Below are positions 1 through 52,253 of a stretch of 52,253 nt of DNA, one piece after another; the stretch's first letter is position 1; every line of letters starts with the position of its first letter. This stretch comes from Lentisphaerota bacterium (GTDB lineage: Bacteria; Verrucomicrobiota; Lentisphaeria; Victivallales; Victivallaceae): NCBI GenBank assembly GCA_015061605.1, contig SUWH01000020.1:1-52253 (forward strand). Reading direction: 5' to 3'. The notes beneath the pieces are model-generated. The model saw only the letters and a list, made by a program, of their open reading frames with translations. It was not told the origin of the DNA and did no database searches. The position numbers and the translations under genes were made by a program.

Positions 1-1000
1 TCTCTCCATGGTCAAGCATCTCTTTCAGAGTCCGTTCGATCATGGAAATACTTATATCAGGACAGGTGTTGGCAATATCCGATTTGCTGATTTTTCCCAG
101 TTTCTGTTCAAATATCAATCGGATGCGATCGGTTTTGTTGAGTTTGCCGGTCACAATATGTTCAACTCTGTTTTCAAATTCACGATAAGATTTGAGAATG
201 ATGCCTAGCATATAACGCATAAAGGGCATATAATCATTTATACCGCCGTTCCAATTTGCACTGCTCTGCTGCAATGTTTCATAATAGGTTTCTTTGGATT
301 GTTCAATGAGTTTTTCCAAACTGATATATTTCCCGACAATATAACCATTCTGATAAAGCAGCAGCAAAGTAAGCAAACGGCTCATGCGTCCATTGCCGTC
401 ATTGAACGGATGAATGCAGAGAAAATCAAAAACAAACAATATTGCAAGCATTAAAGGGTCACAAACACCGGAGGCAAGAGCGTACCTGTAAGCCGTGCAG
501 AGATCCTCCATTGCCCCTGGTGTTTCAAAGGCAGTTACCGGAGTAAAACGGATATGCTGATTGCCTTTTGAATCAGTTTCTGCAATCAAATTATCACTGC
601 TTTTCCAATGTCCCCCAATACCGGGAGCTTGAAATGAATACAAATCACGATGCAGCTGCAAAATTGAGTTTGGTGTCAGCGGAATATACTCATAACTTTG
701 GTGGATCGTGGCAAGAACATCCCGATATCCGGCAATCTCTTTTTCATTGCGGTTGACCGGTTGTGATTTTTGCATTACCAGCTCTTTTAACCGGGCATCA
801 GAAGTAAAAATACCTTCAATGCGGTTTGATGCATCGGTGCTTTGAATGATTGCAACTTCAAGCAGCGTTTTCAAGATATCCTTTTTGGCAGTAATGTACA
901 AATCCTGTTTTCCGCGATATTCGTGAATGGCGGATAAAAGGTTGCTGATTTCCGGAGTAAGCAACTCTCCCGGAAATGCCGAATAATCAAATTTTCTCAT
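1..1000 (-). CDS. Fic family protein (class II), C-terminus cut by window edge
   Basis: The open frame runs from an ATG at 998-1000 off the left edge (333 codons visible). Near residues 197-208 it has the complete Fic active-site motif HPFNDGNGRMSR, whose His197 is the catalytic base in the family, which usually transfers AMP from ATP to protein hydroxyl groups. Near residues 58-63 it has SNRIEG, matching the (S/T)xxxE(G/N) inhibitory motif; an N-terminal position defines class II Fic proteins, which inhibit themselves. The C-terminal part looks like a winged-helix region (residues about 285-333), common in this class. A Shine-Dalgarno-like GGAG lies before the start. The gene stands alone and divergent from its neighbour, with no small antitoxin gene beside it. 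The target is unknown. Confidence 0.9.
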   Translation of the reverse strand, partial: MRKFDYSAFPGELLTPEISNLLSAIHEYRGKQDLYITAKKDILKTLLEVAIIQSTDASNRIEGIFTSDARLKELVMQKSQPVNRNEKEIAGYRDVLATIHQSYEYIPLTPNSILQLHRDLYSFQAPGIGGHWKSSDNLIAETDSKGNQHIRFTPVTAFETPGAMEDLCTAYRYALASGVCDPLMLAILFVFDFLCIHPFNDGNGRMSRLLTLLLLYQNGYIVGKYISLEKLIEQSKETYYETLQQSSANWNGGINDYMPFMRYMLGIILKSYREFENRVEHIVTGKLNKTDRIRLIFEQKLGKISKSDIANTCPDISISMIERTLKEMLDHGE

Positions 1001-1035
1001 AAATCCAGCTCCGCTGTTTTATCTTATCTGCCCAT

Positions 1036-1063
1036 AATATAACACCGTTCTGCACAATTTCAA
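1036..1063 (-). promoter_or_regulatory. Promoter of the fic gene
   Basis: On the minus strand TTGAAA (1058-1063) and TATATT (1036-1041) are 16 bp apart, about 35 bp before the fic start codon. The hexamers match those found before most genes of the window. Confidence 0.6.
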
Positions 1064-1261
1064 GTATATTTTATGCAGATAAACCTGAAATTATGCAAAT
1101 AAGTTATAATACCGCAGATAATTGCATTTGCCGAAAAATGATTTGAATTTTCTCTTATGTGGGCGAGCTGCTGTGCCGCACGGGCAAAACGAAGCCGCTG
1201 CACTTTGTCGCAAAACACCGGAGAACCGATTATCGGGGTGACGGTGTTTCAATATATCGTT

Positions 1262-1640
1262 CACAGCTGTCCCATAAAATAAGAAAAACATCCGTTCCCT
1301 CAAATTTTTCAGCAAAAGAAAATTGAATTTTGAAAAAGTGATTTTGGCAGATTCTGTTTTGCACGGGCAAAACGTGCGTGCTGTCAGGCCGCACCACCAT
1401 TTTACGCCGTGTTTAAAAAGCGAATGATTCAATCGGCGGATGGATCGTGCGGCAATGTCGTGTTTTGCAAGCAAGAAGAGCGGGGATCCGTCTTCGCAAG
1501 GCTCCGCCGGGACAAGGCATACTTGTATCCTCTTCGCTTGTCACGGCGAAATGCAATGGAGCCGGACGAGGCGAGCGCAGCAAGGCGCGAGATTGGCCGC
1601 GAGACGCCGCCGTCCGTTGTTTTTTTGTGAGATGTCTGTG
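1262..1640 (+). mobile_element. MITE-like repeat, copy A (379 bp, 9-bp target duplication)
   Basis: The segment starts CACAGCTGTCCC and ends GATGTCTGTG, so its ends form a short inverted repeat (CACAG/CTGTG, imperfect further in). It is flanked by exact 9-bp direct repeats TATATCGTT at 1253-1261 and 1641-1649, the mark of a transposition event. The same sequence recurs at 12169 and 34045 and, diverged, at 52062. This copy is about 59 bp longer than copies B and C because of a different middle part (about 1490-1575). No transposase is encoded; a minus-strand frame of about 127 codons crosses it but continues into unrelated flanking DNA. The remaining gap, 1091-1252, holds no recognised gene, only short matches such as CACGGGCAAAACG to the repeat interior. 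Confidence 0.85.
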
Positions 1641-1680
1641 TATATCGTTGAAAAAATTCCTTGCGATGCCGATAATTCAT

Positions 1681-1709
1681 TTGAATTTATTCCGTGGCCG
1701 TGCTACATT
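1681..1709 (+). promoter_or_regulatory. Promoter of the SASA esterase gene
   Basis: TTGAAT (1681-1686) and TACATT (1704-1709) are 17 bp apart, about 40 bp before the start codon at 1750. It lies just outside the right end of mobile repeat copy A, so it was not brought by the repeat. Confidence 0.6.
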
Positions 1710-1749
1710 TATCCGGAGCAAATGTTAAAAATTCAGGAGAATATTACCA

Positions 1750-2574
1750 ATGAACGATACCGAATGGACAAAATGCTGCAGCAATACTGAAAAACTGTTA
1801 GTCTTACTGGTTGGACAATCCAATATGGCCGGACGCGGTTATGCCGGACCGGATGATCTGGTCGCGATACCGAATTTATTGATGATACGACCGGATTTCA
1901 AATGGCAGCCGGCAATCGAACCGATCACCAGAGACCGCAAGTTTATCGGAACTTTTCAGCAATCCGGAGAAAAGATTGTCGGAAGCGATCCTTTTGAAAC
2001 TGTTCTTCCGGAAGGCGATCAAAAGGTCGTCGGTGTCGGACTCGGCCGCACTTTCGGCAGGCTTCTTGCTGAAGCCAACCCCGGGAAAGTTGTCGGTTTG
2101 ATCCCGTGCGCCGTCGGAGGAACTTCCATTTCAGCATGGATGCCGGGGGGCATAGATGATTACGATCATGAAAATCATCCCTATGACAATGCCGTGATCA
2201 AAGCTGCAGAAGCTCAAAAAAGCGGCAAAATTGTTGCAATTCTCTGGCATCAGGGAGAAACTGATGCCAAGCTGCAAACCGCGGATTATACGGAAAAACT
2301 GCGGACTGTGGTGCACAATTTCCGGAGAGATCTGCATTTGGATAATGATGTTCCGTTTATAGCCGGAGACATGGCTTCATTTTACCGGGAGGATATCCGG
2401 GAAAATATCGGTATCGTAGATCAGGCTCTGGAAACTCTGGTCAAAGAAGAACCCTCTTTCGGATGTGTGACGACCAAAGATATGATGCACCGGGGAGATA
2501 ATCTGCATTTCGATACCGAATCGCTGCATAAACTCGGCGAACGTTATTTCAAAGCATATCAGCAGATGATCTGA
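1750..2574 (+). CDS. SASA-domain carbohydrate esterase (sialate O-acetylesterase-like)
   Basis: The 274-residue protein is a single SASA (DUF303-type) SGNH-hydrolase domain, a family that removes acetyl groups from sialic acid or from plant polysaccharides such as xylan. Visible blocks are GQSNMAGRG (22-30, nucleophile Ser24), GGTSISAW (123-130), WHQGETDA (166-173) and D250-x-x-H253 in the block DNLHFD, which completes the Ser-His-Asp set. No signal peptide is evident, so it probably acts in the cytoplasm on imported acetylated sugars or oligosaccharides. The start is supported by CAGGAGA at 1735-1741. It is monocistronic; the exact substrate cannot be told from sequence. Confidence 0.87.
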   Translation: MNDTEWTKCCSNTEKLLVLLVGQSNMAGRGYAGPDDLVAIPNLLMIRPDFKWQPAIEPITRDRKFIGTFQQSGEKIVGSDPFETVLPEGDQKVVGVGLGRTFGRLLAEANPGKVVGLIPCAVGGTSISAWMPGGIDDYDHENHPYDNAVIKAAEAQKSGKIVAILWHQGETDAKLQTADYTEKLRTVVHNFRRDLHLDNDVPFIAGDMASFYREDIRENIGIVDQALETLVKEEPSFGCVTTKDMMHRGDNLHFDTESLHKLGERYFKAYQQMI

Positions 2575-2668
2575 AACTTTTTTTGGGGGGAGGGGATGGT
2601 TGTTTATCGCCGCTGATCCCGGAGAAATTCATCCAAAGTGGCAATATGATAAATTCCGGTTTATTGTA

Positions 2669-2698
2669 TTGGAAAATGATGGTTTTCTGTGGTATATT
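2669..2698 (+). promoter_or_regulatory. Promoter of the UPF0324 gene
   Basis: TTGGAA (2669-2674) is followed after 18 bp by TATATT (2693-2698). The rest of the 2575-2796 gap shows only a G-rich run just after the esterase stop. Confidence 0.45.
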
Positions 2699-2796
2699 AT
2701 GTAGAGTTTGATTTCCGGAGTGTAAAATGTGCATCCGGGATGCCTTTTCCCGGTGTTTTGATCAAAAATGTTTGAAATTATTATGAGGGTGATTTT

Positions 2797-3819
2797 ATGA
2801 AAACTGAAATTTTGAATGCAGCCAAACTGCTGCCCGGTTTTATTCTGGCACTGTGCATCGCCGCTTTTGCCAAAGCCGTGGAAAGTGTATTGCCGGTCCA
2901 TGTGATCGGCGCATCAGTCATAGCTTTATTTACCGGTATGATAATCAACAGTTTCTGGCGTCCGGCATGGGCGGTGCCCGGGTTGAAGTTCACGTCTAAA
3001 AAGATATTGAAATTTGCAATTATACTTCTCGGAGCGTCCCTCAGCGTGAGTGTGATAGTTTCAGTCGGAAAGCTTTCTCTGACAGTTATGTTCTTCACTC
3101 TCCTCACTTGCTTCGGCGGCGGGTATTTCATCGGAAAGATGCTGAAATTGAATTGGAAACTTTCCAATCTGATATCTGCCGGTACCGGGATATGCGGCGG
3201 CAGTGCGATCGCCGCGATCGCTCCGGTTATAGATGCGGAGGACAAAGATATCGCATACGCAATGTCCGCAACTTTTCTCTTTGATATGGCGATGATCGTG
3301 CTTTTTCCCATAATGGGACGTGCGCTGGGGCTTTCGGATGAAGCATACGGTCTATGGGCTGGAACCGCTGTCAACGATACTTCAAGTGTTGTCGCTGCCG
3401 GGTATGCTTTCAGCGAGGGCGGCGGCGATTTTGCCACAATGGTAAAGCTGACGAGAACTCTGTCGATCATCCCGACCGTGCTGGTATTTGCTTTTATCAA
3501 TGTCCGGCTGGCAAGGAAAAAGCACTTGGAAGCTACCGGAAAGAAGATCGATTTCCGGGGATTGTTCCCCTGGTTCATTCTGGGATTTCTGGCGTTGGCA
3601 GCGATCAACAGTACCGGCATTATTCCGGCTGAAATTTCCGGGATGGCAAAAGGTGCGAGCAAGTTCCTTATGGTTTCGGCTCTGGCGGCGATCGGTCTTG
3701 GAACCAGTTTTCAGGATATGAAAAAAGCCGGACTTAATCCCATGCTGCACGGTTTCATAATTTCGGCGCTTGTGGTTGTGGTGGCGATTGCCGTGGAATG
3801 GTGCATGGGTATGGTTTGA
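2797..3819 (+). CDS. UPF0324 (YeiH-type) integral membrane protein
   Basis: The 340-residue protein is almost entirely hydrophobic with about ten membrane segments and has the family hallmarks GTGICGGSAIAAIAPVI (mid-protein) and AGTAVNDTSSVVAAG. Members of UPF0324 (Cons_hypoth698; YeiH) are often annotated as putative sulfate exporters; that function is based on a few studied relatives and is not shown here. Start at the ATG preceded by GAGGGTG. It has its own promoter upstream and a hairpin terminator downstream, so it is a single-gene unit. No LysR regulator, which often accompanies yeiH, lies nearby. Confidence 0.85.
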   Translation: MKTEILNAAKLLPGFILALCIAAFAKAVESVLPVHVIGASVIALFTGMIINSFWRPAWAVPGLKFTSKKILKFAIILLGASLSVSVIVSVGKLSLTVMFFTLLTCFGGGYFIGKMLKLNWKLSNLISAGTGICGGSAIAAIAPVIDAEDKDIAYAMSATFLFDMAMIVLFPIMGRALGLSDEAYGLWAGTAVNDTSSVVAAGYAFSEGGGDFATMVKLTRTLSIIPTVLVFAFINVRLARKKHLEATGKKIDFRGLFPWFILGFLALAAINSTGIIPAEISGMAKGASKFLMVSALAAIGLGTSFQDMKKAGLNPMLHGFIISALVVVVAIAVEWCMGMV

Positions 3820-3847
3820 TTGCAGCATTGAGCGTGAATGTTTCATT

Positions 3848-3884
3848 ACGGTGGCACAAGTTTAACGGTGCCGCCGTTTTTTTA
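3848..3884 (+). terminator. Rho-independent terminator after the UPF0324 gene
   Basis: A 10-bp stem (ACGGTGGCAC with GTGCCGCCGT, one G-U pair) and a 10-nt loop are followed by a run of seven or more T. Confidence 0.85.
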
Positions 3885-3939
3885 TATCGCTTCAGCGTAA
3901 AAAAACTACCGGTGTTTGTTCTCCTGTATAAGTGTTGAA

Positions 3940-4140
3940 TTATTGTTTATGGGTTCGTATAAATTCTTTAATTCCTGAAAGCTGCTTTTCAGAAAAATCA
4001 GAAATCGGAAATGCTTTTTCCCAACCTCCATCGGCTTCAATTTCGACAAAAGTTAATGTCCCAAATTTTGTGAAACGTTTATTTTGACTTGCAACAAAAA
4101 ACGTTGCTATGCGAAAATATGCCGCAAAAGCAGTGATTTG
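3940..4140 (-). pseudogene. Possible remnant of a small protein gene
   Basis: On the minus strand an open stretch of 66 codons without a start ends at a TAA (3940-3942) and reads like real protein (for example FGTLTFVEIEADGGWEKAF). Just upstream the frame is closed by a TGA at 4141-4143, while 4141-4326 in the same frame gives a hydrophobic, membrane-like peptide. Together they look like one small gene of unknown family broken by a stop codon and by a GC-rich insert around 4160-4205. The family was not recognised and chance cannot be excluded. The rest of 3885-4434 shows no other gene. Confidence 0.3.
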
Positions 4141-4154
4141 TCAACCATAAAAAC

Positions 4155-4235
4155 GGTTTGATTGCAGTCGGCGGATGCATCCGGCTTCGCGCGAGGCTCC
4201 GCCGTGGTTTGTATTTTTCACAAAAAATAAGACAA
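4155..4235 (+). repeat. Possible decayed fragment of the MITE-like repeat
   Basis: The stretch contains TTGCAGTCGGCGGATGCAT, close to TTCCAGTCGGCGGATGCAG in copy D and to CAATCGGCGGATGGAT in copies A-C, and ends in a run like the right end of the element (GCCG...TTTTTCACAAAAAA). Termini and target duplications are not recognisable. Confidence 0.3.
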
Positions 4236-4440
4236 CACCCATTAATAAATTGATACATAAATCCGCAATCCCCAAGCTGAACTTCAGCTTTTTTCCAATT
4301 ATCTTCTGATGAAATAATTTCAGCAAAGGCTCCGGGCAAAGAAAAAGGCGACACTTGTTTTGGGCGGACTCTGTTCAACAATATGTCACCCGCGTACGTT
4401 GTTCTGGTAAACCGTGACAGATGATTTTTTGCAAAATTAC

Positions 4441-4469
4441 TTGAATTTGCGCCGAAGTGGCGTTATATT
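4441..4469 (+). promoter_or_regulatory. Promoter of the etfB-etfA-acd-rpoZ operon
   Basis: TTGAAT (4441-4446), 17 bp, TATATT (4464-4469). Transcription would start near 4476, giving a leader of about 60 nt before the GTG start of etfB. Confidence 0.65.
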
Positions 4470-4534
4470 AAATCATTTGAATATTCTCTATTGAATTTTA
4501 ATAAAACCGAAAACAATAAGAAGGAGGTAAAACC

Positions 4535-5419
4535 GTGAGTTTTAATCTGCTTGTTTTCATCAAACAGGTGCCGGATACCCAGAATATTTCCGGTGACGCG
4601 ATGACGCCGGAGGGTACTGTCAACCGTGCCGCTTTGCCCGCCATCTTCAATCCCGAGGACTTGAACGCCCTGGAACTCGCTCTCCAACTCAAGGACCGTT
4701 ACGATGCCAAAGTCACCGTTGCGACTATGGGTATGCCCGCCGCTGCCGAAGTGCTGCGTCAGGCTCTCTACCGCGGTGCCGACCGCGCTCTTCTGGTCAC
4801 TGATCGCGCGCTCGCCGGAGCTGACACCCTTGCCACCAGCTACACTTTGAGCTGTGTTGTCAAGATGCTCGGTAATGTCGATCTCGTCCTCTGCGGCCGT
4901 CAGGCTATCGATGGTGATACTGCCCAGGTCGGTCCCCAGATCGCCGAAAAACTCAACATCCCGCAGATCTGCTATGTTGAAGAAGTCGTCAGCCTTGAAA
5001 AAGGTAAGATCACCGCCCGCCGCGCTATCGAAGGCGGCTATGAGGTGCTTTCTTCACCGCTTCCGGCTCTGTTGACCGTCATCGACTGCAACGAACCGCG
5101 TCCGGAAAATGTCAAGCGCATCATGAAATTCAAACGCGCCCGCAGCGCAGGTGAAATTTCCATGACTTGTAAAGAAGATCCCGCCAAAGCTGAAGAGATC
5201 AAAAAAGCTCTCGAAGCCAAAGGACTTCTCATTGAAGAATACAACGCCGCCGCTATCGGCGCAGATCCCTCCCGTATCGGTTTTACCGGTTCTCCGACCA
5301 AGGTCAAACAGGTGCAGAGCGTGGTGCTTACCGCCGGCGATGCCAAGGAAGTTGCCGCTACCGCAGACGGTATCAGCGAACTTATGCATGAACTTATCAG
5401 CGATCATACTTTAGGGTGA
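4535..5419 (+). CDS. etfB: Electron transfer flavoprotein, beta subunit
   Basis: The 294-residue protein has the EtfB fold start (FNLLVFIKQVPD), the conserved block GRQAIDGDTAQVGP (121-134) and a basic C-terminal region of the beta-subunit type. With EtfA it forms the FAD-carrying heterodimer that passes electrons between an acyl-CoA dehydrogenase and other carriers. The DGDTAQVGP version of the block is typical of the anaerobic, electron-bifurcating EtfB group, so it may bind a second FAD here; this is inference. The start is GTG at 4535, chosen because a near-perfect AAGGAGG lies at 4521-4527. Its stop overlaps the region where etfA is initiated, so the two are translationally close. Confidence 0.95.
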   Translation: MSFNLLVFIKQVPDTQNISGDAMTPEGTVNRAALPAIFNPEDLNALELALQLKDRYDAKVTVATMGMPAAAEVLRQALYRGADRALLVTDRALAGADTLATSYTLSCVVKMLGNVDLVLCGRQAIDGDTAQVGPQIAEKLNIPQICYVEEVVSLEKGKITARRAIEGGYEVLSSPLPALLTVIDCNEPRPENVKRIMKFKRARSAGEISMTCKEDPAKAEEIKKALEAKGLLIEEYNAAAIGADPSRIGFTGSPTKVKQVQSVVLTAGDAKEVAATADGISELMHELISDHTLG

Positions 5420-5424
5420 GACGA

Positions 5425-6447
5425 ATGGCTAATATTGGAAATGTTTGGGTCTTCATCGAGCAGGAGCAGGGGAAGATCGCCGGAGTCAGCTTGCAGCTGG
5501 TCTCCAAAGGACGTGAGCTCGCCGACCGCCTCGGCGTCAAGCTCGAAGGTGTGCTGCTTGGAGACAACCTCTCCGGCTGCATCGATACGCTTTATCACTA
5601 CGGCTGCGACCGGGTGCTTCTGGCGGAAGATCCCCGCCTCGAACCCTTTACCGTCATGCCGTATGCCAAAGTTATTATGAAGCTTATTCTGGAACACCGT
5701 CCGAATATCCTTCTTTTCGGTGCAACGCTTAAGGGTCGTGAACTCGCCCCCCGTGTCGCTTCCGAAAAACTTGCCGGTCTTACCGCCGACTGCACCGATT
5801 TGCAGATCGACGACTTTGAAGACCTCAAGAACAAGAAAAGTTATACCGACAAACTTATGCAGATCCGTCCGGCTTTCGGCGGCAACATCATCGCCACCAT
5901 CGTCAACACCTGGGATGATCCCCAGATGGTCACCGTCCGCGAAGGAGTGATGAAACTCGGCGAAGCTGACCTCTCCCGCAAAGGTGAACTGGTCAAAGTC
6001 CCCGTTGAACTGGATGCTGCTGATACTGTCGTTCAGGTCATTGAACGTGTCCGCGCTGAAAAGAAGGTCGACCTTCAGGGCGCGCAGATCATCGTTGCCG
6101 GCGGTTACGGTGTCGGTTCCAAAGAAAACTTCAAACTTATCCGCGATCTGGCTGAAGCCATCGGCGGAGAAGTTGCCGCTTCCCGTGCTGCTGTCGATGC
6201 CGGATGGATCGACCACGACTATCAGGTCGGTCAGACCGGTGTCACCGTCCGTCCGCGCCTCTACATCGCCTGCGGTATTTCCGGATCCATCCAGCACTGC
6301 GCAGGCATGAGCGAATCCAAAAAGATCATCGCGATCAACACCGATCCCGATGCTCCGATTTTCAGTTGCGCTGACTACAAGATCGTCGGTGACCTCAATC
6401 AGGTCATTCCCATGATGATCAAGGCGTTCAAGGCCAAACAGCAGTAA
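5425..6447 (+). CDS. etfA: Electron transfer flavoprotein, alpha subunit
   Basis: This is the EtfA partner, 340 residues. The C-terminal FAD-binding domain is intact: RPRLYIACGISGSIQH (276-291) followed by the INTDPDAPIF block and a closing VIPMMI helix. The N-terminal domain resembles EtfB, as is usual. I take the ATG at 5425, six bases after the etfB stop and preceded by AGGGTGAG; a GTG at 5416 in frame would overlap the etfB stop and is less likely. No ferredoxin-like extension is present, so this is a simple, not a fused, alpha subunit. Confidence 0.95.
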   Translation: MANIGNVWVFIEQEQGKIAGVSLQLVSKGRELADRLGVKLEGVLLGDNLSGCIDTLYHYGCDRVLLAEDPRLEPFTVMPYAKVIMKLILEHRPNILLFGATLKGRELAPRVASEKLAGLTADCTDLQIDDFEDLKNKKSYTDKLMQIRPAFGGNIIATIVNTWDDPQMVTVREGVMKLGEADLSRKGELVKVPVELDAADTVVQVIERVRAEKKVDLQGAQIIVAGGYGVGSKENFKLIRDLAEAIGGEVAASRAAVDAGWIDHDYQVGQTGVTVRPRLYIACGISGSIQHCAGMSESKKIIAINTDPDAPIFSCADYKIVGDLNQVIPMMIKAFKAKQQ

Positions 6448-6465
6448 TCAAGGAGAAAAGCTATC

Positions 6466-8193
6466 ATGAACTTCTTTCTCGATAATAAAGATCTTGAATT
6501 CACGCTGCGCAACCTCGACCTCGCCGAAGTTGCCCGTATGCGTGAAAATGACTACAAAAATGCCGAAAAATTTGAAAACGCTCCGGAAAACTTTGAAGAT
6601 GCTTTCGACAACTATTTCCGCGCGCTGAAAGTTATCGGTGAAATCGCCGCCGAACGCATCGCTCCCCGCGCCCGCGAAGTCGACCTCAACGGTGCAAAAT
6701 TCGTTGACGGCAAGGTCATTTACGATCCGCTCACTGTCAAAAACCTTGATGAGCTTGCCAAGGCCGGTTTGATGGGGGTCATGCTCGGTCATGAGTACAA
6801 CGGTTTGAACTTTCCCTCTTCCGTCTACACCATGATGACCGAAATCGTTTCCCGCGCCGATGCTTCTTTGCAGAATATTTTCGGTTTGCAGGACATCGCC
6901 GAAACCATCAATTTCTTCGGTAACGATGAGCAGAAAGCCAAGTATCTTCCCGGTTTCGCCAGCGGCGAATATGACGGTGCCATGGACTTGACCGAACCCG
7001 AATACGGTTCCGACTTGCAGTCCGTCCGTCTGCGTGCCTATCAGGACGAAAACGGTCAGTGGTTCCTCAACGGTATGAAACGCTTCATCACCAACGGCTG
7101 CGCCCAGGTTCACCTGGTGCTTGCCCGTTCCGAAGAGGGAACCACCGACGGACGCGGTCTTTCCATGTTCATCTGTGAAGCCTGTCCGCAGCTTGTCGTC
7201 CGCCGTATCGAAGACAAAATGGGTATCCACGGCGTCGCCACCTGCGAACTGCAGTTCAATGACGTTCCCGCCCAGCTCTGCGGCAAACGCCGCCTCGGTC
7301 TGATCCGTTACGTCATGAGCTTGATGAATGGCGCCCGTGTCGCCATCAGTGCGCAGGCGCTCGGTATCGCCGAAGCTGCCTACCGCGAAGCCCGCAAGTA
7401 TGCCGCCGAACGCGAACAGTTCAAAAAGAGCATCGACAAGTTCCCCGCGATCTACTCCATGCTCAGCAGCATGAAGGTCAAACTCACCTCCATGCGTGCC
7501 ATGCTTTATGAAACCACCCGGGTCGTTGATTTGCGCAACGCTTATACCGAGCTGGTCGAAAAAGGTAACGCAACTGCCGAAGAGCGCAATCTGCAGAAGT
7601 ATTACACCAAACTCGCCGCCCAGATGACTCCGATGTGCAAAGCTCTGTGTACCGAAGGTGCCAACAGCATTGCCTACGATACCATCCAGATCCACGGCGG
7701 TACCGGATATATGCGCGACTTCAACGCTGAACGCTACTACCGCGATGCCCGTATCACCAACATCTATGAAGGTACTACCCAGCTTCAGGTCGTTGCCGCT
7801 ATCGGCGGTGTGATGCAGCGTGATGCCGATCAGCGCATGGCGGAACTTTTCGCTATCGAACTGCCCGCGGAACTTGCCGCTCTGCGCGACAAGCTCAAAG
7901 CTCTCCACGCCAAACAGCTCGAAGCGGTCAAGTTCGTTGCCGAAAAACGTACCGCCGAAGGTGAAAAAGATATTGCTTACCACGATCTGGTTGCCCGTTC
8001 TCTGGTCGAAATGGAAACCATGATCCTGGTCGGTCTGCTGCTGCTGCGTGACGGTGCGATCAGTGCTGAACGCGCTCCGATCGCCGAACGCTTCGTCCTC
8101 GATGCGGTCAGTGAATTTGAACGCCGCTATCTGGTTGTCACTTCCGGCGATGACCGGTTGATTGCCAACCACCGCGACATCATCGACTACTGA
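6466..8193 (+). CDS. Acyl-CoA dehydrogenase (large, with C-terminal extension)
   Basis: The 575-residue flavoenzyme oxidises acyl-CoA to enoyl-CoA or, with a bifurcating Etf, reduces enoyl-CoA. Family blocks are visible: DLTEPEYGSDLQS (FAD/substrate binding), MKRFITNG, the RDARITNIYEGTTQLQ segment with the likely catalytic Glu near residue 435, and GGTGYMRDF. It is about 190 residues longer than the common 380-residue enzymes; the extra part is an N-terminal segment and a helical C-terminal domain after about residue 455. It follows etfA after 18 bp with AAGGAG, so enzyme and electron acceptor are made together. Chain-length preference is not readable. Confidence 0.92.
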   Translation: MNFFLDNKDLEFTLRNLDLAEVARMRENDYKNAEKFENAPENFEDAFDNYFRALKVIGEIAAERIAPRAREVDLNGAKFVDGKVIYDPLTVKNLDELAKAGLMGVMLGHEYNGLNFPSSVYTMMTEIVSRADASLQNIFGLQDIAETINFFGNDEQKAKYLPGFASGEYDGAMDLTEPEYGSDLQSVRLRAYQDENGQWFLNGMKRFITNGCAQVHLVLARSEEGTTDGRGLSMFICEACPQLVVRRIEDKMGIHGVATCELQFNDVPAQLCGKRRLGLIRYVMSLMNGARVAISAQALGIAEAAYREARKYAAEREQFKKSIDKFPAIYSMLSSMKVKLTSMRAMLYETTRVVDLRNAYTELVEKGNATAEERNLQKYYTKLAAQMTPMCKALCTEGANSIAYDTIQIHGGTGYMRDFNAERYYRDARITNIYEGTTQLQVVAAIGGVMQRDADQRMAELFAIELPAELAALRDKLKALHAKQLEAVKFVAEKRTAEGEKDIAYHDLVARSLVEMETMILVGLLLLRDGAISAERAPIAERFVLDAVSEFERRYLVVTSGDDRLIANHRDIIDY

Positions 8194-8218
8194 TAAATAA
8201 ATTTGGAGAAATCATAAT

Positions 8219-8461
8219 ATGAATAACTCTTATCTTGCCCGCGCCCGTCAGCAGATCACTGACCCGCAGATCCTTGCAGTCGTTGCCGCCCGCCGCGCCA
8301 AACAGCTTGCCGCCGGCGGCCGTCCGATGATCAAATGCGATTCAGAGAATCTGCTTGATGTAGCTCTGTTGGAAATTGCTGAAGGTCTTCTGACCTACGA
8401 ATTTGCCGACGAAGCTGCTGAAGCTGATGCCGCAGTTGTTGAAGAACTTTCTGCTGAATAA
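8219..8461 (+). CDS. rpoZ: RNA polymerase omega subunit
   Basis: This 80-residue protein carries the omega core VAARRAKQLAAGGRP followed by VALLEIAEGLLTYE, matching the RpoZ pattern (AARRARQ...GG...ALREI..GL) in order and spacing, then an acidic tail. Omega helps fold and assemble the beta-prime subunit. The ATG follows TTGGAG and lies 25 bp after the dehydrogenase stop, making it the last gene of the etf operon; a terminator follows. It lacks the usual link to gmk or spoT. Confidence is limited only by shortness. Confidence 0.8.
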   Translation: MNNSYLARARQQITDPQILAVVAARRAKQLAAGGRPMIKCDSENLLDVALLEIAEGLLTYEFADEAAEADAAVVEELSAE

Positions 8462-8493
8462 TCATTTTCAGTTGAAATGAAAAAAACAAAAGA

Positions 8494-8527
8494 ACGCCGT
8501 TCGTTTATTTTGAGCGGTGTTTTTTTT
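8494..8527 (+). terminator. Rho-independent terminator after rpoZ
   Basis: A 9-bp stem ACGCCGTTC/GAGCGGTGT with a 9-nt loop is followed by at least seven T. It ends the etf operon and lies about 20 bp before the next start codon, so the lipoprotein gene needs its own or read-through transcription. Confidence 0.8.
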
Positions 8528-8548
8528 GTTTGTGAGGGAGTACGAAAC

Positions 8549-9625
8549 ATGAAGCGTTTGATGTTTTTGATCATAACCGGAGTTGCAGTTTTCAGTTCCG
8601 GATGCAATTGTATTGAGAACAGCGAACGGAAGATCACCAGAGTTTTTCTCTGGGGTACGCTCCGCAGTGAAGCGGATACCGCCCGGTATGCTGCCGCCGG
8701 AGTCACAGATATTCAAGTTTACAATCAAAAGAGCTTCAACTGGGCTGTAAAATATGGTATTACTCCTTATTGCGGATCTCTCTCTCCTGCCGGTCTGCAC
8801 AAGCAGGTCATGACTCCGGAAGAACAGAAACTTAATGATTACATTTACGGTGCTGATCTGACCAAAGATCTTTCAAAGGCAGAACGGACAAAAATTCTTC
8901 ATTCCCGGCGGAGGGAGAAAAATCACCGCTATGGAACCAGCCGGGTTAATCCGTTGGATTCCATCGGAGTTCTGCTCTGTTTTGCCAGTGATAAAAATCT
9001 GTTTTTGACCAAAAAGAAAATCGACCGGATCTTGAAGCGCGCCGTTCCCGGTGTGAAAGGGATTTATCTGGATTACTTCGGATACTCCAATTCGCGCGGC
9101 TGTTATTGCAGGGAGTGTCTGGCGCGCTGTCAGGCGTATTTGAAACAAAAAAATCTGCCGGATACGCAGGAAAACAAAGATATTTTTTACCGGAAACAAC
9201 TGGTGGATTATTATAATCAGGTGGTGGCGTATATCAAATCCAAACGCCCGGATTTCAAAGTGGTTGCTCACTTTTATCCGGAGTTTGAACCCGATCCGTG
9301 GTATGCAAAAAGAACAATGGTGGATTTTACCGGACAGACGGTTTCGTGGTATTTCAAGTGGCAGAAAGATGACATTGCCAACGCGGTCAAAAATATTCTT
9401 GCCAACGGCAAACGCTTCAATCCCAATGGCGAAGCGGTCCCTTTCATCGGTTTGAACAGTAATCCAAAGAGCAGTCTGGGGTATAAAGCTCCGGAAGATG
9501 TGGAACGCGAATTGAAAATAATCATTGATTCCGGAGCTGAAACCTTGATGGTATGTTCCGGAACCCCGGTCATTCAGCCCGGATATTTTGAAGTATTCAA
9601 AAAGTATTGCGGTAAGGAAAAATGA
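8549..9625 (+). CDS. Putative lipoprotein, possibly TIM-barrel (glycoside-hydrolase-like)
   Basis: The 358-residue protein begins with a lipoprotein-type signal (hydrophobic FLIITGVAVF, then SSG before Cys19), so it is probably anchored in a membrane facing the periplasm. The mature part has features of a TIM-barrel carbohydrate enzyme: repeated beta-strand ends, GIYLDYFGYSN followed by CYCRECLARC, and FKVVAHFYPEFE near the middle. A similar CxCxxC after a strand occurs in DUF4838-type proteins. No named family is recognised and no catalytic pair is proven. The ATG at 8549 is chosen over an upstream in-frame ATG at 8477 because the latter precedes the terminator and lacks a signal peptide; GAGGGAG precedes 8549. 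Confidence 0.65.
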   Translation: MKRLMFLIITGVAVFSSGCNCIENSERKITRVFLWGTLRSEADTARYAAAGVTDIQVYNQKSFNWAVKYGITPYCGSLSPAGLHKQVMTPEEQKLNDYIYGADLTKDLSKAERTKILHSRRREKNHRYGTSRVNPLDSIGVLLCFASDKNLFLTKKKIDRILKRAVPGVKGIYLDYFGYSNSRGCYCRECLARCQAYLKQKNLPDTQENKDIFYRKQLVDYYNQVVAYIKSKRPDFKVVAHFYPEFEPDPWYAKRTMVDFTGQTVSWYFKWQKDDIANAVKNILANGKRFNPNGEAVPFIGLNSNPKSSLGYKAPEDVERELKIIIDSGAETLMVCSGTPVIQPGYFEVFKKYCGKEK

Positions 9626-10362
9626 AAAAATTTATCTCTGTTCTGTTGATTTGTTCCTTGTGGGCGGTTGATATTTTTGCCGCAGAAAGACCGATCGAAC
9701 GTAAGCGTTACGGCGGTAAATTGATCCGTGTCCGGCAGTCTAAACCGGGCGGGAGTATCCGCGGTCAACTGGCAGATAAAGAACAGGTTGCGCAAGCGGC
9801 AGAGAAGTTCTTTGCAATAATGGATAAATTGCCGAAAAAATTTGTAAAAGAATCCAAATTGAAATTTGTGACTTTTTTCAGCACACTTCAGCTGAATAAT
9901 GCTCCCGCCGCAGGTGTCGCCGGAGGCGACAGGATCTCTCTGATTGCAAATTTTTCGGAAAAAACACTCTATCATGAGATGTTCCACATTTTTGATCAGG
10001 GAAAGCGTACCGGCGGTTGGAGTAAGCTCAATCACAAAGAATTTATTTATACCGGAAGTGCTTTCTATGAGCGCAAACTTATCGGCAGAAAAGCCAGGCA
10101 GCGAACCAAAAATCTGGAAGAAGGACGATTTGACGATGACTTCGTTTCCCGCTATGCCATGAGTGACCCGAAAGAGGACCGGGCTGAAACTTTTGCCGCG
10201 ATGATGGCGGAAGGTCCGGATTTTCTGAAACGTTCCAGAAAAAGTGCTGTGATGAAAAAGAAGATGCATTACATCATTGAGATGACCGGAACAGGCCGTC
10301 TGCTGGGAACACACTTCTGGGAGGATCACCTCTGTCTTACTTCCGAAGATATTGATGATTGA
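9622..10362 (+). CDS. Secreted putative zinc metallopeptidase (HExxH)
   Basis: The 246-residue protein has a cleavable signal peptide (residues 1-20, ending IFAA) and a zinc motif HEMFH (118-122) in the context LYHEMFHIFD. A second conserved-looking segment EDRAETFAAMM (185-195) could give the third, glutamate ligand, as in gluzincin-type peptidases. The start overlaps the stop of the lipoprotein gene (ATGA), so the pair is translationally coupled and probably works together outside the cytoplasm. The substrate is unknown; assignment to an exact peptidase family was not possible. Confidence 0.65.
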   Translation: MKKFISVLLICSLWAVDIFAAERPIERKRYGGKLIRVRQSKPGGSIRGQLADKEQVAQAAEKFFAIMDKLPKKFVKESKLKFVTFFSTLQLNNAPAAGVAGGDRISLIANFSEKTLYHEMFHIFDQGKRTGGWSKLNHKEFIYTGSAFYERKLIGRKARQRTKNLEEGRFDDDFVSRYAMSDPKEDRAETFAAMMAEGPDFLKRSRKSAVMKKKMHYIIEMTGTGRLLGTHFWEDHLCLTSEDIDD

Positions 10363-10366
10363 CACC

Positions 10367-10850
10367 CTATTTTTTCAGCAGTTCAATACAGCTTGTACTG
10401 CGGCAGGATACGGCAAAGTCAAGTGCGGTTCTGCCCAGTGAATCTGCAACGCCGGGAGGCATGCCAAGCTGCAGAAGTTTTCCGGTAAGCTCCGGATCGT
10501 TTGCCAGAGCAGCGAACATCAGAACTGTTCTGCCGGAAAAATCTGCAACAAAAATGCTCGCACCGCGGTCGAGCAGCAGTTTCCGTCCGTCCGGATTGTT
10601 GTAATAGATGCTGTAAATCAATGGTGTCCAGCCGTCCGGATGTTCCTGATGATCTATCGGCGCACCGAAGTCAAGCAGATGTTCGGCGGTGCGGTTGTCA
10701 CCGCGTAAAATGGCTTTGCATAAATGCGAACCGAGCTTGGAACGGTCCTGGATCAAATCGCAGTTTTCCCATTCCGGTTTGTACTGCCCCCGGGATGCCA
10801 GAAGCGCGGCATAGGGCCAGCGGTGAAATTTTACGGTTGATTTGTCCATA
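10367..10850 (-). CDS. Ankyrin-repeat protein
   Basis: This is a small protein of 160 residues with about three ankyrin repeats: GDNRTAEHLLDFGAPIDHQ, DGWTPLIYSIYYNNPDGRKL and GRTVLMFAALANDPELTGKL, then a last partial GRTALDFAVSC. Such proteins bind other proteins; no enzyme domain or signal peptide is seen. The ATG at 10848-10850 follows a strong GAGGAG; an upstream in-frame start would add a segment without ankyrin character. On the minus strand TTGATT, 16 bp, TAGATT lies upstream as a likely promoter. It converges with the metallopeptidase gene, four bases apart. Confidence 0.8.
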
Positions 10851-10952
10851 TTTTTTCTCCTCAAATTGTCTCCTCTATGGAAACAATCTACGAGCAAAAA
10901 ATGGAAAATCAAGAGCTTGAATCGATAAAATCGCTGTTTACCGGTTGCGCTG

Positions 10953-12047
10953 TCAACGCAGTTTCAACGTTCCCAGCGCGATCATGGCGAAAATACCCGA
11001 AAGTATCCAGAAGCGTACCACGATCTGGGTCTCATGCCAGTTGAGCCGTTCAAAGTGATGGTGTATCGGCGAACAGAGGAAAATCCGCTTTTTGGTCATC
11101 TTGTAGTAGTATCTCTGCAGGACGACCGAGGCAAATTCCATGGTGAACACACCGCCGACCAGAAACATCAATATCTCCTGCCGCACCAGCACCGCAAGCA
11201 GACTTATTGCTCCGCCAAGTGCCAGACTGCCGGTGTCGCCCATGAACATCGCTGCCGGATGGCAGTTGTGCCAGAGAAATCCCAGACAGCAGCCGCAGAC
11301 GGCAAAGGCGAATACCACTGCTTCTTCAATACCGCTGATATAGGGCAGATCAAGGTAGCCGGCAAAAATTTTGTGTCCCATGAGGTAGGTGAATACCGCA
11401 AAGGTAAAGGAACAGAAAATCGTGCATCCGGTGGCAAGACCGTCTTTCCCGTCGGTGAAGTTCACCGCATTGACCATCACCGCGATCGCCAATACTGAAA
11501 ATGCCGGGATGAAAACAGAGTTGGAAAACAACGGCGTTTTAAGGAATGGTACATAGAACTGCTTCATCAATGCCGAGGTTTCCGGAGCAAAATAGAACGC
11601 CGTAACTGCCAGCGCCGCGATAAAAAACTGAAAGAAGAGTTTCGGTTTTTCCGGCAGACCATCCCGGTCCTGACGGAAAACTTTCAATGCATCATCAACG
11701 AAACCCAATACCGCAAACGCCACCATTCCTCCGGTGAGTATCCAGCCGATAAGACTGGTCGGACGGAGCCAGAGCAGATTGGCGATCAAGGTCGCTCCTA
11801 CCATCAGCACGCCGCCCATACAGGGAGTGCTGTTCTTACGTTTGTCCAGCAGCTCCGGCGGGATGAGACCGTCATAGCGGTCGGCGGCGCGCAGATTCAT
11901 ATTACGGAGCATCCGGGCAAAGGGACCGCCGAAAAAGGCGACGATCAGAAACGCGGTGGCGGCGGCTCCTCCGGCCCGGAAAGTAACATAATCAAAGAGA
12001 CGCAGCGGACCGCAGCTTTTTTCAAACAGCGCAAGATAATAAAGCAT
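10953..12047 (-). CDS. mraY: Phospho-N-acetylmuramoyl-pentapeptide transferase
   Basis: MraY moves phospho-MurNAc-pentapeptide from UDP to undecaprenyl phosphate, giving lipid I in the inner membrane. The 364-residue protein has about ten membrane segments and the family motifs: KKxxTPxMGG form KRKNSTPCMGG, VLGFVDDALK (Asp-Asp pair), NAVNFTDGKDGLA and the HHHFE loop (SPIHHHFERLNW). The chosen start (MLYYLALF) has GAGGTA before it and matches the usual MraY N-terminus. It is not inside a mur/fts cluster, which is uncommon but fits the scattered housekeeping genes of this region. Confidence 0.96.
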   Translation of the reverse strand: MLYYLALFEKSCGPLRLFDYVTFRAGGAAATAFLIVAFFGGPFARMLRNMNLRAADRYDGLIPPELLDKRKNSTPCMGGVLMVGATLIANLLWLRPTSLIGWILTGGMVAFAVLGFVDDALKVFRQDRDGLPEKPKLFFQFFIAALAVTAFYFAPETSALMKQFYVPFLKTPLFSNSVFIPAFSVLAIAVMVNAVNFTDGKDGLATGCTIFCSFTFAVFTYLMGHKIFAGYLDLPYISGIEEAVVFAFAVCGCCLGFLWHNCHPAAMFMGDTGSLALGGAISLLAVLVRQEILMFLVGGVFTMEFASVVLQRYYYKMTKKRIFLCSPIHHHFERLNWHETQIVVRFWILSGIFAMIALGTLKLR

Positions 12048-12099
12048 ATATGATACCTCAACAGATTGTAGTTTTTGCACAGATTTCAGCAGAGGGCAT

Positions 12100-12128
12100 A
12101 CTATATACTGTAATGATGTTAAAATCAA
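12100..12128 (-). promoter_or_regulatory. Promoter of mraY
   Basis: On the minus strand TTGATT (12123-12128), 17 bp, TATAGT (12100-12105), about 50 bp before the mraY start. Confidence 0.55.
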
Positions 12129-12168
12129 GGGAAGTTTTCAAAATTTCCGGAAAAGTTATTGACAATGC

Positions 12169-12488
12169 CACAGCTGTCCCATAAAATAAGAAAAACATCT
12201 GCTCTCTCAAGTTTTTCAGCGAAAGAAAATTGAATTTTGAAAAAGTGATTTTGGCAGATTTTGTTTTGCACGGGCAAAACATGCGTGCCGTCAGGCCGCA
12301 CCACCATTTTACGCCGTGTTTAAAAAACGAATGATTCAATCGGCGGATGGATCGTGCGGCAATGTCGTGTTTTGCAAGCAAGAAGAGCGGGGAGCATACT
12401 CACGTATGTGACCCGCGAGGCGAACGCAGCAAGGCGCGAGATTGGCCGCGAGACGCCGCCGTCCGTTGTTTTTTGTGAGATGTCTGTG
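12169..12488 (+). mobile_element. MITE-like repeat, copy B (320 bp, 9-bp target duplication)
   Basis: It starts CACAGCTGTCCC and ends TGTCTGTG, and is flanked by exact direct repeats TGACAATGC at 12160-12168 and 12489-12497. Sequence is nearly identical to copies A and C. Internal palindromes are TTTTGC/GCAAAA, GTGCG/CGCAC and a nested hairpin GCGGG[CATAC/GTATG]CCCGC. It sits between the divergent mraY and plsC promoters without breaking either. No coding function. Confidence 0.9.
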
Positions 12489-12528
12489 TGACAATGCCTC
12501 TTTTTTTGTTGATTGTTGCAGTTGACAC

Positions 12529-12557
12529 TTGATTTTAGCAGTAAATGCGGTTAAATT
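12529..12557 (+). promoter_or_regulatory. Promoter of plsC operon
   Basis: TTGATT (12529-12534), 17 bp, TAAATT (12552-12557), about 35 bp before the start codon; a TTGACA at 12522 could serve as an alternative -35. Confidence 0.55.
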
Positions 12558-12592
12558 ATTTGAGGAGACATTTGTTTTTACGGAGAAACTAT

Positions 12593-13360
12593 ATGAAATT
12601 TATTCGCCGGATCGTCAGGATAATTTTATTGTTTTTATGGTGCAGTTCAGCGATGATCGGAGCCGGTGCATCTTTGCTGTTCTGTTGCGGCAAGTGGCGC
12701 AAGATCCGTTGCGGGGCTTTCTGGGCTGGTGTTTGGAGTAAAGTCGCGGCGTGGATCGTCGGTATCCGGATCAAAGTTCACGGGGATGTCCCGGCAGGGC
12801 AGGGGTATCTTATCGTTTCCAATCATCTCGGATATCTGGATGTATTGGTGCACGGTTCGCTCTTTGCTCTGCGTTTTGCTCCTAAAGCAGAGATCCGCAA
12901 GTGGCCCTTTTTCGGACCGTTGACTGCCCTGGGGTGTCCGGTGTGGATCGACCGGAAAAATCCACGGATGTCGGCGATCTATGCCGAAGAATTCTCTGCA
13001 ACGATGAAGCACGGCATATCCATGCTGGTCTATCCGGAGGGAACCAGTACCGATGGCAGACACGGTTTATTGAATTTCAAAAGTACGCCGTTCGCTTCGG
13101 CGCTGGAGTGTTCAAGTCCGATCCTGCCGACGCTGCTTTTTTACCGGACACGCGGAAAAAGTGATTTTAATGCGGCATGGTTTGATAAGTCGCCGTTCGG
13201 ATTCCACGTATTGCAGGTGCTCGGATTGCGCGGGATCGATATCGATGTGTATATTTTACCTGTAATGCCGCCGTTGCCGGATGATACCCGTAAAACGCTG
13301 GCATCAAGAGTTTATGAAGAAATGGATAAGGAGTATTGGAAAATTGAAAATTCACGTTGA
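12593..13360 (+). CDS. plsC: 1-acyl-sn-glycerol-3-phosphate acyltransferase (PlsC family)
   Basis: The 255-residue protein transfers a fatty acyl chain to the sn-2 position of lysophosphatidic acid, or a related lysolipid, at the inner membrane. It has an N-terminal membrane anchor (residues 8-31), the catalytic NHLGYLD (His78 and Asp83, pattern NHx4D) and the glycerol-phosphate site PEGTSTDG (148-155). The ATG at 12593 follows CGGAGAAA; an earlier in-frame ATG at 12545 overlaps the promoter region. It is co-transcribed with the next gene, which overlaps its end. A different acyl acceptor such as ornithine lipid cannot be excluded. Confidence 0.85.
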   Translation: MKFIRRIVRIILLFLWCSSAMIGAGASLLFCCGKWRKIRCGAFWAGVWSKVAAWIVGIRIKVHGDVPAGQGYLIVSNHLGYLDVLVHGSLFALRFAPKAEIRKWPFFGPLTALGCPVWIDRKNPRMSAIYAEEFSATMKHGISMLVYPEGTSTDGRHGLLNFKSTPFASALECSSPILPTLLFYRTRGKSDFNAAWFDKSPFGFHVLQVLGLRGIDIDVYILPVMPPLPDDTRKTLASRVYEEMDKEYWKIENSR

Positions 13361-14072
13361 CAGATTTCTTGCCGCGATCAATTTTGCCTGGGGGGAGCTG
13401 TTTGACTTCCGCTGGCAGCTGATTTTGAAACATTCCGCCCCGTTGAAGTATGACAACAACTTTACCTTTGCGGCGTTCCCGCTGTTGGGATTTGCGGTGG
13501 GCGTGGCAGTTTCATTTATTTCAATGGCAGTTGCAGGGATATTCAATATCAATGCCGGAGCGTTGGTGTTTGCAGTTCTTGCGTGGCTGATACTTTGCTT
13601 CAAAGATTCCGGGCGCGGGGATTGCTGGCTGGCAAACTTTTTCCTCGGAAAACTGCAGCCGGATGAGAACCGTGATCTGCTGCGGAACATTTTGAATCTC
13701 TTTCCGATGATGTTCAAATTCATCATTCTGCTGTTTATCGGATTGTCCGGAGAAATGTTTTACTTTCCCGTACTGCTGACAACTGCATTTGCGCTTCAGG
13801 CGGCATTGGCAGGAAGTGAGTATTGCCGGAACGAATTTATTCCATCCGGCGAAGAGGGAAAGAAATATTTCCTGATAACCTTGATCGTTCTGGGGATCGT
13901 TGGGATAATTTTCTGCCGCCTGGGATGTGTTGCTGCAATCGCGGCGGCATTCGGATTATTCTTTGTATTCAATAAAAAGATGATCCGGGAAGGATTTTCC
14001 GCCGCCGGGATCAGCAGTGCCGGCTATATCTCTGAATGGACATTGCTGGCGGTCGGTCTTTTGCTGCTGTGA
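13344..14072 (+). CDS. CobS-like polytopic membrane protein, active-site motifs missing
   Basis: The product (about 242 residues) is a membrane protein with about six hydrophobic segments. Its overall pattern resembles cobalamin synthase CobS: an AAFPLLGFAVG block early, a second loop where CobS has HLDGLAD, and a C-terminal end before ...EWTLLAVGLLLL where CobS has GGxTGDxLGA. Both CobS signature motifs are absent here (FKDSGRGDCW and GFSAAGISSAGYISE instead), so it is unlikely to make cobalamin. The start is uncertain: TTG at 13344 has AAGGAG ten bases upstream; ATG at 13314 or 13281 would overlap plsC more. It overlaps plsC by 17 bp. Function unknown. Confidence 0.55.
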   Translation: MKIHVDRFLAAINFAWGELFDFRWQLILKHSAPLKYDNNFTFAAFPLLGFAVGVAVSFISMAVAGIFNINAGALVFAVLAWLILCFKDSGRGDCWLANFFLGKLQPDENRDLLRNILNLFPMMFKFIILLFIGLSGEMFYFPVLLTTAFALQAALAGSEYCRNEFIPSGEEGKKYFLITLIVLGIVGIIFCRLGCVAAIAAAFGLFFVFNKKMIREGFSAAGISSAGYISEWTLLAVGLLLL

Positions 14073-14138
14073 TGCGCGGAGCGATCTCGCTTTGCCGGAG
14101 CTTGATACCTCGCCGCACCACGTTTGCCGCCCGGAGAA

Positions 14139-15215
14139 TTACCGGACGGTGAGTTTGCAGACCAATTGTTCCAGCAGTATGCGGCTGTCACCGCCTCCGG
14201 AAACCAAGGCGCGGCTGGCATCGCGGATGGCAGTAAGTTTCACTGCGAGGGCGTTGCCGGAAAAGCGGCTGGCGGCTTCACAGGTTTTGAACGCCCGGTA
14301 GGGATGCATCTTCAACAGCGGGTTGTCCGGGAAACGTTCTTTTACTTCCTGCGGCAGAGCGCTGAATGAGTTCGGATTGGCGCGGGTTATATTGAGTTGT
14401 TTCATCGCCAGACGGGTCTGGATCAACTTTTGATATTCGTTTGACAAGCCCGCCAGCATTCTTATTTCCATGCCGTTGTCACGCTGGGAAAGCAGTTTTG
14501 CCAGAGTCAACAGCGCTTTGGTGCGGTTGCTTTCCACCACCGCCGAGGTGAACTCCCAAGTGAGGGCCTCCTGCGTCCGGCTGATGATCGCCAGACAGTC
14601 TGCAAGGGTTATTTCGGTTGCGTTTCCGGTGTAGCAGTTGAGTTTTTCCAGTTCATTGGCAAGGGTTCCGGAATCGCCGCCGATGACTTCGCTCAAATAT
14701 TGCATCGCATCCGGAGCAATGCGTTTCCGGGTGGTGCGGCTGAAGTTTGCCAACAGTTCGCGGCGGATTTCGGCAAAGGCTTTATCGCTGCTCTTTGCGG
14801 CGTTTAACAGCTCCATTTCCGCTCCGGCATTTTTCAGCTCTTTCACTTTGGAACGGCGGCGGTCAAGACCGGGACCGTCGATGATCACCTGTATCCCGTC
14901 GGGGAGGGGAGTGGTCAGAAGAGCAAAGAGTTCGGAATATTCCGGAGACTGTTTTTCAGCGGCGAACTTGTCCAGATCGGGGTGGTGGCGCATCCAGATT
15001 ATTTTGTGGTCGCAGAGAAAAGGAGGGGTGCGCAGGGCTTCGACAAAAAGAGAGGCAAGTTCATCGGCTTTCAATGCCGGATCATCACCGGGGATGATCT
15101 CCACGGCTTCATCGGATTCCGGTTCACTGCTGCCGCTCAATTCGGCACACAGCTCCCTTGCCCGCCGCTTGCGGGCGAAGTCATCATCTCCGGAAATGAT
15201 ATAGAATCCTGCCAT
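14139..15215 (-). CDS. holA: DNA polymerase III, delta subunit
   Basis: The 358-residue HolA protein opens the sliding clamp as part of the clamp loader. It has the typical start FYIISGDDDFARKRRARELC, the mid-block DGIQVIIDGPGLDRR, the segment IAPDAMQYLSEVIGGDSGTLANELEKL that is the best-kept part of the family, and the C-terminal clamp-loader collar helices. It is poorly conserved in general, so length and order of blocks carry the call. The start at 15215 follows GGAGAAATA. It converges with the CobS-like gene over a 66-bp gap and stands alone. Confidence 0.88.
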   Translation of the reverse strand: MAGFYIISGDDDFARKRRARELCAELSGSSEPESDEAVEIIPGDDPALKADELASLFVEALRTPPFLCDHKIIWMRHHPDLDKFAAEKQSPEYSELFALLTTPLPDGIQVIIDGPGLDRRRSKVKELKNAGAEMELLNAAKSSDKAFAEIRRELLANFSRTTRKRIAPDAMQYLSEVIGGDSGTLANELEKLNCYTGNATEITLADCLAIISRTQEALTWEFTSAVVESNRTKALLTLAKLLSQRDNGMEIRMLAGLSNEYQKLIQTRLAMKQLNITRANPNSFSALPQEVKERFPDNPLLKMHPYRAFKTCEAASRFSGNALAVKLTAIRDASRALVSGGGDSRILLEQLVCKLTVR

Positions 15216-15305
15216 TATTTCTCCATTTTACCAGATCGTTATACTGTTTTCCTGATAATATACAGCTTTTTTCAAAATATATCAAATTTTTATTGCAAAA
15301 ACGAC

Positions 15306-15334
15306 TTGATTTTTTTCGCAGGAAGAGGTATCTT
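15306..15334 (+). promoter_or_regulatory. Promoter of the epimerase-aldolase-TetR operon
   Basis: TTGATT (15306-15311), 17 bp, TATCTT (15329-15334), followed by a leader of about 50 nt with AAGGAG before 15389. Confidence 0.55.
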
Positions 15335-15388
15335 ATATCAATAAAAAAGAAAACAACTGGTTGGTTTTATTTTTAAGGAGAAGTTACC

Positions 15389-16429
15389 ATGCAGGAAAAA
15401 TTTCCGGAACGTTTCGGCAGTATCGCTGAATTGGAAGCGCAGCTCTGTATTCCCCATCCCGAACTTATTGCAATGATGAAACGCCTTGAGGGCGACATTA
15501 TGATCCTCGGAGTCGCGGGAAAAATGGGAGTCACCATGGCAATTCAGGCGGTCAATGCGATCAAAGCCGCCAACGTTTCCAAGCGGGTCATCGGTGTGGC
15601 GCGGTTCAGCAATGCCGATGAACGTACCAAACTTGAAGCTGCCGGAGTTGAAACTGTGGTCTGCAACTTGCTTGACCGTGAACAGGTGAGCCAACTGGAA
15701 AAAGTTGACAATATCATCTTTATGGCAGGGCGTAAATTCGGTACCGGCGGCAGTGAGGAACAGACCTGGGCGATGAATATCCTCGCTCCGGAATATGTCT
15801 GTGAACACTTTAAAGCAAGCCGCATCGTTGCCTTTTCCACCGGATGTGTCTATCCATTGGAAACCATCGAAAGCTGCGGCAGTACCGAAGATACTTTTCC
15901 CGCGCCGGTGGGGGAATATTCCCAATCCTGCCTCGGACGGGAACGGATCTTTCAGTATTACTCCAAAAAGAACGGTACCAAAGTTCTGCTTTTCCGCCTC
16001 AACTACGCCATCGACTTGCGTTACGGAGTTTTGCATGATATTGCACAGAATATCTGCAACGGCGAACCGGTGGATAATTCGGTCGGTTTTTTCAACTGCA
16101 TCTGGCAGGGAGATGCCAATGCCAATGCGCTGCGTTCACTGGAACTTTGTGAATCTCCCTGTGCCGTCCTCAATGTCACCGGCCCCGAAACCGTTTCTGT
16201 CGCCAATGCGGCAAAACTTATGGGTAAAATCATGGGCAAAGAGGTGACTTTCAGAGGTGAACCCGGAAACCTCGGCTATCTGAATAATTCAGCAAAAATG
16301 TGCCGCCTTTTCGGTTATCCGCTGGTCTCTCTGGAGCAGATGATCCTGTGGCAGGCAAAATGGCTCGCTGACGGCGGTATTTCCATCGGCAAACCGACCC
16401 ATTTTGAAGTGAATAACGGTAAATTTTAA
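15389..16429 (+). CDS. NAD-dependent epimerase/dehydratase-like protein, Tyr-Lys pair altered
   Basis: The 346-residue protein has an extended SDR fold with the nucleotide site GVAGKMG (41-47) and the strand-turn NIIFMAGRKFG. In place of the catalytic YxxxK it reads EYSQSCLGRERIF: the Tyr near residue 177 is kept but the Lys is Cys. Chemistry may therefore differ from a normal epimerase, or another residue may take over. The later blocks RLNYAIDLRYGVL and VLNVTGPETVSVANAA are regular for sugar-nucleotide-type enzymes. It forms an operon with a DapA-family gene 11 bp downstream, which suggests a sugar or sugar-acid pathway. Confidence 0.75.
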   Translation: MQEKFPERFGSIAELEAQLCIPHPELIAMMKRLEGDIMILGVAGKMGVTMAIQAVNAIKAANVSKRVIGVARFSNADERTKLEAAGVETVVCNLLDREQVSQLEKVDNIIFMAGRKFGTGGSEEQTWAMNILAPEYVCEHFKASRIVAFSTGCVYPLETIESCGSTEDTFPAPVGEYSQSCLGRERIFQYYSKKNGTKVLLFRLNYAIDLRYGVLHDIAQNICNGEPVDNSVGFFNCIWQGDANANALRSLELCESPCAVLNVTGPETVSVANAAKLMGKIMGKEVTFRGEPGNLGYLNNSAKMCRLFGYPLVSLEQMILWQAKWLADGGISIGKPTHFEVNNGKF

Positions 16430-16440
16430 GGTGTAATATT

Positions 16441-17502
16441 ATGAAAACTATTGCCAATATCGATTCTGAAGTCCTTGCAAAATTCCGCAAAGGATGCGTC
16501 ATTCCCGCCCAGCCGCTGGCTCTGGATGCCGACCGCAAATTTGCTCCCCGCTATCAGCGTGCCTTGTGCCGTTACTATATGGATGCCGGTGTCGGCGGTA
16601 TCGCTGTCGGAGTCCACTCCACCCAGTTTGAGATCCGCAAAAAGGAGATCGGACTCTTTGAACCGGTGCTGAAACAGACCGCCGGATTTATCGATGAATG
16701 GAGCGAAACTACCGGCAGAAAAATTCTTAAAGTCGGCGGGATCTGCGGCAAAACGGAGCAGGCTCTTTATGAAGCGGAGTTTGAAGCCGCCTGCAATTAC
16801 GATGCCGGATTGTTGAGTTTGAGTGCCTTCGCCGGAGAGTCTGTGGATGCGATGCTGGAACATTGTGCCAAAATTGCCAAGGTCATTCCTGTGATCGGTT
16901 TCTATTTGCAGCCCAGCGTCGGCGGCAGGATACTGCCTTATGAATTCTGGCGGGAATTTGCCAAAATCGACAATGTTCTGGCGATAAAGATCGCTCCATT
17001 CAACCGCTACTGCACTCTGGATGTGGTGCGCGCCGTTGCCGAATCCGGGCGCGATATCACCTTGTACACCGGAAACGATGACAATATTGCCATTGATCTG
17101 CTCACCGAATACCGTTTCGGCGACCGTGCCATCCGCATCAAAGGCGGACTGCTCGGACACTGGTGCTGCTGGACCAAAAAAGCGGTCGAACTTCTGGACG
17201 AAGTCCATGCTCTTATTGAGAGCGGCAAAGATATTCCGGCGGAACTGCTCACCCGCAATGTTCAAATCACTGACAGTAACGCCGCTTTCTTTGACCCCGC
17301 GCACGGTTTTGCCGGATGCATCCCGGGGATCCATGAAGTTCTGCACCGTCAGGGCTTACTGCCGGGTATCTGGTGCCTGAATCCCGACGAAGTGCTTTCT
17401 GCCGGACAGAGTGATGAGATCACCCGTGTCCACGACAGTTACCCGCATTTGCATGATGATGGATTTGTTGCCGCCAATCTGGATAAGTGGCTGGCGGATT
17501 GA
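16441..17502 (+). CDS. DapA/NanA-family aldolase (dihydrodipicolinate synthase-like)
   Basis: This 353-residue TIM-barrel class I aldolase/lyase forms a Schiff base; the reactive Lys is probably Lys183 in LAIKIAPFN. GGIAVGVHSTQFEI matches the pocket that is GTTGE in DapA itself, so the keto-acid binding site is different and lysine biosynthesis is unlikely. Members with this divergence often act on 2-keto-3-deoxy sugar acids, but the substrate here is inference. The protein is about 55 residues longer than typical DapA. It follows the epimerase-like gene with AAGGTG before the ATG, and a TetR regulator comes next. Confidence 0.75.
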   Translation: MKTIANIDSEVLAKFRKGCVIPAQPLALDADRKFAPRYQRALCRYYMDAGVGGIAVGVHSTQFEIRKKEIGLFEPVLKQTAGFIDEWSETTGRKILKVGGICGKTEQALYEAEFEAACNYDAGLLSLSAFAGESVDAMLEHCAKIAKVIPVIGFYLQPSVGGRILPYEFWREFAKIDNVLAIKIAPFNRYCTLDVVRAVAESGRDITLYTGNDDNIAIDLLTEYRFGDRAIRIKGGLLGHWCCWTKKAVELLDEVHALIESGKDIPAELLTRNVQITDSNAAFFDPAHGFAGCIPGIHEVLHRQGLLPGIWCLNPDEVLSAGQSDEITRVHDSYPHLHDDGFVAANLDKWLAD

Positions 17503-17510
17503 TTTTTGGT

Positions 17511-18125
17511 ATGAAAAAAAAATTACAGCAGCGCGCGGTCAATACCAGACGCAAGATCCTTGATGCCGCGATCGACAGATTTGCGGCTTCCGGACTTGCC
17601 GGTACCACGGTGGAAGATATCGCTGTGGCGGCCGGGGTGAATAAACAGCGCATTTATGCCTACTTCAACTCCAAGCAGGGGCTTTTTGAAGCGGCACTGC
17701 TGGCGGTTTTTCAGGAAGTAGGTATCTGTTCCACTGAGGCGGTCAAACGCGCTGCTGATGAACCGGAAAAATTGAGTTCCATCATGCTGGAAGAGTTCTT
17801 CCGGGTGCATCAGGAACACCCGGCGCTTCACCGTTTGCTCGGTTGGGCGAATTTACAGGAAAACGAAAGCGTTCAAATCCTTGCCGGAGTGCGCAGTAAG
17901 GAAAATGCCGCGCTCCGGGAGATTTTTGAAAAGGCCAGAACTCAAAAATCGATCATCGATATAAAGTTTGAAAACTGGCTTTTTACGCTTCTGGCACTTT
18001 CCTGCTTTTATTACTCCAATTTGCGCACCATGCAGTTCACCCACGATCCGGAAATGGCGCAAACAGAATGGAAAAAAGCTCTGCTCAAAGATGCCGCATC
18101 GCTTTTTTTACCGCGATGCTCCTGA
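17511..18125 (+). CDS. TetR/AcrR family transcriptional regulator
   Basis: The protein has 204 residues. An N-terminal TetR helix-turn-helix is clear: RRKILDAAIDRFAASGLAGTTVEDIAVAAGVNKQRIYAYFNSKQGLF in pieces at residues 13-59 (recognition helix about 44-52). The C-terminal ligand domain is unspecific. It probably represses its own operon with the epimerase-like and aldolase genes. I start at the ATG 17511; an in-frame GTG at 17487 overlaps the aldolase stop. It lies eight bases after that stop with only a weak ribosome site. Confidence 0.85.
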   Translation: MKKKLQQRAVNTRRKILDAAIDRFAASGLAGTTVEDIAVAAGVNKQRIYAYFNSKQGLFEAALLAVFQEVGICSTEAVKRAADEPEKLSSIMLEEFFRVHQEHPALHRLLGWANLQENESVQILAGVRSKENAALREIFEKARTQKSIIDIKFENWLFTLLALSCFYYSNLRTMQFTHDPEMAQTEWKKALLKDAASLFLPRCS

Positions 18126-18139
18126 ACTGAAAATATCCT

Positions 18140-19321
18140 TCAGAGCTGATATTCCGAATCGGCGATTTCAATTACCTGATTGGTCAATCGTGCCTTTTCG
18201 ATGGCATTGCCGATAACAGTGGAAGCCAGTCCTGCCATGTAATCAGCTTGCGGCGGCTGATTTTTGCTGATACAGCTGATGAATTCATCCAGAAAACTCT
18301 GGTCACTTCCGCCGTGACCGGAGCTGTTTTCCGCCGGACAGGGGATGGTTTCCGCCGGCTGCCCATTGGAATAGTTGATATTGATGACCTCGTCGGCGCT
18401 GTCGGCGTAGAGTATACCTTCAGTTCCGGCAACGCAGATGGTGCGTTTGGGGACTTCTGCAAACAGATTCAAGGTGAAACTCGCCTTGATCCCGTTGGCA
18501 AAATCCAGTATCGCCACTTCGTGATCGACCAGATCTTTATCGCGGTTGTAGACGCAGAGATCAAACGGCTTTGCCGATGGATCAGCTTTTTCCTCCGGAG
18601 TCATTTTGACAAATTCCCCTTTGAAACGGAAACGGCATTCCTGATCCGGGCATTTGGAACAGTAATTGTATTTCAATTTGTCCGGAGTGAAGAAATCCAG
18701 CGAGCCGAATGACGCCACCCGTTTTACTTTGCTGTCGGCGACTGTGGCAATGATGTCCAGATCGTGACTGCATTTGGCAAGGATAAAGCCGCCGGAATTG
18801 GCAAGTTTGCGGTGCCAGCGGCGCATATAACTTGCTCCGTGCATGACACCGATGTGTTCGGTCGAGGTGATATTGAGGAGCTGTCCGAGTTTTCCGGAAC
18901 GGGCAACTTCGATCACCCGGCGGAAGAGCGGGTGACAGCGCAGAACAAACCCTACCTGAAGCAGACAATTATTTTCCTGACAGCTTTTGATTATCTCCCG
19001 GCATTCGGCGGCAGTCGGTGCCATCGGTTTTTCCAGCATGATGTGCTTGCCGGCCTGACAGCACTTTACGGCGCTGTCCCGGTGAAAGAAATCCGGCGTG
19101 GTGATGACAGCGGCTTCAAAATCGGCTTTTTCCAGCATCTCCTCCACGGTGGAATAACGCGGGATGTGTTCCAGTTCCAACTCTTTGGCAAATGCGGCGG
19201 CGCGGATGCTGTCGGTGTCGCAGATGGCGGCAAGTTCCGCTTCCGGGGTACGGTTTATCATTTTGGCATAGCAGCAGCCGCGCTGTCCCATACCGATGAG
19301 GGCGATCTTACATTTTTTCAT
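18140..19321 (-). CDS. Gfo/Idh/MocA-family oxidoreductase with Cys cluster
   Basis: The 393-residue NAD(P)-dependent sugar dehydrogenase has a Rossmann site GMGQRG (10-15), the EKP motif LEKPM (96-100; Lys98 catalytic in the family) and the active-site stretch CSHDLDI (184-190). An unusual segment CSKCPDQEC (221-229, C-x2-C-x4-C) lies in the second domain and could bind a metal or be structural. Start MKKCKIAL follows AAGGATA. It lies 20 bp after the DUF4838 gene, as the last member of a three-gene operon with a prepilin-type protein; this suggests breakdown of a sugar released outside the cell. Confidence 0.87.
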   Translation of the reverse strand: MKKCKIALIGMGQRGCCYAKMINRTPEAELAAICDTDSIRAAAFAKELELEHIPRYSTVEEMLEKADFEAAVITTPDFFHRDSAVKCCQAGKHIMLEKPMAPTAAECREIIKSCQENNCLLQVGFVLRCHPLFRRVIEVARSGKLGQLLNITSTEHIGVMHGASYMRRWHRKLANSGGFILAKCSHDLDIIATVADSKVKRVASFGSLDFFTPDKLKYNYCSKCPDQECRFRFKGEFVKMTPEEKADPSAKPFDLCVYNRDKDLVDHEVAILDFANGIKASFTLNLFAEVPKRTICVAGTEGILYADSADEVININYSNGQPAETIPCPAENSSGHGGSDQSFLDEFISCISKNQPPQADYMAGLASTVIGNAIEKARLTNQVIEIADSEYQL

Positions 19322-19341
19322 AATAATATATCCTTGAACCA

Positions 19342-22008
19342 TTAAAGTTTTTCAATTGTGATCTTGCGGAAATCAACCACTCCGTCTTTGCCTAAATTCC
19401 GGCAGATGAGATAGAGTTTGACGGCATTCATACCGGGGATTATTTTGCTTTCGATGGAAAATTCTTCCCAGCTGCCGGTGTTTGCGGAGAATGTCGCATC
19501 GTCAAATTTCTGCTTTTTGGCCTTATCATTGCTCTGGCGGAATGAAACATCGACTCTGCCGTTATGGATATTTTTTATCCGCACTTCGCCCCGGATGCGG
19601 TAACGTGAACCGGGGGCAAGGTCAAGTTTCAAATTGGATATCAGCGGCAGAAATTTGTTCCGTTTCGGATCTTTGACCGCTCTGACGGAAATCACCTGAT
19701 ATTTGCCGCTTTTGGATTTTGCGGCAAAGAACGGTATTCTGAACCACGGGGAGACCGGTTTGCCGGAGGCACTGTTTTCCAGCAGGAGAAATGACGGTTT
19801 CCACAAGCCGGTCTGTCCGCCGCCGGGATTGGAAACTTTGACGCACAGCAGATTGTTTTTGCCTGATTCCACAAAATCGGTGAGGTCAAAGCGGCGCGGC
19901 AGCTGCCACATATCAGGATCGGCGGCAGCATCATATCTGCTTGTGCCTGCCAGTTTGCCATTGATCCAGACTTTGCAATCTTTGTCGACGGCACCGAGAT
20001 ACAGTATACAGCGCCGGGAATCCGCTTCGGGAATATTTATCTGCGCACGGTAGAATACATGGTTGGCATTGAATATACCGCTGCTTTCGAGCGACCGCCA
20101 TGAGGAGATTTCTTTCCAATTGCTGTCGTCGAAATCAGTTTTATAAAATCCGGCAATTTCTCCCTTATCCTCCGGATCGGTTCGGATCTTGAACAGCTCC
20201 GGCAGCGGAAGTATGCTTCCTGCAAGCTGGATCGGATTGGCGGCTTTCCAGGAATTGTTTTCGACACTTTTGCAGTAAGCTGCATCCACGGCAAACCGGG
20301 GAAGTTTTTCCCGCAGTGCGTACAGAGTTTTTTGTGCGGCAGTTTTTTTGGCACTGGGAACATTTGAAGCAAAGATTGCCGCACACTCTGAAGATGCTAT
20401 GGCATGTTCCAATCCGGCGCGCAGAAAGGCGACCTTTATTGCGGCGTTCCGCTCTTTGGCAACAGCCGCGGCGGCTTTGTCCAATACGGCACGCTGACTT
20501 TTCAGCACTGATGCCGGGAAGATCTTGTGCGCATAGGCGGCATAGATGAAACCGTGGAAATACCACCGGCGGATCGAAGTTTCATGCAATTCATTGATCT
20601 TTTCACAATTGTCTTTCAAATACTTTTGGAAGAAGTTGAAATACTCTTTTACCATCGGTGCCGCTGCACCGAATCCGGAAAGGTATTCGCTGAAAAGCTG
20701 TGAAATATCCGCATCCGGCTCTGCGATCAGCCGTGCGGCGATATATTGATCCAGTCCCCTTGTCGCCCATGATTGGCGGAAATATCCATCCGAAAGAATA
20801 CCGCTGATATTGAGTCCGGTCAGGAACTTCAATTCACCGGCAAACTCATCGAACCACACTTCCGGCATACAGTAGCCGCCATTGAAGTAATTGGGGCGCA
20901 GATAGAGTGTCGCTCCGCTTTTTGCCCATAAGGTGTATTCGTTACGGAGAAATTCTGTATGCTTTTTTGTCCGGGGAAAAGGAATATCCGGAACCAGTCC
21001 GATATGGATATCTTTATCAAGTTCAGTCTGGCGCGGAGCGTAAAAATAGCTCTGGTAAGCATACGCTGAAACCCGCAGTTCCGGAAAAGCCTTTTTCCCG
21101 GTTTCAAGCAATTGCCGGTAATAGCGGGCGTAGCGTTCACCCATGTTGCGGTAGGGTGCATATCTGCCGGTGGGTCCGCGGAAGTCTTCGCCGTCCCACG
21201 CCCGGCAGTTTTGGCAATTGCAGCGCAGAACATTGTCCGCTTCATGTCCTGATATGTACAGTTTGTTATTGTCAATGGCATCTCTGGTCAGAGCTTCCTG
21301 AAGTTTGCGGTTGCTCAAACAGAGTGAACCGCTGGGGATGTTGCGCCGTTTGCCCTGATTGTCCAATGCGAAAAATTCCGGATTGCTTTTGCCGTACTGC
21401 GGGTAGATGAATTTGCTGTGTCCGCCGCGTCCGGGGTGGGACGGCCGGGTGAGGAACATGTTGCGCCGGAAAAATCTCCGGATCTCCGGGGCAGGGGCTC
21501 TGCCGCCGAAGCCCCGGTCGGCAAGTTTGGGTATATAACGGAAATTGCACTTTTCCGAAGGGGTGAAAGCCGTATTTACCGGAACAGTTTCACCATCTTT
21601 ACCGGGGTATACCCATCTTATTTTGGCATTGTGCCGCAAAAAGTGATAAACTCCGAACAAAGTTCCGGCGGGATTGGAATCCTGTGATTCTTTACCGTTC
21701 CCGTCAATGCCAACGATGAAAAGATTTCCATTTTTATACTCGATGACAAAGGCATTGTCAACTTGCGGCGGAACGATCTGCTGCTCTTTGGCACGGTTGG
21801 TTCTGCCGAGGAAATACCCTTTGGCATCTGTGGCAAGTTTATTTTCGGTTACGACCGGATGCGGTTTTTTGGTTACAAGTTCCAGATATAAGGAAAGTTC
21901 TTTTGCGGCGTATCTTTCCACATCGTTTGCTTTTTCCGGGATCGCCACCGGAAGCGCGGCAGCCCTGATGCAGAAAATCAATGAAAGTATAAATATGATA
22001 TTTTTCAC
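19342..22008 (-). CDS. Secreted DUF4838-family protein with C-terminal carbohydrate-binding-like domains
   Basis: The 888-residue exported protein has a signal peptide (1-18, FILSLIFCIRAAA). Residues about 20-130 resemble the alpha-glucuronidase/hexosaminidase-like N-domain (DVERYAAKELSLYLE, GTLFGVYHFL), then a DUF4838 TIM-barrel part with LCLSNRKLQEA, SGHEADNVLRCNCQNC and SAYAYQSY. After about 620 comes a GH2-type sugar-binding beta-sandwich (VFYRAQINIPEAD, KVWINGKLAGTSRYD) and then a second beta-sandwich (about 745-888). It probably cleaves or binds an acidic or amino-sugar glycan in the periplasm or outside. Start is GTG at 22008, seven bases after the prepilin stop, with a weak ribosome site. 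Confidence 0.82.
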   Translation of the reverse strand: MKNIIFILSLIFCIRAAALPVAIPEKANDVERYAAKELSLYLELVTKKPHPVVTENKLATDAKGYFLGRTNRAKEQQIVPPQVDNAFVIEYKNGNLFIVGIDGNGKESQDSNPAGTLFGVYHFLRHNAKIRWVYPGKDGETVPVNTAFTPSEKCNFRYIPKLADRGFGGRAPAPEIRRFFRRNMFLTRPSHPGRGGHSKFIYPQYGKSNPEFFALDNQGKRRNIPSGSLCLSNRKLQEALTRDAIDNNKLYISGHEADNVLRCNCQNCRAWDGEDFRGPTGRYAPYRNMGERYARYYRQLLETGKKAFPELRVSAYAYQSYFYAPRQTELDKDIHIGLVPDIPFPRTKKHTEFLRNEYTLWAKSGATLYLRPNYFNGGYCMPEVWFDEFAGELKFLTGLNISGILSDGYFRQSWATRGLDQYIAARLIAEPDADISQLFSEYLSGFGAAAPMVKEYFNFFQKYLKDNCEKINELHETSIRRWYFHGFIYAAYAHKIFPASVLKSQRAVLDKAAAAVAKERNAAIKVAFLRAGLEHAIASSECAAIFASNVPSAKKTAAQKTLYALREKLPRFAVDAAYCKSVENNSWKAANPIQLAGSILPLPELFKIRTDPEDKGEIAGFYKTDFDDSNWKEISSWRSLESSGIFNANHVFYRAQINIPEADSRRCILYLGAVDKDCKVWINGKLAGTSRYDAAADPDMWQLPRRFDLTDFVESGKNNLLCVKVSNPGGGQTGLWKPSFLLLENSASGKPVSPWFRIPFFAAKSKSGKYQVISVRAVKDPKRNKFLPLISNLKLDLAPGSRYRIRGEVRIKNIHNGRVDVSFRQSNDKAKKQKFDDATFSANTGSWEEFSIESKIIPGMNAVKLYLICRNLGKDGVVDFRKITIEKL

Positions 22009-22014
22009 AGTAAA

Positions 22015-23172
22015 TCAATCCACATGAGCAGCGTTAGCACTGGTGTTGACTTCATAAATATAGTTGCGGATGCGTTCGGTGCGCCAGTTGTTGGGGTGAA
22101 AACTCAACGGAGCAACATGACCGTCAATAAAGAGCATATTGCATTTGCGGCTGTGACGGAAGTCATTGTAATTTCCCCCGGTGGAACCGTAAAAAAGGGC
22201 ATATATCGAATAAGCCCCGGTATCTGCGGTCCCGGGCGCGGTCCCGGAACTGCGTCGGTCGGCGATGGCAAAAGCTTTGGCCGGCTGTTTCACCCGGTCG
22301 CGTTTGCGCCATGCCCGGAAGCGCGGTGTGCTTTTGTAACTGATGCCGCCCAGTGCCGGATTGTAACCGTAAGAGAATAATTTACTCTGATTCATGGTCG
22401 ATGCAACGCTCGGACAGACCATGACATGAGTGATATCTGATGTGTTTTCAGAAGATTGAGTCGGAGTGCCGTTTCCATCGATTTCAGTGACGATATTGAT
22501 TGATGGTTTCTCCATCATCCCGGTTGCCATAAGCATATGATACCACTGCCACTTTTTGTTGGATTGCGGGAACATTTTTATCGGGAATGTACCGGTTGCA
22601 ACTCCAATTACATCATTCTTTGCATCTCCATCATCTTTGACATTCATCACCTGTCCGGGCTGGGAGGGGACGAACCAATCTGCAAAACTGTCGGCGTAAC
22701 CATGCAAGGATTTGCCGATCTGGTTCAAGTTGGATGTACAGCTTGCCGCTCTGCCGCGCTCGCGCGATTGCTGTAACGCCGGAAGCAGCATCGCCGCCAG
22801 AATGGCGATGATGGCAATGACTACCAATAGCTCGATCAGCGTGAACGCTGATCGAATGAAGCACGGCTTCGCCGTATGAAGCATTTGCTTGCGGCAAATA
22901 TGAAGCGCACTGTCTGTGCATGAAGCGCTTGCTTTGCAAGCATTATGGTGTACCCCCAAAGCCGGTTTCTGCGGCGCTTTCCTCCGTACTTTTCCGTACC
23001 TGTCCGTACACATCCGTACCAACGCGCCGCCCCCTGCGGCTTGCATACCGGTACGGTTATACAGAACTTTTGCATGATTACGGCAATATTGTGCAATAAC
23101 CACGAGCAGTTCGATCAGAGTGAACATGATTTTTTTGCGGCGGCATTGACGGTGAATAAATGAGTCCAACAT
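22015..23172 (-). CDS. Prepilin-type H-X9-DG protein with duplicated N-terminal signature
   Basis: The C-terminal two thirds is a standard type IV prepilin/pseudopilin-like secreted protein of the PVC type: [25 protein letters not shown] (second signature, Phe codon at 22843-22845), a conserved [10 protein letters not shown] helix end and [13 protein letters not shown], which fits H-X9-DG. Oddly, a first [11 protein letters not shown] stands 93 codons earlier (23092-23124), cut right after VVIA and joined in frame to about 82 codons of hairpin-repeat DNA. The two signatures differ in codons, so this is not a recent tandem copy. Start at ATG 23172 follows GGAGG. Whether the long form is made, or which signature is processed, cannot be told. 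It leads an operon with DUF4838 and Gfo/Idh genes. Confidence 0.75.
22832..22941 (+). repeat. Hairpin array 1: five palindromes joined by four ATGAAGC linkers
   Basis: ATGAAGC occurs at 22856, 22876, 22900 and 22920. Between and around the copies lie five different perfect palindromes: TCGATCAGCG/CGCTGATCGA (22832-22855), ACGGC/GCCGT, ATTTGC/GCAAAT, GCAC/GTGC and GCTTGC/GCAAGC, with loops of 3-5 nt. The first palindrome covers the codons of SAFTLI in the second prepilin signature, so the array runs directly into the coding start of that gene on the minus strand. Translated on the minus strand it stays open. Confidence 0.9.
22981..23020 (+). repeat. Four 10-bp tandem units with TCCGTAC core
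   Basis: TCCGTAC recurs at 22983, 22993, 23003 and 23013, exactly 10 bp apart, with three variable bases between copies. They lie 40 bp from hairpin array 1, inside the in-frame insert of the prepilin gene. A further GTACGG lies at about 23052. Confidence 0.9.
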
Positions 23173-23211
23173 AAATTTTACCTCCATGTTTGGTTGCTGT
23201 GATTTTTTGCC

Positions 23212-23247
23212 TTGACTCTAATATAATCACGCTATATATTAAATAAA
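23212..23247. promoter_or_regulatory. Overlapping divergent promoters, AraC gene and prepilin operon
   Basis: Plus strand: TTGACT (23212-23217), 17 bp, TATATT (23235-23240) toward the AraC gene. Minus strand: TTTATT (23242-23247), 17 bp, TATATT (23219-23224) toward the prepilin operon. The two occupy the same DNA, so polymerase binding is mutually exclusive unless a regulator intervenes. Confidence 0.6.
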
Positions 23248-24162
23248 ATGATTGAAAACGGTATATTTTTAACCAAATCTGTGATAATGATAATCGAGAG
23301 AAAATTTATTGAAAAATGCGGCTTCGATCACAGCCGGAAACGGAGTAAAGTTATAGAACTGCCGCAATTGCAGCGCATATCGATGTTCCGGAGAGTCACC
23401 GAAGCGGTGCTGACTGCACCGAAATACCGGCGGAGCAGTTTCAACTGCCACGATGAATTTATTTTCTGGGTGGAACTGGAAAACCGGGGAGCGCTGCTGG
23501 TGTCCAACTGTACCTATATGCTCAATGCCGGAGAAGCGATGCTGGTGTTTCCGGGACAGCCTCACTGCCGCATCCCGCTGGAAAACACCCGTGCCGAGTG
23601 GCTGCTCATCCGCTTCGCCGCCACGAACAGTTCCGCATTGGAATTTTTACGTAATCAGGTGGTGAAACTTGATGATGAAAAACTGGCATATTTGCAGAAG
23701 ATCATTGCCTTGTGGGATGAGAGTGCTTCTCCGGCAAAGATCAATGAACTTTCTGCCATGCTGATCTCTCTGCTTTTTTCTCTGCCCGACAGTATCATCG
23801 ACAAAGCGCATTACAGTCCGGACAATCCCGGTGTGTCAAGTGTCAACGGTTTGTATGTTAAAGAGTTGTGCGAACTTTTAACGACGGAATCAATCTGCGG
23901 TGATCCGTTTGAAACGGTGGCGAGAAAGTGGAGTATAACCAGAGAATATCTGCAAACGGTTTTCCGCAGGCATATGGGGCATACGGCGCGGGAGTTCATC
24001 AATTCGCGCAAACTGGTGCTTGCCCAGCAGTTGTTGCGGCACAGCGGATTGAATATATCGGAGATCGCATTGCAGATCGGATTCAAAAGTGTTTACGCCT
24101 TTTCCCGCTTTTTCAAAAAAGCGACCGGGGTTTCTCCGAGAGATTTCCGCAAGGCGGAGTAA
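23248..24162 (+). CDS. AraC-family transcriptional regulator
   Basis: The protein has up to 304 residues. The C-terminal 100 residues hold two helix-turn-helix units: DPFETVARKWSITREYLQTVFRR and LNISEIALQIGFKSVYAFSRFFKK, closing with the family end GVSPRDFRK. The N-terminal half is a cupin-like sensor (CTYMLNAGEAMLVFPGQPH). It is divergent from the prepilin-DUF4838-Gfo/Idh operon and shares its promoter region, so it is the likely activator of that operon in response to a sugar. The start is unsure: ATG 23248 would be nearly leaderless given the promoter position; ATG 23287 and ATG 23383 also lack ribosome sites. Confidence 0.88.
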   Translation: MIENGIFLTKSVIMIIERKFIEKCGFDHSRKRSKVIELPQLQRISMFRRVTEAVLTAPKYRRSSFNCHDEFIFWVELENRGALLVSNCTYMLNAGEAMLVFPGQPHCRIPLENTRAEWLLIRFAATNSSALEFLRNQVVKLDDEKLAYLQKIIALWDESASPAKINELSAMLISLLFSLPDSIIDKAHYSPDNPGVSSVNGLYVKELCELLTTESICGDPFETVARKWSITREYLQTVFRRHMGHTAREFINSRKLVLAQQLLRHSGLNISEIALQIGFKSVYAFSRFFKKATGVSPRDFRKAE

Positions 24163-24171
24163 AACTGGTAT

Positions 24172-24957
24172 TCAAAACTCTTTCAACAATCGTGCAAGGT
24201 GGCTTTTGTCGCAGAAATCCCATTCGGCGGCGGCCTCTTTAAGTGTTGCACCGCGCCGGATCGCTCCGGCAGCTCCGTTGAGCCGGAAGTTGCGTTCATA
24301 TCTGCCGAAACTCAAGCCGGAAAAGTTTTTGAACAGCACCGAAAAACGGCTGGCACTCAAATTGCAGAGTCTGGCTCCCTCTTCCAGAGTGATCATTTTA
24401 TTGCCGAGCTTTTCAAGTACCGGAAGCACTTTCCGGTAATCGTCGTTTGCCGGAAGGTCGCCGGTTTGTTCCGGCAGTATCTCCATGAAAAATTCCAGTA
24501 CCGTGTGCCACAGCCGTAATTTCTCAAGCGGGGAGGGCGGTTCTTTCCCGGCAAACCAGAGCAGTTTTTCTGCGCTTTCGATTTTGCGGGAATTGATATA
24601 TTCCATTCGTGCTGACGGCGGCATCCGGAGCAAAACGGAAAGATTTTCTTTGAAATTACTGAAAAATTCTTCCAGACTCCGGGCATCCAGCGTGATCAAA
24701 AGCAAATTTGCACCGCTGCTTTCAGTTGTCTGATGCGGTTCCCACGGTGAAGTAAGATAAACATCTCCGGCAGTCAAACGCAGTTCATCTCTGCCGAATC
24801 TGCCGCAGTTTTCACCTTGAATGACCAATCCGAGGTGTATTGCACTGTGGATGTCCGGACGCCGGATATTTTTCAACTTGCCGTAGCTTATATTCATCAC
24901 CGTGACCGGATTTGCCGCATTCAGCTTCCAGTTGAAAAATTCTACATTATTTGGCAT
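24172..24957 (-). CDS. AraC-family regulator (cupin sensor, divergent DNA-binding domain)
   Basis: The 261-residue protein has an AraC-like cupin in residues about 20-110 (GLVIQGENCGRFGRDELRLTAGDVYLTSPWEPHQ) and a C-terminal region with ITLEEGARLCNLSASRFSVLFKNFSG as first helix-turn-helix and a weaker second one (ATLKEAAAEWDFCDKSHLARLLKEF). It ends right after the second unit, shorter than most members. It is divergent from the Gfo/Idh gene at 25081 with overlapping promoters, so that gene is its probable target. It converges with the other AraC gene, nine bases apart. Confidence 0.82.
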   Translation of the reverse strand: MPNNVEFFNWKLNAANPVTVMNISYGKLKNIRRPDIHSAIHLGLVIQGENCGRFGRDELRLTAGDVYLTSPWEPHQTTESSGANLLLITLDARSLEEFFSNFKENLSVLLRMPPSARMEYINSRKIESAEKLLWFAGKEPPSPLEKLRLWHTVLEFFMEILPEQTGDLPANDDYRKVLPVLEKLGNKMITLEEGARLCNLSASRFSVLFKNFSGLSFGRYERNFRLNGAAGAIRRGATLKEAAAEWDFCDKSHLARLLKEF

Positions 24958-24998
24958 TTTTAATCTTTTTCAGTAATAATATTCAACAATTCCGCCAT

Positions 24999-25046
24999 AA
25001 TATACCACGGAAAACAGTTGTTTTCAAACTGCTGCATGGTTATATT
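24999..25046. promoter_or_regulatory. Divergent promoters with overlapping -35 boxes
   Basis: Plus: TTGTTT (25018-25023), 17 bp, TATATT (25041-25046) toward the Gfo/Idh gene. Minus: TTGAAA (25022-25027), 17 bp, TATATT (24999-25004) toward the AraC gene. The -35 boxes overlap by two bases. Confidence 0.65.
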
Positions 25047-25080
25047 AAAACCGTGACCTCAAAAAAATAAAGGAGTCTGT

Positions 25081-26103
25081 ATGAAACACAAACTTATTCT
25101 TATCGGCTGCGGCGGCATGGCAAAACAGCATACTGCACGCTTTGAAGCTCTCTTTGACCGGGTCGATGTGACTGCGGTCGTCGATCTGGATGTCAGTAAG
25201 GCGCAGGCGGTTTCCGATCTGCTGCCCAATCATCCGCCGGTCTTTACCGATTATAAAGAGGCATTGCCTTACGGTGATCTGGTGCTTCAGGTTTTGCCGC
25301 ACCATCTTCACGCGGAAGTCACCATCGATTGCCTCAATGCCGGAAAACATGTTCTCGCTGAAAAGCCGCTTGCCAACACCCGCGAGGAGTGTCTTGCCAT
25401 GATGGAGGCGGCAAAACGCAACGACCGTATCCTTATGGTCGCTTACTGCATGAGATTTCATCCGATTCTGCGTGAAATGCGCCGCTTGATCAAAGAGGAG
25501 ACTTACGGCAAATGTTTCCAGTTGTCCATCTGGACCGAACAGCTGACCAAGTCTGAAGACAAACCCTGGATCCATGACCGCAAGACCCTCGGCGGCGGAC
25601 AGCTTTTCAGCCACGGCTGCCACTATATCGATTTGATGCTGTGGATGATGGGCAAACCAAAGTGCGGTACTCATTTCGGCACCAACACCTGCACGCCGTG
25701 GATGGATCGTGAAGGAACCAGTAATGTCACTCTGGAATTTGCCGACGGTGCGCTGGGGTATCATTTCGGCACCTGGGGGGCGCGCGGAACGCGGATGGGA
25801 TACAGTTTCCACGCCCACTGTGAAAAAGGTCTGCTCGATTTCAAACTTTCTGAAAACAAACTCTATCTGCGCGGCAATATAGCTGAACACATCCCCGGCA
25901 CCCCGGAAGATTGCAAGGAACACATCCTGATGGATCTTGGCGATGCTCCTCCCAAGCCGACCGTGGAAGAGATGCGCCACTTCCTCGACTGTGTGGAAAA
26001 TGGCTCCACCCCGGAAACCACTCCCGAAGAAAGTCTCGAAGGTCTGGAAATTATCTGGAAACTCTACGAAGCCGAAGAGAACGGCACGATCGCCCGCTTC
26101 TGA
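25081..26103 (+). CDS. Gfo/Idh/MocA-family oxidoreductase
   Basis: The 340-residue sugar dehydrogenase has a Rossmann site GCGGMAKQH near the start, AEKPLAN with the catalytic Lys, and the active-site stretch SHGCHYIDLMLW. It is more regular than the homologue at 18140 and lacks the Cys cluster. It likely oxidises or epimerises a free sugar, inositol-like compound or sugar amide with NAD(P). Start follows AAAGGAG. It is monocistronic between its promoter and a terminator at 26165, and is probably controlled by the divergent AraC protein. Confidence 0.9.
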   Translation: MKHKLILIGCGGMAKQHTARFEALFDRVDVTAVVDLDVSKAQAVSDLLPNHPPVFTDYKEALPYGDLVLQVLPHHLHAEVTIDCLNAGKHVLAEKPLANTREECLAMMEAAKRNDRILMVAYCMRFHPILREMRRLIKEETYGKCFQLSIWTEQLTKSEDKPWIHDRKTLGGGQLFSHGCHYIDLMLWMMGKPKCGTHFGTNTCTPWMDREGTSNVTLEFADGALGYHFGTWGARGTRMGYSFHAHCEKGLLDFKLSENKLYLRGNIAEHIPGTPEDCKEHILMDLGDAPPKPTVEEMRHFLDCVENGSTPETTPEESLEGLEIIWKLYEAEENGTIARF

Positions 26104-26164
26104 CCCGGAGGATCGTTGCAGTACAGACGATATAAATATATAAGTGTCTTCTTTGATACGGAAT

Positions 26165-26205
26165 AACGCAGATTCCTGAAAATTATGGAATATCTGCGTT
26201 TTTAT
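26165..26205 (+). terminator. Terminator after the Gfo/Idh gene
   Basis: The stem AACGCAGATTCC / GGAATATCTGCGTT has a two-base bulge and a 10-nt loop, followed by a T-rich tract. Confidence 0.75.
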
Positions 26206-26219
26206 TTTGTTTTTTTTGC

Positions 26220-26248
26220 TTGATTAATAGTTTATTCCGGGCTATATT
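26220..26248 (+). promoter_or_regulatory. Promoter of the large esterase gene
   Basis: TTGATT (26220-26225), 17 bp, TATATT (26243-26248); leader of about 45 nt. Confidence 0.65.
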
Positions 26249-26301
26249 AATACGTAAGATAAATCATTTATACCAATAAACAATCAATTGTGAGGACAAA
26301 A

Positions 26302-28314
26302 ATGGTACCAAACGTCTGGAATGCTCTGCTTCCGCCTTTTCCCCGCGAAGGTCTCAATCACCTTCTTCCGTCTGATTTCTGTCAGGTCACGATGTTTCTG
26401 CGCAAAGAAGCGGCAAAGCTTGCCCGCCTTTCCCAGCTCGACCTGCCCAACTGCACCCCGGATATGCTGAAAAAATTCCAGCGCAAACTCCGCGCCAAAC
26501 TCTGGGAAAAAATGGGCGTGAAATATGATCCGACCCTGCCGCTGGATGTCAACGAATACGGCTCCATCGATTGCGGCGACCACACCATCACCCGTTTGAT
26601 CTACCAGAGCCGTCCCGGTATTTATGTTACTGCGCTGCTTTATCGTCCCAAAGAAGGCAAAGGACCTTTCCCCGGCGCGATCCATGTCCACGGTCACCAC
26701 GCCGACGGCAACCTCGCCGAACTGGTGCAGAAAACCATGACTGCTCTGGTCAAACGCGGCTATGTCGGTTTGAGCATCGACGCTTTCGGTGTTTTTGAAC
26801 GCGCTTCAGAATATATGCAGAAAGAGTACCACGGCGGCTTCCTCGGTTCATCTTTGTTCAACATCGGTGAATCCCTCATGGGTGCCCAGCTGGTCGATAA
26901 TATGCGCGGTATGGATTTGATGTGCTCTCTGCCCTATGTGGACAAAAAACATATCGGTGTCACCGGAGCTTCCGGCGGCGGAAACCAGACCATGTGGCTG
27001 GCGGCAATGGATGAGCGCGTCGCGGCGGCGATGCCGGTAGTGAGTGTCGGTTCCTTTGAATCTTACGTCACCGGTGTCAACTGCGTTTGTGAACAGCTCC
27101 CCGACGGCTTGACCTTCACCGAAGAAACCGGCGTGCTGGCTCTGATCGCACCCCGTCCGCTGCGTATCGGCAACGCTTACTATGATGTCAACCCGACCTT
27201 CGGTGTGGAAGAGATGCTCAAAACCTACCGTCAGGTCGAAAAACTCTACCGTGACCTCGGCAAGTCCGACAATATTGCCTATACCGTTTCTCCGCATGTC
27301 CACGGCTTCCACCCGGCGATGCGCGAAGCGATGCTCGGCTGGTTCGACTGGCATCTGCGCGGCATCGGCCACGGCGGCACCCAGGAGGCTCCGGAATATG
27401 ATACGCTGGATTATGACACCTTGAAAACCTTCCAGGATGATGTGCGTTCTCCCAAAGTCCGCACCACCCAGGAACATTGCTTCCTCACCGGAACCAAACT
27501 GCGCGAAGCGATGCTCAATACCGAGAGTTTCAACGCCGCTGCCAAACGCCGTGAACTTGCCAAAATCCTTCGTCTGCGCACGCTGCCCAATGGAAAACTT
27601 TCCGCTTTCGCCGAAGTTGACGGCTTTGAACGCTATGCTCTGGAAATCGATGACCGCTTGATCCCGTTCGTGGTCAAGCGCGGCAGCGCCAAAGGAAAGT
27701 TCCGTCTGCTGCTCCATCCCGAAGGCAAAGGCAATCTCACCGATTCCGAAATCGCCGAAGCCGCTGCTGACGGTGCGACCATAGTCGCCTGCGACCTCTT
27801 CGGTGAAGGCGAAACCGCCCAGCCCAACATCATTCTCGGTCTGCGTTCCCAGCTGATGCGCCAGCTGCTCTGGCTCGGACGCTCCATTCCCGGTGAATGG
27901 CTGTTCGACATCTTTGCCCTGCTCAAGGTCATAAAGAAAGATTTCAAAGCGACTTCAATCGACATCAAAGGTATCCGCGAAGCCGGTGCCTGTGCTGCCT
28001 TTGCCGCCGCTTTGAAACCGGGCGAATTTACCGCCGAAGCGGTCGATGCCCCGGCAACGATGCTCTTCAGCCGTGCTGAAAATGTCAGCTTTGCCGCGGT
28101 CGCATTCAAGCCCAAAGCCACCAACTGCCTTTACAGTCAGATGCTCGCCACTCCGAACTTCCTCAAGTGGGGCGATATCTCTCTCGTTGCGGCTCTGGCG
28201 GGCAAAGGTCTGAAGTTCACCTCGCCGCGCGCTTACGACGGTGAAGTCTGGACCGATGACAAGATCGCCGCATTCAATAAAGAAGTTGAAACTTTGACCA
28301 AAAGACTCAAATAA
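26302..28314 (+). CDS. Acetyl-xylan-esterase-like alpha/beta hydrolase (large, two-part)
   Basis: The protein has 670 residues. The first half is an alpha/beta hydrolase of the acetyl xylan esterase/dienelactone-hydrolase type: GAIHVHGHHADGN (oxyanion side), then TGASGGGNQT with nucleophile Ser224, LIAPRPLRIGNAYYDVNPT with the acid region and HVHGFHPAM supplying the His. The second half (about 400-670) looks like another, degenerate hydrolase domain (FRLLLHPEGKG, ATIVACDLFGEGET) without a clear nucleophile elbow. No signal peptide, so it acts inside on imported esterified oligosaccharides. I start at ATG 26302 (GAGGA before it) rather than the in-frame GTG at 26290. Confidence 0.78.
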   Translation: MVPNVWNALLPPFPREGLNHLLPSDFCQVTMFLRKEAAKLARLSQLDLPNCTPDMLKKFQRKLRAKLWEKMGVKYDPTLPLDVNEYGSIDCGDHTITRLIYQSRPGIYVTALLYRPKEGKGPFPGAIHVHGHHADGNLAELVQKTMTALVKRGYVGLSIDAFGVFERASEYMQKEYHGGFLGSSLFNIGESLMGAQLVDNMRGMDLMCSLPYVDKKHIGVTGASGGGNQTMWLAAMDERVAAAMPVVSVGSFESYVTGVNCVCEQLPDGLTFTEETGVLALIAPRPLRIGNAYYDVNPTFGVEEMLKTYRQVEKLYRDLGKSDNIAYTVSPHVHGFHPAMREAMLGWFDWHLRGIGHGGTQEAPEYDTLDYDTLKTFQDDVRSPKVRTTQEHCFLTGTKLREAMLNTESFNAAAKRRELAKILRLRTLPNGKLSAFAEVDGFERYALEIDDRLIPFVVKRGSAKGKFRLLLHPEGKGNLTDSEIAEAAADGATIVACDLFGEGETAQPNIILGLRSQLMRQLLWLGRSIPGEWLFDIFALLKVIKKDFKATSIDIKGIREAGACAAFAAALKPGEFTAEAVDAPATMLFSRAENVSFAAVAFKPKATNCLYSQMLATPNFLKWGDISLVAALAGKGLKFTSPRAYDGEVWTDDKIAAFNKEVETLTKRLK

Positions 28315-28331
28315 TTTAACTTCACTTTCAG

Positions 28332-28371
28332 CCGGCAGCTGCGTTTTGTGCAGCTGCCGGATATATATTTT
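28332..28371 (+). terminator. Strong stem-loop between esterase and LRR genes
   Basis: A perfect 11-bp stem CCGGCAGCTGC/GCAGCTGCCGG with a 7-nt loop is followed by ATATATATTTT. The tail has few consecutive T, so it may be a weak terminator or a processing site. It ends only 11 bases before the next ATG and leaves no room for a ribosome site. Confidence 0.55.
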
Positions 28372-29445
28372 ATGAGCAAACTGTTTTTACTTTTATTTGC
28401 CATATTCTGCGGGGGCATGCTGTCTGCAAATACTCCGGAACTTGTAATTAATCCGGATGCGGAAAACTGGCAGAAAGTATTGACCGAACAGCTCAAACGC
28501 TATCCGCAAACCGATACCCTGCGCCTCGAACTTGCTACTCCGTCCATCCCGGAACTCCCGGAGCATGACTTTAAATATATCACCATCAATCTGCGTGAAA
28601 GTACCCGGCCGGTTTCCCTCATCCCGCTGTCCAAATTCAAACTGAAAAGTTTGAGTTTGATATATGGTTCATTCAAAGACCTTTATGCCATTGACCGCAG
28701 CAGTTTGGAGTCTTTGAACGACAACTGGCTCTACGATTCAGCGATCAGTACAGAGGAATATTCCGGATTGGATTTTTCCGAATTGCGGCGATTTACCACC
28801 GGCAAACTGAATGGCTCAACTCTTGATTTGAGCAAAGTTCCGAAACTTGAAAAGTTGAGAATATCCTCATATTCAAACGCTGTACATTTGATTTTACACC
28901 CCGATGTGAAGTTGAAAGAACTTTCCATTCCCGGCGATCTGACCGCCATCCTGCCGGGACTTGATTTATCCTGCTTGGAGAATTTGACCATACTATATCC
29001 CCAGAATCCTCCGGTCGATTACTCCATTCTTGAAACTTTACAGCTTCCCAAACTCAAAGGACTTGATTTGTTTCCGACCGGAAAAGGTAAACTGCGTCTG
29101 CCTTTGCTGCCTTATTTGCAGGAGCTGAATACCGCTTCCGGGATGGAGGTTTCGCTGAAAATGCTGAAAGATAAGTGCCCGGATTTGAAAGAACTGTCAC
29201 TTTCCGGCAAAGTTACCGACTGGGATATTCTCCCATCCATGCCGCTGGAAAAACTGCATATAAGATATGTTGACAATGTGAAATATGTTCTGCCGGTTTC
29301 CGCTCCTGCCAACTGCGTTGTCACCGGATTGCCGGATTTTACTGAAAACCCGTACAAAATGTGGACACTGTGGGGAGTATGTGTCACAATTTTTGCCTTA
29401 TGCACCATGCTTTACCGTCACTCGTTGAGAAAGGAGTTGAAGTAA
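28372..29445 (+). CDS. Leucine-rich-repeat-like exported membrane protein
   Basis: The 357-residue protein has a signal peptide (FLLLFAIFCGGMLSA), a body of irregular leucine-rich repeats (LKSLSLIYGS, LEKLRISSYS, LKELSIPGDL, LENLTILY, LKGLDLFPTG, LKELSLSGKV, LEKLHIRYVD) and one membrane helix near the C-terminus (WGVCVTIFALCTMLY) followed by a short basic tail. It is therefore displayed on the periplasmic side of the inner membrane, probably binding another protein. The ATG at 28372 has no ribosome site, being preceded by a hairpin and AT-rich DNA. Its stop overlaps the next start by one base. Confidence 0.65.
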   Translation: MSKLFLLLFAIFCGGMLSANTPELVINPDAENWQKVLTEQLKRYPQTDTLRLELATPSIPELPEHDFKYITINLRESTRPVSLIPLSKFKLKSLSLIYGSFKDLYAIDRSSLESLNDNWLYDSAISTEEYSGLDFSELRRFTTGKLNGSTLDLSKVPKLEKLRISSYSNAVHLILHPDVKLKELSIPGDLTAILPGLDLSCLENLTILYPQNPPVDYSILETLQLPKLKGLDLFPTGKGKLRLPLLPYLQELNTASGMEVSLKMLKDKCPDLKELSLSGKVTDWDILPSMPLEKLHIRYVDNVKYVLPVSAPANCVVTGLPDFTENPYKMWTLWGVCVTIFALCTMLYRHSLRKELK

Positions 29446-29756
29446 TGGAACTGCTTACACCATTATTGATATTGGCGACAACCGGTATTTTGCTCTATTT
29501 CGGCACTGCCTTCTATCGCCCGGAGTGGCTCGACGTGATTGAATTTGCCATCGTTACCGCATTTTTTCCTCTTTGCATACACTGTTTGATTTTTGTTCCG
29601 GCACTGGCTGCCGCAGTTGTTTTGACCATTGTGAATATTTTTGTATATAGAAAATCTCCCGGAACCAGGAATCTGTTGAGGGCGATCTCGATCCCGGCAG
29701 TGCTTGTCCCGCTCGCCATTCTGGCACTGTTTGTCGCGGCTGTTGCCTCCTGTTGA
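29445..29756 (+). CDS. Small polytopic membrane protein
   Basis: The 103-residue protein has three hydrophobic segments (about 3-20, 32-63 and 80-101) and the short basic loop YRKSPGTRN. No family recognised. It begins at the ATG in TAATG, overlapping the stop of the LRR protein gene, with AAAGGAG upstream; the two are translationally coupled and likely form a complex. Confidence 0.65.
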   Translation: MELLTPLLILATTGILLYFGTAFYRPEWLDVIEFAIVTAFFPLCIHCLIFVPALAAAVVLTIVNIFVYRKSPGTRNLLRAISIPAVLVPLAILALFVAAVASC

Positions 29757-29782
29757 ATTATAAAAAATAGTTTTGCTTTTTA

Positions 29783-29811
29783 TTGTTTTTTTGGCGGTAT
29801 CATGCTATATT
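29783..29811 (+). promoter_or_regulatory. Promoter of the purine permease-hpt operon
   Basis: TTGTTT (29783-29788), 17 bp, TATATT (29806-29811), about 40 bp before the start. Confidence 0.6.
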
Positions 29812-29850
29812 ATAGTTCATAGTTTCAAAAAATATGACGAGGTGTGTGTG

Positions 29851-31257
29851 ATGAATTTGCTGGAACGTCTTTTTAAATTACGGGAGAATAATACCACCGT
29901 ACGCCGGGAAATTTATACCGGAACTATAACCTTCATTGCAGTATCCTATATTCTGGCTGTAAATCCGGAGATCTTGAGCAGCACCGGAATGGCTCGCGGC
30001 GGACTTTTTTATGCCACTGCTCTCGCCGCATTTGCCGGATGTTTGACCATGACATTGGTTGCCAACGCTCCATTGGCATTAGCTCCGGCGATGGGATTAA
30101 ATGCATTTTTTGCTTATTCCGTGGTTGTCGGCATGGGATTTTCATGGCAAATTGCCTTATTTGCAGTTACGCTTGAGGGAATAATATTTTTTTTCCTGTC
30201 CTTGAGTTCGATCCGGGAAAAGATCATCAATGCGATCCCTTTGCAGCTTAAATATGCAATGGGGGCAGGAGTAGGACTTTTTATTACCCTTATCGCATTT
30301 AAAAGTTCCCATATCATCAAAGGGCATCCGGTAACACTTTTGACCATGCAGAATATTTTCGGTCCGGAATTTCATACAGCCGGGATATCCGCATTGCTTG
30401 CATTTGCCGGCACACTTTTATCGGCTTATCTTATACACCGCGACACGCCGGGAGCATTACTTGTCAGCATTTTCTGCACCTGGGGAGTTGGAATAGTCTG
30501 CCAGTTGACCGGCGTTTATAAAATTGATGCGGCGAATGGATTTTATTCAATGCTGCCAAATTTCAGCACTTCGGCACTGACCGAACCTTTCCGGGAGTTC
30601 TGCAGCCTGTTCGGTTCCGCGTTTGATGTGGAGTCGTGGTCATGCAAATCCTCCGGAGTTTCCGGAGCAAAACTGTTGTTGTCAGCCGATTTTGCGGTAA
30701 TATGCTTTGCATTTTTATTCACCGATTTTTTTGACACGGTCGGTACCGTAAGCGGTGCGGTGGTCAACACTCCGTTGATGAAAGAAAATGGAGAGATTCC
30801 GTGTTTGAGAAAAGTCCTGCTTGCAGACTCCATCGCTACCTTTGTGGGAGGAGTTTTGGGAACCAGTACAACCACCACCTTCGTTGAATCTTCGATCGGT
30901 ATCCGGATCGGTGCCAGAACCGGATTGTCAGCATTGACTTGTGCCGTGTTGTTTCTGGTGTCGCTGATAGCTGCTCCATTATTTCTGGCGATTCCGGGGT
31001 TTGCGACCGCTCCGGCTCTGATTATAGTCGGATTTATGATGATGAAATCGGCAAAGAATATCGATTGGGACGATATTGCCGGAGCGATTCCGGCTTACAT
31101 TCTGATTTCAGCAACAGTTTTCACCTACAGTATCAGCGACGGTATCGGGCTTGGAGTTATCTCCTACACGATTTTGAACAGCTTTCGTAAAGGCAAAATC
31201 AACTGGATACTCTGCCTTATATCTTTTCTCTTTATGGTAAAATATCTGTATTTATAA
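29851..31257 (+). CDS. NCS2-family (AzgA-type) purine permease
   Basis: The 468-residue transporter has 12-14 membrane segments. AzgA-type hallmarks are present: EIYTGTITFIAVSYILAVNPEIL at the N-terminus in pieces, ANAPLALAPAMGLNAFFAY, FTDFFDTVGT and GTSTTTTFVESSIGI. These proton symporters take up hypoxanthine, guanine or adenine. The start ATG 29851 follows GAGGTG. The purine phosphoribosyltransferase gene follows 24 bp later, so the pair forms an uptake-and-salvage unit. Confidence 0.93.
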   Translation: MNLLERLFKLRENNTTVRREIYTGTITFIAVSYILAVNPEILSSTGMARGGLFYATALAAFAGCLTMTLVANAPLALAPAMGLNAFFAYSVVVGMGFSWQIALFAVTLEGIIFFFLSLSSIREKIINAIPLQLKYAMGAGVGLFITLIAFKSSHIIKGHPVTLLTMQNIFGPEFHTAGISALLAFAGTLLSAYLIHRDTPGALLVSIFCTWGVGIVCQLTGVYKIDAANGFYSMLPNFSTSALTEPFREFCSLFGSAFDVESWSCKSSGVSGAKLLLSADFAVICFAFLFTDFFDTVGTVSGAVVNTPLMKENGEIPCLRKVLLADSIATFVGGVLGTSTTTTFVESSIGIRIGARTGLSALTCAVLFLVSLIAAPLFLAIPGFATAPALIIVGFMMMKSAKNIDWDDIAGAIPAYILISATVFTYSISDGIGLGVISYTILNSFRKGKINWILCLISFLFMVKYLYL

Positions 31258-31281
31258 ATAAAATTCACAGGGGCTTTACTA

Positions 31282-31803
31282 ATGGAAAATATTGAAGTTA
31301 TCAAGACTCCCGGAGAAGTGAACCGCAGAATATGTGAAATGGGCGCAGAAATCGCTGCCGCCTGCGGAACAACTCCATTGACCATGATCGTAGTGATGAA
31401 TGGCGGACTCTTTTTCGGAGCGAAACTTGCCGAAGCGATAAAACTGGAAGACTTCTATATCGACTCCATCGCCGCCGGAAGCTACAAACATGACCTCTGC
31501 ACCGGAAATGTTGAATTGCGTTCCACGCTCAAACTTGATCCGAAAGGGCGCAATATATTGATCGTGGACGAAGTTCTCGATACCGGAAGAACTCTCAAAG
31601 CGGTTCGGGACACCCTGCTTGATATGGGCGCACTGGACGTGAGAACCGCAGTCCTGGTCGAAAAAGAACTTCCCCGGCCCAACGGCATCGAACACGCAAA
31701 CTGGGCGGGATTTCTCATGGATGACCGCTATCTGATCGGATGCGGCATGGATTCCGAAGAAAAATACCGCCACTACCCCGGCATCGCCATACTGCACGGA
31801 TAA
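31282..31803 (+). CDS. hpt: Hypoxanthine(-guanine) phosphoribosyltransferase
   Basis: The 173-residue enzyme joins a purine base to PRPP, giving IMP or GMP. The PRPP loop ILIVDEVLDTGRTL (near residues 91-105) and the early MIVVMNGGLFFGAKLAEAI are diagnostic; the usual DD pair of the loop reads DE here. SYKHDLCTG corresponds to the flexible loop. It is co-transcribed with the purine permease. The 3' side runs through the hairpin-rich 31804-32205 region before a strong terminator. Confidence 0.9.
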   Translation: MENIEVIKTPGEVNRRICEMGAEIAAACGTTPLTMIVVMNGGLFFGAKLAEAIKLEDFYIDSIAAGSYKHDLCTGNVELRSTLKLDPKGRNILIVDEVLDTGRTLKAVRDTLLDMGALDVRTAVLVEKELPRPNGIEHANWAGFLMDDRYLIGCGMDSEEKYRHYPGIAILHG

Positions 31804-31810
31804 AACCGTA

Positions 31811-31850
31811 ATCCGTTTCTTACCGTTCCTTACCGTTCTCTGTCGTTTGT
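31811..31850 (+). repeat. Four 10-bp units with CCGTT core
   Basis: Successive decamers ATCCGTTTCT, TACCGTTCCT, TACCGTTCTC and TGTCGTTTGT share NNCCGTTNNT in register. They compare with the TCCGTAC decamers at 22981. Next to them, 31867-31893 forms a nested hairpin (CCGCC outer, GCTC/GAGC inner). Confidence 0.6.
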
Positions 31851-31916
31851 CCTCTGCCGCGACAATCCGCCGTCGCTCTGCGAGCTATGGCGGGACAGGC
31901 GGAGCGGCAAAATACT

Positions 31917-32131
31917 CCGCTTTTTTTGAAAAAGGATGGGGAAAGTGTTGATTTGCTGAACACAAATCAACGTGAAGCGCAGGATAAATCCTGCGTGAAG
32001 CATTGCTTCGCAATGTGAAGCTTTTTGCCTGAGGCAAAAGTGAAGCGCTCGCTTGCGCGAGTAAGGATATGATATGCAGCGTTTTGCGACAAACTGGAGC
32101 AAAACACACCCCGCTTTTTTTGAAAAAGGAT
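31917..32131. repeat. 21-bp direct repeats flanking hairpin array 2
   Basis: CCGCTTTTTTTGAAAAAGGA plus T occurs identically at 31917-31937 and 32111-32131. The 173 bp between them contain the hairpin array and GTTTTGCGACAAA, whose complement also occurs near 1206. Confidence 0.85.
31947..32061 (+). repeat. Hairpin array 2: five palindromes joined by four GTGAAGC linkers
   Basis: GTGAAGC lies at 31972, 31995, 32015 and 32040. The palindromes are GTTGATTT/AAATCAAC (31947-31971), GCAGGAT/ATCCTGC, ATTGC/GCAAT, TTTTGCC/GGCAAAA and CTCGC/GCGAG. The layout is the same as in array 1 but the stems are different. On the minus strand the first palindrome with its linker reads RFTLI, like the start of a prepilin signature. 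The array lies in the probable 3' untranslated region of hpt. Confidence 0.9.
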
Positions 32132-32137
32132 AGGGGT

Positions 32138-32201
32138 ACGGGGGAAGGGAAAAACTTTTTTTCTCGTGAAAAAAAGTTTTTCCCTTCCCCCGTTTTTTTT
32201 C
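32138..32201 (+). terminator. Very long terminator hairpin (25-bp perfect stem)
   Basis: 32138-32162 and 32169-32193 are perfectly complementary around the loop CTCGTG, followed by eight T. It would end transcripts from hpt. It ends four bases from the stop codon of the convergent FAD oxidoreductase gene. The stem is made of G, A and T/C runs rather than mixed sequence. Confidence 0.9.
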
Positions 32202-32205
32202 AAAG

Positions 32206-33921
32206 TCAGCGGACTTCAAAGGCGAATAGCTTTTTGGAATCGGCATCCAGCGGACGGAATTCGACTGACTTGGCAGTGAATGGGATATTTATTTTGACCA
32301 GTCGCTGGTGGTTTTCATCAGTCCGGTAAATTTCTTTGCCATCGGCATAGATGGCAAAACTTTTTATCAACGTTTCCGGAGGAGTTTGTCCGGGGGCGTT
32401 GAGAAAATAGTTGGCTGGCAAATTGAGGTGTCCATTGTCTTTCAACCGGGCAAGATCGCTGTCAAAGACCAGCCGGATGGTGGAAAAGTTGCGGCACTCC
32501 GGATATTCATAGGTCACACGGTCGCCGAGTTTGCCGCGCCAGCAATTTTCTTCACCGGGATAGTCGCGGTCGATGCCGTTACGCAGAACTTCCGGATCTC
32601 CGCAGTTGGCAGTAAGCGCTGCCGCTTTGACTTCCGGAGCGATATTACGGCGGATCCCCGGCAGAGTGCAGTCATCTTCCAGTAAGAGCTGCTGGATCTC
32701 GGCGTAATCTTCCAGAGCGGTCTGCCGGATGGTTTTATCCTTTTTGAGCGCGACGGAAGCCGCCGTCCCCGCTGCCTGACCGAGCAGCATACAGGTCGCC
32801 ATGACCCGGGTCGAACTCAATGCGGTATGAGTGGCACTGATATTGCGTCCGGCAAAGAGAAGATTTTCAATGTTGCGCGAATAAAGGGAACGCAATGGAA
32901 CAGAATAATTTTTTTTCAATATGATATTGATATTGGGAGAACCTTTGTGCAGAAATCCGGCAGGATGGTGGTCATCGATGGGCCAGCCGCCGTAAGCGAT
33001 GGCATCGGGGAAGTTGCCTCCGGCAAGAATATCTTTTTCATTGAGGATGTAATCTCCGACATAACGGCGGCTTTCCCGTTTGCCGGGGAGGAAGCCGACC
33101 CAGTCGACAGCGAAGTTTTCCACGCCGTGATCGCCATGATTTTTCATGTGATCCCAGATGCCGAACATGGTTTTAAGCAGTTCATCGCGCAGGGTTTCGG
33201 TATCGGCGATGGAATCATTCATTCCTCCGAGTTCCACCCACCAGAAATTTTGAGATCTGCCCATGCGGTGTCCGCGCGGCGGCAGAGATTCTTCGGTGGG
33301 GTAGGAGTACGCCCATGATGGCGGGATGAATTTCTGCGGCGTACTCATTTCGCGCGCCTGAAGCAGACAGCTCATGCCCATGGTATGGTTGTCCGGCTGA
33401 TCTTGAGCGAGAGTTTCACCGAATTCGCTTTTGGCTTCTCTGCCGATGCGGAAATCCGCACCGGTCAATGGCGCAAGGATACTGTCCCCGGAACAGTCGG
33501 CAAAGATTCTGGCACGCACCTGATGATACTGCTGGGTGGTCTGCTGATAGCCGGTTACGGAAACGATCTTGTTTCCATCCATTTGGGCATCCTGACAGGA
33601 GCAGTTGAATAACACGGTGAGATTTTCCTGCATGGCGACCATTTCATAGGTGATGGAATCCCAGATGGAGTAGTTTGCTGTATTGTTGCGGTAACGGTTT
33701 TCCAGCCGGAGTTCTTCAACGAGTCCGGTTTCCATCAGCAGTTTGCTGCCGCAGACCCACATTCTTATTTCACTTGAAGCGTTTCCGCCGGGGACGGGGC
33801 GCTCATGCATAAGCAGAGTTTTTATGCCGTGCCGGGCAGCGGAAATGGCGGCGCCCATACCGGCAAGTCCGCCTCCAATAACACAGAATTCGACTTCGTG
33901 AAAGAGTGTTCTTAAAGCCAT
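32206..33921 (-). CDS. FAD-dependent oxidoreductase (FAD_oxidored family) with C-terminal beta domain
   Basis: The protein has 571 residues. The N-terminal dinucleotide site VIGGGLAGMGAAISAARHG (about 13-31) is followed by GGNASSEIRMW, typical of the FAD_oxidored (PF12831-type) proteins common in polysaccharide-degrading bacteria. LLFAGRNISATHTALSSTRVMATCMLLGQAAGTAA is the second FAD segment (seen in pieces near 360-395). After about 430 a beta-rich domain follows (TIRLVFDSDLARLKD). Substrate unknown; no signal peptide. Start follows CAGGAGAC. Single gene with its own promoter at 33953. Confidence 0.85.
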   Translation of the reverse strand: MALRTLFHEVEFCVIGGGLAGMGAAISAARHGIKTLLMHERPVPGGNASSEIRMWVCGSKLLMETGLVEELRLENRYRNNTANYSIWDSITYEMVAMQENLTVLFNCSCQDAQMDGNKIVSVTGYQQTTQQYHQVRARIFADCSGDSILAPLTGADFRIGREAKSEFGETLAQDQPDNHTMGMSCLLQAREMSTPQKFIPPSWAYSYPTEESLPPRGHRMGRSQNFWWVELGGMNDSIADTETLRDELLKTMFGIWDHMKNHGDHGVENFAVDWVGFLPGKRESRRYVGDYILNEKDILAGGNFPDAIAYGGWPIDDHHPAGFLHKGSPNINIILKKNYSVPLRSLYSRNIENLLFAGRNISATHTALSSTRVMATCMLLGQAAGTAASVALKKDKTIRQTALEDYAEIQQLLLEDDCTLPGIRRNIAPEVKAAALTANCGDPEVLRNGIDRDYPGEENCWRGKLGDRVTYEYPECRNFSTIRLVFDSDLARLKDNGHLNLPANYFLNAPGQTPPETLIKSFAIYADGKEIYRTDENHQRLVKINIPFTAKSVEFRPLDADSKKLFAFEVR

Positions 33922-33952
33922 GATGTTGTCTCCTGAAAAATGTTGCTGCTTT

Positions 33953-33981
33953 AATATAGCACTTGCAGATGTCTATTGCAA
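33953..33981 (-). promoter_or_regulatory. Promoter of the FAD oxidoreductase gene
   Basis: On the minus strand TTGCAA (33976-33981), 17 bp, TATATT (33953-33958). Confidence 0.6.
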
Positions 33982-34044
33982 TTTTTTTCCGGCAAGTCCG
34001 CCGCGGAAAACTGCGGCAGGAGTTTTTCAAATTCTGTTTTTTTT

Positions 34045-34365
34045 CACAGCTGTCCCATAAAATAAGAAAAACATCCGTTCCCTCAAATTTTTCAGCAAAA
34101 GAAAAATTGAATTTTGAAAAAGTGATTTTGGCAGATTCTGTTTTGCCCAAGCAAAACGTGCGTGCCGTCAGGCCGCACCGACATTTTACGCCGTGCTAAA
34201 AAAACGGATGATGCAATCGGCGGATGGATCGTGCAGCAATGTCGTGTTTTGCAAGCAAGAAGAGCGGGGAGCATACTCACGTATGTGACCCGCGAGGCGA
34301 GCGCAGCAAGGCGCGAGATTGGTCACGAGGCGCCGCCGCCCGTTGTTTTTTATGAGATGTTTGTG
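34045..34365 (+). mobile_element. MITE-like repeat, copy C (321 bp)
   Basis: It starts CACAGCTGTCCC and ends GATGTTTGTG (one change from copies A and B). Flanks are T-runs on both sides, so a 9-bp duplication cannot be resolved. The TTTTGC/GCAAAA hairpin is kept although its loop changed. Like copy B it lies between divergent genes. Confidence 0.8.
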
Positions 34366-34395
34366 TTTTTTATCCAAACATTTTTTTATAACCGC

Positions 34396-34424
34396 TTGAC
34401 GAAGCAGTGTAGACAAGTTATATT
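34396..34424 (+). promoter_or_regulatory. Promoter of ffh
   Basis: TTGACG (34396-34401), 17 bp, TATATT (34419-34424), 30 bp to the right of mobile repeat copy C. Confidence 0.65.
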
Positions 34425-34475
34425 AAAAGATGAATGTGTTTTTATGTTAAAAATTAATAAATAGGAAAAAAGTTA

Positions 34476-35921
34476 ATGTTCGATTCATTGAGCGACAAGC
34501 TCCACGCAGTATTCAAGAAACTGCGCGGAGAGAGCCGCCTTTCGGAGTCCAACATCGCCGAAGCGATGCGGGAGATCCGGCTGGCGCTGTTGGAAGCCGA
34601 CGTCAATATTGAAATTGCGACGGCATTTATCGAAAAAGTAAAGAGTGACTGTATCGGTCAGGAGGTGCTCAAGAGCGTTTCTCCCGGACAGCAGGTCGTC
34701 CGCGTAGTCAACGATGCCATCGTTGAACTTCTCGGAGGCGGCGTGCGTGAACTGGAATTCAAAAGCAAGCCCTCGGTCATTATGCTTGTCGGTCTCCACG
34801 GCAGCGGTAAAACCACCACCGCCGGTAAACTGGCGCTGAAACTCAAACGTGAAGGCAAACGGGTTTTGCTGGTCGCCGGTGACGTTTACCGTCCCGCCGC
34901 TATTGATCAGTTGGAAACTCTCGGCCGGGAGATCGGAGTCCCGGTCCACGTTGAACGCACCAGCGTCAATGTTGCCGCCATCGCCTCCGATGCGGTCGCC
35001 GAAGCCAAATCGCAGGGCATGGATTGTGTCATTATCGACACCGCCGGGCGTCTTCAGATCGATGATATGATGGTGCAGGAGCTTATCCGCATCCGTCAGG
35101 CGGTGATGCCGGATGATATTCTGTTGGTCGCGGATGCCGCACTCGGTCAGGAAGCGGTTTCGGTCGGTCAGCACTTCCACGAAGCGTTGAATCTCACCGG
35201 TTTCATCCTCACCAAACTGGATGGTGACGCCCGCGGCGGTGCGGCATTGAGCATCCGCCAGGTTACCGGAGTTCCGATCAAATTCGCCGGTATGGGCGAA
35301 AAACTCGATGCCCTCGAAGTCTTCTATCCCGACCGCATGGCAAGCCGTATCCTCGGTATGGGAGATGTGGTTTCTCTGGTCGAAAAAGCGGCAGCGGAGA
35401 TCGATGAAGAGGAATCCAAAAAACTTTACGCCAAACTGAAAAAGAATCAGTTCGACTATAATGACTTCCTTTCCCAGTTGAAGCAGATCTCCAAACTGGG
35501 CGGCATGGAAGGCATTTTGAAATTCCTCCCCGGAGGCAAACAGCTTTCCAATGCAATGGCAGGAGTCGATACCGGAGCACTCAAACGCATGGAAGCAATG
35601 GTGCTTTCCATGACTCCGGCGGAACGGGAAAACCCCGATATCATGGATTTCTCCCGCCGCAAGCGTATCGCCCGCGGCTGCGGTATGCCCACCGAAACGG
35701 TCAGCTCATTTATCAAACAGTTTGAGATGATGCGCAAAATGATGCGCCCCGGCGGCATGATCGGTAAGATGATGGCAGGCGGTGCCATGCCGGAATTTGT
35801 CCCCGGCGGCGGTTTGCAGTGTGCGCCGGCCGCCATGAGCAAAAAAGAACAGGAAAAACGCAAAAAACTGGCTAAACTTGCCAAAAAAGAACGTGCTAAA
35901 CAGCGCAGGAAAAAACGCTGA
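34476..35921 (+). CDS. ffh: Signal recognition particle protein Ffh
   Basis: This 481-residue GTPase of the signal recognition particle brings nascent membrane proteins to FtsY. The N-domain is followed by the G-domain with GLHGSGKTTTAGKLA (about 107-121), DTAGRLQIDD and TKLDGDARGGAALS, then the Met-rich M-domain with QFEMMRKMMRPGGMIGKMM that binds 4.5S RNA. The C-terminal 35 residues are a Lys/Arg-rich tail (KKEQEKRKKLAKLAKKERAK). Start follows AGGAAAA. It probably continues into the next gene, 23 bp downstream. No 4.5S RNA gene was found nearby. Confidence 0.97.
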   Translation: MFDSLSDKLHAVFKKLRGESRLSESNIAEAMREIRLALLEADVNIEIATAFIEKVKSDCIGQEVLKSVSPGQQVVRVVNDAIVELLGGGVRELEFKSKPSVIMLVGLHGSGKTTTAGKLALKLKREGKRVLLVAGDVYRPAAIDQLETLGREIGVPVHVERTSVNVAAIASDAVAEAKSQGMDCVIIDTAGRLQIDDMMVQELIRIRQAVMPDDILLVADAALGQEAVSVGQHFHEALNLTGFILTKLDGDARGGAALSIRQVTGVPIKFAGMGEKLDALEVFYPDRMASRILGMGDVVSLVEKAAAEIDEEESKKLYAKLKKNQFDYNDFLSQLKQISKLGGMEGILKFLPGGKQLSNAMAGVDTGALKRMEAMVLSMTPAERENPDIMDFSRRKRIARGCGMPTETVSSFIKQFEMMRKMMRPGGMIGKMMAGGAMPEFVPGGGLQCAPAAMSKKEQEKRKKLAKLAKKERAKQRRKKR

Positions 35922-35944
35922 AAAATTTTCAGGGAGAATATATT

Positions 35945-36742
35945 ATGTTGGGAATCATTTTAATAACTTTTATCGGCATGGCAAGCGCTTATGCCGGGTA
36001 TACTCAATGGGGAACCGGATGGGGGATCGCCACCGGAGTTATGGTGATGATCATCGGCTGGGTCATCCTCGGATTGCTTCTGCGCAAAGCGAGCATGGTC
36101 AGACAGCTTAAAATACAGCAGATCATGGAGGATGGTCAGAACAAAGTCAACCGTCAGGTCGAAATGTTCAGCCGCCGTCCCCAGTCCAGTATGAACGGCA
36201 TCCGCCCCATAATTGAAAAACTTCAGCGCGATGCCACCTTGCGCGCACTTGAAGCCACTGAAGATTTCAAACCGCTCTACATCTGGACACCGATGCTCAA
36301 AAAACAGATCAATTCGATGAAAGTTCAGCTCTATTTTCAGTTGAAAGACAACAAAATGGTCGATGCTCTGCTGCCGCAATCCATGATGATGGATCCGCAG
36401 ACTGTCGCGATCAAACTGGTGCGGATGTATAAAAAAGATGATGTCAAAATCGACAAATTTTTCAAACGGGTGATCAACCGTTTCCGGGGCGATACCCGCG
36501 CTTTTGTCGCCTGTGTCTACGCCTGGATCAAGTTGAAAAAAGATGATCCCAAATCCGCTCTTGATGCATTGCTCAACGCCAAAAAGCTCAGCGATCATCC
36601 GGTGCTTTTAGATAATATCGATCACTTGACCAATGGTAAACTCAAGCATTTCAGCAACTCCGGCTTCAATGAAATGTGGTATGCATTGATGCTTGAAGAA
36701 CCAAAAATGAAACCCCAGCGTCAACGCGGCCGGATGTTCTGA
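35945..36742 (+). CDS. Membrane-anchored protein of unknown function
   Basis: The 265-residue protein has two N-terminal membrane helices (about 1-17 and 27-46), then a cytoplasmic helical part with TPR-like spacing (AFVACVYAWIKLKKDDPKSALDALLNAKKLSDHPVLLDNI). No family recognised. It starts 23 bp after ffh behind GGGAG and precedes an Mla-type transporter by 27 bp, so it may belong to either group. Confidence 0.7.
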   Translation: MLGIILITFIGMASAYAGYTQWGTGWGIATGVMVMIIGWVILGLLLRKASMVRQLKIQQIMEDGQNKVNRQVEMFSRRPQSSMNGIRPIIEKLQRDATLRALEATEDFKPLYIWTPMLKKQINSMKVQLYFQLKDNKMVDALLPQSMMMDPQTVAIKLVRMYKKDDVKIDKFFKRVINRFRGDTRAFVACVYAWIKLKKDDPKSALDALLNAKKLSDHPVLLDNIDHLTNGKLKHFSNSGFNEMWYALMLEEPKMKPQRQRGRMF

Positions 36743-36769
36743 CGCTTACAACGCAAGGCGGGAACTGCT

Positions 36770-37540
36770 TTGAATGGTTTGAAGAAGTTTTTTGCACCGC
36801 TTGTCGGGATACTTGTCTTTTCCGGCGGAGTGGTGCTGGCTCTGCCGGAGCTTTTCCGCCGCCGCAACCGGCGCTGGCGGGAATTTTTTTACTATTTCGA
36901 TCTCTGCGGCAGTCAATCGCTTTTGATCGTTCTGCTCATCTGTTTCCTTATGGGAGTGGTTCTGGGGATACAGGGCGCATTGCTGATGAGCAAGGTGGGT
37001 ACGGAGATATTCATGGTCGATCTGATCGGCTTTTCCGTACTTAAAGAGCTGGGGCCGCTGATGGTCGCGATCATCGCCACCGGACGTGCCGGTTCCGCTT
37101 TTGCCGCTGAAATCGGTACGATGAAAGTCAATGAGGAGTTGAGCGCACTGCAAACGCTCGGTATTGATCCTGAAGCTTATCTGGTCATTCCCAAATTGTG
37201 TGCTATGATCCTTACCATGCCGCTTCTGACCGTGTGCGGTGATGCTTCGGGTATCATTGGAGGAATGAGTGTCGGTGTGTCGGTGTGCGGCATTCCGGCA
37301 GAAGCATACTGGAGCAGAACGGTCGATGTTCTGGATGTGGCTTCTCTGCTGGGCGGATTGCTGAAAAGTGCCGTCTTTGCAATTTTGATAACCCTTGCCG
37401 GTTGTTATTACGGTTTTGCTTCCAGCGGAGATGCGCAGGGGGTCGGCCGGGCGGCGACGCAGGCGGTGGTGGCATCGATTTTTCTGGTAGTAGTTTCAGA
37501 TGCGGTGATGACACTGCTCTATTCATTTGTCGGGTGGTGA
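36770..37540 (+). CDS. mlaE: MlaE-type ABC transporter permease
   Basis: The permease (256 residues) belongs to a phospholipid/lipid transporter of the Mla family, which moves lipids between inner and outer membranes. The hallmark EIGTMKVNEELSALQTLGIDP is followed by AYLVIPKLCAMILTMPLL; five to six membrane segments. The start is TTG at 36770 (no in-frame ATG upstream or soon after) with AAGGCGGG before it. The ATPase gene follows directly, then an MCE protein. No MlaB or MlaC homologue is encoded here. Confidence 0.92.
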   Translation: MNGLKKFFAPLVGILVFSGGVVLALPELFRRRNRRWREFFYYFDLCGSQSLLIVLLICFLMGVVLGIQGALLMSKVGTEIFMVDLIGFSVLKELGPLMVAIIATGRAGSAFAAEIGTMKVNEELSALQTLGIDPEAYLVIPKLCAMILTMPLLTVCGDASGIIGGMSVGVSVCGIPAEAYWSRTVDVLDVASLLGGLLKSAVFAILITLAGCYYGFASSGDAQGVGRAATQAVVASIFLVVVSDAVMTLLYSFVGW

Positions 37541-37544
37541 AGTC

Positions 37545-38327
37545 ATGGAAAAAAATTGTATCGTTGAAGTCCGTGAGCTTACCATCGGTTACGGAGAAAA
37601 AGTTGTATTGGAAAATTTGAATTTTTCCATCCATTCCGGTGAAATCGTCTGCATCATGGGCGATTCCGGTTGCGGAAAAAGTACTCTGCTCAAGCATATC
37701 ATAGGGCTCTATGAGCCGATGAAAGGGGATATTTTTATCCGTAATAAAAGTATTGTATTTGCTTCGGAAACGGAAAAGAAGTCGATCATGCGCAGTTTCG
37801 GTGTGACCTATCAGGGAGGAGCGTTGTTCGGTTCGATGACGGTCGCTGAAAATGTTGAATTTCCTCTGCGTGAATACAGCGATCTGGATTTTTCAGAACG
37901 GATGAAAATCGTGGAAGAAAAACTTGAACTGGTCGGATTGGCAGGTTTCGGAGACTATATGCCTTCTGAACTGTCCGGAGGCATGCGCAAACGTGCCGGA
38001 TTGGCGCGGGCTCTGGTTCTGGAACCTGATCTGCTGTTTTTTGATGAGCCGTCAGCCGGACTGGATCCGGTAAGTTCCGCCGAACTTGATAAGCTTATTC
38101 TCAAGCTCCGGGAGCATGCCGGAGCGACAATAGTGGTCATTACCCATGAATTGGACAGTATTTTTGCAATCGGAGACCGGGCATTGATGCTGGATAAAGC
38201 CCGCCGCACGCTGGTGGCGGACGATACTCCGGAAAACCTTTTGAAAAAATCTGCCGATCCCTGGGTGAAAAATTTTATGAACCGGGGTGGTTTGGGTTGT
38301 AAACGGAGTTTTATTGATCATGAATGA
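37545..38327 (+). CDS. mlaF: MlaF-type ABC transporter ATPase
   Basis: The 260-residue protein has all ABC motifs: Walker A GDSGCGKST (39-47), Q-loop YQGGALFGSMTVAENV typical of MlaF, signature LSGGMRKRAGLARAL, Walker B LLFFDEPSAGLDP and H-loop VITHEL. It drives the MlaE permease. The ATG at 37545 is four bases after the permease stop. Its end overlaps the MCE gene start by eight bases. Confidence 0.93.
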   Translation: MEKNCIVEVRELTIGYGEKVVLENLNFSIHSGEIVCIMGDSGCGKSTLLKHIIGLYEPMKGDIFIRNKSIVFASETEKKSIMRSFGVTYQGGALFGSMTVAENVEFPLREYSDLDFSERMKIVEEKLELVGLAGFGDYMPSELSGGMRKRAGLARALVLEPDLLFFDEPSAGLDPVSSAELDKLILKLREHAGATIVVITHELDSIFAIGDRALMLDKARRTLVADDTPENLLKKSADPWVKNFMNRGGLGCKRSFIDHE

Positions 38328-39300
38328 ACGCAGAAATCGTTTGAGAGCCGGAATTTTTGCAGCATTGACCTTACTGCTTTTACTGGTGATGATGTTTTAT
38401 TTCGGCATGTCGCAGATTTTTATTCACAAAGTAGGAGCTGTGACCTGTTTCTCCGAATCGGTGCAGGGGTTGAGCAACGGTTCGGAGGTGAAATATCAGG
38501 GGGTAAAAGTCGGTTCGGTAAAAAGCATCCGCATCCTGCCGCAGGAGAAATTGATAAAAGTCAATATGGATATCGAACTGGATAAGTTTGAACACGGAAG
38601 TAATTCAGAAAGTTCTGCGGAACGCGAACGGAAGTTCTATGATTTTCTGCGCCGGGAAATGGCACAGGGACTGCGCTGCCGGTTGGAGTTTGTCGGTATT
38701 ACCGGCATGAAATATGTAAGTTTTGATTATTATGAAAAGCCGGAAAATCCTCTGCCGGTCGCCCCGGCAGTCATTCGCAGCGACGGCATTATCTATATTC
38801 CGGCGGTAAGTTCAAGTTTCAAAGATATCATGGTCGCCATGACCCGCGCGCTGGACAAGATTTCCCGGATCAAATTTGAAGCGATCTATGACCAGGTCGA
38901 AGATGTCCTCAAAGAGCTTAATTCCACCTTGTCAGCTCCGGAGATCAGGTCCACTTTGCAGCATGTCAGTACAATGACTTCCAATCTGGCGCGCACTACT
39001 GATGCGCTTGCCAAGGTTTTGAGCGAAAAACGTATGGATGAACTGGTCGGCAATGTCAATAACAGTGCCGCCGCCGTCAATGTGCTGGTCAAGCAGCTGA
39101 CCGGAATTTCGGAAAAGATGAAACTTCCTGAAACCGCTTCAACTATCCGCGATGTTTCCGAAGCGGCTCTCAATACCCGGCAGGAGTTGGCGGCGACTAT
39201 TCTCAAGCTCAATGAAGCACTGGATTCGTTGCGCCGGTTGTGCGATTTGATAAGCAATGACCCCGGATTTATTTTCGGTGCCAATAAGAAAGCGGAATAA
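38320..39300 (+). CDS. mlaD: MCE-domain (MlaD-type) lipid-binding protein
   Basis: The 326-residue protein has one N-terminal membrane helix (about 9-30) and an MCE domain facing the periplasm: VTCFSESVQGLSNGSEVKYQGVKVGSVKSI in pieces, and GLRCRLEFVGITGMKYVSFDY. The C-terminal 150 residues are helical (coiled-coil-like) and would extend into the periplasm. E. coli MlaD has only 183 residues, so this one may form a longer bridge. ATG at 38320 overlaps the mlaF stop. Confidence 0.9.
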   Translation: MNERRNRLRAGIFAALTLLLLLVMMFYFGMSQIFIHKVGAVTCFSESVQGLSNGSEVKYQGVKVGSVKSIRILPQEKLIKVNMDIELDKFEHGSNSESSAERERKFYDFLRREMAQGLRCRLEFVGITGMKYVSFDYYEKPENPLPVAPAVIRSDGIIYIPAVSSSFKDIMVAMTRALDKISRIKFEAIYDQVEDVLKELNSTLSAPEIRSTLQHVSTMTSNLARTTDALAKVLSEKRMDELVGNVNNSAAAVNVLVKQLTGISEKMKLPETASTIRDVSEAALNTRQELAATILKLNEALDSLRRLCDLISNDPGFIFGANKKAE

Positions 39301-39311
39301 GGATTTTTTTG

Positions 39312-39701
39312 ATGGATACGGAATTTGAAAATAAGATCGCTCTTTTGACCGAGCGGGAAACTGCATATACTGCCGATGCTTACCATTTTGTTGCTGAAGC
39401 AGTGAATTATACTGTCGGTAAACTTCCGGCTCACCGCCATGTTACGGCTCTCGAATTGCTTAAAGGGGCAAGGGAAATGGCGATGAATCTTTATGGAGCA
39501 GTGGCACATGAGGTGCTGCGTTCCTACGGGATAAAGAGCGCTTCTGATGTCGGGAAAATCGTTTATCTGCTCATTTCGGTTAATCTGCTTTCTTCATCCG
39601 AAGATGATTCTCCGGAGGATTTTGAGATCGATTTTGAACCGGTTCCATCGGTTGGTGATGTGGAAATTTCGGTCGAACCGGCAAATCTCTGCATTGATTG
39701 A
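39312..39701 (+). CDS. Minf_1886 family protein
   Basis: This small 129-residue protein carries the family pattern AYHFVAEAVNYTVGKL...RHVTALELLKGAREMAMNLYGAVAHEVLRSYGI. The family is known from PVC bacteria and relatives; its function is unknown. The acidic tail (EDDSPEDFEIDFEP) is extra. It lies 11 bp after mlaD with AAGGA before ATG 39312, and 12 bp before the M16 protease gene, so it is inside the Mla operon. Confidence 0.83.
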   Translation: MDTEFENKIALLTERETAYTADAYHFVAEAVNYTVGKLPAHRHVTALELLKGAREMAMNLYGAVAHEVLRSYGIKSASDVGKIVYLLISVNLLSSSEDDSPEDFEIDFEPVPSVGDVEISVEPANLCID

Positions 39702-39713
39702 GGGTGAACACAG

Positions 39714-42227
39714 ATGGATTTTTTAAAGAAATGTGTAAGTTGCACGCTCGATAACGGTTTTGTCTGCTATTTTCTGCACCGTCCGGGACCGGCGGTGGAA
39801 TTGCAAGTACATGTCGCCACGGGAAGTGTCCATGAAGGAGATTTTCTCGGTCACGGATTGTCCCACTTCCTTGAACATATGCTGTTTCAGGGATGCCGCA
39901 ACTATCCCGGCCACGCTGTCGCCGATACCGTCACTGAACTTGGCGGCGATCTCAATGCCTATACCGGATGTGACCGCACCTGTTACCGGATGACTCTGCC
40001 TGCAATTGATTGTTTGACCGGGGTGAATATGCTTGCTTCGATGGTGCAGTTCCCGGAACTGCCCGCTGAACGTTTTATTCAGGAAAAGGAGGTCATACTC
40101 CGCGAATGTGAGCGCAGTATGGATAATGTCGGCAACCGGATGTTTGAAAAATTTATCAGCACCATGTTCATCCGGCATCCGCTGCGCCACCCGGTCATCG
40201 GTTACAAAGAACTTATTTCAAAAGTCGACCGCGAAATGGCTCTGGAATATCACCGTTTGCGTTACACTCCCGACCGTTCTTTTATGGTGGTGGTCGGCAA
40301 TGTGGAGGCGGCAGAACTTTTTGATGCCGTTAAAGCTGATTTCGGCAGCTGGGCACGGAAAAATTTGAGTGAGATCATTCTGCCGCAGGAAGATGTTCCT
40401 TATGGCGGACGCAATGGAGAATTGATCTTCCCCGATCCGGTATCCCGGGCGATGTGGGGCATTAAAGTTCCGGAATTGGGCGACCCGCGTCTGGTGGCGA
40501 TGGATGTGCTTTCCGGAATGCTCGGTACCGGTGACGGTTCGATCCTGAATACTGAACTGGTGTTGAAAAAACAGCTCGCGCTCAATATCCGCAGTTTCTG
40601 TTTTCCTCTGGGCAACTGCGCTTTGACCGGAGTGAGCATGGAGTGTGAACCCGGAAAACTTCAGCGCGCCGAAAGAGCACTTGATAAAATTTTAAGTGAG
40701 TGTGCCGCAGGAAAAATCAGTGCCGCCCGCATGGAACGCGAAAAAGGTCAGCAGTATGCCGACCGTTTACGCAGTTTGCGCAATATCGTCGGCGTGGCAG
40801 GGGAAATTGCAGAGGGAGTTCTCCGCTTCGGTGATCCGGGGGCCGGAGACCGTTATGTTGAGCAGTTGCAGAAGGTTTCCATTGATGATGTGAAATCGTG
40901 TGCCGCAGAATTTCTGGGCGGCAACCGCTGGGTCAGGATCCGTCAGCTTGCCAAATCTCCCAAAGTAAAAAGCCGCAGAGATGAATCAAAGAGTTCCATC
41001 GAGATTTGCAAATTGTCCAACGGAACTTCTGTCATCTGTGCCGCAGACAGATCATTGCCGTTGTGCAGTTTTGCTCTGGTACTCCCCGGCGGGACGATCC
41101 GTGAAGCAAATGGCAAGGCGGGTATTTCCCAGTTGTGCGCATCTTTGATGAGTGCCAAAATGGTTGGCATGAGCGAAGAAACTGTACTGAAAAAACTGGA
41201 TGAACTGTGCGTGGATATAGATGTTTCTTCCGGGGCAAATTCAATTATGCTGGAATTCAGCGTGCCGAAGAAAAAATTCGCTTCCGCTGTCGAATTTATG
41301 GGAAAACTGCTGGGAAAAGCGGAATTTACTCCCCAAATCATGGAACGGGAACGCCGCTATCTTATCGAGCGGCTCAAGATCCGGCAGGTTCAGCCGGTCA
41401 AAGCCGCTTTGGATACGATGCAGCAGTTGATGTACGGCAATCACCCTTATGCCAATGGAACTTCCGGAAAGATGGAGGATTTGCAGAGTATCACGCTTAA
41501 TGAGGTAAGGGATTTTTATGACAGACTCTGGAATCCGGAAAAGGTCGTGATCGGTTTCGCCGGAGACTGTACCGTCGAAGATGCTGAAAAACTGGCAGAG
41601 AAATTTGCGGCAAATATCACTTGGAGCAACGGAACTCTTGAACTTCCGGAAAAGCCGCAGTTTTTCAGCGGAATAAAACGGGAGCAGTTCACCCTGCCGC
41701 GCGAACAGACCGTCGCATTGCGGAGTTTGCCCGGGGCGGCGTTGGATGATCCGGAAACGGTCAACGCTATTGAAATACTTTCCATGATGGAAAACGGTCT
41801 GGGATCAAATTTGTTTAAAGTCGTCCGGGAAGATAATGCCTTGAGTTATTCGGTCGGAATGACCTTTACCAGCGGGTTTCATACCGGAACCGTGAGCTTT
41901 TACGCGATGACCACCCCGGGGGCAGGGGAACAGGTGCTGGAACTCTTTGAGGCGGAGATAAAACGGCTCGCCAATGGTAACTTCAGCGATGAAGAGTTCG
42001 CTTCCGCTTGTCAGGGCGCGGCTTTTGAAAGTGAAGTGAGTTTTGCCAAGCCGGAATCCCTGCTCCGTTCTGCATTGTTGGAAGATTATTACGGATTTGA
42101 TGCCAAAGCGATCCTTGACAAACCGGCGGTGTTCCGGAGTTATTCAAGAGAAAAATTCTCCGCTGCCATGCGGAAACTTTTTACCTCTCCGGACGGTTGT
42201 ACCGTGCTGGTACTTCCGGAAGAGTGA
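39714..42227 (+). CDS. M16-family zinc peptidase
   Basis: The protein is an 837-residue two-half insulysin/pitrilysin-type protease. The active N-half has HFLEH (51-55; HxxEH inverted zinc motif) and the third ligand Glu131 in VILRE. The C-half (about 420 on) is an inactive copy without the motif, as usual for the family. No signal peptide is seen, so it may be cytoplasmic or exported another way. AGGGTGA precedes the start. It is last in the Mla-Minf_1886 group; substrate unknown. Confidence 0.9.
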   Translation: MDFLKKCVSCTLDNGFVCYFLHRPGPAVELQVHVATGSVHEGDFLGHGLSHFLEHMLFQGCRNYPGHAVADTVTELGGDLNAYTGCDRTCYRMTLPAIDCLTGVNMLASMVQFPELPAERFIQEKEVILRECERSMDNVGNRMFEKFISTMFIRHPLRHPVIGYKELISKVDREMALEYHRLRYTPDRSFMVVVGNVEAAELFDAVKADFGSWARKNLSEIILPQEDVPYGGRNGELIFPDPVSRAMWGIKVPELGDPRLVAMDVLSGMLGTGDGSILNTELVLKKQLALNIRSFCFPLGNCALTGVSMECEPGKLQRAERALDKILSECAAGKISAARMEREKGQQYADRLRSLRNIVGVAGEIAEGVLRFGDPGAGDRYVEQLQKVSIDDVKSCAAEFLGGNRWVRIRQLAKSPKVKSRRDESKSSIEICKLSNGTSVICAADRSLPLCSFALVLPGGTIREANGKAGISQLCASLMSAKMVGMSEETVLKKLDELCVDIDVSSGANSIMLEFSVPKKKFASAVEFMGKLLGKAEFTPQIMERERRYLIERLKIRQVQPVKAALDTMQQLMYGNHPYANGTSGKMEDLQSITLNEVRDFYDRLWNPEKVVIGFAGDCTVEDAEKLAEKFAANITWSNGTLELPEKPQFFSGIKREQFTLPREQTVALRSLPGAALDDPETVNAIEILSMMENGLGSNLFKVVREDNALSYSVGMTFTSGFHTGTVSFYAMTTPGAGEQVLELFEAEIKRLANGNFSDEEFASACQGAAFESEVSFAKPESLLRSALLEDYYGFDAKAILDKPAVFRSYSREKFSAAMRKLFTSPDGCTVLVLPEE

Positions 42228-42339
42228 ATTATCAACTGCAATGTTGAAAAATTCCCCCAAGCGTTTACATTGATTTTCTCATAGAGGATAAGCCCGTACC
42301 ATCCGGTGCGGGGTACAAAACATCTGTGAGGAGAAATGT

Positions 42340-43818
42340 ATGGAAAAATCATGGTTTTTCCGGGGCAGGGGGGAGTTGTCAGGCGGCGGGATCATCCGTC
42401 TCCTGTCGTTGTGTGTGATCGTATCGGGGGCAGTTCTGCATGGAGCTGAACCGGATATCCCGGAGCAGAATATCCGGAAGATCCGGCTTATTCAGGATGA
42501 TGCCCAGGATTACATGGTTTCAAAGATCTACTCTTTGAAATACACTCAAGCCAACGATCTCATACCTTTTGTCAGCGGTATGGTACTGCGCTACAACAAC
42601 AACTCTTCGGTCAACAGCATCGAATACGGCAACAATCAGCAATATCTTACCGTGACCTGTCCGGTAAAGATGATGCCTTATGTCGATGATTTTGTCGCCA
42701 AAGCCGACCGCGACATCAAAGTTGACGGCAGAGTTCCCGGAGATATCATCCGCGGTACCGGTATTACCCGGGCGGTCTACCGTCCGAAGTACCGCTCCGG
42801 TCAGGTGCTGCTGGATATGCTGGTCAACTCTGTTATCGGTTCCGGGCCGCAGGACTCATTGTATGCCTGGGATGCCAACAGCAACCAGATCTACTGGAAA
42901 GACAACCTCGGATACACCCAGTATGTCTTTCAGTTTTTAGGTTATCTCGACCGTCCGGCTCCGCAGATAACGCTTGAATTCACCGTCTACGAGATACGGG
43001 AGAGTAAACTGCGCGATCTGGGGATCGAATATCTGGCGTGGAAAAACGGTCCGGGATTGAATATGTTTCAGGTCGCATTCAATGTATTCGGAATCAGTTC
43101 TGCCGGGAGTGCGGCACTTCAGGCGGTTTCCGGTCCGGTCGGCGGATTCTTTTTTGCGCCGCAGTTTGATGCCAGTTTCATCCGGATGCTTCAGCAAAGC
43201 GGTCATGCGGAAGTGACCAGCCGCGCGGCAATGACCGTTTCCAATTCGGCAACGGCGGATTATGAAATATTTTTCAACCCCGACGGACAGAATATCATCA
43301 AAGGTGACAACGATCACATGAGCGTTACCGGAAGTTCGCTTTCCGGAAGCGGTCTCAATCAGATCTATGCCAGAATCAGTAAACCTGCAGTCAACATCCA
43401 TTATGGGGAATCCCAGGATGGATACCCGGCAAATGAAGCCTTTGAAGTGGCAAATTATTCACCGGGCAAATATGTACAGTATCCGGGAACACTGGTTTTC
43501 GGTTACTCCATCCAAAACGCCAATGTGGTCGAAAGAAGCAATCAGGGGATGGAACTTATCGAATCAGGAGAAGTTTCCGGCAACGCCCTCATCCCGCTCA
43601 ATAAAGAGGTCATTCTCGGGCGCTGGGAGAAAAAAAGCGTGGTTGAACAGGTCATCGGCATACCGTTTCTTATCCGTATCCCGATCTTGCGCTACATTTT
43701 CGGCACCGTCACCCGGCAGCAGGAAAGTACCCATGTCTGCGTCGCGGTCAAGGCTTCTTTGCTCAATACCGCCAAACCCGAACAGCTTGACACCGGAATT
43801 TTGAAAAGGATAAAATGA
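42340..43818 (+). CDS. Secretin-like outer-membrane protein 1
   Basis: The 492-residue exported protein has a signal segment after a basic N-terminus (about 18-36, LLSLCVIVSGAVLHGA). An N-domain of secretin type (SLKYTQANDLIPFVSGMV) is followed by a core start PAPQITLEFTVYEIRESKLRDLGIEY and end SGNALIPLNKEVILG then IPFLIRIPILRYIFG, in the order found in GspD/PilQ proteins. It is shorter than real GspD. Start follows GAGGAG, with TTTACA, 17 bp, GATAAG upstream as a possible promoter. A paralogue follows immediately. No other type II secretion or pilus gene is in the window. Confidence 0.72.
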   Translation: MEKSWFFRGRGELSGGGIIRLLSLCVIVSGAVLHGAEPDIPEQNIRKIRLIQDDAQDYMVSKIYSLKYTQANDLIPFVSGMVLRYNNNSSVNSIEYGNNQQYLTVTCPVKMMPYVDDFVAKADRDIKVDGRVPGDIIRGTGITRAVYRPKYRSGQVLLDMLVNSVIGSGPQDSLYAWDANSNQIYWKDNLGYTQYVFQFLGYLDRPAPQITLEFTVYEIRESKLRDLGIEYLAWKNGPGLNMFQVAFNVFGISSAGSAALQAVSGPVGGFFFAPQFDASFIRMLQQSGHAEVTSRAAMTVSNSATADYEIFFNPDGQNIIKGDNDHMSVTGSSLSGSGLNQIYARISKPAVNIHYGESQDGYPANEAFEVANYSPGKYVQYPGTLVFGYSIQNANVVERSNQGMELIESGEVSGNALIPLNKEVILGRWEKKSVVEQVIGIPFLIRIPILRYIFGTVTRQQESTHVCVAVKASLLNTAKPEQLDTGILKRIK

Positions 43819-45494
43819 TCATGATGAAAAAATTTTTTCTGTTGTCCGTTCTGGCGGCATTGCCGCTCTTTGGTGCCGAGATACCCGGCGTGCCGCGAGA
43901 CTCCAATACCAATATCACCGGAGGCTACGACAGCACCCGCGTTCACGCCCAGCTGATATTGAGTGTAAAAGATGATACCCAGGCGGTGCACTTCGTCCGG
44001 GACAACAACGATCCCCGGGTGGTGACCAAGACATATATTTTGAAGAATGTCGATCCCTATTCATTCCGCGAATATCTGCGCCAGATGGTGCAGTCCAAAC
44101 GGGTCGGCAATACTTCGATGCTTCAGCAGTATCCCGGAAATACCACGACTCAACCATTGACTGCGACCTTGAGTTCGGTCCAGCTCGGTTCGGTGAATGC
44201 TCAAATGGGCTACAACCCTCCGGCTCAGCTTGGCAGCAACACCGCTGTCGAATGTCTGAAATATGTCGACGGAACCGGATTATTGATGGTCAGTGCCGAA
44301 GAATACCGCTTTAAAGACAGTGAAAACGGCATGGGAATCGACACTCTGGTGAAAACTCTGGATAATCCGGCTCTCGGAGAATTGAGTACCGGTTCACAGA
44401 TGTTTATCTATATGCCGAAATTCGTTCCGGCATACAATCTGATGCCGCTTATCCAGAATGTCGGTATGAATATCTCCGACGTCACCGAATTGTGGCAGGG
44501 GCAGGATATAGTCACCAGCGATTCCGATTTGAACTGGCTCATCTTTGATGTCAGTAATTACAGTTGTGACAATATATCCAAACTGCTCAAAGAGTATGAT
44601 GTCCCCATCCCGCAGGTGCGGTTGAAGATCCGGGTTTATGAAGTTTATGATGAAAACGATGACCGCATCGGTATCGACTTCCAGTCGTGGAAAAATAATG
44701 AGGGCGCGGATTTTTTCTCTGTCGGCGGCCGCTACCGCAACAACTGGGCGGCAGTTTATTCCGGCATTGACGGGATGAACCGGGCTTTCGGTTCGGAACG
44801 TAGCGACTTTTTTACTTTCAATCCCAAGTGGAACACCCGCTATCTGGATTTTTTGAGCAGCCGCGGCAAGGCAAGTGTACTGCACAGCGGTGAATTGTGC
44901 ATCCGCAACAATACGCCGGGAAATTTCTCCCGGACGACACAGATCTTTTACAGCGACACTTCCACTCCGGCGGGGAATGCTTCCAATCAGGTGGACATGG
45001 GAGTCGGCGCATACGAGCTGCTTTCGGCTCTGATAAAAGAGAGCGTCAATGCGGCACGGGATATCCCGGTCGGTAAAGGCAATCAGCAGAATACATTGAA
45101 ATCTGCCGGTTACGGATTTACGATGCAGGTCAATAATGCTTCAGTAAACTTGAAAGAGTGCCGCTTCAATGTCACCTTGTCCAACACCAGTCTGATCGGA
45201 TTTGCTTCCAACGGCACCCCGCGCATATCCAGAGGAAATGTGGTGAAACAGGATGTGAGTATCCCGCTCGGGGCAGGGGAGTTCATCATCAGCGGGCTGA
45301 ATAAAAAAGAGATCGTAAAAAGCAAAAGCGGTATACCGTGGTTGATGGATATCCCGTATCTGGGATATTTGTTTTCCACCGAATCAAGTTCGGTCAAAAA
45401 TTCCCGGCTGGTCGTGGCGGCAAGCTGCGAATGGGCTTCGCCTCCGGAGTGCGGCGTTTTGAATACCACCAAACGGCAGCAGAGGTGGAAATGA
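43815..45494 (+). CDS. Secretin-like outer-membrane protein 2
   Basis: The 559-residue product is a paralogue of the preceding one. It has a signal peptide (FFLLSVLAALPLFGA), N-domains with KTYILKNVDPYSFREYLRQMVQ, core VPIPQVRLKIRVYEVYDENDDRIGIDFQSWKN and the closing GIPWLMDIPYLGYLF, the best secretin hallmark in the window. Its ATG overlaps the stop of the first gene (ATGA). The two may form a mixed ring or sequential parts of an outer-membrane channel. ATG 43824 is an alternative start. Confidence 0.75.
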   Translation: MIMMKKFFLLSVLAALPLFGAEIPGVPRDSNTNITGGYDSTRVHAQLILSVKDDTQAVHFVRDNNDPRVVTKTYILKNVDPYSFREYLRQMVQSKRVGNTSMLQQYPGNTTTQPLTATLSSVQLGSVNAQMGYNPPAQLGSNTAVECLKYVDGTGLLMVSAEEYRFKDSENGMGIDTLVKTLDNPALGELSTGSQMFIYMPKFVPAYNLMPLIQNVGMNISDVTELWQGQDIVTSDSDLNWLIFDVSNYSCDNISKLLKEYDVPIPQVRLKIRVYEVYDENDDRIGIDFQSWKNNEGADFFSVGGRYRNNWAAVYSGIDGMNRAFGSERSDFFTFNPKWNTRYLDFLSSRGKASVLHSGELCIRNNTPGNFSRTTQIFYSDTSTPAGNASNQVDMGVGAYELLSALIKESVNAARDIPVGKGNQQNTLKSAGYGFTMQVNNASVNLKECRFNVTLSNTSLIGFASNGTPRISRGNVVKQDVSIPLGAGEFIISGLNKKEIVKSKSGIPWLMDIPYLGYLFSTESSSVKNSRLVVAASCEWASPPECGVLNTTKRQQRWK

Positions 45495-45910
45495 AACTTC
45501 TGACTTTTTTGTTGTTGGCGCTCATTTTTTCCGGCGGCTGCTCCACTTTGAGTGAAGCACCGGCTGCTGCCGGTAAAAATCCCTGCTGTGAAAAGGGAAG
45601 TTCCATCATCCGCGCCATTGCGGAAAAGGATTTTGCCGGTTACGCCCGCTTCGCCGGAGAAACGCCGGATATCAGTGACCGGGAAAAGTTCCTCGCAAGC
45701 TGCAATGATCTGGAAAAACGACTGGGCAAAATGGAAAACTTCTCTTTCCTTACCGAGTTGAAAACTCCGGAAGTCACCAGTCTGGTCTACTGTATCGACT
45801 TCTGCCGCCACGGTTCTGACGGTAAAAAAATCGAACATCAGCAGTTGTTTCAGCTGGTGTTCGGTAAAGTTGACGGTAAATCAAAACTGCTGGGGATGCG
45901 GATCATGTAA
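45491..45910 (+). CDS. Small lipoprotein (possible pilotin-like partner)
   Basis: The 139-residue protein has a lipobox FSGGC (Cys17) after LLTFLLLALI. The mature part resembles an NTF2-like/DUF-type small domain (IIRAIAEKDFAGYARFAGE...FSFLTELKTPEVTSLVY). No family is certain. Its ATG overlaps the stop of secretin-like gene 2, so it is coupled to it; lipoproteins beside secretins often act as pilotins, which is only inference here. Its 3' end overlaps the convergent miaA gene by eight bases. Confidence 0.7.
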   Translation: MKLLTFLLLALIFSGGCSTLSEAPAAAGKNPCCEKGSSIIRAIAEKDFAGYARFAGETPDISDREKFLASCNDLEKRLGKMENFSFLTELKTPEVTSLVYCIDFCRHGSDGKKIEHQQLFQLVFGKVDGKSKLLGMRIM

Positions 45911-46772
45911 ATGATGGTCCGTTGAGGTGATCGCACAGTTTGAACCCGGTCTCCGGGAGCTTTTCACCGTTGAGAAAAGCGGTGATGAGTTTTCGGGGAT
46001 CGGGGTCTTTGGCTTCATTCAGCCAGTAGATTTGGACTCCTTCACGTTCCATTTTGCGGAAAAATATGTCCTGCCGCTTGGCAAACTGCCGGATGCGGTT
46101 GAGCAAAGTGTTACGCATTTCTTCAAAGGAACACAAATTTTGCAGATAGCGGCTGATTTCGCGGTATTCCAGACCGAAAAATTCCAGTTTTTCAAAACTG
46201 ACTCCGGAAGAGTTCAAATTCTTTATTTCATCGATCATCCCCGCTTCAAAGCGGGCATCGAGGCGGGCTTCGATACGGCTCCTGACCACCTTGCGCGGAT
46301 AGTAAACTCCCAGAACCAGTGCATCAAGTTTGAATGGCGCGGAAAATGCCGGTTCTGTTCCCTCCTGCCGGACACGCGGCAGACCGCTTTGACGTTCCGG
46401 GAGTTTTCCGCCGGGAAGCTCATAACTTTGGAGCAGGGCATTGAGATAAAGCGCAGTTCCGCCGCAGAGGATCGGGAGCTTGCCGCGGGAAACAATGTCG
46501 GCGATCGCCGCATAGGCGGCATGGCAGAAATCAAAGAGGTTGAATGTTTCCGTCGCCGGATCGGCGATGTCGATCAGGTGGTAAGGTATTTCGCCGTATT
46601 CGGAGATGTCTTTCCCCGAACCGATATCCATACCTTTGTAGACCTGCCGGGAATCAACGCTGACGATTTCGCCGTTGAATTCCCTTGCAAGCGCGACCGC
46701 CAGTGCCGTTTTGCCGGTGGCGGTAGGTCCGGTTATTACCACGGTTTTTACCGGATTTTGCAAATCATTCAT
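45903..46772 (-). CDS. miaA: tRNA dimethylallyltransferase
   Basis: MiaA adds a dimethylallyl group to A37 of tRNAs that read codons starting with U. The 289-residue protein has the P-loop GPTATGKT (15-22), the substrate Asp region VSVDSRQVYKGMDIGSGK and LCGGTALYLNALL. The C-terminal tRNA-binding part is present (RIRQFAKRQDIFFRK), although it is a little shorter than in E. coli. The start codon has only a weak ribosome site (AAGAG). It is divergent from lpxC. Confidence 0.94.
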   Translation of the reverse strand: MNDLQNPVKTVVITGPTATGKTALAVALAREFNGEIVSVDSRQVYKGMDIGSGKDISEYGEIPYHLIDIADPATETFNLFDFCHAAYAAIADIVSRGKLPILCGGTALYLNALLQSYELPGGKLPERQSGLPRVRQEGTEPAFSAPFKLDALVLGVYYPRKVVRSRIEARLDARFEAGMIDEIKNLNSSGVSFEKLEFFGLEYREISRYLQNLCSFEEMRNTLLNRIRQFAKRQDIFFRKMEREGVQIYWLNEAKDPDPRKLITAFLNGEKLPETGFKLCDHLNGPSFT

Positions 46773-46791
46773 ATTTTTTTGCTCTTATGTT

Positions 46792-46820
46792 TTGAATTAA
46801 TACAATGTCAGTGTTATATT
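46792..46820 (+). promoter_or_regulatory. Promoter of the lpxC operon
   Basis: TTGAAT (46792-46797), 17 bp, TATATT (46815-46820), about 45 bp before the lpxC start. Confidence 0.65.
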
Positions 46821-46867
46821 ATTACGCATGAATATATATTTTTCAAATGAATTGGAGTAATTTTTTG

Positions 46868-47710
46868 ATGGAAATGCAGCAAACTGTAATAAAAAGTGCC
46901 GCTGTGACCGGGATCGCATTGCATACCGGAGCCAGAGCGACCGTGCGGCTTCAACCGGCTCCCGAGGATACCGGGATCGTTTTCCGGCGGGTCGATCTGC
47001 CCGGACAGCCCGAAGTCCGCGCGCTGGCAAGCAACGTGGTCGATGTCCAGCGCGGAACCACCATCGCCGAGGGCAAGGGTATCGTTTACACCGTTGAACA
47101 CATCATGTCCGCACTTCACGCATTCAATATCGACAACTGCATCGTGGAAATGGACGGCATGGAACCGCCGATCGTCGACGGCAGCAGCGTCGCCTATGCG
47201 GCAATGGTCAAAGAGGCGGGGATCGCGGTTCAGAATAAACCGGCAAAATATTTCACTCCGCCGCATCCGGTGTATGCTGACGGCGGCAGAACGACCGTGG
47301 TTCTGCTTCCTGATCCGGATAAATTGACCATCCAGTGTGTGACCGACTTCAAAAACTGCCCGGTCAATACCCAGTATTATCAGTATGAACTCAACAGTGA
47401 TACTTATGTTGATGAGATCGCTCCCGGACGCACCTTTGTCGATTACCGCGATTTGAAAATGCTGCTTTCGGTCGGATTGTGCAAAGGCGGCAGTCTGGAT
47501 GCCGCCGCCATCATCCACGATGGGGCGATCATCTGCAAAGATAAGCTCCGTTTTGAAAACGAGATCGTCCGCCACAAGATACTTGATGCCATCGGAGACC
47601 TCTACCTTACCGGATGCCGGGTTCGCGGTAAACTGGTCGCGGTCTGTCCGGGGCACCCGAAAAATGTCGAACTTGCCGGAAAACTTCTGGCATTGCGCAA
47701 TGCTAAATAA
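46868..47710 (+). CDS. lpxC: UDP-3-O-acyl-N-acetylglucosamine deacetylase
   Basis: LpxC is the zinc enzyme of the committed step of lipid A synthesis. In this 280-residue protein the zinc ligands His78 (VEHIMSAL), His236 and Asp240 (RHKILDAIGD) line up with His79, His238 and Asp242 of E. coli, and PPIVDGSS is also present. Its presence indicates a lipid-A-type outer membrane. ATG 46868 is taken because TTGGAG lies ten bases upstream; an earlier in-frame ATG (46847) lacks one. The tandem FabZ-like gene follows 24 bp later. Confidence 0.95.
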   Translation: MEMQQTVIKSAAVTGIALHTGARATVRLQPAPEDTGIVFRRVDLPGQPEVRALASNVVDVQRGTTIAEGKGIVYTVEHIMSALHAFNIDNCIVEMDGMEPPIVDGSSVAYAAMVKEAGIAVQNKPAKYFTPPHPVYADGGRTTVVLLPDPDKLTIQCVTDFKNCPVNTQYYQYELNSDTYVDEIAPGRTFVDYRDLKMLLSVGLCKGGSLDAAAIIHDGAIICKDKLRFENEIVRHKILDAIGDLYLTGCRVRGKLVAVCPGHPKNVELAGKLLALRNAK

Positions 47711-47734
47711 TCAAAATTTACAGGAGATATAAAA

Positions 47735-48628
47735 ATGTCTGAATTCTGCAACGCCGCTGCAATCGCCGCCAAGTTGAATCTTCAAGCTCCGTGGAGACTG
47801 CTCGATCATGCCGAAAAGATCGATGAAACCCATTTCCGCGGTTTCAAAGCCTTTACCGTCAATGAAGAGTTTTTTACCGGTCATTTCCCGGTTCACCCCA
47901 TCGTGCCGGGGGTGCTTCATGTGGAAGCGGTCCGTCAGCTCTGTCTGACCTTTGCTCCCGGAAACGCTTCCGACTGGAGAGTAAAGTGCATTGAAAAGGT
48001 CAAGTTCCGCCGCCAGATCCTGCCCGGAGACCGGGTGACTGTTGAAGCAGAAAAAGTTGAAACTGAAGACGGTACGCTCAAATTCAAAGCCAGCTGTTCT
48101 TCCGCTTCCGGCCGCTGCACCGATGTGATAATTACTTTCTGCAAGGTTGAAAACAATACAAATTTCACCATCCCGGAAACCATCGCCGATTTCGACCGTA
48201 CCGCTGAAATCAGCATGGATACCGATAAGGTGATGAGTCTGATGCCGCACCGTTTCCCCTTCCTGCTTATCGACTATATTGCCAAAGCGGAAGATACCAA
48301 AGTCAACGCAATTAAAAATGTCTCTTACAATGAGCCGTTTTTCTCCAGCGGTTTTTCCGTTTTGCCGGAAGTGCTGCTCTGTGAGATCGGTGCGCAGGCA
48401 AGCTGTGCCAGTTTGCTTTCCCGTCCGGAAAATGCCGGAAAACTCGGATTCTTTATGGCGATCGACAAGGCGGTCTACTACCGTCAGGTTCAGCCCGGAG
48501 AACAGTTGCGTATTGAATCCGATCTGCCCGCCGGCAGCTCCAAGTTCGGCAAAGGTTCCGGAAAAATTTATTCCGGAAATGAGCTGGTCTTTGAGGTCAC
48601 GCTCATGTTCGCTATCGTTGATGCATAA
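47735..48628 (+). CDS. fabZ: Tandem FabZ-like dehydratase (two hotdog domains, second degenerate)
   Basis: The 297-residue protein is two FabZ-type hotdog domains in a row; FabZ alone has about 150. The N-domain keeps the catalytic site GHFPVHPIVPGVLHVEA (His50, Glu64). The C-domain keeps the entry block PHRFPFLLID (171-180) and a Glu (217) but has SGFS in place of GHFP, so its His is lost. Conversely the N-domain lacks the standard PHRxPFLLID. It probably makes 3-hydroxyacyl-ACP dehydration, in step with lpxC, which it follows in the operon. Confidence 0.82.
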   Translation: MSEFCNAAAIAAKLNLQAPWRLLDHAEKIDETHFRGFKAFTVNEEFFTGHFPVHPIVPGVLHVEAVRQLCLTFAPGNASDWRVKCIEKVKFRRQILPGDRVTVEAEKVETEDGTLKFKASCSSASGRCTDVIITFCKVENNTNFTIPETIADFDRTAEISMDTDKVMSLMPHRFPFLLIDYIAKAEDTKVNAIKNVSYNEPFFSSGFSVLPEVLLCEIGAQASCASLLSRPENAGKLGFFMAIDKAVYYRQVQPGEQLRIESDLPAGSSKFGKGSGKIYSGNELVFEVTLMFAIVDA

Positions 48629-48652
48629 TCTAAATTCAAGGATATAAATATT

Positions 48653-50023
48653 ATGGCTCTCTGGGGAGGTCGTTTCGCGGCGGAAACGCAAAAGGATGTG
48701 GCGCGTTATTCCGAGTCCATCAGCTTTGACAAACGGCTTTATAAACACGATATCGCCGGCAGCAAAGCTCACGTCAAAATGCTTGCCAAACAGGGGATCA
48801 TCCCTCAAAGTTCCGCCGATGCCATCCGGGCGGAACTGGATGTTATCCTGCAGAAGATCGAATCCGGTGACTTCAAGTACGATATCGCACTCGAAGATAT
48901 CCACATGCATATTGAAAGCGTTCTAATCGCTTCTCTGGGGGCAGAGGGCGCGCGCGTCCATTCCGGCCGCAGCCGCAACGATCAGGTGGCTCTGGATATC
49001 CGGCTCTATCTGCGCGATATGATCGATGAACTCATTGCCGGATTGCGCACCATGCAGCAGGCTCTGGTCGCCAAAGCCGCTGAAGAAAAAGAGACCATCA
49101 TGCCCGGATTCACCCATCTTCAGCACGCCCAGGTGGTTTTGTTTGCCCACCATCTGCTTGCTTACACGGAGATGTTCGACCGCGATGCCGAACGCCTTGC
49201 TGACTGCCGCAAACGCGTCAATGTGATGCCGTTGGGTTCCGGTGCGATCGCCGGTTCCACTTTGCCGCTTGACCGGGAATTTGTCTGCAAAGAGTTGGAA
49301 TTTTCCCGCGTTACCCGCAACAGTATGGATGCGGTCGCCGACCGGGACTTTGCCATTGAACTGGTTTCCGCATTGTCGATTATCGCCATGCATTTTTCAC
49401 GCTTGAGTGAAGATATGATTTTGTGGTGCAGTCAGGAATTTGACTTTATCGAATTGAGCGATGCGTTCTGCACCGGTTCCAGTCTGATGCCGCAGAAAAA
49501 GAACCCGGATGTCTGTGAACTCACCCGCGGCAAAACTGCCCGGGTCTACGGCGCGCTCACTGCCCTTTTGACCATGTGCAAAGGTTTGCCGTTGACCTAC
49601 AACCGCGATCTGCAGGAAGATAAAGTTGCCATCTTTGATGCGCTTGATACGGTGAAATTGATGCTTGCGGTCTATCCGCCGATGATCGACGGAATGACGG
49701 TTAAACGGGAAAATATGGCAAAAGCCGCTTCAGATCCGGCGCTCATGGCGACCGACCTCGCAGAAAAACTGGTCGAAATGGGCGTGCCTTTCCGCGATGC
49801 CCACCACCGCGTCGGAGCATTTGTCAAACTTTGCAAGGATCGCAATAAACAGCTCAACGAGGTTTCCCTTGAGGAGATGCAGGAGGCGATCCCGGAAGCC
49901 ACGGAAGAGTTCCTTTCCATGTTCGATCCCGTGAAAAGTGTCGAAAAACGCGCGCTGGTCGGCGGTACCGGCTTCGCTCCGGTTGCCGAACAGATAAAAT
50001 TCTGGCAGAATTTGCTTTTTTAA
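48653..50023 (+). CDS. argH: Argininosuccinate lyase
   Basis: ArgH splits argininosuccinate into arginine and fumarate (last step of arginine synthesis). The 456-residue protein opens with LWGGRFAAETQKDVARYSESI and has the superfamily signature GSSLMPQKKNPD (near residue 275), HSGRSRNDQVALD and TFTHLQ-type motif GFTHLQHAQ. Start is the ATG 24 bp after the fabZ-like gene, behind AAGGA. The promoter of rpsB begins two bases after its stop codon. Confidence 0.97.
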   Translation: MALWGGRFAAETQKDVARYSESISFDKRLYKHDIAGSKAHVKMLAKQGIIPQSSADAIRAELDVILQKIESGDFKYDIALEDIHMHIESVLIASLGAEGARVHSGRSRNDQVALDIRLYLRDMIDELIAGLRTMQQALVAKAAEEKETIMPGFTHLQHAQVVLFAHHLLAYTEMFDRDAERLADCRKRVNVMPLGSGAIAGSTLPLDREFVCKELEFSRVTRNSMDAVADRDFAIELVSALSIIAMHFSRLSEDMILWCSQEFDFIELSDAFCTGSSLMPQKKNPDVCELTRGKTARVYGALTALLTMCKGLPLTYNRDLQEDKVAIFDALDTVKLMLAVYPPMIDGMTVKRENMAKAASDPALMATDLAEKLVEMGVPFRDAHHRVGAFVKLCKDRNKQLNEVSLEEMQEAIPEATEEFLSMFDPVKSVEKRALVGGTGFAPVAEQIKFWQNLLF

Positions 50024-50025
50024 GC

Positions 50026-50054
50026 TTGAAAATCATCACTTTGTGTGATATATT
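50026..50054 (+). promoter_or_regulatory. Promoter of rpsB-tsf
   Basis: TTGAAA (50026-50031), 17 bp, TATATT (50049-50054), directly after the argH stop. Confidence 0.7.
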
Positions 50055-50060
50055 TATCAA

Positions 50061-50216
50061 ATAGCCATTTCCTGTCCCAATGGCCGGGGCAGGGAATATA
50101 ATCAAACCAAAAGGATGCTTGCCCGATAAACGGGAGTGACACCGGAGGGGGCGCGTTTTATTTGAGTGCCTCCACCGGTTTCGGAAAGCACCGGAATTAA
50201 AGAAAGGAAAGTTGTC
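50061..50216 (+). ncRNA. Structured 5' leader of rpsB (candidate autoregulatory element)
   Basis: About 155 nt separate the predicted transcription start and the rpsB start. They can form CCTGTCCC/GGGGCAGG, CCCG/CGGG and a longer hairpin pairing ACCGGAGGGGGC with GTGCCTCCACCGG, followed by CACCGG that could pair alternatively. Known rpsB leaders in other bacteria bind S2 for feedback; similarity to any described class was not testable here. Confidence 0.5.
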
Positions 50217-51089
50217 ATGGCCAAAATTACTATCAACGACTTGTTGGAAGCAGGTTGTCATTTCGGACACCAGACCCGCCGCTGGAACCCCCGCATGAAA
50301 AAGTATGTCTACGGCGCGAAAAACGGTATCAGCATCATCGACCTGACCAAAACCATGCATCAGATCGCTGCGGCCTGCAACTTCCTGCAGAAGGTCGTCG
50401 CTGACGGTGGAGATGTCCTCTTCGTCGGTACCAAACGTCAGATCCGCGACGTCGTCCGCGAACTCGCCGAAAAGACCGGTATGTTCTTTATTTCCGAACG
50501 CTGGCTCGGCGGTACTCTGACCAACAATCAGACCATCCGCAAGAGCATCGAAAAGATGGCTTCCATCGACGAGATCCTCGCTTCTGAAGCTGTTGCTTCC
50601 ATGAAGAAAAAAGAGGTTGCCGGTCTTGCCCGCCGTGCCCAGAAGCTCCATCGTGACCTCGATGGTATCGCCACTATGAAAAAACTTCCCGCCGCCATCG
50701 TTATCGTTGACGTCTGCAACGAAATCAACGCGGTCCGCGAAGCCAACAAACTCAATATTCCGATCGTTGCTCTTGTTGATACCAACGGCGACCCGACGAT
50801 GGTCGATTACCCCATCGCCACCAACGATGACGCCGTCAAATCTGTTCAGATCATCACCGATCTCTTCGGCGAAGCCATCAAGATCGCCAAGGAAATTCAT
50901 CTGAAACGTGTCACCGAAGAACGCGATGCCGCTGAAGCCGCCAAGAAGATCGCGCAGGAAAATGCTGAAGAGCAGGCCGGCGAAGAAAAAGCCGCCAAAC
51001 CCGCCCGCAAGCCCCGCGCCGCCAAAGCTGACGGTGCCGCCAAACCCGCCCGTAAGCCCCGCGCCGCTAAAGCCGAATCCGCTGAATAA
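50217..51089 (+). CDS. rpsB: Small ribosomal subunit protein S2
   Basis: The S2 protein (290 residues) begins ITINDLLEAGCHFGHQTRRWNPRM and includes FVGTKRQIRDVV, ERWLGGTLTNNQT and PIVALVDTNGDP, the S2 hallmarks in order. The ATG 50217 follows AAAGGAAAG. After about residue 235 there is an Ala/Lys-rich extension not found in E. coli S2 that contains a 15-residue unit twice. It is followed by tsf after 32 bp, the standard pair. Confidence 0.97.
   Translation: MAKITINDLLEAGCHFGHQTRRWNPRMKKYVYGAKNGISIIDLTKTMHQIAAACNFLQKVVADGGDVLFVGTKRQIRDVVRELAEKTGMFFISERWLGGTLTNNQTIRKSIEKMASIDEILASEAVASMKKKEVAGLARRAQKLHRDLDGIATMKKLPAAIVIVDVCNEINAVREANKLNIPIVALVDTNGDPTMVDYPIATNDDAVKSVQIITDLFGEAIKIAKEIHLKRVTEERDAAEAAKKIAQENAEEQAGEEKAAKPARKPRAAKADGAAKPARKPRAAKAESAE
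50991..51080 (+). repeat. 45-bp tandem repeat (2 copies) in the rpsB tail
   Basis: Each unit encodes AAKPARKPRAAKA plus two residues (DG, then ES). DNA copies differ at only a few third positions and at the end. Confidence 0.85.
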
Positions 51090-51121
51090 GTAAAACTTTA
51101 ACTTTATAGAGGTCAATAATT

Positions 51122-51931
51122 ATGGCAGCTATCACTGCAAAAATGGTTTCCGAACTCCGGGAAAAAACCGGCGCCGGAATGATGGATTGCAAAAAAGCCC
51201 TTACCGCCGCTGACGGCGATATGGAACTCGCTATCGAAAATCTCCGCAAAAGCGGTATCGCCAAAGCTGAAAAGAAATCCGGACGCAGCACCAATCAGGG
51301 CAAAGTCTGGACCAAAGTTTCCGCTGACTCCGGCGTGATCATCGAAATGCTCTGCGAAACCGACTTCGCCGCCAAGACTCCGAAGTTCGGCGCTCTGGTC
51401 GACACCCTCCTCGACGGTGCCGCCACCCTCGCTGAAGGCGACATCACCGCCGCCCTCAATGAACAGCAGGCCGCCGTCATCACCAGCCACATCGCCACCA
51501 TCGGTGAAAATATGCAGCTCCGCCGCGCCCAGAAGTGGCAGGGCAACGGCAGTACCTTTGCTTCCTATCACCACATGGACGGACGCGTCAGCGTCATGGT
51601 CGAAGTCGAAGGCGAATCCGATGCTGAATTTCTCAACGATCTTTGCCTGCACATCGCGGCTTTCAATCCCCGCTACATCTCCCGCGACGATGTCCCCGCT
51701 GAAGTCATCGCCAAGGAAAAAGAGATCGCGGCTGCCGCTGATCCCAAGCTCGCCAACAAGCCGGCTGAAATGCTCGAAAAGATCCTCAGCGGCAAGATGA
51801 ACCGCTTCTTCGCGGAAAACTGCCTCGTCGAACAGGCCTGGGTCAAAGATGACAAGACCACCATGGCCAAGCTGAAACCCAACGCCAAAGTCAAACGCTT
51901 TGTCCGCTGGGCAGTCGGCGAAGAACTGTAA
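51122..51931 (+). CDS. tsf: Elongation factor Ts
   Basis: EF-Ts recycles EF-Tu by releasing GDP. The 269-residue protein has VSELREKTGAGMMDCKKAL and DGDMELAIENLRKSGIAKA at the N-terminus, TDFAAKTPKF as the EF-Tu contact (TDFVA in most others) and a C-terminal dimerisation part (VEQAWVKDDKTTMAKL). Start follows AGAGGTC. A terminator lies 18 bp after its stop, closing the rpsB-tsf operon. Confidence 0.97.
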   Translation: MAAITAKMVSELREKTGAGMMDCKKALTAADGDMELAIENLRKSGIAKAEKKSGRSTNQGKVWTKVSADSGVIIEMLCETDFAAKTPKFGALVDTLLDGAATLAEGDITAALNEQQAAVITSHIATIGENMQLRRAQKWQGNGSTFASYHHMDGRVSVMVEVEGESDAEFLNDLCLHIAAFNPRYISRDDVPAEVIAKEKEIAAAADPKLANKPAEMLEKILSGKMNRFFAENCLVEQAWVKDDKTTMAKLKPNAKVKRFVRWAVGEEL

Positions 51932-51949
51932 TTTATACAGTATTTCTCC

Positions 51950-51984
51950 AAAGCACCCTGTTTTTGATACGGGGTGCTTTTTTT
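51950..51984 (+). terminator. Rho-independent terminator after tsf
   Basis: AAAGCACCC pairs with GGGTGCTTT around a loop TGTTTTTGATAC (plus one G), followed by T-run. Confidence 0.85.
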
Positions 51985-52061
51985 GCTCATGCCGCAACGG
52001 TTCTCCATGATGTATACTCGTTTAAAAAACGTTTTTTATGAGATGTCGGCGATGGAATGCC

Positions 52062-52253
52062 TCAGATATCCCATAATTTTTCAAAAAGCGGGTATTCCCT
52101 CTGCATTCAAGCGAGAGAAATTTGATTTTTGAAAAAGTGATTTTGGCAGATTTTCCTGCCCGAAGCAGTTGCGCTCGAAACTGCCTGTTTCCAGTCGGCG
52201 GATGCAGTGCGAGGCAAGGTCGGGTTTTGCAAGCGAGAAGCGAGGGGAGTGTA
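52062..52253 (+). mobile_element. MITE-like repeat, copy D (diverged, cut by window edge)
   Basis: It begins near TCAGATATCCCATAA and keeps the block TTTTGAAAAAGTGATTTTGGCAG in pieces, CAGTCGGCGGATGCAG and GGGTTTTGCAAGCGAGAAG. The hairpin region is changed to GCAGTT/AACTGC. Just before it, 52031-52047 (GTTTTTTATGAGATGTC) resembles the right end of another copy. No gene is seen in 51985-52253. Confidence 0.65.

Follow-up and report, generated by a model that had tools for sequence, protein, structure and literature searches.

The window analysed here, a stretch of 52,253 nucleotides, carries inside a prepilin gene an array of five hairpins joined by a fixed linker of 7 nt. The array probably forms the 3′ portion of a palindromic mobile element, short and non-autonomous, with one exact target site in prepilin genes. 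The idea of a mobile hairpin element had been among those put forward in the initial annotation, and it was supported by the many copies found, by their single precise target, by the presence of different elements in near-identical genes and by two empty paralogues. The span then annotated did not include the left junction (23102-23124), the element body (22944-23101) or the arrays at tRNA 3′ ends.

Structure of the window element and its array

The right copy of the FTLIELLV signature (residues 113-135) was matched by TIGR02532 with 32.6 bits (cut-off 16.3), and PF07963 gave 30.8 bits (cut-off 21.2). The N-terminal methylation motif is thus above the curated cut-off, which identifies the host gene as a prepilin (type IV pilin or pseudopilin) gene, and the match to PF07596 assigned the gene body to DUF1559. 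The interval from one signature copy to the other consists of a 5′ part, about 150 nt long, and the hairpin array (Table 1). At the gathering threshold no Rfam family was found within the window (six matches were obtained, all of them tRNA and none in the window).

Table 1. Positions of the element, its host gene and a second array in the window.
Feature	Position	Strand	Basis
Fused prepilin ORF, 390 aa: leader, left FTLIELLV, element peptide, right FTLIELLV, DUF1559 body	22015..23187	-	ORF list; TIGR02532, PF07963, PF07596
Left FTLIELLV copy, regarded as signature codons native to the target gene, at present within the leader	23102..23124	-	junction comparison
Inserted element (type T3), 279 nt, in frame, element-borne right signature copy included; the precise 5′ end may be as much as 9 nt further inside	22823..23101	-	same layout in C11, C24, C36
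Element 5′ part, conserved from ACAATATTGCCGTAATCATG, with repeated TCCGTAC on the + strand	22944..23101	-	sequence; C11, C24, C36 copies
Hairpin 0, stem 6	22927..22941	.	sequence, folding, covariation
Linker ATGAAGC (coding strand GCTTCAT)	22920..22926	+	sequence
Hairpin A, stem 4 in the window, 5 in the majority of copies	22907..22919	.	folding, covariation
Linker ATGAAGC	22900..22906	+	sequence
Hairpin B, stem 6 here	22883..22899	.	folding, covariation
Linker ATGAAGC	22876..22882	+	sequence
Hairpin C, stem 5	22863..22875	.	folding, covariation
Linker ATGAAGC	22856..22862	+	sequence
Terminal hairpin (palindrome with 11-bp arms): leader DNA arm (TCGATCAGCG, coding strand) and FTLIE-codon arm	22832..22855	.	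sequence, events, covariation
Right FTLIELLV copy, element-borne, mature pilin start; cleavage predicted at SA/FTLIE	22823..22845	-	junction comparisons
Second array, four GTGAAGC linkers and palindromes, intergenic; same architecture, different family	31972..32046	+	array comparison

In the genome to which the window belongs, three other contigs (C11, C24 and C36) matched the whole element stretch at 90-95% identity, and a fourth (C34) shared the array with a different 5′ part. These five arrays, with that of the window counted, all adjoin the FTLIE codons, at the same codon position, in different prepilin genes. Since the whole stretch recurs and always at this site, the unit is the element, of which only the 3′ half had been noticed initially. 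The TCCGTAC repeats of the window (22985-23022) are also present in the C11, C24 and C36 copies.

On re-reading the sequence, the four ATGAAGC copies and the five palindromes described previously were all recovered, and folding of the coding strand as single-stranded DNA gave exactly these five hairpins (z = -4.09; none of 200 shuffles did as well). The array is not a product of chance: when chains of identical 7-mers with palindromic spacers were scored in 200 windows simulated at equal length with a first-order Markov model, the longest chain was of 2, against 4 in the window, which was reached in none of the 200. In the own genome 14 linker pairs were counted, vs. one with the pattern reversed as a control; the spacers of at least two of these pairs are non-palindromic. 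Such pairs were also matched in relatives (68 of 78 family genomes), but many of these genomes had only one or two, with non-palindromic spacers, as chance could produce.

Two more claims made about the array were only partly sustained or failed. The stems do differ within the array while the linker is fixed; nevertheless, they are not free to vary, because the ordered hairpin set recurs elsewhere with compensatory changes. The presence of GCTTC in several loops was not found, since the exact motif occurs in one of the five palindromes (hairpin C), and linker-loop pairing is therefore no general feature. The linkers are spaced 20, 24 and 20 nt apart and fall in different reading frames; the constraint is therefore on the nucleic acid and not on the peptide, and selection on a peptide-level repeat was rejected.

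Covariation was studied in 30 distinct arrays sharing one fixed linker spacing, with arrays of other spacing left aside. In this set 97.6% of the cells were paired vs. 91.6% in shuffles, and structures slid along the alignment paired 46.4% at most. Changes on both sides were present in 13 of the 33 pairs against 5.5 in shuffles, none of 500 shuffles being as high. Hairpin A showed the strongest signal, one of its pairs being A-T in 15 arrays, C-G in 14 and G-C in one. The hairpins are thus maintained through compensatory changes, a result equally compatible with a DNA and with an RNA structure.

Two other structures of the window deserve description. The second array (window 31947-32061) lies between two convergent genes, and a related block occurs as a tandem in another contig, C47 (L019), of this genome. 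Besides, a long intergenic hairpin at window 32139-32192 consists of GGGGGAAGGGAAAAACTTTTTTT and its complement, and a similar hairpin stands directly before the FTLIE codons in another locus (L231). To judge from this resemblance, the hairpin at 32139-32192 may represent another element family aiming at the FTLIE target.

Copies, junctions and mobility

Loci picked by their linkers alone provided 23 array-FTLIE junctions in three genomes (G000, G044 and G021). Among the 20 loci of G044 fetched in this way, 17 had the array at FTLIE codons, two were cut by a contig end and one (C106) was of the tRNA-end type described below. A scan of genomic contigs for the terminal hairpin yielded at least 103 stretches, all titled Lentisphaeria or Lentisphaerae. 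The 18-nt junction, with one mismatch at most, was present in 29 of 387 genomes of the phylum, the reversed control giving one match. Counts reached 71 in G044, 40 in G048, 30 in G036, 23 in G028, 14 in G032, and 10 in G358, from a different family within the order; the own genome had 6. Seven genomes among the 29 fall outside the order and have 1-3 matches each, as chance could give. No match to the element was obtained in viral contigs (exact pattern) or in phage and plasmid records (distant blastn). All the genomes are drafts and many arrays are located at contig ends.

As the scan set and the phylum set overlap, events were made unique by sequence, and 72 events with both junctions, drawn from the full collection of loci, were sorted by script into types T1 (33), T2 (19), T4 (7), T3 (3) and others (10). 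These types have the 3′ end in common and differ in their 5′ parts and in their array linkers (GCTTCAT or CTTCAC), and individual copies measure 114 to 279 nt. The left end of T1 and T2 elements comes directly after YTNGT of the target's own codons; the conserved part of T3 starts 9 nt later. The ten pairs of the terminal hairpin were perfect in 64 of the 72 events.

The origin of the right signature copy could be deduced from the comparison of both copies. In L138 and L177, whose proteins are 99.5% identical, the DNA is identical over the 67 nt shown past the junction and has two differences within the right copy, so the right copy arrives with the element. A CTA codon at position 17 is carried by 37 of 108 right copies and by one of 23 empty genes. 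That the first 14 nt of the right copy are constant is in part a product of the selection, most loci having been fetched with a pattern that fixes them, a bias of which the linker-chosen junctions are free. For T1 loci, agreement between the left and right copies did not exceed that of shuffled copies (p = 0.645), whereas in T2 the copies agree at two positions (p = 0.005); identical copies were seen in seven of the 72 events, several of them tandem. A MITE of the target-site-duplicating (DDE) type was consequently rejected for T1, given that its copies are uncorrelated and that the right one is element-borne, with some agreement remaining in T2.

The insertions preserve the reading frame of the gene. 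When left copies were sought upstream in all frames, and not only in frame, one was within reach for 66 of 119 right junctions and none for the other 53. All 66 stood at a multiple of three with no stops between, whereas an open frame was retained by 8.1% of base-shuffled elements. Of the 72 events, all are open in the frame used, 18 and 13 in the two remaining forward frames, and none in a reverse frame.

Closely related genes were found with different occupants. L106 and L201 (92.6% amino acid identity) carry T1 and T2, respectively, L190 and L208 (97.4%) different elements or variants, and L138 and L177 two T2 variants. Of two L186 paralogues on one contig (81.8% identity) one is empty, and the same is true of two L193 paralogues, also on one contig (71.0%). 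The nearest empty relative of the window gene is L234 (G040), at 51.5% identity, with no empty site from a closer strain. Altogether, 107 distinct genes were occupied and 25 were empty, a proportion in which occupied genes are over-represented because loci were fetched by the element. Stacked elements in one gene were observed in L095/L078, L129, L145, L163, L206, L219 and L228, and in L095, L129 and L206 the stack is made of different types.

These data bear on the other origins that may be considered for the array. A structured leader inherited without movement in one prepilin subfamily, and kept for translational control, would account for a secondary structure conserved with covariation; it is nonetheless very improbable, as orthologous genes that are 92-99% identical carry different elements, paralogues are empty and several elements are stacked in one gene. 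Growth of the array unit by unit from the FTLIE codons, which had also been suggested, is unsupported because the complete ordered hairpin set and the conserved 5′ part recur jointly. The array as a recombination site for exchanging prepilin bodies is at most conjectural, although one orthologous pair has a conversion-like divergent patch beside the junction.

A related explanation, in which the elements have no dedicated transposition machinery and the flanking FTLIELLV copies serve as homology for their spread among prepilin genes (homologous recombination or template switching), is one that we consider possible but rather doubtful. Signature copies do stand on both sides of the elements, but the homology is only of about 23 nt and often mismatched, and the left copies are variable right up to the junction; random crossovers within 23 nt should yield mixed left copies. 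L190 and L208 align over 2.9 kb at 93.6%, with 80-90% identity in the first 90 nt from the start of the right copy vs. 97-100% up to 420 nt, as recombination would leave; in contrast, L138/L177 has no divergent tract past the junction and L106/L201 no clear patch. The tandem copies with identical flanks of L145 and L163, and the fact that the Y1_Tnp and RVT_1 searches revealed no consistently present recombinase, also agree with this explanation.

Arrays at tRNA ends, S23 genes and the search for a mobiliser

Arrays were also found at the 3′ ends of tRNA genes. We examined 20 array loci, 19 chosen from a longer list (G018-G021, genera g11 and g12) together with C106 of G044. A tRNA gene was present in 12 of the 20. 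Each of these 12 has a T run and GC immediately behind the CCA, the array following directly after the CCA/T run in nine of them. Most arrays of this set are two-sided, with GCTTCAT linkers in one half and ATGAAGC in the other, so that the halves are complementary. In all of the 26 tRNA loci examined the CCA was followed by a T run, and in 14 of these the element holds the complement of the last five bases of that very tRNA (TGGCG/CGCCA, TGGTG/CACCA or TGGTA/TACCA); the complement was not found in the other 12. In two loci (L115 and L120), where two elements are stacked behind the tRNA gene, a repeated tRNA 3′ end separates them, as if this end were rebuilt at each insertion. L119 (G019:C52) has a pair of equally oriented array copies separated by about 1.6 kb that contain other ORFs, and no transposase was seen.

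Genes for S23 proteins adjoin some of these arrays. An S23-like gene was detected by tblastn with a 51-aa query in six of the 20 array loci, two of them broken. PF05635 was matched in 20 of 34 genomes of the genus, in 17 above the curated cut-off, and in 12 of the 14 good genomes. Of the 21 genus S23 loci scanned, 14 have a tRNA gene, which is upstream on the same strand in 13 of the 19 oriented loci. In the genus (19 loci) the 450 nt upstream of S23 hold 7.3 hairpins, vs. 2.7 in shuffled sequences and 3.6 downstream, while in a sample from the phylum (23 loci) the values were 2.65 and 2.61 shuffled, with no excess, and no locus had a tRNA. These counts exclude the loci without the orienting motif (11 of 30 in the genus and 7 of 30 in the phylum sample), one locus (L262) was read wrongly by the script, and the phylum loci are the best-scoring ones, so that another S23 subfamily is over-represented. 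A general link between S23 and arrays was accordingly rejected outside this lineage. The array detector was positive in 7 of 30 S23 loci against 0 of 20 Y1 and reverse transcriptase loci. In the own genome, contig C4 (L263) has a tRNA-Ser, an array and an S23 gene that was confirmed by PF05635 and TIGR02436, its closest solved chain being 2rld. A different arrangement was observed in L211, upstream of about 4763, where the hairpin array preceding the S23 gene has a repeated linker, ACGATGT, unlike the others.

Both contexts were compared with 80 of the at least 103 scan loci included, and the linkers GCTTCAT and CTTCAC were found in the prepilin as well as in the tRNA/S23 context. Because linkers are shared and the terminal hairpin is half target in 14 of the 26 tRNA loci, the prepilin elements are possibly kin of the S23/tRNA-end elements. 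In its full form, this reading makes them ORF-less members of an S23 element family that inserts behind tRNA CCA ends, with S23 acting in trans, and we give it a chance only slightly under even. The frequent tRNA genes, the CCA running into the T run of the element, the excess of hairpins upstream of S23 and the positive array detections would all fit, and the complement of the tRNA's own end parallels what the prepilin terminal hairpin does for FTLIE. However, this complement is missing in almost half of the tRNA loci, shared linkers could be convergent, and the phylum sample indicates that S23 by itself does not imply arrays. Moreover, S23 (PF05635) had no match in G048, with 40 junctions, and only broken S23 was found in G044. 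The genomes being incomplete drafts, the absence of a gene from them is weak evidence.

The same consideration applies to the transposases searched. The last hairpin ends 9 nt before the junction, which would suit the end geometry of IS200 elements and hence a non-autonomous element of the IS200/IS605 or REP kind that a Y1 (HUH) transposase moves via ssDNA. The hairpins, the insertion after a short fixed YTNGT and the lack of target duplication in T1 would be in line with such an element as well. Nevertheless, Y1_Tnp was matched in only 11 of 34 genus genomes and neither in the own genome nor in G048. None of the 12 Y1 loci holds the element's end and one holds a prepilin signature; nor did these loci, from incomplete genomes, reveal IS200/IS605 matching ends around a tnpA copy. 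RVT_1 was found in 8 of 34 genus genomes, with no match in the element-rich G044 and a short one in the own genome, and the element's end was missing from all 20 fetched Y1 and reverse transcriptase loci. Both enzymes were rejected as consistent partners, and movement by a Y1 transposase appears unlikely. REP and BIME sequences, which go with RAYT transposases, are palindromes with a short unpaired GTAG or CGTC tag (PMC3733652), and they resemble the present arrays in having unpaired tags beside palindromes, many copies and close pairs. Identity with the REP/RAYT system was rejected, since here the linker is a 7-nt ATGAAGC or GTGAAGC, the stems differ within the array, and no Y1 gene flanked by the repeat was encountered among the sparse Y1 loci (12 of 12 without the element's end).

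Relation to known systems and proposed mechanism

Mobile introns that home are inserted exactly between two fixed flanks and leave the host product preserved. The element is similar in both respects, but it has no endonuclease ORF and its removal would take place at the protein level, by a peptidase. A group II intron derivative was rejected, with no Rfam match in the window, no RVT_1 in G044 and a short match in the own genome. CRISPR was rejected too, as its repeats are longer and identical and its spacers unique and non-palindromic, whereas the linkers here have 7 nt and the palindromic spacers recur between loci.

Elements of this kind in prepilin genes appear in none of the titles and abstracts listed from open-licence PMC papers. 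Besides the REP sequences, the closest parallels come from three systems. RPE of Rickettsia are palindromic repeats of 105-146 bp, located between genes and also in frame inside protein genes (PMC2229807). The similarity lies in short palindromic repeats fused in frame to coding genes (here 66 of 66 in frame and without stops). RPE differ in their unrelated target genes, long stem and terminal inverted repeats; the present elements are confined to a single exact site of one gene family, contain chained hairpins with a fixed linker and bring a copy of the interrupted codons. Their host is also different, all of the at least 103 stretches recovered here being titled Lentisphaeria or Lentisphaerae. 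The intervening sequences (IVS) of 23S rRNA are stem-bordered insertions, some of them with an S23 ORF, which have been proposed by some to be mobile and whose function and origin are called unclear (PMC4990558). They share with the present case the stem-bordered insertion in conserved structural genes, and here S23 genes adjoin arrays with shared linkers. IVS occupy helix 9, 25 or 45 of 23S rRNA and have their transcript excised by RNase III; the window element is in a prepilin gene, has neither S23 nor any other ORF of its own and contains several fixed-linker hairpins, and the S23 genes of this lineage follow tRNA genes. Finally, PARCEL are translated palindromic repeats that spread in genomes and encode a 25-residue protein motif (PMC2996958). 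Translation and spreading are common to both, but the linkers of the window are in different frames and no peptide motif is repeated.

In summary, the left end of the element is placed right after the FTLIELLV codons of the target. At its other end stand the fixed-linker hairpins, the last of which pairs leader DNA with the FTLIELLV copy brought by the element itself; the gene is kept in frame and the 11-residue signature stretch is restored before the pilin body. For the mechanism, we propose that the hairpins would act as ssDNA or RNA structures recognised by a trans-acting machinery. The most suggestive candidate would be kinship with the tRNA-end elements carrying a gene for the S23 four-helix-bundle protein, because linker families are common to both and the half-target rule for the terminal hairpin applies in about half of the cases.

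Prepilins in general are cleaved before an FTLIE-type signature, and the classical residue at position -1 is Gly. As the prepilin peptidase cuts before FTLIE, we infer that the whole peptide of the element would join a longer leader and be stripped with it. All 107 distinct occupied genes encode Ala at position -1, largely a consequence of the hairpin used to call occupancy, and this position was mixed in the 25 other genes (S in 7, R in 4, K in 4, and others). The insertion would then be nearly neutral, and the large family of prepilin genes would offer a safe landing field.

The most complete form of this proposal, which we advance tentatively and would sooner bet against than for, is a mobile element removed at the protein level, ORF-less kin of the S23/tRNA-end elements specialised on the prepilin signature, with S23 as its mobility factor. 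If it were true, the element would parallel introns and inteins, with a peptidase as the agent of its removal, and S23 four-helix-bundle proteins would serve the mobility of hairpin elements that rebuild the end of the gene in which they land, be it a tRNA or a prepilin gene. The main reading, a probable mobile element of prepilin genes, already implies a selfish DNA able to persist at high copy number inside coding genes by landing in a leader that should be disposable and bringing a replacement for the displaced codons. It explains the long leaders of Lentisphaerota prepilins, which a gene caller would read as native protein. In addition, it links the tRNA-end arrays with S23 genes to the prepilin elements, and this natural high-copy system would make the proposed mobility of S23 intervening sequences testable.
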